Origin: Reyranella sp.
Lineage (GTDB): Bacteria > Pseudomonadota > Alphaproteobacteria > Reyranellales > Reyranellaceae
NCBI GenBank assembly: GCA_019745575.1
Contig: JAIETA010000295.1
Coordinates: 1 to 37,464, forward strand
Direction of reading: 5' to 3'
DNA: 37,464 nucleotides
Numbering within the stretch: position 1 is the stretch's first letter; each line of letters begins with the position of its first letter. The translations under genes and the position numbers were made by a program. Below are positions 1-37,464 of the stretch, one piece after another. The notes beneath the pieces were generated by a model. The model made no database searches, was not told the origin of the DNA, and saw only the letters and a list, made by a program, of their open reading frames with translations.

Positions 1-749
1 TCGTGACCGACGGCTCGATCCAGGGCCTGTCGGCGCGCATGCGCTGGCCGGGCTACTACGACGGCACGCCCAACGGGGTGTGGAACGTCGGACCCGACGA
101 CATCGACCGCATCCTGCTCGCCTATCATCGCGCCGGCTTCCAGGTACACATCCACACCAACGGCGACGAGGCCTCCGAAGTCGGCATCGAGGCGGTCGAG
201 CGGGCGCTGGCCGCGGCGCCGCGCTGGGATCACCGCCATACGCTGCAGCACGCGCAGATGGCCGATGCCGGCCAGTTCCGTCGCATGAAGGCGCTCGGCA
301 TGTGCGCCAACCTGTTCGCCAATCATCTCTACTACTGGGGCGACATCCACTACGCCAGGACGCTGGGGCCGGAACGCGCCGAGCGCATGGACGCCTGTGC
401 CACCGCGCTGGCCACGGGCGTGCCCTTCGCCATCCACTGCGACGCGCCGGTGACGCCGATCGGGCCGCTGTTCACCGCCTGGTGCGCGGTCAATCGCCTC
501 ACGGCCTCGGGGCGTACGCTGGGCGAGGCCGAGAAGATCCCGGTGGCCGATGCGCTGCGCGCCATCACGCTGGGGGCCGCCTACACGCTCAAGCTCGACG
601 AGGAGCTGGGCAGCATCGATGTCGGCAAGCGCGCCGATTTCGCCATCCTCGACGACGACCCGCTGGCCGTTCCTCCGGAAAAACTGAAGGACATCGGCGT
701 CTGGGGCACGGTGCTGGGCGGCAAGGTGTTCGAGGCACCGAAGGCGTGA
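1..749 (+). CDS. Amidohydrolase family 3 (YtcJ-like), 3' part only
   Basis: This is the C-terminal part (about 248 residues) of a metal-dependent amidohydrolase. The frame is open to the left edge, and the family is usually about 530-560 residues, so the start lies outside the window. Visible family signatures are HTNGDEA near residue 52, HRHTLQHAQM near residue 77 (metal-ligand histidines), FAIHCDAPV near residue 142, and the C-terminal composite-domain motif IDVGKRADFAILDDDP. Family members hydrolyse C-N bonds of amides, carbamates or N-acyl compounds in the cytoplasm; the substrate cannot be told from sequence. Its TGA overlaps the GTG start of the CobW-type GTPase downstream (GTGA at 746-749), so the two are probably translationally coupled. 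Confidence 0.9.
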   Translation, partial: VTDGSIQGLSARMRWPGYYDGTPNGVWNVGPDDIDRILLAYHRAGFQVHIHTNGDEASEVGIEAVERALAAAPRWDHRHTLQHAQMADAGQFRRMKALGMCANLFANHLYYWGDIHYARTLGPERAERMDACATALATGVPFAIHCDAPVTPIGPLFTAWCAVNRLTASGRTLGEAEKIPVADALRAITLGAAYTLKLDEELGSIDVGKRADFAILDDDPLAVPPEKLKDIGVWGTVLGGKVFEAPKA

Positions 750-1633
750 GCGGTCCCATCCCCTTCACCGTCATCGGTGGGTTCCTGGGGGCGGGCAAGA
801 CGACGCTGCTGAACCGCCTGCTGGCCGATGCGGGCGGCCGCCGGTTCGCGGTGCTGGTGAACGACTTCGGCGCCCTCGACATCGACGGCCGTCTGTTGGC
901 GGCACACGGCGGCGACACCATCGCGCTGGCCAATGGCTGCCTCTGCTGCACCATCGGCGATTCCCTGGTGACCACGTTGCTGGGCCTGCTGGAACGGCCG
1001 GAGCGGTTCGATCACATCGTCGTCGAAGCCTCGGGCGTCGCCGACCCCGGCCGGATCGCCGACCTCGCCGTGCTCGAGCCGCGACTCGTGCGCGACGGCG
1101 TGATCGTGGTCGTCGATGCCTCGGAGGTACGGGCACGGGCGGGCGACCGGCGGCTCGGCGACACGGTGATGCGGCAGATCCAGGCAGCCGACCTCCTGCT
1201 GCTGAACAAGACGGACCTCGCGACCGATCTCGCGGCGGTGCGGTGCTGGCTTTCGATGCAGGCCGCCGCGCCGATCCTGGAGTGCCGCGAGGCCGACGTA
1301 CCGCTCGATCTGCTGTTCGGGCTCGATCGCCACGGCGCGACGGCCGCGTCGCCGCCCTCCGACCGCTTCGCGAGCTGGTCCTACGAGTGGGCCGAGCCGG
1401 TCCAGCGCGATGCCGTGTTGGCGATGCTGCGCGAGGCCCCCGGCGAGATCCTGCGCGCCAAGGGCATCGTGCGCTTCGCCGACGCGCCGGACCGCCGCTC
1501 GATCCTCCATGTCGTGGGGCGGCGGCTGGAGATCGCCGATGGCGGTCCGTGGGGCGATACGGGCGGCTCGCGGCTGGTGATGCTGGGCCTCAGGCCCGTG
1601 CTAGGCTCGCTGCAAAGGGAGCAAACGACATGA
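746..1633 (+). CDS. CobW/COG0523-family metal-chaperone GTPase
   Basis: A 295-residue G3E-family P-loop GTPase. It shows the P-loop GGFLGAGKT (11-19), the COG0523 metal-binding motif NGCLCC (Cys65, Cys67, Cys68), VVEASGVADP around residue 94 and the guanine-specificity motif NKTD (154-157). A CobW C-terminal domain follows from about residue 200. COG0523 proteins deliver or insert Zn, Co or other metals into client enzymes. The GTG at 746 is chosen because it sits just before the conserved beta strand leading to the P-loop and overlaps the amidohydrolase stop. The stop overlaps the SDR start (ATGA, 1630-1633). Coupling to a metal-dependent amidohydrolase suggests, by inference only, that this protein metallates it. 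Confidence 0.92.
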   Translation: MSGPIPFTVIGGFLGAGKTTLLNRLLADAGGRRFAVLVNDFGALDIDGRLLAAHGGDTIALANGCLCCTIGDSLVTTLLGLLERPERFDHIVVEASGVADPGRIADLAVLEPRLVRDGVIVVVDASEVRARAGDRRLGDTVMRQIQAADLLLLNKTDLATDLAAVRCWLSMQAAAPILECREADVPLDLLFGLDRHGATAASPPSDRFASWSYEWAEPVQRDAVLAMLREAPGEILRAKGIVRFADAPDRRSILHVVGRRLEIADGGPWGDTGGSRLVMLGLRPVLGSLQREQTT

Positions 1634-2445
1634 GCGGCAGGCTGAAGGACAAGGTGGCGATCGTGGTCGGCGCGGGCTCCAGCGGCCCGGGCTGGGGCAA
1701 CGGCAAGTGCACGGCCGTGACCTTCGCGCGCGAGGGTGCCAAGGTTTTCTGCGTCGACCGCAAGCGCGCCGCCGCGGAGGAAACGGTCGGCCTGATCGAG
1801 AAGGAGGCCGGCGCCGCGGTCGCCTTCGAGGCCGACGCCTCGAAGAATGCTGACGTGAAGGCGATGGTCGACGCCTGTCTGGCCAAGTGGGGCCGGGTCG
1901 ACATTCTGGACAACAACGTCGGCATCGGCTCCACCGGCGGCCCGGTCGAGCTCAGCGAGGACGAGTGGCACCGGGTGTTCGACGTCAACGTGAAGAGCTT
2001 CTTCCTGACCGCCAAGCACGTCATTCCGATCATGGAGAAGCAGGGCAGGGGTTCGATCGTGAACGTGAGTTCGATCGCCTCCATCCGCAGCCCCAAGGGC
2101 ATCTCCTATCTCGCCTACAACGCGAGCAAGGGGGCGGTGAATTCACTGACGCTGGCCATCGCCTCGCAGTACGCCGAGAAGGGCATCCGCTGCAACGCCA
2201 TCCTGCCCGGCCTGATGCACACGCCGATGATCGACTTCCTGGCCGAGCAATATGCCAAGGGCGAGAAGGATCACAACCAGGCCTACGACAAGATGATCGC
2301 GCTGCGCGACCGCGCCTCGCCCACCGGCAAGATGGGCACCGGTTGGGATACCGCCAATGCGGCCCTGTTCCTGGCCTCCGACGAGGCGGCCTACGTCAAC
2401 GGCCACCTGCTGGTGGTCGACGGTGGCATCACGGTCAGGGCTTGA
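1630..2445 (+). CDS. SDR-family NAD(P)-dependent oxidoreductase
   Basis: A 271-residue classical short-chain dehydrogenase/reductase. The N-terminal glycine-rich cofactor loop is stretched ([12 protein letters not shown], 14-25). Asp43 follows the second beta strand and suggests NAD preference. DNNVG (94-98) stands for the usual NNAG; catalytic Ser147/148 lies in NVSS and the YNASK motif at 163-167 is complete. It ends in the usual [14 protein letters not shown]. These enzymes oxidise alcohols or reduce ketones; the substrate is unknown. An RBS-like AAAGGGAGC precedes the ATG, which overlaps the CobW stop, so it is the third gene of a coupled operon with the amidohydrolase. Confidence 0.93.
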
Positions 2446-2473
2446 GACAGCGGACGCCTGGCGGCTTCGATCC

Positions 2474-2905
2474 GTGCGCAACATCGTCAATGCGGTCTTG
2501 CTGCGGGGGAACGAGATCCTCCTGGCAAGACGCAGCCCCCAGCGGAAGGCTTATGGAGGCCTCTGGAGCTTCCCGGGTGGACATGTCGAGGTCGGCGAGA
2601 CGTTCGAGGAAGCTCTCGTTCGAGAGTCTCAGGAGGAAATCGGTATTCTTCCGACCGCCTATACGACTTTGGGCACTATCGCCGACCCTGCTACGCCCCC
2701 GGCGTCGCCCGCGACCTACCACATGTACGCTGTCACCTCCTGGGAGGGAGGCGAGCCTGCGATCGTGGACGACGAACACACGGCATTGGAGTGGTTTGCG
2801 TTGGCGGCCGCCATCGAGCTTTCCGAGCTCGCTCTCGAAGAGTATCGACTGTTGTTCAGGAAGCTGATGCTGAATCGCAACCAATATCTATCATGCGGAG
2901 TATAG
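2474..2905 (+). CDS. NUDIX hydrolase
   Basis: A 143-residue NUDIX pyrophosphohydrolase. The complete NUDIX box (G-x5-E-x7-R-E-x2-E-E-x-G-I) runs from Gly36 to Ile58, with the metal-binding RE..EE residues present. Such enzymes hydrolyse nucleoside diphosphates linked to another moiety, for example oxidised nucleotides, NDP-sugars or NADH; specificity is not predictable here. The GTG at 2474 is chosen because it directly precedes the first beta strand (RNIVNAVLL); the open frame upstream is a shadow of the SDR gene. Base composition is visibly lower in GC, with more A/T third positions, than both neighbours, which suggests later acquisition. It lies 28 bp after the SDR stop and could still be cotranscribed. 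Confidence 0.88.
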
Positions 2906-2912
2906 CCGGACT

Positions 2913-4001
2913 CTAGGGCGCGCGCCTGAGGAAGGCGCGGAAGATCAGCGGGCCGGTGAGGACGATCAGGAACAGCCGGAAGAGATGGTGGGTGGCCACC
3001 ATCGCGATCTCGATGCCGAGCGCCAGGCCGATCAGGCTCATCTCGGCGAAGCCGCCGGGGGCATAGCTCAGCACGGTGGCGTCGAGGTTGAGGCCGGTCA
3101 GCGCCACCGTGATCATGGCAAAGCCCACGGCGCAGCCGATCAGCAGCATGGCAGCCCCGATCGAGGCCGCCATCTCCTTGTGCAGCCGCTCGACGTTCGT
3201 GCCGACGAAGCGGCAACCGATGCCGGTGCCGACCACGACCTGGGCGGCGGCGACCAGCACGCCGGGCGGCTGGGAGTCGGTGAGGCCGCCGAGATGGACG
3301 ATGGCGCTGGCAATCATCGGCCCCATCATGAAGGCCGCCGGCAGGCGGAGCAGGCGGCCGACGGCGGCACCGCCGATGCCGCAGGCGATCAGGATGGCGT
3401 AGTCCTTCCAGTCGTTGCCCGTGGGCCCGTGCACCATGGTGAGGACGCTGGTCTGGGCGCCGTTCACCAGCCGGTACCAGATGGGAATCGTCAGCACGAC
3501 GGTGAGGATGCGCAGCGCGTGGGCGAGCGCGATCGAGCGTTCGTCGCCGCCCAGCGCGCCGCCCATGATGGTCATGTCGTTCAACCCGCCCGGCATGGCG
3601 GCGAAATAGCAGGTGACGCGATCCCAGCCGGTGAACACGCGCAGCCAGACGTAGCAGAGGCTGGCGCCGGTCATGGTCATGCCGGTGAGCACGCAGAGGC
3701 TCACGGCCCATTCGCCGAGCCGCTGCACCAGGTCCGGCGTGAAGCCCGACCCCAGCAGCACGCCCAGGATGATGATCATGCCCTGGCGGAGACGTATCTT
3801 CATGCCGATGCGCAGGCCCAGGAAGGCCGCGACCGTCGAGAAGACGCAGGCCCCCAGCATCCAGGCGAGCGGCATGCGGAGCCAGTCGAAGACGAAGCCG
3901 CCTGCGGTGCCGATCAGCAGCGCCAGCGCCAGCGGCCCCGGGCCGTCGTGGCCGATGATGCGCTTCTTCTCGGGCCTGAAGGCGCCGGCTTCGCCGCTCA
4001 A
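2913..4001 (-). CDS. AbrB-family (PF05145) inner-membrane protein
   Basis: A 362-residue polytopic membrane protein of the family often mislabelled 'ammonia monooxygenase' or 'AbrB family transcriptional regulator'. It has about ten hydrophobic segments in two similar halves, each with the repeat pattern PLAWMLG/PAAFMMG and [28 protein letters not shown]. The glycine-rich [12 protein letters not shown] (first half) and [14 protein letters not shown] (second half) are hallmarks. Function is not firmly known; a transport role is assumed. The start is a TTG at 4001 overlapping the nadK TGA (TTGA), so translation is probably coupled. The stop lies 7 bp beyond the convergent NUDIX stop. Confidence 0.85.
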
Positions 4002-4774
4002 GGCGCGAACTGCTCCTTGAGGATGCGCTCCTCGAGGTCGTGCTCGGGATCGAACAGCAGCGTCAGTTCGATGTCGGTGGCTTCGGTCACGGTGACTTTC
4101 GCGACGTTCGGGATCTCGACCGAGTCGGCCGCCGCCGCCACGGGCCGCTTGTGCGGATCGAGGATCGTGAACTCGACCTTGGAGTCACGCGGCAGCAGGG
4201 CGCCGCGCCAGCGCCGCGGCCGGAAGGCGTTGATCGGCGTCAGCGCCAGCAGGCCGGCGCCCAGCGGCAGGATCGGGCCGTGGGCGGAGAGGTTGTAGGC
4301 CGTGGAGCCGGCGGGCGTGGCGACCATCGCGCCGTCGCAATAGAGCTCGGGCAGCCGCTTCATGCCGTCGACCGCCACGGCGAGGCGCGCGGTCTGCCGG
4401 CTGGACCGCAGGAGCGAGACCTCGTTGATCGCCGTCACGTCGAAGTGCTGCCCGCGGGTGTTGATGGCGTGCATGCGCAGCGGCGTCAGCCGGACCTCGC
4501 GCGCCTTCTTCAGGCGGGCGAGCAGGCCGGTCTCCTTGTAGGTGTTGAGCAGAAACCCGACGGTCCCGAGGTTCATGCCGTAGATCGGCGTCTTGTGCCG
4601 CATGTTGCGGTGCAGCGCCTGCAGCATCAGCCCGTCGCCGCCCAGTGCCACGATGACGTCGGCCCGGGCTGGCGGCACGGCGCCATAGCGCTTTTCCAGG
4701 CGCGCGCGGGCGGCGCGCGCGGTCGGTGTGGCGGCGGCGACGAAGGCGACGAGCGGGGCGGGGGAGACGGCCAT
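3998..4774 (-). CDS. nadK: NAD kinase
   Basis: A 258-residue ATP-NAD kinase, which phosphorylates NAD to NADP in the cytoplasm. Family motifs are present: GGDG at 45-48, [10 protein letters not shown] at 66-75, NE at 117-118, and the NAD-binding [15 protein letters not shown] at 146-160. The open frame continues 12 codons upstream to a GTG at 4810, but the ATG at 4774 puts the first beta strand (LVAFVAA) at the usual place; neither start has a clear Shine-Dalgarno sequence. It is the first gene of a two-gene minus-strand unit with the AbrB-family membrane protein. Confidence 0.93.
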
Positions 4775-4875
4775 CGGGATGCTGCAATGCTCTCGGTGCA
4801 AGAATCCCACTATAGCCGCAGGATGCCGCCGTGCGATAAAATCCCTGCCACAAAAGAACCGCGAGGAGGAACGCG

Positions 4876-5754
4876 ATGGAGCTGGTTCCGCTGGGACCCG
4901 GATTTGGCGTCGAGGTCAGGGGCGTCGGCCTGCTCGACGTCGCCACCGACGCGGATGCCTACCAGGCGGTGCGCGGCGCCTTCGAGGCCCACTCCCTGCT
5001 GGTGTTCCGCGACCAGCCGATCGCCGACGACGTGCAGGTGGCCTTCAGCCGGGCCTTCGGGCCGCTGGAACTCACCAAGGTGGCGTCGCTGGGCGCCAAC
5101 AGCTTCTACTCCAAGCTGACCAATGTCGGCGAGAAGGGCGAGATCGTGCCGCCCGACCATCGTCAGGTCCTGGTCGCCAGGGCCAATGCGCTCTGGCACA
5201 CCGATTCCTCCTTCAAGAAGACGCCGGCGCTGGCCTCGGTGCTGACTGCGCGGGTGCTGCCGGCCGAGGGTGGCGAGACCGAGTACACGTCCACGCGGCT
5301 GGCCTGGGAGCGCCTGCCGGCCGACCTGCAGGACCGCCTGAAGGATGCCGTGGCCACCCATTCCTACGCCAACAGCCGCGACCAGATCCATCCCGACCTG
5401 GCCAACGCCGAGGAGCGCAAGGCGCTGCCGCCGGTGCGCTGGCGCCTGAACTGGCGCAACCCGACGAACGACCGGCGGGCGCTCTATGTCGCAAGCCACG
5501 CCTATGCGATCGACGGCATGGACGACCGCGATGCCGGCCAGCTGCTGGCGCAGCTTCTCGACGAAGCGACGCGCCGCGAGTTCGTCTACAGCCACAGATG
5601 GCGCCAGGGCGACGCCGTCATGTGGGACAACCGCGCCATGCTGCATCGCGGCCGGCCGTGGGATTACACGAAGGAGCGATCGATGGTGCGGACCACGATC
5701 TCGGCGACCGAGGCCGATGGCCTCGCCGAGGTGAGGCCGCCGGTCGTGCACTAG
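4876..5754 (+). CDS. TauD/TfdA-family Fe(II)/2-oxoglutarate dioxygenase
   Basis: A 292-residue member of the TauD/TfdA family. The iron-binding facial triad is His108 and Asp110 (WHTDSSF) plus distal His257 (MLHRG); Arg272 or Arg268 near the C-terminus would bind the 2-oxoglutarate carboxylate. These enzymes hydroxylate substrates such as taurine, sulfonates or aryloxyalkanoates; this one's substrate is unknown. The start is well supported by GAGGAGG 7 bp upstream of the ATG. Its TAG shares the palindrome CTAG with the stop of the convergent cyclase gene (5751-5754). No transporter is adjacent. Confidence 0.92.
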
Positions 5755-6944
5755 GTGTCGACGGCGCGCAGTCCGTAGACTTCCTGTGCCGCATCGACGT
5801 CCTTCAAGCCGTGGTGGCCGAGCGGGACGAGGTCGGCCTCGGGCAGCAGCGCGGCCAATGCCGCCGACATGATCACCGATCGGCCGATGCTGCTGCAGAG
5901 CTTCTCCAGCCGGGCGGCGTAGTTGACGGCGGGGCCGATGATCGTGAAGTCGAGCCGCATGCTGGCGCCGATGTTGCCGAACATGACCTCGCCGATATGC
6001 AGCGCGAGACCAAATCGCAGGGGCGGTCCGCCGGCCGCCTCGCGTGTCCGGTTGAGCTCGCCGATGGAGGCCGCCGCTGCCGAAGCCGCGTGAACGGCGC
6101 GCGCGGCCGTCTCCGCGCGCTGCGCTGGCCTGTCGATAGGTAGGACCGCCAGCATTGCGTCGCCCATGAACTTCAGGATTTCGCCGCCCGCCGAGGTGAT
6201 GGCAGAGCCCATTGCGCCGAAATAGTCGTTGAGCATGGCCACGATGGCATCGCGCGGCAGGCGGTCCGACATCCGGGTGAAGCCGCGCAGGTCGCAGTAC
6301 CAAATCACTGCCTCGATAGTCTGGCCGTCGCCGCGCTTCACCTCGCCGGCCAGAATGCGCTGGCCGGCGGCGTGCCCGACATAGGCGTCGAGCAAGTTGG
6401 TCGCGGTGTCGCGCAGGGCGTGGATCTCGACGATGCGCGTGAAGGCGAAATGCAGCAGATACAGACGGTCGAGGTCGGCGGGGCTGAATCCTCCGGGCTT
6501 GTCGGACACCACGCTGAGCGCATCCATGTGGCCGTTCGAGAAGAAGAGCGGCATTGCCACGTAGTCGGTGGCGCCCTCGCTCTTGAGTTGCCGCAGGATG
6601 GGTGCCTGTGGCTCGAGGCGCTCCAGCCGGAAGCGGAAGGTGCAGCGGTGCTCGTAGACCGCCGGCAGCGGGTTGTCGAGGTACTCGGGGCCCTGCTGGA
6701 AGCCATGTGGCACCGCGCCGGCCTCGACGCGTCCACCGCGTCGCCAGAAGTAGCCCTTGCCGGAGAACTCCGGGTGCAGCGTGCGCTGGAAGTAGGCCAG
6801 GCGATAGAGCGGGACGCCGGCGGCGGCGATTTGCTCGCCGACAGCGGCGATCAGCGCAGTCGTGTCCGCGATCCGGTAGGCTTCGGTGACGAACCAGCGC
6901 GCCAGCGGATCGGCATAGACGCGATGGATGGTGTCATCGTCCAT
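5751..6944 (-). CDS. Class III adenylate/guanylate cyclase with N-terminal sensor-like region
   Basis: A 397-residue soluble protein. The catalytic domain spans about 205-395. Asp218 (YCDLRGFT) and Asp262 (KFMGD) are the metal-binding aspartates. Lys258 and Asp332 (LDFTIIG) match the adenine-recognising pair, and Asn341 and Arg345 (NYAARLE) the transition-state pair, so it should be active and ATP-specific. Residues 1-195 contain no membrane segment and look GAF-like (YVAMPLFFSNGHMDALSVVSD). Proteins of this layout make cAMP in response to an unknown cytoplasmic signal. It is a single gene, convergent with the dioxygenase and 33 bp upstream of the stop of the radical SAM gene in the same orientation. 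Confidence 0.88.
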   Translation of the reverse strand: MDDDTIHRVYADPLARWFVTEAYRIADTTALIAAVGEQIAAAGVPLYRLAYFQRTLHPEFSGKGYFWRRGGRVEAGAVPHGFQQGPEYLDNPLPAVYEHRCTFRFRLERLEPQAPILRQLKSEGATDYVAMPLFFSNGHMDALSVVSDKPGGFSPADLDRLYLLHFAFTRIVEIHALRDTATNLLDAYVGHAAGQRILAGEVKRGDGQTIEAVIWYCDLRGFTRMSDRLPRDAIVAMLNDYFGAMGSAITSAGGEILKFMGDAMLAVLPIDRPAQRAETAARAVHAASAAAASIGELNRTREAAGGPPLRFGLALHIGEVMFGNIGASMRLDFTIIGPAVNYAARLEKLCSSIGRSVIMSAALAALLPEADLVPLGHHGLKDVDAAQEVYGLRAVDT

Positions 6945-6977
6945 GCCGCCATCATAGCGCCGGCGGCGCCGCGGCGG

Positions 6978-8789
6978 CTATTCCGCCGCCGCGAGCCTCT
7001 GCTGGTTCTGGGCGGCCGCGATCTTGGCGCGGGCGACGTCCTCTCCGCGCTTCTTGACGACCGCGGCGCCGCCGCCGGCGGTGTCGGCAAACAGCGACAG
7101 CTTGTCCATGTCGTCGTCGACCACGGGCTGCAGCGCCAGGTCGGTGTACTCATGGCGCCTGGGGTCGAACCTGACCTTCTGGCCGATACGCCAGCCCTGC
7201 CAGGCAAGGCGGCCGTAGATCTTGAGCTTGCGCCAGGTCTCGCGCGCCAGGTTCCAGTGGAAGACGCCGACCGTTTCGATCGGCATGCCGTAGCGGCGAT
7301 CGCGCCTGTACTTCAGCCGCACGACGCCGCCTTCCAGCGGATGGATGCCCTCGGCCTCGAACATGATCTTGAACATGGTCATGAACTGCGCCGGCTCGGC
7401 CGGATTGCGGCCGGGGATCGAGCCGTGCCGGCGGGCCACCGTCTCGATGTGCTCGGGCGTGTAGTAGGTGCGCCAGGCGTCGCGGTAGGTCTGCTCGTAC
7501 TCGGCGTCGCTCATTTTCGGATGGTGGACGACGCGGTGATGCAGGTCGTACTTGTTGAGGTCGGGATCCATCCAAACGCCCTGCTTCCAGAGCTTCTGGT
7601 GATCCTCCGAGCCCGGCAGCGGCGTCAGCATGAACAGCTCGAGGATGTCGAGCGGCAGCTCCTTCTTGATGATCTCCATGTCGCGCAGGATCGATTCGCG
7701 CGTGTCGCCGGGGAAGCCCAGGATGTAGCCCGCCCAGGTCGACGCGCCGCTGTTGTGCCAGGCCTGCAGCATCTTGCGGTATTCGGTGATCTTGTTCTGG
7801 CGCTTCTTGGCGGCCAGCAGGTTGTCGGGATTGACGTTCTCGAGCCCGATGAAGACGCGGTAGACGCCGGCCCAGCGCGCCTTGTTGATGAAGTTGGGGA
7901 TGCGGTGGCACTGGGTGTCGACCTGGATGATCAGCGACACGCCGATGCCCTCGTTCTCGCGCAGTTCGATCAGCCGGTCGAAGAAGTCTTCCCAGTGCTT
8001 GTTGCGGGCCATGTTGTCGTCGGTGATGAAGAACGACGTGATGCCCTGCTTATAGTTCTCCCGCACGATCGCCTCGAGGTCGTCGGCGGTGCGGAAACGG
8101 CTCTTGCGGCCCTGGACGTTGATGATGGTGCAGAACGAGCACTGGAACGGGCAACCGCGGCCGAGGTCGAAGCTCGACTTGCGGCCCTCGTTGCGGGCGA
8201 GTGCCGCCGGCGGCAGCCGGGGCGTCGGCGCGCCCTCGATGCCCGGCAGGTCGTCCATGTAGTTGTAGAGCGGCTTCAGCGTGCCGTTCCAGGCATCGCG
8301 CAGCACCTCGTCGAGGCGGCCCTCCTCGGCTTCACCGGCATAGATCGAGATGCCCATGTCCATCGCCGCCTGGATCTCGGGCGGCACCACCGGCAGCATC
8401 GACAGGCAGCCCGCGGCATGGAAGCCGCCCATGGCGACCGGCAGGCCTGCCTCCAGGAACTGGCGGCCGAGATCGACGGCGCGCGGGAACTGGTTGGACT
8501 GGACGCCGACCAGGCAGATCAGCGCCTTGCCGCCGCTGCGGCGGATGTCGGCGATGATGCGGTCGGCCCGCACGCGGGTGTTGGTTTCGTCGAACGGCTT
8601 GATGCGGAACTCGACGTCGGGACCGAGGACCTGGCGCTCGCGGCAGTCCTCGCCCAGGCCGTAGAGGGCAGCCAGGGTGTTCGACGGAATGTGAGACCGG
8701 AACCAGGTGATCGGATAGCCGTCGTCGTCGTAGTGCGTCGGCTTGACCAGCACCAGGTGAAAGATAGTCCGTTTTACTGCACCGCCCAT
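6978..8789 (-). CDS. B12-binding-domain-type radical SAM protein
   Basis: A 603-residue radical SAM enzyme. Residues 1-170 form a B12-binding-type Rossmann domain (LVGVQSNQFPRA, VAMGGFHAAG), but I do not see a canonical DxHxxG cobalamin motif. The 4Fe-4S motif CPFQCSFC is at 213-220, followed by a full TIM-barrel pattern (FFITDDNM, FIGLENVNPDNL, GYILGFPGDTRES). The last 130 residues are basic and of unknown function. The N-terminal VLVKPTHYDDDGYPITW is characteristic of a widespread uncharacterised subfamily. The ATG at 8789 is chosen over an upstream in-frame TTG because GGAGA lies 8 bp upstream and the conserved sequence begins there. It is monocistronic and divergent from the MFS gene. Confidence 0.88.
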   Translation of the reverse strand: MGGAVKRTIFHLVLVKPTHYDDDGYPITWFRSHIPSNTLAALYGLGEDCRERQVLGPDVEFRIKPFDETNTRVRADRIIADIRRSGGKALICLVGVQSNQFPRAVDLGRQFLEAGLPVAMGGFHAAGCLSMLPVVPPEIQAAMDMGISIYAGEAEEGRLDEVLRDAWNGTLKPLYNYMDDLPGIEGAPTPRLPPAALARNEGRKSSFDLGRGCPFQCSFCTIINVQGRKSRFRTADDLEAIVRENYKQGITSFFITDDNMARNKHWEDFFDRLIELRENEGIGVSLIIQVDTQCHRIPNFINKARWAGVYRVFIGLENVNPDNLLAAKKRQNKITEYRKMLQAWHNSGASTWAGYILGFPGDTRESILRDMEIIKKELPLDILELFMLTPLPGSEDHQKLWKQGVWMDPDLNKYDLHHRVVHHPKMSDAEYEQTYRDAWRTYYTPEHIETVARRHGSIPGRNPAEPAQFMTMFKIMFEAEGIHPLEGGVVRLKYRRDRRYGMPIETVGVFHWNLARETWRKLKIYGRLAWQGWRIGQKVRFDPRRHEYTDLALQPVVDDDMDKLSLFADTAGGGAAVVKKRGEDVARAKIAAAQNQQRLAAAE

Positions 8790-9089
8790 CGCGGATTTCT
8801 CCAAGACAAAAAAAACCCGCGCGCGGCCCCAAAGCGAGCGTTCCACCGCCGAACGGCATTTCCTCAGCCACACTGCTCTGTGATGCCCGACAACGCAAGC
8901 GCGGCGGCGGCATATATGCAGGCAAAAAGGCCCCAAAAGGCCACATTATGTAGGGGCATTTGCGGTGTATGTCGTGCGCAGACCAAGCTGATCCAGACTC
9001 CAGTCCATTGCAGGGCGCCTCCCGAGCGCGCACTTTGCGGGTCCGTCGGAGGCGCACAAGACGCCCGCGGGAAGGGGAAACGACAGGAA
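8790..9089. promoter_or_regulatory. Divergent intergenic region (radical SAM / MFS)
   Basis: This 300-bp gap between two divergent genes has lower GC than its surroundings and must hold both promoters. Visible elements are an A8 run at 8808-8815 next to the palindrome CCGCGCGCGG (8817-8826), the perfect palindrome GCATATATGC at 8910-8919, and AAAAGGCC repeated with 10-bp spacing at about 8924-8941. I cannot assign convincing -35/-10 boxes, and no RNA gene is recognisable. Confidence 0.45.
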
Positions 9090-10340
9090 GTGGGCTTTTT
9101 CACGCGCGTGCCGGCCTTGGCGCCGTTCCAGGTCAGGAGCTTCCGCTTCCAGTGGCCGGCCGATCTCCTGGCTTCCTGGGCCTTCGAGATGGAAGGGGTG
9201 ATCCTGGGCTGGTTCGTGCTGGTGTCGACCGGGTCGGTGCTGGCGCTGGCCGTGTTCGGTTCGCTGCAGTTCCTGGGCACCTTGATCTCGCCGCTGTTCG
9301 GCATGGCCGGCGACCGTTTCGGCAACCGCAATCTGCTCTGCCTGATGCGCGCGGCCTACGTGGCGATCGCGCTGATGCTGATGCTGCTGTTCCTGACCGA
9401 CAGCGCGGCGCCGGGGCCGGTCTTCGTGCTCGCCACCGTGATGGGCCTGATCCGGCCCTCGGACATCACCATGCGCAACCTCCTGGTCGGCGAGACCATG
9501 CCGGCCGACCGTCTGATGCCGGCCATGGGCATATCGCGCACCACGGCCGACTCGGCGCGCGTGGTCGGCGCGCTGTCCGGTGCCGCGCTGGTGGCGGCGG
9601 CGGGCTCGGGCCTGGCCTATGTCGGAGTCTGCGCGGTCTACGCCGCGAGCCTCGCCTTCACCTTCGGCGTCGCGACCCGGCGTCTGCGCCTGCTCGCCGA
9701 GGACGGATCGCAGACCTCGCCGCTGCGCGGCCTGCGCGAAGGGTTCGCCTACGTCTGGTCGACGCCGGTTCTGCGCGCGGTCATGTTGCTGGCCTTCCTG
9801 GTCAATTTCGCGGCCTACCCGCTGGTCGGCTCGCTGCTCGCCTATGTGGCCAAGAACATCTACGGCCTCGACCAGACCGGCCTCGGCTGGCTGATCGCAA
9901 GTTTCGCGGGCGGCGCGCTGGTGGGCTCGATCGCGGTGTCGACGCACGGCGCGCGGATCCGGCCGGCGCGCACCATGATCGTCTGCGCGCTGGCCTGGTT
10001 CGCGCTCAACCTGGTCTTTTCCTGGATCCGTTCGCCGCAGTGGGGCGAGGGCGTGCTGTTTGCCGCGGGCTTCGTGCAAAGTCTCTGCATGGTGCCGATG
10101 GCGGTCATCCTGCTGCGCGTCGCGGCGCCGGCCTTCCGCGGCCGGGTGATGGGCGTGCGCATGCTGGCCGTCTATGGGCTGCCCGTCGGCCTGCTGCTGT
10201 CGGGGCCGCTGGTCGAGCATGCGGGGTTCGCTGCGACGGGCTCGCTCTACAGCCTGATTGGCCTCGGCTTCACGCTGCTGATCGCCGTGCGCTGGCGGGC
10301 GCAGCTCTGGAATGCGCTCGCCGCCGCCAACGCGAGATGA
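9090..10340 (+). CDS. MFS transporter
   Basis: A 416-residue major facilitator superfamily protein with about 11-12 hydrophobic segments. The cytoplasmic loop between helices 2 and 3 has the MFS motif as GMAGDRFGNRN, and the second half has a matching loop near THGARIRPART. The sequence style (FRFQWPADLLASWAFEMEGVIL at the N-terminus) resembles the MFS_3/EntS-like exporters. The substrate is unknown. The true start is uncertain: GTG at 9090 has AGGAA directly before it and GAAGGGG 12 bp away; a GTG at 9108 is possible. The open frame far upstream is an antisense shadow of the radical SAM gene. LpxR follows 36 bp later. Confidence 0.85.
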   Translation: MGFFTRVPALAPFQVRSFRFQWPADLLASWAFEMEGVILGWFVLVSTGSVLALAVFGSLQFLGTLISPLFGMAGDRFGNRNLLCLMRAAYVAIALMLMLLFLTDSAAPGPVFVLATVMGLIRPSDITMRNLLVGETMPADRLMPAMGISRTTADSARVVGALSGAALVAAAGSGLAYVGVCAVYAASLAFTFGVATRRLRLLAEDGSQTSPLRGLREGFAYVWSTPVLRAVMLLAFLVNFAAYPLVGSLLAYVAKNIYGLDQTGLGWLIASFAGGALVGSIAVSTHGARIRPARTMIVCALAWFALNLVFSWIRSPQWGEGVLFAAGFVQSLCMVPMAVILLRVAAPAFRGRVMGVRMLAVYGLPVGLLLSGPLVEHAGFAATGSLYSLIGLGFTLLIAVRWRAQLWNALAAANAR

Positions 10341-10376
10341 CGAGCAACCCTTTCGCGGCTGCGGCGTTACCTTGCC

Positions 10377-11462
10377 ATGCAGGAACAAGTCGCCAAGACC
10401 ATTGCGCTCGCGATGGCGGCACTACTGGCGACCGTTTCCGACCTCAGTGCACAGCCGGCGCCGCCGCGGACGTCCGCGACCGAAGACGAACAGCGCAGCA
10501 TCTACACCTTTCAGGTCGAAAACGACGTCTTCAACCGCCTCGGCCGGTCGGACAGCGACTACACCAGCGGCCTTCGCCTGGGCTGGCTGTCCCCGGCGCT
10601 CACGGAACTGCCGGCGGGCGTGATTGCGGCAACGACGCTGCCGACCTTCTTCGGCGAAGCGCCCGCGACCTCGGTGATCCGTCGAATCGGCGTGTCGCTG
10701 GGCCAAAATCTCTACACCCCGGCGGATACGTTCACGAGCCAGCCGATCTACAACGACAGGCCCTACGCGGCCTGGCTCTATGCCGGCTTCGCGCTGCAAT
10801 ACACCTACAAGCGCCCCGACAAGACCGGCAAGGACGAGCCGGTGCGGCTCGACACGCTGCAAATCGATGTCGGCGTGGTCGGCCCAGCCGCCGGCGGCGA
10901 GTTCGTGCAGAACAACTTCCATACCCTGATCGGCGTTGCTCGCGCCAACGGCTGGGCCAACCAGTTGCACAATGAGCCGACCGTCGGACTGACCTTCGAA
11001 AGGCGCTGGCGGACCGGCCGGTCGCTGTTCATCGAGGATCCGAAACTGGAATTCGACTTCATTCCCCGTGTCGGTGCGGCCATCGGCAACGTCGCGACCT
11101 ACGCCAGCGTCGGCGGCACGGCGCGCATCGGCAAGGAACTGCGTGACGATTTTGGACCGTCGCGCGCCCGCCCGGCATTGCCCGGCTCGGAAGCGTTCAT
11201 CGGCGACGGCAGCTTCGGCTGGTATCTGTTCGCCGGCATCGACGTCCAGGCGGTTGCGCGCAACATTTTTCTCGACGGCAACACCGACGGCAACAGCCTG
11301 AGCGTCGGCCACCGTCCTTTCGTGGGGGAAGCCCAGGTCGGCATCGCCCTGCTCTACGGCGGCGCGCGCTTCACCTATACGCAGGTGCTGCGCACGCCCG
11401 AGTTCTATCAGCAGGACCGCTTCACCCAGTTCGGCTCAGTGAACGTCACCTTCCGATACTGA
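10377..11462 (+). CDS. LpxR-like outer-membrane lipid A deacylase (DUF2219)
   Basis: A 361-residue protein with an N-terminal signal peptide (hydrophobic about 8-20, likely cleavage after Ala25 in LSAQP) and a C-terminal aromatic residue (VTFRY), as expected for an outer-membrane beta-barrel. Family motifs are VENDVF (Asn49, Asp50), YTSGLRLGW (Thr63), NDRPYAAWLY (126-135), and FHTLIG with His182 followed by GWANQLHNEP. In Salmonella LpxR the equivalent Asn, Asp, Thr and His residues form the active site that removes the 3'-acyloxyacyl chain of lipid A. It lies 36 bp after the MFS gene and may be cotranscribed. No clear Shine-Dalgarno sequence is visible. Confidence 0.85.
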   Translation: MQEQVAKTIALAMAALLATVSDLSAQPAPPRTSATEDEQRSIYTFQVENDVFNRLGRSDSDYTSGLRLGWLSPALTELPAGVIAATTLPTFFGEAPATSVIRRIGVSLGQNLYTPADTFTSQPIYNDRPYAAWLYAGFALQYTYKRPDKTGKDEPVRLDTLQIDVGVVGPAAGGEFVQNNFHTLIGVARANGWANQLHNEPTVGLTFERRWRTGRSLFIEDPKLEFDFIPRVGAAIGNVATYASVGGTARIGKELRDDFGPSRARPALPGSEAFIGDGSFGWYLFAGIDVQAVARNIFLDGNTDGNSLSVGHRPFVGEAQVGIALLYGGARFTYTQVLRTPEFYQQDRFTQFGSVNVTFRY

Positions 11463-11478
11463 GTTCGGCTGTCGAGGG

Positions 11479-11620
11479 CTATGGTCGTCCCATCAGCAGG
11501 GTCGGCACGAAGCCCGCGCCGTCGCTGGCGACGTAGCCCCGGGCCGCTGCTGCAGGCCTGGCGTGACAGGGCGCCGATCAGGACCATAGTCGGGACGATC
11601 AGCAGAATGATGCCCAGCAT
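11479..11620 (-). pseudogene. Frameshifted DUF3309-type small membrane protein gene
   Basis: Read from an ATG at 11620, the start MLGIILLIVPTMVLIGAL matches the N-terminal hydrophobic segment of the roughly 50-residue DUF3309 proteins. The frame then runs on into non-hydrophobic sequence. Shifting the frame at about 11530 gives GYVASDGAGF..LLMGRP and a TAG at 11479-11481, which resembles the second half of the family (GYGPSG..., ending LLLGR). The coding sequence therefore appears split by a one-base frameshift, and the second segment has also lost hydrophobicity. It lies immediately downstream of sodB in the same orientation. A sequencing error cannot be excluded. Confidence 0.5.
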
Positions 11621-11629
11621 GGACTTTGC

Positions 11630-12250
11630 TTAGGCGAGGTTCTTCTCGGCGAACCGCCAGTTCACGAGCTTGTCCAGCCAGGCCGCGAGGTGATCGGCCC
11701 GGCGGTTCTGGTAGTCGAGGTAGTAGGCGTGCTCCCATACGTCGGCGACCAGCAGCGGCGTGCCACCGCGGGCGATCGGCGTGTCGGCGTTCGCCGTCGT
11801 CTCGATCCTGAGCGCGCCGTCCTTGCCCTTGACCAGCCACGCCCAGCCGCTGCCGAAATGGCCGCCGGCGGCCTGGGCAAAAGCCTTCTTGAAACCGGCG
11901 AGATCGCCGAAGCTCTTCTCCAGCGCCTCCTTGACCTTGCCGGTCGGCGCACCGACTTTCGGCGTCATGCTGTGCCAATAGAATTCGTGATTCCACGCCT
12001 GGGCCGCGTTGTTGAAGATCTTCTTGGCTGCAGCATCCTTGTCGCCAGCCGCGCGCACGACGATATCGTCCAACGACAGGGCCTCATACGGCGTGCCGGC
12101 AACCAGCTCGTTCAATGTCTTGACGTAGGCCGCGTGGTGCTTGCCGTAGTGGACGGAAATGGTTCTGGCCGATATCACCGGCGCCAGAGCGTCCTCGGCA
12201 TAGGGCAGCTTGGGGAGGGTGAAGGGGGCCTTCGTCTTGTCCAACGGCAT
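11630..12250 (-). CDS. sodB: Iron superoxide dismutase
   Basis: A 206-residue cytoplasmic superoxide dismutase converting superoxide to oxygen and peroxide. Metal ligands are His34 (VHYGKHH), His88 (WNHEFYW), Asp170 and His174 ([12 protein letters not shown]). Gln84 in NNAAQAWNH and the [11 protein letters not shown] motif are typical of iron rather than manganese enzymes. The start is supported by TAGGAG 8 bp upstream. The leader contains two overlapping inverted repeats behind an AT-rich -10-like TATATT, described separately. The frameshifted DUF3309 gene begins 9 bp after its stop. Confidence 0.96.
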
Positions 12251-12267
12251 GATCGGTACTCCTAAAC

Positions 12268-12301
12268 TGCGTTCACCCGGAATATGGAACGCATGGGTGA
12301 A
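12268..12301 (-). promoter_or_regulatory. Overlapping inverted repeats in the sodB leader
   Basis: Two perfect 7-bp inverted repeats overlap just upstream of sodB. TGCGTTC (12268-12274) pairs with GAACGCA (12287-12293), and TTCACCC (12272-12278) pairs with GGGTGAA (12295-12301). The two pairings share bases, so as RNA hairpins they would exclude each other; as DNA they look like nested operators. On the sodB strand they lie between a -10-like TATATT (12301-12306 region) and the Shine-Dalgarno sequence at about 12259-12263. Regulation of sodB by metal or redox state would make biological sense but is inference. Confidence 0.5.
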
Positions 12302-12342
12302 ATATAAGTTGCAGTGGACAGAGTGCGACCCCGCTCAGCGCA

Positions 12343-12777
12343 TCAAAAGCCCTTCAATCGATATTTCTCCAGGGCGGTCCGCAACACTTGATCGATCGGG
12401 TGAGGCGTTTCGCCCTTGAGCCGGACCACCGTCATCTCGGCCGCGACGATGCAGACTGCGTCCTTGAAGGCGGCCGACCCCACGGTGACCGAACTGGTGC
12501 CGATCCTGATGACGCCGGTGCCGAGTTCGACCTGGCCCGGCCAGTGCGACTCGGCCAGGAAGCTCACGGTCATGCCGGCCGAAATGCCACGCACGCCGTC
12601 CTCGCCTCGGGCCATCATGCCGACATCGCGGATGAAGGTGAGACGGGCGGTCTCGAGATAGGCGCAGAGCGCCACGTTGTTGACGTGGCCGGCGGCGTCC
12701 TGGTCGGAGAAGCGCACGGTGTCGGTGCACCAGTGCGGAAAGATCGAACGATCTTGTAGGCGTTTGTCGCGCGACAT
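12343..12777 (-). CDS. Acyl-CoA thioesterase, 4HBT (hot-dog) family
   Basis: A 144-residue hot-dog thioesterase. The 4HBT signature is VRFSDQDAAGHVNNVALCAYLETAR, in which the Asp after the first strand and the GHVNN turn form the active site of YbgC/FadM-type enzymes. It should hydrolyse acyl-CoA to free acid and CoA. The ATG at 12777 gives a family-length protein; an in-frame ATG at 12795 is possible. The long open frame to the right is a shadow of the acyl-CoA dehydrogenase. The divergent dehydrogenase begins only 27 bp away, so promoters must be very compact. Confidence 0.88.
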   Translation of the reverse strand: MSRDKRLQDRSIFPHWCTDTVRFSDQDAAGHVNNVALCAYLETARLTFIRDVGMMARGEDGVRGISAGMTVSFLAESHWPGQVELGTGVIRIGTSSVTVGSAAFKDAVCIVAAEMTVVRLKGETPHPIDQVLRTALEKYRLKGF

Positions 12778-12804
12778 GGAGCGCGAGTGTAGCATGGCGC
12801 TGCC

Positions 12805-13965
12805 ATGACACACCCCATCTTCAGCGAAGACCACGACCTCATCCGCGCCCAGCTCCGCCGCTTCGTCGACGAACGGGTGCGTCCGCACGGCCCCAAATGG
12901 GAGGAGGCGGGCTTCGTGCCGCGCGAAGTGCTGCGCGAGATGGGCGGCCTCGGCTTTCTTTCGTTGCGCGTGCCCGAGGCGCTGGGCGGCGCCGGCCTCG
13001 ATGCCCGCGCCTCGGTCGTGCTGGCCGAGGAGGTGGGCCGCTCCACCCATGGCGGTTTCGCCATCACCGTGCTGGTCCATACCGACATGGCGAGCCCGCA
13101 TCTCGTGCGCTTCGGCAGTCGGCGCCAGCTCGAGAAGTACCTGCCCGATGTCATGGCTGGCCGCCTCGTCACGGCGGTCGGCGTTACCGAGCCCGGTGCC
13201 GGCTCCGATGTCGCCGGCATCCGCACCCGCGCCGTGCGCGACGGCAACAGCTATGTCCTGAACGGCGCCAAGATGTTCATCACCAACGGCGTCCATGGCG
13301 ACCTCTTCTTCATCGCCGCCCGGACCGACCCCGCGGCCAAGGGCAGCCGCGCCATCACCATGTTCATCGTCGAGAAGGGCACGCCGGGTTTTCGCGTCGG
13401 CCGCGCCCTCGACAAGACGGGCTGGCGGTCGTCGGACACCGCCGAGCTCGTCTTCGAGGATTGCCACGTGCCGGCCGAGAACGTGCTGGGCGAGGAGAAC
13501 CGCGGCTTCTACTCGATCATGGCCAACTTCCAGACCGAGCGGCTGGTGATCGGCGCCATGGCGATGGCCGAGGCGCGCGAGGCGCTGCGCCTCACCTTCG
13601 AGTATGTGAACCAGCGGACCGCCTTTGGCGCACCGCTGTGGGACAAGCAGGCGATCCGCCAACGCCTGTCCAGGCGGCTGGCCGAGGTCGAGGCTGCCCG
13701 CCAGCTCATCCACCACACCGCCTGGCTCGACGCCCAGGGCACGGATTGCGTGGCCCAGGTGTCGATGGTCAAGGCGCTGGCCGGCGACCTGGTGAACGCC
13801 GTTCTTTACGACTGCGTGCAGTTCCACGGCGGCATGGGCTTCGTGCGCGAGACGGCGGTCGAGCGCATGGCGCGCGACGCCCGTGTGCAGGCGATCGGCG
13901 GCGGCGCATCGGAGGTCATGCTGGAGGAAATCGCCAAGCGCTTCGGCCAGGCCATCGCGGATTGA
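12805..13965 (+). CDS. Acyl-CoA dehydrogenase
   Basis: A 386-residue FAD-dependent acyl-CoA dehydrogenase (alpha,beta-desaturation of acyl-CoA, electrons to ETF). It shows VTEPGAGSDVAG (127-138) and FITNG (158-162) of the FAD/substrate site, RTAFGAPLW of the C-terminal domain, and QFHGGMGF near residue 342. The position of the MCAD/SCAD catalytic Glu is Gly here (IGGGASEVM). Instead Glu245 in NFQTERLVIG occupies the place of the base in isovaleryl-CoA and long-chain dehydrogenases. It has no Shine-Dalgarno sequence and starts 27 bp from the divergent thioesterase, so the mRNA may be leaderless. It heads an operon with maoC, VOC and two thioesterase genes. Confidence 0.94.
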   Translation: MTHPIFSEDHDLIRAQLRRFVDERVRPHGPKWEEAGFVPREVLREMGGLGFLSLRVPEALGGAGLDARASVVLAEEVGRSTHGGFAITVLVHTDMASPHLVRFGSRRQLEKYLPDVMAGRLVTAVGVTEPGAGSDVAGIRTRAVRDGNSYVLNGAKMFITNGVHGDLFFIAARTDPAAKGSRAITMFIVEKGTPGFRVGRALDKTGWRSSDTAELVFEDCHVPAENVLGEENRGFYSIMANFQTERLVIGAMAMAEAREALRLTFEYVNQRTAFGAPLWDKQAIRQRLSRRLAEVEAARQLIHHTAWLDAQGTDCVAQVSMVKALAGDLVNAVLYDCVQFHGGMGFVRETAVERMARDARVQAIGGGASEVMLEEIAKRFGQAIAD

Positions 13966-13998
13966 CGGGCCCGGCCTCCCTCTGCGAAGACCGATCCC

Positions 13999-14457
13999 AT
14001 GAAATCCGACGCTCCGCGCTATTGGGAAGACTACGAACCGGGCAAGAAGTATCCGCTGGGATCGACGCTCTTCACCGAACAGGAGATCGTCGAGTTCGCC
14101 CGGCTCTACGACCCGCAGAGTTTCCACGTCGATGCCGAAGCGGCCCGGACCTCGATGTTCGGCGGGCTGATTGCCTCGGGCTGGCATGTCACGTCCAAGC
14201 TGATGCGCCTGTTCGTCGACAACTACATCGACACCCGCACCGCCCTGGGCTCGCCGGGCCTCGACGAGATCCGCTGGCTAAAGCCGGTACGCCCGGGCGA
14301 CACGCTCAACGCCTGGGTCGAATGCGCGTCGAAAGTGCCGTCGAAGAGCCGGGCCGACCTCGGCGTCATTCACGAGCATTGGGGCGCCACCAACCAGAAG
14401 GGCGAGTTGGTGGTGACGGTGAAGGGCATCAACATGGTGCGGAGGAGGCCGGCATGA
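13999..14457 (+). CDS. MaoC-family (R)-specific enoyl-CoA hydratase
   Basis: A 152-residue single hot-dog protein of the MaoC dehydratase family. The hydratase motif is recognisable as FARLYDPQSFHVDAEAA with Asp and His five residues apart (D-x4-H), followed by FGGLIASGWHV. These enzymes hydrate trans-2-enoyl-CoA to (R)-3-hydroxyacyl-CoA, or act on related CoA esters. It follows the dehydrogenase by 33 bp, an order matching successive steps of acyl-CoA breakdown. Its stop overlaps the start of the VOC gene (ATGA, 14454-14457). Confidence 0.9.
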   Translation: MKSDAPRYWEDYEPGKKYPLGSTLFTEQEIVEFARLYDPQSFHVDAEAARTSMFGGLIASGWHVTSKLMRLFVDNYIDTRTALGSPGLDEIRWLKPVRPGDTLNAWVECASKVPSKSRADLGVIHEHWGATNQKGELVVTVKGINMVRRRPA

Positions 14458-15299
14458 AGCGCGCGGTGAAGGGGCTCGACCACGTCGTGGTCATGGTCGA
14501 CGGGATCGACGCGGCGGAGACGGCCTATCGGCGCCTTGGCTTCCAGGTCCAGCCGCGCGGCTTCCACAGAAAGCTGGGGACCGCCAATCACCTGATGATC
14601 TTCGACAAGGATTATTTCGAAATCCTGGGCATCGTCGAGGACACCGAGTTCAACGCCGAGCGCCGCGAGTGGCTCAAGGACGGCGGCGGCCTCGCCAACG
14701 TGGCGCTGGCGACCGACGGCGCCGACCTCGCCTTCGATGCCTTCATGCAGGCCGGGCTGCAGCCCGACGCGCCGCTGTTCTTCGACCGCGCCGTCGACGT
14801 CGCAGGCAGGACGGAGCACGCCAGGTTCCGCACCGTGCGCATTCCCAAAACCCACATGCCGGTGGTCGGCTTCTTCGTTTGCGAACATCAGACACCCGAG
14901 TTCGTCTATCGCCCTGAATGGGCCAAGCATCCCAACGGCGCCCGCGGCATCCTGGGCGTCACGGTGATCGCCGAGCGGCCGGCGCAATGGATCCCGGAAC
15001 TCGAGAAGTATTTCGGCGCCGGCTCGGCCAGGCGCGACGGCGAAGGCCTGATCGTGGATACCGGCACGCAACCGATCCGCTATCTGACCCGCAAAGACTA
15101 CGCGGCGCGCTATCCCGGCGTGACACCGGTGCGTCCCGGCGACCATCCTGCCCTGCTCACCGTGCGCGTCGACAGTCTTGCCGCCTGCGAGGCTTTGCTG
15201 ACCGGCAACGGCGTCAGGGTCTTGAAGCCCGACCGCGACCGGCTGATCGTGCCGCCCGCCGAGGCCGCCCACCTCACCCTGGAATTCGCGGAGCGTTAG
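14454..15299 (+). CDS. VOC-family protein (Glyoxalase_3-like)
   Basis: A 281-residue protein that starts GLDHVVVMVDGIDAAETAYRRLGF, the hallmark of Glyoxalase_3-like VOC proteins. A second VOC-type half begins near residue 160 (ARGILGVTVIAERPAQWI). His10 and Glu57 (YFEILGI) are plausible metal ligands of the first domain. Substrate and reaction are unknown; many relatives sit in acyl-CoA or aromatic degradation clusters. The ATG overlaps the maoC stop, and GGAGGAGG lies 5-12 bp upstream, inside maoC. Confidence 0.85.
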   Translation: MKRAVKGLDHVVVMVDGIDAAETAYRRLGFQVQPRGFHRKLGTANHLMIFDKDYFEILGIVEDTEFNAERREWLKDGGGLANVALATDGADLAFDAFMQAGLQPDAPLFFDRAVDVAGRTEHARFRTVRIPKTHMPVVGFFVCEHQTPEFVYRPEWAKHPNGARGILGVTVIAERPAQWIPELEKYFGAGSARRDGEGLIVDTGTQPIRYLTRKDYAARYPGVTPVRPGDHPALLTVRVDSLAACEALLTGNGVRVLKPDRDRLIVPPAEAAHLTLEFAER

Positions 15300-15304
15300 A
15301 CTTC

Positions 15305-15748
15305 ATGGCGTTCGATCTTGCCGATCGCGGCATTTACGGCTTCTCGACCAGCGAAAATCTCCGGTTCGCCGACCTCGATGCCAACGGCCACGTCAACAAC
15401 GGCGCTTTCATCGAACTTCTGGAGAGTGCCCGCGTTTCCTACCTGCGCCGGATCGTGCGCGCCGGCCTGCCGCGCTTTCGCCTGGTCATCGGCCGCATAG
15501 AAGCCGACTTCAAGCGCCAGATGTTCTACCCCGGCACCGCCACGGCCTGCGCCCGGTTGATCGAGGTGCACGAGCGCAAGTGCGTGATCGGCCAGGGCCT
15601 GTTCGACGGAGACGGCAACTGCACGGCCGTCCAGCGGGTCGTCATGGTGTCGTTGAACGAGGAGACGCACCGCAGCAGCCCGTTCGATCCTGCCGTGCGC
15701 GATGCTCTCGAGAAGATGGCGGCGTCGAAAGATGGGCTGTCCGCATGA
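15305..15748 (+). CDS. Acyl-CoA thioesterase, 4HBT family (second)
   Basis: A 147-residue hot-dog thioesterase with the motif LRFADLDANGHVNNGAFIELLESAR, very similar in layout to the 12343-12777 protein but in the forward operon. It should cleave acyl-CoA thioesters in the cytoplasm. The ATG is 5 bp after the VOC stop, and the upstream open frame is a shadow of the VOC gene. Its stop overlaps the start of the next thioesterase gene (ATGA, 15745-15748). Confidence 0.88.
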   Translation: MAFDLADRGIYGFSTSENLRFADLDANGHVNNGAFIELLESARVSYLRRIVRAGLPRFRLVIGRIEADFKRQMFYPGTATACARLIEVHERKCVIGQGLFDGDGNCTAVQRVVMVSLNEETHRSSPFDPAVRDALEKMAASKDGLSA

Positions 15749-16209
15749 CCGTCGCCGTACCGCAGGGTTTCACCCGGCTCGACGTGCCCGACGATTTCGT
15801 GGCGCTGGCCGGACCGCTCTGGATGAAGGCCGAAGCCGACGGTCTGCGTATCGGCCTGCCGCTGGAGCGGCGTCATGGCAATCCGATGGGATGGGCGCAT
15901 GGCGGGCTTCTGGTCACCGTGGCCGACATGGTGATGGGCATGGGCTCGGGCTTCGCCACCGGCATCCGCTGGCCGCACCCGACGATCTCGCTCACCAGCG
16001 AGTTCGTGCGCGGCGCACGGCTCGGCCAGTGGCTCGAAGGCAAGGCGCGCATCGCCCGCCGGACGGTCAATTTCTGCTTCGCCAGCTGCGATCTCGTCTG
16101 CGGCGGCGAGATCGTCCTGGTCTCGACCGGTGTCTTCAAGGTGCCGGATGTCGACAAGATCCCCGAGCCGTTCCGGACCCAGGCACTCGGCAAGTGGGGC
16201 GACGGCTAG
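15745..16209 (+). CDS. PaaI-family hot-dog thioesterase
   Basis: A 154-residue protein of the PaaI thioesterase family. The signature HGNPMGWAHGGLLVTVADMVMG contains the N..G..HGG...AD pattern of the active-site helix. Family members hydrolyse aryl- or acyl-CoA esters, often as a CoA-releasing safety valve. It is the fifth gene of the acyl-CoA operon and is coupled to the previous thioesterase by ATGA. Its TAG forms the palindrome CTAG (16206-16209) with the stop of the convergent membrane glycosyltransferase gene. Confidence 0.88.
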   Translation: MTVAVPQGFTRLDVPDDFVALAGPLWMKAEADGLRIGLPLERRHGNPMGWAHGGLLVTVADMVMGMGSGFATGIRWPHPTISLTSEFVRGARLGQWLEGKARIARRTVNFCFASCDLVCGGEIVLVSTGVFKVPDVDKIPEPFRTQALGKWGDG

Positions 16210-17783
16210 GCCTTCTTCCGCCGGTAGATACGGTAGCGGTCGAAGTCCATGAGATGCTCGTAGCCCTCGAACGCGTCGGCGAAGACGCGGTTCTGCAGGA
16301 AGTACTCCAGATAGTCGAACTCCCTGCCCTGGCAGCGCGGAACGCCGGCGATGCGGTCGATGATCAAGAGGTCGGGATGCTCGCGGGCGAAATCGTCGCT
16401 TACGGCATCGAAGAAGTACTTCTCCGTCTCGCCCATCGTGTCGGGCGGATTGTATAGCGCCGGGAAATCGTCGCAGGTCGCATAGACGCCCTGCAGCACC
16501 CACATGGTGAGGAACCGCATGGTCATGCGGCCGTTGAGATAGTTGATCATCGGCCACAGCGGATAGATGCCGGGCGACAGGGCGAGAAACGTGCGGTGTG
16601 GTGCGTTCTGCTCGATGATGTGCTGCAGCCGGCCGCCGATCGAATCCTCGAACTGGCGCTGCTTGTAGAAGGGCGGCGTATAGAGGGCGGCCTGGAAGTA
16701 GAGCAGCACCATCATCGTGGCCGAGATCACCGCCACCGGCAGGTGGTGGCCGGTGCGGCTGATCGGCAGGTAGCGGTCGACGGTCTGCGACACTGTGAGC
16801 GCCGCCAGCAGGATCGCCGCCGAAAGCGCCGGCAGCACGTGGTAGGGCCAGCCTTTGGCCTGGCCGATCGCCGAGAGCGCCGCGCCGATTCCGAACACCA
16901 CGAGGACGCGGGCCGAGATCGTCTTGGTGAAGACGACGGCGATGACGCCGAAGATCGCCAGCGCCACGAGCGTCGGGCCGAGGACGTTGCTGGTCAGCAC
17001 CTGGCGCCAGCCCGAATCGCCGATCGGTGCGTAGGATTCGATGGCCAGCGGCAGCACGACCAGGCCGAAGTCGGCGAAGACCGTGTACATCGCCGCGAGG
17101 TGGGCAGCGGACAGCAGGCCGATCGCCCAGGGGATGGGATCGGCCAGCGTCGACCGCCAGCCGCGGCGGACGAGCAGATAGAGCTCCAGCGCTGCTGGAA
17201 TGGCGAGGTAGTGCGGTTTCAACGTCAGCGCCAGGCCGGCCACGAGGCCGATCGCGACGGCGCTGCCGCGGCCCAGCGCAATGCCCTCGGCGCGGGCCAT
17301 CGAGGCGATCAGGTAGGGCGCGCAGGCGACGAACATGATGTGCTCGCGCTGGCCGAAATGTTCGTTGGGCAGCACCGAGAACAGGAAGAGCAGGACCGGC
17401 GGCAGCAGCGCCTCGGTCAGGGCATGGTCGGCCGATGGTACGAGGCGGACCAGGCGACGACAGGCGTAGAACGAGGCGAAGATGCCGGCCACGACCCAGG
17501 CGGTGAACCAGAACGCCACGCTGCCGGGCAGCAGCTTGGCCGTCAGGACGGGCAGGGCATGCAACACGAAGGTGAACGGCAGGTTCTCGTCGATCACGTC
17601 GACGTAAAGCTTCTCGCCGCCCAGCCATCGCGTCGACACATCGAGGATGGCCGCGACGTCGTGATTGATCGGTGGGAAGAAGTAGCCGGCGAGCCACAGC
17701 ACCGGGAGCGCGAACAGCGGCACCAGCAGCAGCCGTTCGGCGCGCGGCGAGATCGTCGGGGGTTTGGTCGGCGCGGTTGGCAA
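16206..17783 (-). CDS. GT-C-like membrane glycosyltransferase (ArnT/PMT-like)
   Basis: A 525-residue protein with about 11-12 hydrophobic segments up to residue 370 and a soluble C-terminal domain. The first periplasmic loop has an Asp-containing motif (PPINHDVAAILD near residue 38, then VDVIDENLP), as in GT39/GT83-type GT-C enzymes, which move a sugar from a polyprenyl-phosphate carrier onto lipid A, glycan or protein outside the membrane. The start is uncertain: the only suitable upstream codon is a TTG at 17783; an ATG just upstream is out of frame. It diverges from the methyltransferase/GT2/SMR genes with 59 bp between starts. Confidence 0.75.
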   Translation of the reverse strand: MPTAPTKPPTISPRAERLLLVPLFALPVLWLAGYFFPPINHDVAAILDVSTRWLGGEKLYVDVIDENLPFTFVLHALPVLTAKLLPGSVAFWFTAWVVAGIFASFYACRRLVRLVPSADHALTEALLPPVLLFLFSVLPNEHFGQREHIMFVACAPYLIASMARAEGIALGRGSAVAIGLVAGLALTLKPHYLAIPAALELYLLVRRGWRSTLADPIPWAIGLLSAAHLAAMYTVFADFGLVVLPLAIESYAPIGDSGWRQVLTSNVLGPTLVALAIFGVIAVVFTKTISARVLVVFGIGAALSAIGQAKGWPYHVLPALSAAILLAALTVSQTVDRYLPISRTGHHLPVAVISATMMVLLYFQAALYTPPFYKQRQFEDSIGGRLQHIIEQNAPHRTFLALSPGIYPLWPMINYLNGRMTMRFLTMWVLQGVYATCDDFPALYNPPDTMGETEKYFFDAVSDDFAREHPDLLIIDRIAGVPRCQGREFDYLEYFLQNRVFADAFEGYEHLMDFDRYRIYRRKKA

Positions 17784-17842
17784 GACCGGTCGAAGATATC
17801 ATAAGCGGACGGGAAGACGAGACTTCAGGTGGTGAGCGCGAC

Positions 17843-18583
17843 GTGGAACGAAGGGAATACGAGCGCATGCATGCGGTCGAGGATCGCATGTGGTGGTATC
17901 GCGGCCTGCGCGCCCTGGCCGCCCGGCTGCTTGCCCGTGCACTCGGCCGCTCGTCCGCGGCCGGGCAGGTGCTCGATGCCGGCTGCGGCACCGGCGGCAT
18001 GCTTCGGGTTCTCGGCTCCGAGGTCGCCGGCCGCCGAACGCTGGGCCTGGAGTACGACACCGCCGCCGCCGCCCTCGCCGCGGCCAAATCGGGCCGGCCG
18101 GTAACGGGCGGCTCGGTCAACGCGATGCCGTTCGCCGCCGGCTCGCTGGCGGCCTATCTGTCGCTCGACGTGCTGGGCCACAGCGCGGTCGAGCCGGAGA
18201 GTGCCCTGAAAGAGGCATATCGCTGCCTCGGCCCCGGCGCGATCGCGGTTTTCAACGTGCCGGCCTACCGCTGGCTGTTGTCGGCGCACGACAGGCGCGT
18301 GCACAATGCCCGCCGTTTCACGCGCGGCCAGGTTCATGCTTTGCTGGCCGGTCACGGGTTTCGCGTGCTGACCTCGAGCTACTGGAATACGCTGTTGTTT
18401 CCCCTGATGTTGCTCCATCGCCTGGTCGAACGAGACGACGCCGAAAGCGACGTGCGCGACTATCCGCGCTGGCTCGATGCGGCATTCTACGCCGCCCTCG
18501 CGGTCGAGCGGGCAGCCATTGCCGCAGGACTCCGGCTGCCGTTCGGCGGCTCCCTGATTGTCGTGGCGGCGCGCAATGGCTGA
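17843..18583 (+). CDS. SAM-dependent methyltransferase
   Basis: A 246-residue class I methyltransferase. The N-terminal EYERMHAVEDRMWWYRG is typical of methyltransferases in surface-polysaccharide loci. The SAM-binding motif VLDAGCGTGG is at 43-52; the acidic end of strand 2 is GLEYD, and motif II-like SLDVLGH follows. The GTG at 17843 is preferred because it keeps the conserved EYERM start; an ATG at 17867 would remove it. A GGTGAG lies 8 bp upstream. It overlaps the GT2 gene by 8 bp. The acceptor is probably a sugar, isoprenoid or cell-surface precursor (inference from neighbours). Confidence 0.85.
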   Translation: MERREYERMHAVEDRMWWYRGLRALAARLLARALGRSSAAGQVLDAGCGTGGMLRVLGSEVAGRRTLGLEYDTAAAALAAAKSGRPVTGGSVNAMPFAAGSLAAYLSLDVLGHSAVEPESALKEAYRCLGPGAIAVFNVPAYRWLLSAHDRRVHNARRFTRGQVHALLAGHGFRVLTSSYWNTLLFPLMLLHRLVERDDAESDVRDYPRWLDAAFYAALAVERAAIAAGLRLPFGGSLIVVAARNG

Positions 18584-19622
18584 CGCTGCCCTTCCGGTCC
18601 AGGCACCCGCCCTGTCGGTCGTGATTCCGGTCTATCTCGGCGCGTCGACGATCGGCGAGCTGGTGGAGGCGTTGCGCGCCCTGGAGATCGATGGTGGCCT
18701 CGAGATCGTGCTGGTGGTCGACGGCAGCCCGGACAACAGCCTAGAAGTCTGCAAGCAGCTGGCGGACTCGCCCGGCGCACCGATCACCTTGCTGAGCCTC
18801 AGCCGCAATTTCGGCGAGCATAATGCGGTGATGGCGGGACTCGCCCGCGCGCGCGGCGCCTATGCCATCACCATGGACGACGACCTGCAGAACCCGCCGG
18901 GCGAGGTGAAACGCCTGTTCGAGCACGCCCGCGACGGCGGCTACGACGCCGTTTACACTTTCTATGCCGAGAAGAAGCACGCCCCTTGGCGCAACCTCGG
19001 CAGCCGTTTCACCAACTGGTGCGCCGACCGGCTGATCGACAAGCCGCCCGGCCTCTACCTTTCGAGCTTCCGGTGCATCTCGGCCTTCGTGCGCGAGCGC
19101 ATCGTGTCGAGCTACGAGGGGCCCTATCCCTACGTTGACGGTCTTGTTTTTCAGGTGACGCAGAATGTCGGTCGTGTGCAGGTAGAGCACCTGCCGCGCG
19201 CCGAGGGCCGGTCGAACTATACGCTGCGCCGGCTGGTTCGGCTGTGGCTGGCGATGTTCCTCAATTTCTCGGTGATGCCGCTCAGACTCGCCACCCTGTT
19301 CGGCCTGGGGTTCGGCGCCCTGGGAGCGCTCGCCGCGGTCATCACCATCGTCGAGGCGATCGTCTCCGACAAGCCGCCGCAGGGCTGGGCGTCGCTGATG
19401 GTCGCCGTGCTGGTGCTGGCCGGCGTGCAGCTCGTGGTGATCGGCGTGATCGGCGAGTATCTCGGCCGCATGTTCCTGGCGGTGAACCGAAAGCCGCAGT
19501 ATCTGGTACGCGAGGTCTTCCACCGTCGGACCGGCGGCCTGGAGGTCGAGCGGCCAAGGGCCGACACGCGGGCTGCCGGCCAGCCACACCGAGAACCTTC
19601 GCAACGGAGTCCCGAAAGATGA
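18576..19622 (+). CDS. GT2 polyprenyl-phosphate glycosyltransferase (GtrB/ArnC/DPM1-like)
   Basis: A 348-residue family 2 glycosyltransferase. The GT-A domain has VVIPVY (15-20), VDGSPDNS (48-55), SRNFGEHNAVMAGL and the metal-binding DDDLQNPP (101-108). Two C-terminal membrane segments (about 235-265 and 275-300) are followed by GEYLGRMFLAVNRKPQY. This architecture is that of enzymes making polyprenyl-phosphate sugars from nucleotide sugars at the inner face of the membrane. MADAAL at 18576 is chosen as start because it overlaps the methyltransferase stop. Its own stop overlaps the SMR gene start (ATGA, 19619-19622). Confidence 0.92.
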   Translation: MADAALPVQAPALSVVIPVYLGASTIGELVEALRALEIDGGLEIVLVVDGSPDNSLEVCKQLADSPGAPITLLSLSRNFGEHNAVMAGLARARGAYAITMDDDLQNPPGEVKRLFEHARDGGYDAVYTFYAEKKHAPWRNLGSRFTNWCADRLIDKPPGLYLSSFRCISAFVRERIVSSYEGPYPYVDGLVFQVTQNVGRVQVEHLPRAEGRSNYTLRRLVRLWLAMFLNFSVMPLRLATLFGLGFGALGALAAVITIVEAIVSDKPPQGWASLMVAVLVLAGVQLVVIGVIGEYLGRMFLAVNRKPQYLVREVFHRRTGGLEVERPRADTRAAGQPHREPSQRSPER

Positions 19623-19951
19623 CGATCTACTATGTTGCCCTGGGCATCGGCATCGTGGCCGGGATCGGCGGCCAGATGCTGCTCAAGGCCGGCGCCGACG
19701 CGCCCGATTATCTGAGCCAGCTCATGCGACCCTCGACGATCGGCGGCCTTGCGCTCTACGGCTCGGCGGCTTTCCTCTACATCGTGGCGCTGCGGAAAAT
19801 CCCGGTGTCCGTCGCCTTTCCCAGCGTGTCGGTCTCCTATGCGCTGGTGGCGGTACTCGGCCACTTCCTTTTCGGCGAGCCGTTCGGCATCAAGCAGATC
19901 GGCGGCATTGCCCTCATCATGGGCGGCGTCGTTCTCATCAACCAGAGCTGA
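19619..19951 (+). CDS. SMR/EamA-type four-helix membrane protein (ArnE/ArnF-like)
   Basis: A 110-residue protein with four predicted membrane helices. SMR/EamA features are GGQMLLKAG in helix 1, ALRKIPVSVAFPSVSVSYALVAVLG in helices 2-3 and GIALIMGGVVLI in helix 4. In the arn pathway similar half-size proteins help flip undecaprenyl-phosphate-sugar across the inner membrane. Here the gene is coupled by ATGA to a GT2 enzyme making such a lipid sugar, which supports a flippase role. A simple drug or polyamine exporter is the alternative. Confidence 0.85.
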   Translation: MTIYYVALGIGIVAGIGGQMLLKAGADAPDYLSQLMRPSTIGGLALYGSAAFLYIVALRKIPVSVAFPSVSVSYALVAVLGHFLFGEPFGIKQIGGIALIMGGVVLINQS

Positions 19952-19961
19952 GGGCCCGGCC

Positions 19962-20825
19962 GTGGATTACGAGCAGATCAAGTACGAGAAGAACGCGAAC
20001 ATCCTGACCATCACGCTGAACCGACCGGACAAGCTCAACGCCTTCACCGGCCGGATGCTGTCGGAGCTGCTCGATGCGCTGGACCGGTCCGACCGAGACG
20101 ACGACGTGCGGGCGGTGGTCTTCACCGGCGCCGGCCGCGGCTTCTGCGCCGGTGCGGACCTGTCGGGCGGCGCCAACACCTTCAATGCCGAGAGCCGCGG
20201 GCCGGTCGATCCCGGTCTCGACGGCCATCGCGACGGCGGCGGGCTCTTCACGCTGCGTGCCTACGAATCGCTGAAGCCGACCATCGCCGCCTGCAACGGC
20301 CCGGCGGTCGGCGTCGGCATCACCATGCAGCTCGCCATGGACATCCGCCTCGCCTCCGAGGCGGCACGCTACGGCTTCGTGTTCACCCGGCGCGCCATCG
20401 TCATGGAGGCCTGCTCGAGCTGGTTCCTGCCACGGCTGGTCGGACCGCAGCAGGCGCTGGAATGGGTAATGACCGGCCGCGTGTTTTCCGCCGAGGAGGC
20501 GCTGGCCGGCCGCCTCGTGCGCTCGATCCACAAGCCCGAGGCCCTGCTGCCGGCGGCCTACGCGCTGGCCCGCGAGATCGCCGACAACACCGCGCCGGTT
20601 TCCGTGGCGCTCAATCGGCACATGATCTGGAAGATGCTGGGCGCCGACCACCCCATGGAGGCGCACAAGGTCGATTCCAAGGGCATTTACGCCCGCGGCA
20701 AGTCGGCCGACGTCAAGGAAGGCGTCGTGGCCTTCCTTGAGAAGCGGCCGGCCCGGTTTCCCATGAAGGTGAGCGACGGCATGCCGTCCTACTTCCCGTG
20801 GTGGCAGGAACGGACTTTCCGGTAA
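19962..20825 (+). CDS. Enoyl-CoA hydratase/isomerase family protein
   Basis: A 287-residue crotonase-fold protein. It has the CoA-binding LNRPDKLNAF (19-28), the first oxyanion-hole motif GAGRGFCAGADLS (56-68) and the second in GPAVGVGITMQLAMDIRLAS. Glu in VMEACSSWFLPRLVG is in place of the second catalytic Glu. The likely reaction is hydration or isomerisation of an enoyl-CoA. The GTG at 19962 starts the conserved DYEQIKYEK and lies 10 bp after the SMR stop, so it may read through from the glycosylation operon. The substrate-binding protein gene starts 62 bp downstream. Confidence 0.92.
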   Translation: MDYEQIKYEKNANILTITLNRPDKLNAFTGRMLSELLDALDRSDRDDDVRAVVFTGAGRGFCAGADLSGGANTFNAESRGPVDPGLDGHRDGGGLFTLRAYESLKPTIAACNGPAVGVGITMQLAMDIRLASEAARYGFVFTRRAIVMEACSSWFLPRLVGPQQALEWVMTGRVFSAEEALAGRLVRSIHKPEALLPAAYALAREIADNTAPVSVALNRHMIWKMLGADHPMEAHKVDSKGIYARGKSADVKEGVVAFLEKRPARFPMKVSDGMPSYFPWWQERTFR

Positions 20826-20887
20826 GGTTGCTGCCTCCGCTTGCTTGCGGCAAGCTGCCGTCAAAAGAACTCATGGCGGAGGAAATC

Positions 20888-21940
20888 ATGACGAAGCTGC
20901 AAATGCGGCGCCGGGCGATCCTGGCAGCGGCCCCGATGCTGGTGGCTGCGCCCTACGTGGCGCGCGCGCAAGGAAGTGCAGGGGGCAAGCCCGAGAAGTC
21001 CAAGGTCGTGCTCGCAGTGGGCGGCAAGTCCGCCCTCTATTACCTGTCGCTCACGATCGCGGAGCGGAAGGGCTTCTTCAAGGAAGCGGGACTCGATGTC
21101 GAGATCAACGACTTCCAGGGCGGCGCCAAATCGCTGCAGGCCCTGATGGGCGGCAGTGCCGACGTGGTGGCCGGCGCCTACGAGCACACGATTCGCATGC
21201 AGCAGCGCGGGCAGCCGATCATCGGCTTCGCCCTTATCGGCCGTGGCATGCAGCTCGCCATCGGCCTGCGCACGGACGTCGCGGCCAAGGTCAAGGGGCC
21301 GGCTGACGTCAAGGGCATGAAGTTCGGCGTCACCGCGCCGGGCTCGCAGACCAACATGCTGGTGAATTACTGGGCCGCCAAGGGCGGCCTGAAGGCCACC
21401 GATATCGTGGCGATCGGCGTCGGCGCAGGCGCATCGGTGGTGGCGGCCGTCGAGAAGGGCGAGGTCGACGGCATCTCGCAGGCCGATCCGGCGCTCACCA
21501 TTCTCGAGGAAAAGAAGCTCATCAAGATCATGCTCGACACGCGCACCATGAAAGGCAACCAGGAGCTGTTCGGCGGTGCCTTTCCGGCTGCCTGTCTTTA
21601 TGCGCAACCCGATCTTCTCAAGAAGACCCCCAACACGGCGCAGGCGCTGGCGACGGGGATCGTGCGCGCCAACGAATGGCTGCAGAAGGCGACGCCGGCC
21701 GAAGTCGCGAGTTCGGTGCCCGAGGGCTATTTGCTGGGCGATCGCGCGGTCTACGAGAAGTCGTTCGTCGGCGTTCGCGAGACGATCTCGCCGGACGGCC
21801 TGATGCCGGCAGGCGCCATGGAGAATGCCCTGAAGTTCCTCATCGACGGCGATCCCAAGATCGCGGCCGACGCCGGCAAGATCAAGCTCGCGGACACCTG
21901 GACCAACGAGTTCGCGCAGCGCGCCGGCAAGCGCAGCTAG
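20888..21940 (+). CDS. ABC transporter periplasmic substrate-binding protein (NMT1/THI5-like)
   Basis: A 350-residue protein with a signal peptide: basic MTKLQMRRRAIL, hydrophobic 13-23, likely cleavage after ARA in YVARAQG. The arginine pair also allows a Tat route. The mature part is NMT1/SsuA/TauA-like: LSLTIAERKGFFKEAGLDVEI, then LMGGSADVVAGAYEH, and KGMKFGVTAPGSQTNMLVN. These bind nitrate, sulfonates, pyrimidines or aromatic acids; the ligand is unknown. The ATG at 20888 is chosen over 20873 because GGAGGA lies about 5 bp upstream. An ATPase and a permease follow. Confidence 0.92.
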   Translation: MTKLQMRRRAILAAAPMLVAAPYVARAQGSAGGKPEKSKVVLAVGGKSALYYLSLTIAERKGFFKEAGLDVEINDFQGGAKSLQALMGGSADVVAGAYEHTIRMQQRGQPIIGFALIGRGMQLAIGLRTDVAAKVKGPADVKGMKFGVTAPGSQTNMLVNYWAAKGGLKATDIVAIGVGAGASVVAAVEKGEVDGISQADPALTILEEKKLIKIMLDTRTMKGNQELFGGAFPAACLYAQPDLLKKTPNTAQALATGIVRANEWLQKATPAEVASSVPEGYLLGDRAVYEKSFVGVRETISPDGLMPAGAMENALKFLIDGDPKIAADAGKIKLADTWTNEFAQRAGKRS

Positions 21941-21952
21941 CCCGACGTGTCC

Positions 21953-22774
21953 ATGAACGGCGTGCCGGCACTCGCGCTGGCTGACATCACTTGCCGCTTT
22001 GCCGCCCGCGATGGGCGAAGCGATGCCTATACAGCGGTCGCCAATGCCACGCTTGAAGTCGCCAAGGGTGAGTTCGTGTCCGTGGTCGGCCCGACCGGCT
22101 GTGGCAAGTCGACCCTGCTCAACGTGGCGGCGGGCCTGCTTGAACCCTCGTCGGGGACGGTCGAGGTCTTTGGCGAGCGCCTGCTGTCGACCGAGGGGGT
22201 CAATCGTCGCGCCGGCTACATGTTCCAGGCCGATGCGCTGATGCCCTGGCGATCGGGCATCGACAACGTCATCGCCGGTCTGGAGTTTCGTGGCATGGCG
22301 CGCGCCGAGGCGCTGGTGCAGGGCGAGGCGTGGCTGCGCCGGGTCGGGCTCGCGGGCTTCGGCGATCGCTATCCGCACCAGATGTCCGGTGGCATGAGGA
22401 AGCGGCTGGCGCTTGCCCAGACCCTGATCCTCAGCCCCGACATCCTGCTGATGGACGAGCCGTTCTCGGCGCTCGACGTGCAGACCCGGCAGCTCATGGA
22501 GAACGAACTGCTGGCGTTGTGGGCCGAGGACCGCAAATCGGTGCTGTTCATTACCCACGATCTCGAGGAGGCGATCGCGCTGTCCGACCGCGTCGTGGTG
22601 CTGTCGGCGGGACCGGCGACGCGGCCGATCGGCGATTTCAGGGTCGACCTGCCGCGGCCCCGCGACGTTTCGGAGATCCGCATGACACCCGCCTTCGCCA
22701 AGCTCCATCGCGAGATCTGGGGCGCCATGCGGGAAGAAGTGTTGAAGGCCTATGAAGCGCAGAAGGTCCTCTGA
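21953..22774 (+). CDS. ABC transporter ATP-binding protein (SsuB/TauB-type)
   Basis: A 273-residue ATPase energising the importer with its neighbours. Walker A is GPTGCGKST (46-54), Q-loop Gln92 (MFQADALMPW), signature MSGGM (144-148), Walker B LLMDE (165-169), D-loop SALD and H-loop His in FITHDLEEA. The MPWR after the Q-loop is typical of nitrate/sulfonate/taurine ATPases. An in-frame GTG at 21947 is an equally possible start. It lies 12 bp after the binding-protein stop. Confidence 0.94.
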   Translation: MNGVPALALADITCRFAARDGRSDAYTAVANATLEVAKGEFVSVVGPTGCGKSTLLNVAAGLLEPSSGTVEVFGERLLSTEGVNRRAGYMFQADALMPWRSGIDNVIAGLEFRGMARAEALVQGEAWLRRVGLAGFGDRYPHQMSGGMRKRLALAQTLILSPDILLMDEPFSALDVQTRQLMENELLALWAEDRKSVLFITHDLEEAIALSDRVVVLSAGPATRPIGDFRVDLPRPRDVSEIRMTPAFAKLHREIWGAMREEVLKAYEAQKVL

Positions 22775-22775
22775 C

Positions 22776-23573
22776 ATGCGGCTGCGTATCCTGCAGATCC
22801 TGGTGCTCGTCCTGCTGATTGCCGCCTGGTACCTGTTGACGGCGCCCGGCTTGATCCCGCCGTTCTATTTCGAGCAGGCCAACCGCGCCGCCTTCTTCTT
22901 CGGCGAGCCGCAGAAGGTGTTCTGGGTCATCGTCGAGTGGTTCGTCTCGGGTGAAATCTTCATCCACCTCGCCGTCACGCTGCTGGAGACGGCGCTCGGC
23001 TTCTCGATCGGGGCGATCTTCGGGCTTGGTATCGGACTGTGGCTGGCGCTGTCGCCGACCGCATCGGCGGTGATGGATCCCTATATCAAGGGCTTGAATT
23101 CGATGCCGCGTGTCGTGCTGGCGCCGATCTTCGCGGTGTGGTTCGGGCTCGGCATCTGGTCGAAGGTGGCGCTGGGCGTCACGCTGGTCTTTTTCGTGGT
23201 GTTCTTCAACGTCTATCAGGGCGTGCGCGAGGTCAGTCCCAACCTGATCGCCAGCGCCCGCATGCTGGGCGCGTCGCGCCGCCAGTTGCTGCGCTCGATT
23301 TACCTGCCGGCGGCCATGAGCTGGGTGTTCGCCAGCCTGCACAATGCCGTCGGCCTCGCCTTTGTCGGCGCCGTGGTCGGCGAGTATCTCGGCTCGGCGC
23401 GCGGCGTCGGCTATCTCATCCTGCAGGCCGAGGGTACCTTCGACATCAACACCGTGTTCGCCGGCATCCTCGTGCTGACGGCCTTTGCGCTGGCGCTCGA
23501 TTCCGCGGTCGGTGCCGTCGAGCGCCGCCTGATGACCTGGCAGCCGAGGGCGGGCGAGACGGAGAAGGTCTAG
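22776..23573 (+). CDS. ABC transporter permease (SsuC/TauC-type)
   Basis: A 265-residue inner-membrane protein with about six membrane segments and the BPD_transp_1 fold. The cytoplasmic EAA loop is visible as ASARMLGASRRQLLRSIYLPAA, which docks on the ATPase. The ATG at 22776 has AGAAGG 9 bp upstream and is preferred over the in-frame ATG at 22752, which has poor spacing and would overlap the ATPase gene by 23 bp. With the two genes before it, it forms a complete importer. The convergent enoyl-CoA hydratase gene ends 3 bp after its stop. Confidence 0.93.
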   Translation: MRLRILQILVLVLLIAAWYLLTAPGLIPPFYFEQANRAAFFFGEPQKVFWVIVEWFVSGEIFIHLAVTLLETALGFSIGAIFGLGIGLWLALSPTASAVMDPYIKGLNSMPRVVLAPIFAVWFGLGIWSKVALGVTLVFFVVFFNVYQGVREVSPNLIASARMLGASRRQLLRSIYLPAAMSWVFASLHNAVGLAFVGAVVGEYLGSARGVGYLILQAEGTFDINTVFAGILVLTAFALALDSAVGAVERRLMTWQPRAGETEKV

Positions 23574-23576
23574 CGG

Positions 23577-24398
23577 CTACTTGCCCGTGAACCTTGCCGC
23601 CCGCTTCTCCAGGTAGTGGGCGACGCCCTCCTTGAAGTCGGCGGTCTGGAAGGATAGGTCCATCTCGTGGTTGGCCTGCACCGTGGCTTCGGCCAGGGTC
23701 TGGAACTCGGCCTCCCAGAGCTGGCGCTTCATCACCGCGACCGATCTCGGCGAGACCGTGTTGGCGAGCAGCGTGGCGTAGGCCCGCGCCTCGGCCAGCA
23801 GCTTGTCGTCGGCCACGACCCGGCTCACCAGGCCGAGCGCCAGTGCCTCGGGGGCGCGGAACTTGCGGGCCGAGCACAGCAGGTCGAGGGCCGCCGGCAA
23901 GCCGACCAGGCGGGGCAGCAGCCAGCTCACGCCATGCTCGGCGATCAGGCCACGCTGGGCGAAGGCGGTCGTGAACACGGCCGATTCGGCGGCGAAGCGC
24001 AGGTCGGCATAGAGCGGGATGACGAGGCCGAGGCCGGCGCAGGGTCCATTGATGGCGGCGATGATGAACTTCGGGATCGCCGGGAAGTACGAGTAGTTCA
24101 TCTTGAACTCGGCGAGCGTGCTGCCGCCGGGGAGGCCGGGCTGGGCCTTGCTCGAACGGTCGGCAGCCGCCCCCGCGCCGATGGCCTGCAGGCCGCCCAT
24201 GTCGGCGCCGGCGCAGAAGCCGCGGCCGGCGCCGGTCAGGATGATGGCGCGGACCTCGGGGTCGGCGCCGGCGGTGTGCATGGCATCCTTGAGGTCGAGA
24301 TGCATCTGGCGCGTCCAGGCGTTGAGCTTGTCCGGCCGGTTCAGCGTCACGGTGCAGATGCGGTCGGCGACATCGTAGAGAACGGCTTCGTAGCCCAT
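23577..24398 (-). CDS. Enoyl-CoA hydratase/isomerase family protein (second)
   Basis: A 273-residue crotonase-family protein with LNRPDKLNAW (19-28 region), GAGRGFCAGADMG (oxyanion hole) and NGPCAGLGLVIPLYADLRFA. Glu in LIAEHGVSWLLPRLVG is at the catalytic position. It differs from the 19962-20825 paralogue in its insert after GADMG (glycine/alanine-rich, about 30 residues). The start at 24398 is set by AGGAGG 9 bp upstream; the AUG four codons earlier lies against the Shine-Dalgarno sequence. The upstream region carries the direct repeat described separately. Confidence 0.92.
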   Translation of the reverse strand: MGYEAVLYDVADRICTVTLNRPDKLNAWTRQMHLDLKDAMHTAGADPEVRAIILTGAGRGFCAGADMGGLQAIGAGAAADRSSKAQPGLPGGSTLAEFKMNYSYFPAIPKFIIAAINGPCAGLGLVIPLYADLRFAAESAVFTTAFAQRGLIAEHGVSWLLPRLVGLPAALDLLCSARKFRAPEALALGLVSRVVADDKLLAEARAYATLLANTVSPRSVAVMKRQLWEAEFQTLAEATVQANHEMDLSFQTADFKEGVAHYLEKRAARFTGK

Positions 24399-24456
24399 GC
24401 GGGGCATCCTCCTGTGCATTTTTGTTGCTCGCATGATGGGCAAAAGCCGGTGACGA

Positions 24457-24483
24457 TACAAATGCGACAAAGCTCTACAAATG
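24457..24483. repeat. Direct repeat TACAAATG x2 between divergent promoters
   Basis: TACAAATG occurs at 24457-24464 and again at 24476-24483, start-to-start distance 19 bp, close to two helical turns, inside the 233-bp divergent region between the enoyl-CoA hydratase (23577-24398) and MaoC (24632-25099) genes. Same-face exact octamers suggest a regulator binding site. The rest of the region shows only weak promoter candidates, such as TTGATC-N17-TGATAT upstream of the MaoC gene. Confidence 0.4.
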
Positions 24484-24631
24484 GCACCCGATTGAACAGT
24501 CCGGTTTTCCGCTCCCTGATTAAGATCGCCCTGCGATCCGCCGGCCATGCCATCGCGGAAGTTTGATCCTACGCGCGCGATCTCGTGATATCCTTGCACT
24601 CGTCGAGAAGAAAGCAATGCTGAGGTAGGAA

Positions 24632-25099
24632 ATGGCCAAGCGAGAGTTTGCCCACCCCAACGAGATGCACAAATACGTCGGCCAGGAAATCGGGGTGAGC
24701 GATTGGGTCGAGATATCTCAGGATCGCATCAACCGGTTTGCCGACGCGACCGGCGACCATCAATGGATCCATGTCGACGTCGAGCGCGCCAAGAAGGACA
24801 TGCCGGGCGGCAAGACCATCGCCCACGGCTTCCTGACGCTGTCGCTGATCCCGATGCTCAATCACCAGATCTCGCACATCAACAACGTCCGGAACGGCAT
24901 CAACTACGGCTGCAACAAGGTGCGCTTCACCAGTCCGGTGCCGGCCGGTTCGCGGGTGCGCGCTCGCGCCAAGCTGGTCGCGGCCGATCCGATGGACAAG
25001 GGTGGAGTGCGCCTCACCAATCAGGTCACCATCGAGATCGAGGGCCAGGAGCGCCCGGCCTGTATCGCCGAGACCATGTCCATCGTGTACGGCACCTGA
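24632..25099 (+). CDS. MaoC-family (R)-specific enoyl-CoA hydratase (second)
   Basis: A 155-residue MaoC/NodN-type hot-dog hydratase. The catalytic motif is FADATGDHQWIHVDVERA (Asp and His separated by four residues), followed by KTIAHGFLTLSL. Predicted reaction: hydration of enoyl-CoA to (R)-3-hydroxyacyl-CoA. The start is supported by AGGTAGGAA just before the ATG. It diverges from the enoyl-CoA hydratase at 23577-24398, which acts on the same class of substrate. The ChaC gene begins 40 bp after its stop. Confidence 0.9.
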   Translation: MAKREFAHPNEMHKYVGQEIGVSDWVEISQDRINRFADATGDHQWIHVDVERAKKDMPGGKTIAHGFLTLSLIPMLNHQISHINNVRNGINYGCNKVRFTSPVPAGSRVRARAKLVAADPMDKGGVRLTNQVTIEIEGQERPACIAETMSIVYGT

Positions 25100-25139
25100 G
25101 CGTGCTTGCTGTGGGGAGCGGGGCGCAGGAGGAGCGGAC

Positions 25140-25856
25140 TTGCTGACACGCGAGGAACTTTCCTCCGAGCGCATCGACCAGATCGTCGCAGACGCCCGCA
25201 AGGCGGGCTACGACTTTTTCCTGACGTCGGAAGAGCGCGAAGCGAGCCTCAAGCAGGCCCTCGTCCGCTACCAGCCCGGCGAGGAGGCGTGGGTCTTCGC
25301 CTACGGTTCGCTGATGTGGAACCCGGCATTGGAGTTCGCCGAGGCACAACCCTGCAAGGTCGAGGGCTGGCGTCGCTCCTTCTGCTTCTGGACACCGCTC
25401 GGCCGCGGCACGCCCGAACTGCCCGGGCTGATGCTGGCGCTCGAGGGCGGCGGGACCTGCGAGGGCATCGCCTATCGGCTGGCGCCGCATCAGGTGCGCA
25501 GCGAACTGGCGATCCTGTGGAACCGCGAGATGCTGTCCGGTGTCTACCAGGCGCGCTGGGTGCCGACCAAACTGCGCGACGGACGCACGGTGACGGCCGT
25601 GACCTTCGTTGTCGACACCGGTCACTGCCAGTATTGCGGTGACCTGCCAATCGAGCGCGCCGCCCATCACATCGCCTTCGCCGAGGGCCGCCGCGGCGCC
25701 TGCCGGGACTATCTCGCCAACACCGCCGCGCACTCGCGTGCGCTGGGCATCCACGATTCCTACATCGAGGAACTGGTGAAGCGCGTGGCGGTTCTGCGCG
25801 GCGAGGACATCGTTCCTTCGGTGCCGCCCGACGCCGAGGCGGTCGGCGAAGCCTAG
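25140..25856 (+). CDS. ChaC-like gamma-glutamylcyclotransferase
   Basis: A 238-residue protein of the ChaC family, whose members cleave glutathione to 5-oxoproline and Cys-Gly. The substrate loop YGSL is at 55-58 (FAYGSLMWNP), and Glu130 in WNREM is the probable catalytic acid. RRSFCFWTPLGRGTPELPGLMLAL and the C-terminal CRDYLANT..HSRALGI..SYI are family features. The start is a TTG at 25140 with AGGAGG 7 bp upstream; no ATG is available near the conserved N-terminus. It is in the same direction as the MaoC gene, with no obvious functional link. Confidence 0.88.
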   Translation: MLTREELSSERIDQIVADARKAGYDFFLTSEEREASLKQALVRYQPGEEAWVFAYGSLMWNPALEFAEAQPCKVEGWRRSFCFWTPLGRGTPELPGLMLALEGGGTCEGIAYRLAPHQVRSELAILWNREMLSGVYQARWVPTKLRDGRTVTAVTFVVDTGHCQYCGDLPIERAAHHIAFAEGRRGACRDYLANTAAHSRALGIHDSYIEELVKRVAVLRGEDIVPSVPPDAEAVGEA

Positions 25857-25924
25857 ACCGCGCACCGGAATCCGCCCTGTCGGCGGCGGATGCCGGATTG
25901 CACATGCTGTGACATAGTGGCGGC

Positions 25925-26848
25925 GTGTCGCTGCTCGTCGCCCGCTGGCTCGCCCTGCCGCCCAACCTGCGCGGCATCCTCTGGGTCGCCCTGTCGGGCC
26001 TGCTGTTTGCGCTGCTGAACGTCTTCACGCTCATCCCGGCGCAGCATCTCAACCCCTACGTGATGGCGTTCCTGCGCTACTTCTTCGGCGCGCTGATCCT
26101 GCTGCCCGTGGTGTTCCGCCTCGGCCTCTACCGATCGCTCCATACCAACCGGCTCGGCCTGCACGTCTCGCGCGGCGCCATCCACACCGCCGGCATGATG
26201 CTGTGGTTCGTGGCCCTGCCGCTCACCACCCTGGCCGAGATCACGGCGCTGGGCTTCACCGGCCCGATCTTCGTCACCATCGGCGCTGCTCTGTTCCTGG
26301 CCGAGGACGTGCGGCTCAGGCGCTGGATCGCGGTGTTCGTCGGCTTCGCCGGCGCCATGATCATCATCCGGCCGGGCTTTAGCGAGATTCACCTCGGCGT
26401 CATCTGCATCCTGGTCTCGACGCCGATCTTCTCGGCCTCGAACCTGATGGCCAAGGCGCTGGCCCGGACCGATTCGGCCAGCACCATCGTGATCTGGCAG
26501 AACATCGTGATCGTGATCTGCGCCGCCCCGTTCGCCGTCTGGTTCTGGCAGACGCCAAGTTGGGTCGACCTGCTGTGGTTCGTCGCCGCGGGCCTCGCCG
26601 GCACGCTCGGGCATCTCTGCCAGCAGCGCGGCTATCAGCTCGCCGACATCACGCTGCTGCAGCCCATCGGCTTCCTGTCGCTGATCTGGAACACCCTGCT
26701 GGGCTACTTCCTGTTCTTCCAGCAACCCGATGTCTGGACCTTTGTCGGCGCGGCGGTGATCTTCGCCAGCGCGCTCTACATCTCCCATCGCGAGGCGGTG
26801 CGCCGCGCCAAGATCAAGAGCGCGCCGTCGCCGCCGCCCGCACCTTGA
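25925..26848 (+). CDS. EamA-family (DMT superfamily) transporter
   Basis: A 307-residue membrane protein with about ten helices in two EamA repeats (about 20-150 and 160-295). Marks include ITALGFTGPIFVTIGAALFLAEDVRLRRW at the end of repeat 1 and LADITLLQPIGFLSLIWNTLLGYFLF at the end of repeat 2. Metabolite export is typical; the substrate is unknown. It starts with GTG and has a poor Shine-Dalgarno sequence. A short hairpin (ATCCGCC...GGCGGAT, about 25869-25890) without a T tract lies in the 68-bp gap before it. It converges on moaA, 12 bp apart. Confidence 0.92.
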   Translation: MSLLVARWLALPPNLRGILWVALSGLLFALLNVFTLIPAQHLNPYVMAFLRYFFGALILLPVVFRLGLYRSLHTNRLGLHVSRGAIHTAGMMLWFVALPLTTLAEITALGFTGPIFVTIGAALFLAEDVRLRRWIAVFVGFAGAMIIIRPGFSEIHLGVICILVSTPIFSASNLMAKALARTDSASTIVIWQNIVIVICAAPFAVWFWQTPSWVDLLWFVAAGLAGTLGHLCQQRGYQLADITLLQPIGFLSLIWNTLLGYFLFFQQPDVWTFVGAAVIFASALYISHREAVRRAKIKSAPSPPPAP

Positions 26849-26860
26849 TCGCGCCGCGCC

Positions 26861-27853
26861 CTAGCCGCCGGTCACGCTCATGTGGCGGGGGACGGCGGGG
26901 CCGCTGTGGCGGCGGTCGATGATGAAGTCGTGGCCCTTGGGTTTGCGCGCGATCGCCTCGGTGATCGCCTTGTCCAGCAGGTCGTCGCTTTCCGAGGCGC
27001 GCAGCGGTGTGCGCAGGTCGGCGGCGTCTTCCTGGCCCAGGCACATGTAGAGCGTGCCGGTGCAGGTGAGCCGCACGCGGTTGCAGCTTTCGCAGAAATT
27101 GTGGGTGAGCGGCGTGATGAAGCCCAGTCGCCCGCCGGTTTCCTCGACCCTGAAATAGCGGGCCGGTCCGCCCGTGCGGTAGTCGGTCTCGGTGAGCGTG
27201 AAGTGCTTGGCGATCTCGGTGCGGGCAAGCGACAGCGGCAGGTATTGGTCGAGCCGTGCCTGGTCGCCGATCTCGCCCATCGGCATCACCTCGATCAGCA
27301 CCAGGTCCATGCCGCGGCCATGGCTGAAGCGGATGAGGTCGTCGAATTCCAGGTCGTTGACGCCGCGCAGCGCCACGGCGTTGATCTTGATCGCGAGGTC
27401 GGCCTGTTGCGCGGCATCGAGGCCGCGCATCACCTGGTCGAGATCGCCCCATCGCGTGAGCTCGCGGAATTTCTCCGGGTCGAGCGTGTCCATCGACACG
27501 TTCACGCGGCGCACGCCGATGGCGGCCAGTTCCTTCGCATATTTCGCCAGCTGGCTGCCGTTGGTGGTGAGCGTCAGCTCCTCCAGCGCACCGCTGTCGA
27601 GATGGCGGCCAAGGCCGCGGAACAGTGACATCACGTTCTTGCGCACCAGCGGCTCGCCGCCGGTCAGCCTGAGCTTCCGGACGCCGCGGCGCACGAAGGC
27701 GCTGCACAGCCGCTCCAGCTCCTCGAGCGACAGGACTTCCGCCTTGGGCAGGAAGGTCATGTCCTCGGCCATGCAGTAGACGCAGCGGAAGTCGCAGCGG
27801 TCCGTCACGGACACGCGGAGGTATGAGATATGGCGGCCAAACGGGTCGATCAT
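26861..27853 (-). CDS. moaA: GTP 3',8-cyclase MoaA (molybdenum cofactor step 1)
   Basis: A 330-residue radical SAM enzyme that rearranges GTP to 3',8-cyclo-GTP, the first step of molybdopterin synthesis. The N-terminal cluster motif is CDFRCVYC (Cys20, 24, 27), the C-terminal cluster CESC...MC (Cys253, 256, 270), with RLTGGEPL at 61-68 and the required Gly-Gly at the C-terminus. It lies 29 bp after the DNA ligase stop in the same direction, so it is probably the last gene of the exonuclease-ligase-moaA unit, although its pathway is unrelated. No other moa gene is nearby. Confidence 0.96.
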
Positions 27854-27882
27854 GTCGCCCCGATAATGGTGTCGCGGCGCCG

Positions 27883-29460
27883 TTACGGCAAGAGCCGCAG
27901 GAGGTTGTCGACCGTGTCGGCCTCGGCCGCCGGCTTGTCCCTACGGATGCGATGGATACGGGGAAAACGCAGCGCCAGCCCCGACTTGTGGCGGCTCGAT
28001 CGGGCGATGCCATCGAAGGCCACTTCCAGCACCAGTTCCTGCGCGACCTCGCGCACCGGCCCGAAGCGGTTGGTGGTGTGGTCGCGCACCCATTTGTCGA
28101 GCCAGCGCAGCTCCTCGTCGGTGAAGCCGAAATAGGCCTTGCCGACGGGCGCCAGCTCGCGCCCGGCCTCCGCCGCGCGCCAGCAGCCGAAGGTAAAGTC
28201 GGAGTAGAACGAACTTCGCTTGCCGTGGCCGCGCTGGGCATACATCAGCACGCAGTCGGCCAGCATCGGGTCGCGCTTCCATTTGAACCATGGCCCCCGG
28301 GGCCGGCCGGCGAGGTAGGGGCTGTCGCCACGTTTCAGCATCAGGCCCTCGACGCCATCGTGACGCGCGTCCTCGCGCAGTCGGGCGAGGCTCGCCCAGT
28401 CGCCGAACGACACCAGCGGCGAGAGGTCGAAGCGTGCCCGCGGCCGCTGCGCCATCCAGGCCTCCAGCCGGCTGCGCCGCGTGTCGAAGGGGAGCGGCCG
28501 CAAGTCCTCTCCCTCGAGCGACAGCACGTCGTAGAGCCTGACGTGGGCCGGATGCTCTTTCAGCATTCTCGCCGTCACGCTCTTGCGGTTGAGCCGCTGC
28601 TGCAGATCGTTGAACGGCGCCACGGCCTCCTCACGGCGGACCAGAAGCTCGCCGTCGAAGGTGCCCTCGAAATCGATCGCCTCGACGATGTCGGGGAACG
28701 ACCCGGAGATGTCCTCGCCGGCACGGCTGTAGAGCCGCTTCACGCCGCCCGAGGCTGCGACCTGGACCCGGATTCCGTCCCACTTCCATTCGGCGCGGAA
28801 GTGCGTCGGATCGAGTGGCGCGAGTTCCGCCCGGTCGATCGGGTTGGCCAGCATCGGCGGCAGGAAGGCGCCGCCGGCATTGGACTGCGGCCGCGGCCCA
28901 TCCTGCAGAAGCCAGTCGAACAGCGGCCGGTAGGGCGGCGAGAGTCCGTGCCAGATTTCCTCTACGGCGTCGACGGGTTGGCTGCCGATGTTGGCCGCGG
29001 CCTGCTTGGCCAGCCGGGCCGAGACGCCGACCCGCAGGGCCCCGGTCAGCAGCTTCAAGAGTGCCCATCGGCCCGTCGAATCGAGCGCATCCAGCCAGCG
29101 CTTCAGGATCGCCGGCGTCTGGGTCTTGGTTGCGCGCTGCAGGGTCTCGACGACCTCGCCGAGGCTGGGTGGCGGTCCGGCGGCGGGATCGGTGTCCCAG
29201 ATCAGCGCCAGGGTCTCGGCGAGGTCGCCGACATAGTCGTAGGACAGGGCAAACAGCTCGGGCCCGATCCTGTCCTGGCCGAAGCTGCGCAGCAGCGCGG
29301 GCTTGGCGGCGGGGAAGTCCAGTCCGCCGGTCAGCGCCGCCAATGCCCAGCCGCGGTCGGGGTCGGGCGCTTGGCGCAGATAGGCTTCGATCAGCCGGAG
29401 CTTGGCGTTGCGCGCGGCCTCGAACGACAGCGAATCGAGCAGCTGGGCAAAGGCCTGCAC
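27883..29460 (-). CDS. Ligase-associated DNA-damage-response ATP-dependent DNA ligase
   Basis: A 525-residue ATP-dependent DNA ligase. The nucleotidyl-acceptor Lys226 is in [10 protein letters not shown] (motif I), with FDGELLVRR (motif III), VEGLMLKR (motif IV) and PWFKWKRD (motif V); an alpha-helical DNA-binding domain fills 1-195 and an OB-fold domain the C-terminus. It is the ligase that occurs with an MBL-fold exonuclease and a DEXH helicase (families described as 'ligase-associated DNA damage response'), both present here. The GTG start is 3 bp after the exonuclease stop and begins QAFAQLLD, as in the family. Confidence 0.94.
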
Positions 29461-29463
29461 GGT

Positions 29464-30483
29464 TCAGGTGCCTTCTTCCTCGCGGCCGGCGAGATGCAGC
29501 GCTTCGGCGTCGATGCCGATCGAGCGCGCATAGTGGACCAGCGCCTCCTCGCGGCCGTGCGTCACCCAGACCTTGGGCGCGCCGACATCCTTCAGGGTCT
29601 GCGTCAGTTCGGGCCAGTCCGCGTGATCGGAGATCACCAGCGGCAGCTCGGCGCCGCGCTGGCGGGCGCGGGCGCGCACGCCCATCCAGCCCGAGCAGAC
29701 GGCCGCGACCGGATCGGCGAAGCGGCGCGACCAGCGGTCGGCCAGTGCCGAGGGCGGGCAAAGCACGATGGCGCCCCTGAAGGTTTCGAGGACGGCGTCG
29801 GAGACCGCCGCCACGTCGCCGAGATCGATGCCGTGATCCTGGTAGAGCTTGCACAGCGCCAGCAGGCTGCCGTGCAGCCAGATCCGCTGGTCGTAGCCGG
29901 CCGCGCGCAGCAGCATGATCACCCGCTGACACTTGCCGAGGGCGTAGACGCCGACCAGGTGCGTGCGCTCCGGGAAGGTGGCAACGGAGCGCAGCAGCTT
30001 GCCGATCTCGCCGGAATCGGAGGGATGGTGGAAGACCGGCAGGGCGAAGGTCGCCTCGGTGATGAAGACATCGCAGGGCACCGGCTCGAAGGGCGGGCAG
30101 GTCGGATCGGGCCGGCGCTTGAAATCGCCCGACACCACGATGCGCTGGCCGCGCCAGGTGAGCACCGCCTGTGCCGATCCCAGGATGTGGCCGGCCGGGG
30201 CAAGACGAACGTCGACCTCGCCCAGGCGGACGCTCTCGCCGTACGGCAGCGGCTGCTGTGCCGTAGCCGGCATGTCGTCGAAGCGGGCGCGCATGATGGC
30301 GAGTGTCTCGGGTGTGGCGAGTGCCGCTTTGTGGCCCGGCCGGGCGTGGTCGCCGTGGCCGTGCGTGATCACGGCCCGCGCGACCGCCACGGCGGGATCG
30401 ACGTAGAAGTCGCCAGGCTCGCAGTAGAGGCCGCGCGGTGTCGGATAGAGCCAGGAGCGGGGGCTTAGGGTCTCGGTTGCCAT
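29464..30483 (-). CDS. Ligase-associated MBL-fold DNA exonuclease
   Basis: A 339-residue metallo-beta-lactamase/beta-CASP nuclease. The metal motif HGHGDH is at 41-46. Further ligands are His in APAGHILGSAQ, Asp in VSGDFKRRPDP and His in VISDHADW; the beta-CASP region carries EATFALPVF. Members process DNA ends in the ligase-associated repair set. The ATG at 30483 lies in a CATG shared with an unused forward ATG; the helicase ATG is at 30512, so the divergent starts are separated by 28 bp. The ligase and probably moaA are downstream in the same transcript. Confidence 0.93.
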   Translation of the reverse strand: MATETLSPRSWLYPTPRGLYCEPGDFYVDPAVAVARAVITHGHGDHARPGHKAALATPETLAIMRARFDDMPATAQQPLPYGESVRLGEVDVRLAPAGHILGSAQAVLTWRGQRIVVSGDFKRRPDPTCPPFEPVPCDVFITEATFALPVFHHPSDSGEIGKLLRSVATFPERTHLVGVYALGKCQRVIMLLRAAGYDQRIWLHGSLLALCKLYQDHGIDLGDVAAVSDAVLETFRGAIVLCPPSALADRWSRRFADPVAAVCSGWMGVRARARQRGAELPLVISDHADWPELTQTLKDVGAPKVWVTHGREEALVHYARSIGIDAEALHLAGREEEGT

Positions 30484-30511
30484 GGGGCCGGGTGCATCAT
30501 ACCCAAGGGAT

Positions 30512-32956
30512 ATGGTTCTTCCCGATCTGTTTGCACGCTGGTTCGAAAGCCGCGGCTGGACACCCCGGCCGCACCAGCTCGCGCTGGTCGACCTGGCGGC
30601 CAGGGGCAGGAGCGCGCTGCTGATCGCTCCGACCGGCGGCGGCAAGACCCTGGCGGGATTCCTGCCGTCCCTGATCGAACTCACGGAACGCCGCCGCGAG
30701 GGCCGGGACCTCGCGCACGCCAAGGGCAAGGGCGAACTGCACACGCTCTACATCTCGCCGCTCAAAGCGTTGGCGACCGACATCCGGCGGAACCTCGAAC
30801 TGCCGATCGCCGAAATGAAGCTGCCGGTGCGGGCCGAGAGCCGGACCGGCGACACGCCGCAGAGCCGGCGACTCCGCCAGCGCGAGCGGCCGCCGGACCT
30901 CCTCATGACGACGCCCGAGTCGCTGGCCCTGCTGCTGAGCTACCTCGATGCGGAGAAATTCTTCGCCCACCTGAAGTGCGTCATCGTCGATGAGCTGCAC
31001 GCCTTCGCCACCACCAAACGTGGCCATCATCTGGCGCTTTGCCTGGCACGAGTGGCGGCGCTGGCGCCCCAGGTCCGGTTCGTCGGCCTGTCGGCCACCG
31101 TGGCCGACCCGGCGGCGCTCGCCGACTATCTGAAGCTTGGCGACCAGCCGGTCGAGATCGTGCGTGGCGAGCCGGGCGCTCAGCCCGTGGTGACCATCAT
31201 CGATGCCCAGGAGCGCATTCCCTGGGGCGGGCACATGGGGCGCCATGCGGTGCCGGAGATCTACAACATCATCCGCCAGCACAAGACCTCGATCGTGTTC
31301 GTCAACACCCGTGCCCAGGCCGAGCTCGCCTTCGACGGCCTGTGGCGGATCAACGAGGACAACCTGCCGATCGGCCTGCATCACGGCTCGCTGGCCGTCG
31401 ATCAGCGGCGCAAGGTCGAGGCGGCGATGGCGGCGGGCAAGCTGCGCGCCGTGGTGGCGACCTCGTCGCTCGACCTCGGCATCGACTGGGGCGACGTCGA
31501 CCTGGTGATCCAGATGGGGGCACCCAAGGGCGTGAGCCGCCTGATGCAGCGGATCGGCCGGGCCAACCACCGGCTGGACGAGCCCAGCCGCGCCATGATC
31601 GCGCCGGCCAACCGCTTCGAGGTGCTGGAATCGCTGGCCGCACTCGAAGCCGTCGAGGCGCGCGAACTCGACGGCGATCCGCCGCGGCCGCCCTGCCTCG
31701 ACGTGCTGGCCCAGCACATCGTGGGCACCGCCTGCGCCCATCCGATCGACCGCGAGGCGTTCTTCGCCGAAGTGCGGCGTGCCCAGCCCTATCGCGAACT
31801 GCCGCGCCAGGACTACGACGACACGTTCGATTTCGTGGCCACGGGCGGCTATGCGCTGGCCGCCTACGACCGCTGGCACCGGCTGAAGGAACTGCCCGGC
31901 GGACGCTGGATGCTGGCCTCGCCGCTGGTGGCGCGGCAATTCCGCCTGAATGTCGGCACCATCGTCGAGCTGCCTTTGCTGAAGGTGAAGCTGCGGCGCG
32001 GGCCGGTCCTGGGGGAGGTCGAGGAGTCTTTTATCCAGGGGCTGGTGCCGGGCGACACCTTCACCTTTGCGGGGCGGCTGCTGCGCTTCGAGGGCGTGAA
32101 GGAGCTGATGGCGCAATGTTCCTTGGCGACCGGCGGCGGCGATCCCAAGGTGCCGGCCTATGGCGGCGGTCGCCTGCCGCTTTCGACCTTCCTGGCCGAC
32201 CGGGTACGCGGCATCCTGGAAGATCCGTCGCGGCACCCCAAGCTGCCGGACGAGGTGCGCGAATGGCTGCGCATCCAGCGCGTCCGTTCGACCCTGCCGC
32301 GCAGCGACCGGCTGCTGGTCGAGGGATTCCCGCGCGGCGGCAAGCAGTTCATCGTGGCCTATTGCTTCGAGGGACGGAACGCCCACCAGACGCTGGGCAT
32401 GCTGCTGACGCGGCGCATGGAGCGTCTGGGGCTGAGGCCGCTGGGTTTCGTCGCCACCGACTATGTGCTGGGTCTGTGGGGCCTGCGGCCGCCCACGGCG
32501 GCGCAACTCGACCAGCTCTTCGACGAGGACATGCTGGGCGACGATCTCGAGGCGTGGATGGATGAATCGACCATGCTGCGCCGCTCGTTCCGCAACGTCG
32601 CGGTGATCGCCGGCCTGATCGAGCGGCGCTTTCCCGGCGAGGAGAAGTCACGCCGGCAGGTGACGTTCAGTTCCGACCTGATCTACGACACGCTGCGCCA
32701 GCACGAGCCCGACCACATCCTGCTGCGGGCCACCCGCCAGGATGCGGCGTGGCAACTGGCCGACCTCAAGCGCCTGGGCGATCTGCTGCGACGGGCCAAG
32801 GGCCGCATCGACTACCGCCGGCTCGACCGCATCTCGCCGCTCGCCGTGCCGGTGCTGCTGGAGATCGGACGCGAGCAGGTGCTGGGCGGCACGGCAGAGG
32901 ACGAACTCCTCGACATCGCCGCCCAGGAGTTGATCGACGAGGCGACGCGGCTCTAG
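30512..32956 (+). CDS. Ligase-associated DEXH-box (Lhr-like) helicase
   Basis: An 814-residue superfamily 2 helicase. Walker A APTGGGKT is at 39-46, motif II VDELH at 159-163, motif III SAT at 194-196, and motif VI QRIGRANHR near residue 353, followed by the winged-helix and Lhr-type C-terminal regions. Lhr-family enzymes unwind duplexes 3'-5'. It is the third member of the ligase-associated repair set and diverges from the exonuclease. MVLPDLFARWF at 30512 is chosen because family proteins start there; the in-frame ATG at 30482 overlaps the exonuclease start. Its TAG shares CTAG (32953-32956) with the convergent small gene. The phosphoesterase that often follows is absent. Confidence 0.94.
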   Translation: MVLPDLFARWFESRGWTPRPHQLALVDLAARGRSALLIAPTGGGKTLAGFLPSLIELTERRREGRDLAHAKGKGELHTLYISPLKALATDIRRNLELPIAEMKLPVRAESRTGDTPQSRRLRQRERPPDLLMTTPESLALLLSYLDAEKFFAHLKCVIVDELHAFATTKRGHHLALCLARVAALAPQVRFVGLSATVADPAALADYLKLGDQPVEIVRGEPGAQPVVTIIDAQERIPWGGHMGRHAVPEIYNIIRQHKTSIVFVNTRAQAELAFDGLWRINEDNLPIGLHHGSLAVDQRRKVEAAMAAGKLRAVVATSSLDLGIDWGDVDLVIQMGAPKGVSRLMQRIGRANHRLDEPSRAMIAPANRFEVLESLAALEAVEARELDGDPPRPPCLDVLAQHIVGTACAHPIDREAFFAEVRRAQPYRELPRQDYDDTFDFVATGGYALAAYDRWHRLKELPGGRWMLASPLVARQFRLNVGTIVELPLLKVKLRRGPVLGEVEESFIQGLVPGDTFTFAGRLLRFEGVKELMAQCSLATGGGDPKVPAYGGGRLPLSTFLADRVRGILEDPSRHPKLPDEVREWLRIQRVRSTLPRSDRLLVEGFPRGGKQFIVAYCFEGRNAHQTLGMLLTRRMERLGLRPLGFVATDYVLGLWGLRPPTAAQLDQLFDEDMLGDDLEAWMDESTMLRRSFRNVAVIAGLIERRFPGEEKSRRQVTFSSDLIYDTLRQHEPDHILLRATRQDAAWQLADLKRLGDLLRRAKGRIDYRRLDRISPLAVPVLLEIGREQVLGGTAEDELLDIAAQELIDEATRL

Positions 32957-33078
32957 CGACGGCTGGCGGACGACTTCATCCAGCGCCGGTAGCTCAGGTA
33001 GTTGCCGGCGAGCGCCAGGCCGAAGCCGGCGAAGGCGGCGCAGACCAGCATAAGGAAATAGAATTCGTTCGTCGTCAT
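32953..33078 (-). CDS. 41-residue small membrane protein
   Basis: A short gene encoding 41 residues. MTTNEFYF is followed by one hydrophobic helix (LMLVCAAFAGFGLALAG, about 9-25) and a positively charged tail (YRRWMKSSASRR), predicting a single-pass inner-membrane protein with the C-terminus inside. GGAG precedes the ATG by 7 bp. An FNR-type box is centred 60 bp upstream of the start. Its stop overlaps that of the helicase gene in CTAG. Function is unknown; short proteins of this kind occur in alphaproteobacteria, but I cannot name a family. Confidence 0.7.
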   Translation of the reverse strand: MTTNEFYFLMLVCAAFAGFGLALAGNYLSYRRWMKSSASRR

Positions 33079-33131
33079 CCGGGGCTCCATCGCAAAACAA
33101 GGCAAGGATGCCCGGCCGTCGCCCGGTCGCG

Positions 33132-33145
33132 TTGACTTAGGTCAA
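33132..33145 (-). promoter_or_regulatory. FNR/NNR-type operator upstream of the small membrane-protein gene
   Basis: TTGAC-N4-GTCAA is a perfect dyad, matching the FNR/FixK/NNR-type consensus TTGA(T/C)-N4-(A/G)TCAA. Its centre (33138.5) is 60 bp upstream of the ATG at 33078, a distance expected for an activator site at about -41.5 with a 20-nt leader. It begins right after the dnaE2 stop (33148). The -10 box is not convincing. Oxygen- or nitrogen-oxide-dependent control of the small gene is inferred. Confidence 0.55.
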
Positions 33146-33147
33146 TT

Positions 33148-36100
33148 TCAGTGAAAATCCCGCGAGGGGATACGGATTTTCGGCCGGTCGGGCACGGCCG
33201 GAACGGCCCGGCTGGAGCGGTGGCGCGTGGCATTGGCCTCGGGCACCGCCACGCGGCGGTCGCCCGGGTCGCTGCGGACTTCGTCGCCGCGGCCAGTGGT
33301 CAGGCGGAAGGTCTCGTCGATCTCGGCGATGCGGTCGAGGTCGGCCGACCAGTCCCAGAGCTGTTCGGCGACCAGATGGATCACCAGCCCCTCGCGCTGG
33401 ATGCGCCCCCGCACGCCCAGCAGGCGGGCGCCCATGACGGTGCGGCGGTGGGCCGCGAAGACTCTTGGCCAGACCACGAGATTGGCGATGCCGCTTTCGT
33501 CCTCGATGGTGACGAACACCACGCCCGAGGCGGTGCCCGGACGCTGCCGCACCAGCACCAGACCGGCGAGGGTGAAGATGTCTCCATTCCTGGAAGTGGC
33601 CAGCACCGTGGTGCCGGACACGCCCTTCTGCATCAGCGCCGGCCGCAGCAGCGCCAGGGGATGGGAGCGCAGCGACATGGAAAAGCTGCCGTAGTCGTCC
33701 ACCACCTGCTCGCCCAGCGTCAATGCCGGCAGGGAGACGGCGGGTTCGAGGTCGCGCACCTTCGGCCGATCCGGCGGCCGTTCGTCGAGCAACGGCAGGC
33801 GCGCGTCGGAGAAGCCGCGCACCGCCCACAGAACGTCGCGGCGGCTGAGCCCCAGCGAGGCGAAGGCGTCGGCGCGGGCGAGTGCTGCGATCTGGCGCTT
33901 GGTGAGGCCGCTCCGCCGCCACAGGTCGGCCGGGTCGCGATAGGGCTCGGTGCGGCGCTCGACCAGGCGCTTCATGTCGGCCTCGGCGAGGCCCGCGACC
34001 TGGCGCAAGCCGAGGCGGAGCGCGCAGCGGTTGCTTTGGCTCGGCTCCAGCGTGCAATCCCAGTCGCTGGCGTTGATGTCGGGCGGCCGCACCTCGACGC
34101 CGTGCTCGCGGGCGTCGCGCACGAGCTGGGCCGGCGCATAAAACCCCATCGGCTGCGAATTGAGCAGGGCGGCGGCGAAGACCTCGGGGTAGTAGTGTTT
34201 TACCCAGGACGAGACGTAGACCAGGATCGCGAAGCTGGCGGCATGGCTTTCTGGGAAGCCGTACTCGCCGAAGCCCTCGATCTGCTTAAAACAGCGCTCG
34301 GCAAAGTCACGCGCGTAGCCGTTGCCCACCATGCCCTCGATGAAATCGTCCTTCAGCTTGTGGATCGTGCCGGCCCGGCGGAACGTCGCCATGGCGCGGC
34401 GCAGCTTGTCGGCCTTGGCCGGGCTGAAGCCGGCCGCGACGATGGCGATCTGCATCGCCTGTTCCTGGAACAGCGGCACGCCGCGCGTTCTTGCCAGGAC
34501 ATCCCTGAGTTTCCCCGGATACTCGATTTCCTCGGCCTTCCTGGCCCGGTTCTTCAGATAGGGATGGACCATGCCGCCCTGGATGGGGCCGGGCCGCACG
34601 ATCGCCACCTCGACGACGAGATCGTAGTAGTCGCGCGGCCTGAGCCGCGGCAGCATCGACATCTGCGCCCGGCTCTCGACCTGGAACACGCCGACCGAGT
34701 CGGCCTTGCACAGCATGTCGTAGACCGCCGGGTCGTTGGGCCTCATGTCGAGCCGGGGGTGCTCGTCATAGTGCCTTGCGATCAGATCGAAGCTCTTGTG
34801 CAGGCAGGTCAGCATGCCGAGCGCCAGCACGTCGACCTTGTAGATGCCGAGCACGTCGAGGTCGTCCTTGTCCCATTCGACGACGGTGCGGTCCTCCATG
34901 GCCGCGTTCTGGATCGGCATCAGCTCGTCGAGGCGATCGGCGGTGAGCACGAAGCCGCCGACATGCTGCGAGAGATGGCGGGGAAAGCCGCACAGGGTGG
35001 CCGACAGTTCGAGAGCCAGCGCCAGACGGGGATCGCCGGGATCGAGGCCGGCCTCGACGACATGCCTGCGGTCGATGCCGCCCGATCCCATGCCCCACAC
35101 CGTATCGGCCATGACTCCCACCGTGTCGGGTGACAGGCCGAGCGCCTTGCCGACGTCGCGGATGGCGCTGCGGCTCCGGTAGGCGATCACCGTGGCGGCG
35201 AGCGCCGCCCGGCTGCGGCTCCACTTGCCGTAGATCCACTGGATCACTTCCTCGCGCCGCTCGTGCTCGAAATCGACGTCGATGTCGGGCGGCTCGTCGC
35301 GCGCGTTGGACAGGAAGCGCTCGAACAGGACTTTGACTTCGTTGGGATTGACCTCGGTGATGCCGAGGCTGTAGCAGACCGCGGAGTTGGCGGCCGAGCC
35401 GCGGCCCTGGCAGAGGATGCCGAGGTCGCGCGCCTTGGCGACGATCTCGTGCACGGTCAGGAAGTAGGGCGCGATCCTCTTCTTTTCGATCAGCGCGAAC
35501 TCGTGCCGGATCGTTTTGGCGACCTCGCGCGGAATGCCCCCGGGATAGCGCCGCGCCGCGCCCTCCCAGGTGAGCCCGACGAGCTTGTCCTGGGGGGTCT
35601 CGCCGCCTTCGTACTCGACCGGATACTGGTAGGTGAGCTGGCTGAGCGAGAAGCCGCAGCGCGCGACGATCTCCTGGGTGCGTGCGATGGCGGACGGATG
35701 ACGGCGGAACAGCCGCGCCATCTCCTGCGGCTCCTTGAGGTGCCGCTCGGCGCTGGCGAAGCGGCGCAGGCCGAGCGCGTCGACCGTGCAGCCGAGCCGG
35801 ATGGCCGTGACCACGTCCTGCAACGCCCGCCGCTCGGGGACGTGATAGTGCACGTCGTTGGTGGCGACGAATCCGACCTTCATGTCGGCCGCGAGATTGT
35901 CGAGCTGGGCCAGGCGGCGCGCGTCGTCGCCGCGGAACAGCATGGTGCCGGCGAGGTAGCAGCGGTCGCCGAACAGGCGGGCCAGCGCCCGCAGGCGCTC
36001 GCGGAAGGCCGGATCGTCGGGCCGGCGCGGCGGCAGGACGATCGCAAGCAGGCCGTCGGCGTGGGCGGCGAGGTCGTCGAAGGCGAGGTCGCACCGGCCT

Positions 36101-36432
36101 TTCTCGGCGCGGCGGTTGCCCAGCGTCAGGAGGCGGGAGAGCCGCTTGTAGGCGGCGAGGTCGGTCGGATAGGCGAGCAGGGAATAGCCGTCGCGCGTCT
36201 CGAGCCGGGCGCCGACCAGCAGCTTGATCCGGTCCTCCTCCGGCGCCGGGTGCTCCTCGTAGTACTCCTTGATCGCGGCATAGGCCCGCACCACGCCGGC
36301 CAGGGTGTTGCGGTCGGCGATGCCGATGGCGCTGTGGCCGAGCTCGATCGCCTGCCGCACCAGCTCGCCGGGATGCGAGCCGCCGCGCAGGAAGCTGTAG
36401 TTGGTCGTGACCTGCAGCTCGGCGTAGCGCAC
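33148..36432 (-). CDS. dnaE2: Error-prone DNA polymerase DnaE2 (ImuC)
   Basis: A 1094-residue C-family polymerase of the DnaE2/ImuC type, which with ImuA and ImuB performs SOS mutagenesis and lesion bypass. The PHP domain starts at YAELQVTTNYSFLRGGSHP (3-21), lacking several metal ligands as usual for DnaE2. The palm has PDIDVDF (382-388, catalytic Asp383/385), GRGSAANS at 343-350 and FPESHAASFA in the fingers. An OB fold (GIANLVVWPRVF) is near the C-terminus. The start is a GTG at 36432 at the conserved N-terminus, only 4 bp after the vapC stop and without a Shine-Dalgarno sequence, so expression probably depends on coupling to vapC translation. Confidence 0.95.
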   Translation of the reverse strand: MRYAELQVTTNYSFLRGGSHPGELVRQAIELGHSAIGIADRNTLAGVVRAYAAIKEYYEEHPAPEEDRIKLLVGARLETRDGYSLLAYPTDLAAYKRLSRLLTLGNRRAEKGRCDLAFDDLAAHADGLLAIVLPPRRPDDPAFRERLRALARLFGDRCYLAGTMLFRGDDARRLAQLDNLAADMKVGFVATNDVHYHVPERRALQDVVTAIRLGCTVDALGLRRFASAERHLKEPQEMARLFRRHPSAIARTQEIVARCGFSLSQLTYQYPVEYEGGETPQDKLVGLTWEGAARRYPGGIPREVAKTIRHEFALIEKKRIAPYFLTVHEIVAKARDLGILCQGRGSAANSAVCYSLGITEVNPNEVKVLFERFLSNARDEPPDIDVDFEHERREEVIQWIYGKWSRSRAALAATVIAYRSRSAIRDVGKALGLSPDTVGVMADTVWGMGSGGIDRRHVVEAGLDPGDPRLALALELSATLCGFPRHLSQHVGGFVLTADRLDELMPIQNAAMEDRTVVEWDKDDLDVLGIYKVDVLALGMLTCLHKSFDLIARHYDEHPRLDMRPNDPAVYDMLCKADSVGVFQVESRAQMSMLPRLRPRDYYDLVVEVAIVRPGPIQGGMVHPYLKNRARKAEEIEYPGKLRDVLARTRGVPLFQEQAMQIAIVAAGFSPAKADKLRRAMATFRRAGTIHKLKDDFIEGMVGNGYARDFAERCFKQIEGFGEYGFPESHAASFAILVYVSSWVKHYYPEVFAAALLNSQPMGFYAPAQLVRDAREHGVEVRPPDINASDWDCTLEPSQSNRCALRLGLRQVAGLAEADMKRLVERRTEPYRDPADLWRRSGLTKRQIAALARADAFASLGLSRRDVLWAVRGFSDARLPLLDERPPDRPKVRDLEPAVSLPALTLGEQVVDDYGSFSMSLRSHPLALLRPALMQKGVSGTTVLATSRNGDIFTLAGLVLVRQRPGTASGVVFVTIEDESGIANLVVWPRVFAAHRRTVMGARLLGVRGRIQREGLVIHLVAEQLWDWSADLDRIAEIDETFRLTTGRGDEVRSDPGDRRVAVPEANATRHRSSRAVPAVPDRPKIRIPSRDFH

Positions 36433-36436
36433 GGCG

Positions 36437-36877
36437 TCACGCGGCGTCGAGTTCGTGCACGCGCGCAAGCGGCACGCCGCGGATGGCGACACCCTCGATC
36501 CGCAGCACCTGCAGGAAGACCTCGTCGCTGCTGACCAGCACCGCCGAGACCGCCTCGGCGCAGGCGGCGTAGAAGCAGTCGTGCACGGGCCGGCCGCACT
36601 GCAGCGCCAGGGCCAGCGCGCGGTTGCGCAGCCGCGACGATTCGACGAAGGCCGAGATGAAGGGCGGCAGGGCGATGTTGCGCACGATGGGGGCGGCCTG
36701 CTCGGCCGCGATCTCGCGGCGCGCGGCCTTCTTCCAGGCAAGGTCGGCCACGCCGGCGATCAGGATGTCGGGCGCGATCAGTTCGCGGCGGTTGACCAGC
36801 AGCGAGCGCGCCTGCGGCCGCAGCGGTTCCTCGACGAACCACTTGATGGCGACGCCCGGATCGACCACCACGATCAT
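36437..36877 (-). CDS. vapC: VapC/FitB-type PIN-domain toxin with atypical active site
   Basis: A 146-residue PIN-domain protein, normally a ribonuclease toxin. Asp6 (VVDPGVAIKWF), Asp100 (HDCFYAAC) and Asp118 (VSSDEVFL) match three of the four acidic active-site residues. The position normally occupied by Glu in APDLLLAEVAN is Gly42 here (APDILIAGVAD), with Asp45 three residues later; Gly8 also replaces the usual Ser. Activity may be reduced or lost. The ATG overlaps the antitoxin stop (ATGA, 36874-36877), and the stop is 4 bp before the dnaE2 GTG. Its position inside the imuB-dnaE2 operon is unusual. Confidence 0.85.
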   Translation of the reverse strand: MIVVVDPGVAIKWFVEEPLRPQARSLLVNRRELIAPDILIAGVADLAWKKAARREIAAEQAAPIVRNIALPPFISAFVESSRLRNRALALALQCGRPVHDCFYAACAEAVSAVLVSSDEVFLQVLRIEGVAIRGVPLARVHELDAA

Positions 36878-37065
36878 CGGCCGTCGGGCGTCATGGCGGC
36901 GATGCGGTCGGCCTCGGCCACGGCATCGACGATCAGGGGCTGGCGCGAGGCCCGGGTCAGCAGTTCGCGCACCTCGGCCTCGAGCGAGCAGCCGCGGGTG
37001 CGGGCGCGGGCCTTGAGGCGGGTGATGACGGTGTCGTCGAGATTGCGGATGGCGATCGTGCCCAT
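36874..37065 (-). CDS. vapB: VapB/FitA-like ribbon-helix-helix antitoxin
   Basis: A 63-residue protein of the FitA-like Arc-type ribbon-helix-helix antitoxins: strand IAIRNLDDTVITRLKARAR, helix RGCSLEAEVRELLTRAS, then a short C-terminal toxin-binding tail. Such proteins neutralise the PIN toxin and repress their own promoter. The ATG at 37065 has AAGGAAG about 5 bp upstream and is only 11 bp after the imuB stop, leaving no room for a normal autoregulated promoter except inside imuB. Confidence 0.85.
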   Translation of the reverse strand: MGTIAIRNLDDTVITRLKARARTRGCSLEAEVRELLTRASRQPLIVDAVAEADRIAAMTPDGR

Positions 37066-37076
37066 GGCGCTTCCTT

Positions 37077-37464
37077 TCAGGCGCAGAATCCGTGGAGGAA
37101 CCAGCGGGCCGTCGGCTGGCCGTTGGCCGAGAGCTTGTAGGGGCCGTCGCGGAACAGCCAGAAGCGGCCGCCGTCGTCGTCTTCGACGCGGTAATAGTCG
37201 CGCACCGGCGGCACGGCGTTTGCCGGCGGCCGGCTGCCGTCGGGCCTGGGCCGCCACCATTCGTCGGCGATCCGCTCCGGCCCCTCGGCGCGCACGATGC
37301 GATGGGCATGCCGGCGCCAGTGGAAGACCGACGGCGGATCGTCGGGCACGAAGGCGGTGACATCGACCGGCTCGGGCCGCCGCAGCAGCCGCGTCGGCCG
37401 CGCGCCCTTGAGAGCGGCCAGACGCCGCCAGGCGCCGTCGGCGGCCGGCCGGGACGAGACGCGG
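37077..37464 (-). CDS. imuB: ImuB (Y-family polymerase-like), C-terminal part
   Basis: The frame is open to the right edge, giving the last 128 residues of a DNA polymerase Y-family protein of the ImuB type. The C-terminal pattern is diagnostic: LLRRPEPVDVTAFVPDDPP, FHWRRHAHRI, AEGPERIADEWWR, RDYYRVEDDDGGRFWLFRD and WFLHGFCA. ImuB lacks polymerase activity and serves as the beta-clamp-binding hub that joins ImuA and DnaE2. It would be followed by dnaE2 in the canonical imuA-imuB-dnaE2 cassette, but here vapBC lies between them. imuA and the promoter are outside the window. Confidence 0.9.
   Translation of the reverse strand, partial: RVSSRPAADGAWRRLAALKGARPTRLLRRPEPVDVTAFVPDDPPSVFHWRRHAHRIVRAEGPERIADEWWRPRPDGSRPPANAVPPVRDYYRVEDDDGGRFWLFRDGPYKLSANGQPTARWFLHGFCA

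Follow-up and report, generated by a model that had tools for sequence, protein, structure and literature searches.

Type II toxin–antitoxin pairs of the VapBC/FitAB kind are organized with the gene of a ribbon-helix-helix (RHH) antitoxin placed first, adjoining and overlapping that of a PIN-domain toxin. Canonical PIN nucleases possess four acidic residues, in the order Asp, Glu, Asp and Asp (DEDD). In the VapBC pair of Shigella, an arginine in the tail of VapB is reported to contact the glutamate and aspartate equivalent to catalytic residues of VapC (PMC3384007). That toxin–antitoxin pairs may be exapted is a known idea; indeed, the authors of a survey of type II systems mention, in a reply to a reviewer, the possible inactivation of some PIN toxins and the possible exaptation of solo toxins and antitoxins (PMC2701414).

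The imuA-imuB-dnaE2 SOS cassette encodes the ImuA–ImuB–DnaE2 mutasome. Among its components, ImuB is an inactive Y-family polymerase. ImuA1 is described as a RecA homologue devoid of Walker motifs (PMC12926913). Extra proteins encoded together with ImuA, ImuB and DnaE2, namely SRAP and a standalone ImuB-C, are reported in a gene-neighbourhood study the main text of which contains no occurrence of toxin, VapC or PIN domain (PMC3765255), and the main text of another such study contains no word beginning with toxin (PMC12926913). As judged by titles and the openings of abstracts, no description of vapBC between imuB and dnaE2 was found in the open-access literature.

The Reyranella locus described here shares with type II VapBC/FitAB pairs the gene order, the ATGA overlap, the FitA-like RHH protein and the PIN protein, and relatives with an intact active site fill the same slot elsewhere. 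In the clade that includes the genome studied (clade D, defined below), it differs from them in the missing catalytic Glu42, an often changed residue 100, the missing neutralizing tail, its fixed place in an SOS polymerase operon and purifying selection without a toxin signature. With the mutasome cassette it has in common imuA, the LexA box, imuB and dnaE2, which occur in the same order in relatives, and it departs from it by two extra genes before dnaE2; SRAP and the standalone ImuB-C are likewise extra genes of SOS polymerase operons, but their protein families differ from VapBC. Like ImuB and ImuA1, VapC belongs to a family of enzymes, has had its site lost or altered, and appears to have been recruited to this operon. 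The case bears both on the extra proteins of the ImuA–ImuB–DnaE2 mutasome and on the domestication of chromosomal toxin–antitoxin pairs for housekeeping. On balance, we consider it somewhat probable that the pair is a former VapBC that was exapted in clade D, likely as a non-toxic DNA-binding complex that assists or regulates the mutasome.

The locus in Reyranella and its expression signals

The window analysed is one whole contig of 37,464 nt, on the minus strand of which imuB, an 11 nt spacer, vapB, an ATGA overlap, vapC, a 4 nt spacer and dnaE2 can be read directly; the contig stops short of imuA and the LexA box, which are visible in relatives only. The 3′ end of imuB (37077..37463, minus strand, with the stop codon at 37077-37079), which covers the ImuB-C region of a gene truncated on the 5′ side where the contig stops, resembles the full imuB of relatives; a Pfam scan of this fragment gave no match, and the IMS domain (PF00817) is found in the full-length relative encoded at locus L038, which belongs to Reyranella soli NBRC 108950, a cultured strain carrying the remodelled pair. 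Within the 11 nt spacer, the Shine–Dalgarno-like sequence AAGGAAG (37070..37076, minus strand) precedes vapB (36874..37065, minus strand), which encodes a FitA-like RHH protein of 63 residues (PF22513, E 1.6e-14) lacking a neutralizing tail of the QTDSVxLLREDRxR type. The ATGA overlap (36874..36877, minus strand) leads into vapC (36437..36877, minus strand), the product of which is a PIN-domain protein of 146 residues (PF01850, E 5.3e-7) with a non-canonical active site. The dnaE2 gene (33148..36432, minus strand) starts with GTG 4 nt past the vapC stop and encodes an error-prone DNA polymerase scoring 1367 bits against NF004225 (cut-off 939). A first-pass annotation made from the letters of the window had placed a FitAB/VapBC-type pair between imuB and dnaE2, and its coordinates and spacing proved to be right, as did the family assignments, given the matches to PF22513, PF01850 and NF004225. 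The window displays the type II architecture, with the gene of the RHH antitoxin first and that of the PIN toxin adjoining and overlapping it, and imuB and dnaE2 lie on the same strand in the order of the SOS cassette, which by gene order suggests an operon.

The sample of the family comprised 75 genomes, 65 of them of the genus Reyranella. At a threshold of E 8e-55 or better, a VapC orthologue was found in 43 of the 65 Reyranella genomes, in every case behind imuB-vapB, and was followed by dnaE2 in 41 of the 43, the contigs of the other two ending first. An insertion confined to one strain is ruled out by these numbers. In 15 further Reyranella genomes dnaE2 follows imuB without VapB or VapC, and one of these, G065, retains what was judged by eye to be a remnant of the vapB start; G049 and G068 keep VapB alone, together with short vapC scars. 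The contig of G047 ends 0.14 kb before dnaE2, and no dnaE2 match at E 1e-100 was obtained in G024, G029, G030 and G058. On a DnaE2–ImuB tree, 42 of the 43 carriers form one clade with G047 (support 99); clade D denotes these 42 carriers, which include the genome of the window, G047 being on the same branch but not counted. The 43rd carrier, G039, is placed among the empty genomes. The vapB-only genomes with their vapC scars and the remnant in G065 indicate that the pair was once present and has been lost in several lineages. Two genomes of the same family, G001 and G004, also possess VapC between imuB and dnaE2. This is a genuine and, within the genus, long-standing arrangement that is under selection.

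The overlap between vapB and vapC measures 4 nt in all 45 genomes compared (the 42 of clade D, G039, G001 and G004), and the distance from the vapC stop to the dnaE2 start is 3–4 nt in 36 of the 40 clade D genomes with the start in view. Before vapB, a Shine–Dalgarno match of four or more bases is present in 30 of the 42 clade D genomes. The earlier observation that dnaE2 starts with GTG without a Shine–Dalgarno sequence was borne out, since no match of four or more bases precedes dnaE2 in the window, and matches of at least four bases are absent in 38 of the 40 clade D genomes as well; the two matches belong to the genomes with the widest gaps (57 and 77 nt), and only that of G042 (57 nt) is well placed. 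The sequence GAAC-N7-GAAC, which we take to be the alphaproteobacterial LexA box, was found 5′ of imuA at each of the 44 loci of relatives where imuA is near-complete (match starting within the first 25 residues), at a distance of 49–67 nt, or 157 nt in one case, out of 54 loci scanned, some of them from one genome; the imuA candidate was named by position using a common query of 278 residues, and that protein has no Pfam match. Between imuB and dnaE2, no LexA box was detected in any of the 40 clade D genomes with dnaE2 in view, so that a separate LexA box for dnaE2 past imuB was rejected; promoters of another kind may exist there. Taken together, the LexA box before imuA, the tight spacing and the missing Shine–Dalgarno sequence point to a single SOS transcript on which the translation of dnaE2 would be coupled to that of vapC, which lends support to the cotranscription and translational coupling proposed at first pass.

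The same slot beyond the genus

A search of 386 genomes of the class with the VapC of G039 as query (E 1e-26) gave matches in nine genomes, six of them outside the family, in other alphaproteobacterial families, and all six of these VapCs sit between imuB and dnaE2. The suggestion that related alphaproteobacteria be surveyed for the pair, its presence in this one strain only being the alternative, has therefore been answered by occurrence in most Reyranella genomes sampled and in the same slot outside the family. The same position is occupied by the VapC of G075, which belongs to the same order, and by those of G419 and G103, found by profile search; the pair of G102 is the same as that of genome ECT2AJA-110-B (loci L070 and L139). 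In a survey of the slot by tblastn, in which dnaE2 loci of the class were taken mostly by descending score, with some kin of known cases and with G287 and G102 entering through the VapC search, 107 unique loci outside the family were collected, five without imuB in the stretch; VapC occupied the slot at eight of the 102 loci with imuB in view, and VapB alone at one. The other inserts are open reading frames, presumably, from their appearance by eye, encoding GIY-YIG, DUF559 and REP-transposase proteins. In G367, vapC overlaps imuB directly and no vapB was found.

A tree of VapC sequences separates 23 linked rows from 21 unlinked VapCs with a modest support of 72, a split to be read in the knowledge that 20 of the 21 unlinked sequences were found with a profile built from the linked ones. 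On a class-wide DnaE2 tree, which is weak, being based on an alignment of only 100 residues, and from which locus L261 was left out, genomes with a linked VapC do not group together: 13 changes are required, compared with a mean of 13.7 in shuffled data, and 147 of 500 shuffles were as low. Simple vertical descent across the class is unsupported by this scatter on so weak a tree, and the scatter points to a patchy history, either old with many losses or by repeated transfer into one slot. As regards spread beyond the class, a sample of 397 genomes of the phylum gave a match in G000 and G102 only, at a strict limit (E 1e-42). The slot offers a natural series, from empty through an intact pair, VapB only and VapC without vapB in view to a remodelled pair under purifying selection, and this series names the species and residues that can be put to the test. 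As a separate observation, plasmid copies of a 44% relative occur in three Azospirillum records.

The active site of VapC and the tail of VapB

In the VapC of the window, the positions of the catalytic quartet are occupied by Asp6, Gly42, Asp100 and Asp118, so that the four acids of a PIN nuclease are not all present. Position 42 (codon at 36752..36754, minus strand) is that at which the solved relative 2fe1 aligns the canonical catalytic glutamate. Two further pocket residues depart from canonical VapCs: position 45, three residues past 42, is Asp instead of Asn (36743..36745, minus strand) and position 96 is Arg instead of His (36590..36592, minus strand). The quartet is broken in all 42 clade D VapCs, with Gly at position 42 in 41 and Asp in one; among 271 database relatives, the best 120 have Gly (114), Asp (five) or Ala (one) at the same position. 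In a set of 31 canonical VapCs (ten linked and 21 unlinked), Ser8 and Glu42 are invariant, and Asn45, His96 and Asp100 are each kept in 30. The DEDD quartet is present in ten of the 13 linked lineages compared; it is intact in G039, G001, G004 and the G102 strain, whose pairs are linked. In each of the three non-canonical linked lineages (clade D, G075 and G103), position 45 is Asp or Glu and position 96 is Arg, and two of the three have Gly at position 8; these convergent changes of the pocket look like remodelling rather than random decay.

The nuclease site of clade D VapC is probably dead. In VapC1 from Haemophilus influenzae, the E43A substitution, or E43G in a double mutant, is reported to abolish toxicity, and the D99N form reportedly still binds VapB and the promoter (PMC4229260). 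On the other hand, the acid lost at position 42 reappears at position 45 in 41 of the 42 clade D sequences, so that a moved active site fits as well as a dead one. VapC might then be an active, antitoxin-free nuclease with its acid displaced by one helical turn (E42G with N45E/D), cutting a substrate of the mutasome such as damaged DNA or RNA. An acid is also found at position 45 in 115 of the top 120 database relatives, Asn45 has been replaced by an acid in all three non-canonical lineages, acids at positions 6, 45, 100 and 118 occur together in 37 of the 42 clade D sequences, and a precedent for a shift of three residues, at a position different from 42/45, is provided by H. influenzae VapC1, which is reported to use Glu120 in place of Asp117 (PMC4229260). 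We nevertheless regard a remodelled nuclease as unlikely, given the changes elsewhere in the clade D pocket: 18 of the 42 sequences carry Glu, Ala or Gly at residue 100, five carry Glu at residue 6 and four are altered at residue 118, and Ser8, gone in 39, and His96, gone in all 42 and replaced by Arg in 34, are near-invariant in canonical VapCs.

The VapB proteins of clade D have changed in parallel. None of the 42 contains an R.DR motif in its last 25 residues, and 11 of the 12 linked VapBs examined outside clade D carry the QTDSVxLLREDRxR-type tail, the exception being G103. The motif is present in G039 (as RQDR), G001, G004, the G102 strain, G049 and G068; in G075, whose VapC is non-canonical, the tail has been kept. 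The joint loss of Glu42 and of the VapB tail is what would be expected once neutralization is no longer needed.

These losses weigh directly on the view that the pair is a working type II toxin–antitoxin system tied to the SOS response, with VapC arresting growth or addicting the cell to the mutasome cassette. The architecture of the pair is intact, and the quartet and the tail are both found in linked relatives (G039, G001, G004 and the G102 strain), the quartet in most linked lineages; in clade D, however, both are missing from every genome, and elsewhere in Reyranella the pair has not prevented its own loss, as seen from the retention of VapB without VapC in G049 and G068 and from the apparent vapB remnant in G065. 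We find a working system improbable, and the pair is probably not a toxin–antitoxin system in clade D. Of the first-pass proposal, the derivation from FitAB/VapBC is supported and toxin–antitoxin function in the strain of the window, with Gly at position 42 and the tail gone, is not; its suggestions that VapC might arrest growth or protect the cassette from loss are unlikely in this clade and may still apply to relatives whose slot holds a pair with the active site intact, although outside clade D the pair is often lost.

In the VapB of clade D, conservation covers the strand and the helix through Pro60 and then ends, and the RHH strand retains Thr3 in 39, Thr5 in 41 and Arg7 in all 42 sequences, residue 5 of the window protein being Ala; we take these three residues to be DNA-facing. 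As for autoregulation through an operator before vapB, these strand residues have been kept, but no conserved operator was seen at the 3′ end of imuB, where synonymous diversity shows no drop, and the spacing between imuB and vapB varies.

Selection on the pair and its possible role

Both vapB and vapC are under purifying selection in clade D. In a codon model on a fixed tree, omega was 0.153 for VapC, 0.176 for VapB (from columns filled to 90% or more, hence mostly without the tail), 0.119 for DnaE2-N and 0.084 for ImuB-C, and fixing omega at 1 worsened the fit by 528 lnL units for VapC and 209 for VapB, which rules out neutral decay in clade D. Median pairwise values (0.23, 0.37, 0.20 and 0.15, respectively) are higher and give the same picture. 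Owing to contig ends, G060 was left out of the ImuB set and G021, G031 and G037 out of the DnaE2 set. In VapC, 50 of 143 sites never change, and residue 100 changes seven times. That the pair is a decaying remnant serving as a translational relay, in which vapB and vapC stay open for the sake of dnaE2 and their protein sequence is irrelevant, would suit the close spacing, the missing Shine–Dalgarno sequence and the emergence of a well-placed one behind the 57 nt gap of G042, but is very improbable, since the low omega values and unchanged VapC sites imply that the proteins are selected and the 15 Reyranella genomes with dnaE2 after imuB and no pair imply that a relay is unnecessary.

An altered poison site and a missing neutralizing tail in proteins that are otherwise selected suggest that the pair became a part or a regulator of the mutation machinery. 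In the exaptation that we favour, a FitAB-type VapBC pair would have been captured between imuB and dnaE2 in an ancestor of Reyranella and exapted in the clade of the window's genome. VapB has kept its DNA-binding strand and a predicted PIN-docking helix and lacks the tail used to block the site of the toxin, and VapC has kept the sequence signature of the PIN domain and lacks the canonical catalytic set. Both proteins would be made from an SOS-induced imuA-imuB-vapB-vapC-dnaE2 transcript, with translation of dnaE2 coupled to vapC, and would most likely act as a non-toxic DNA-binding complex that assists or regulates the ImuA–ImuB–DnaE2 mutasome, with ImuB-C, DnaE2 or an operator as candidate contacts. 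Against such a role, the absence of one or both genes in 17 Reyranella genomes outside clade D implies that the mutasome can work without the pair; the acid at position 45, the scatter on the class-wide DnaE2 tree and the failure to see a conserved operator at the 3′ end of imuB also speak against it.

The PIN domain of SMG5 is degenerate on its own. Together with SMG6, SMG5 is reported to complete the active and substrate sites of its partner (PMC12923823) and is likewise a PIN domain acting through a partner, but in eukaryotic mRNA decay and without an antitoxin origin. More broadly, and tentatively, it is possible that on more than one occasion, and by way of identical pocket changes, a toxin–antitoxin complex became a dedicated SOS-induced part of a translesion polymerase complex, be it a DNA-binding accessory or an antitoxin-free nuclease. 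The clade D sequences also suggest that some proteins listed in databases as 'VapC family toxin' may not be toxins.

Regarding the neighbouring proteins, ImuB-C displays four clade-specific columns in clade D compared with none in DnaE2-N, a difference that is suggestive only.

Other arrangements of vapB-like and vapC genes between imuB and dnaE2

At one locus of the class-level comparison (L138, from genome G367), a vapC gene with an intact DEDD quartet (positions 1000-1416, + strand) directly overlaps the imuB stop codon, and no vapB was found in the stretch that carries it; this gene is possibly an antitoxin-less toxin within the mutasome operon. Another locus (L139, from G102) holds two tandem RHH antitoxin-like genes followed by VapC between imuB and dnaE2 (922-2319, reversed orientation), the VapC having a long C-terminal extension in a frame of 276 amino acids. 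In the gap of L196 (G336; 447-1500, in gene orientation), a VapB-like gene is followed, in the place of vapC, by an ORF that by eye resembles a REP-associated transposase.

Other inserts and palindromic stretches in or near the interval

Loci of other families (L186, L187, L218, L229 and L242) carry other small genes between imuB and dnaE2, presumably GIY-YIG-like and DUF559-like, and for this reason the interval may be an insertion hot spot. By eye, short stretches that surround CCACTCCAGTGG-like sequence and are palindromic or nearly so recur in or near the gap of loci lacking the pair (genomes G006, G051, G065, G002 and G047).

Further genes related to or adjoining dnaE2

One Reyranella genome, G051, contains a second dnaE2, 55% identical (C1:3364523-3367777). 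In the window, dnaE2 is convergent with a gene for a ligase-associated DNA damage response DEXH box helicase (30482-32956, + strand; TIGR04121, 1083 bits).
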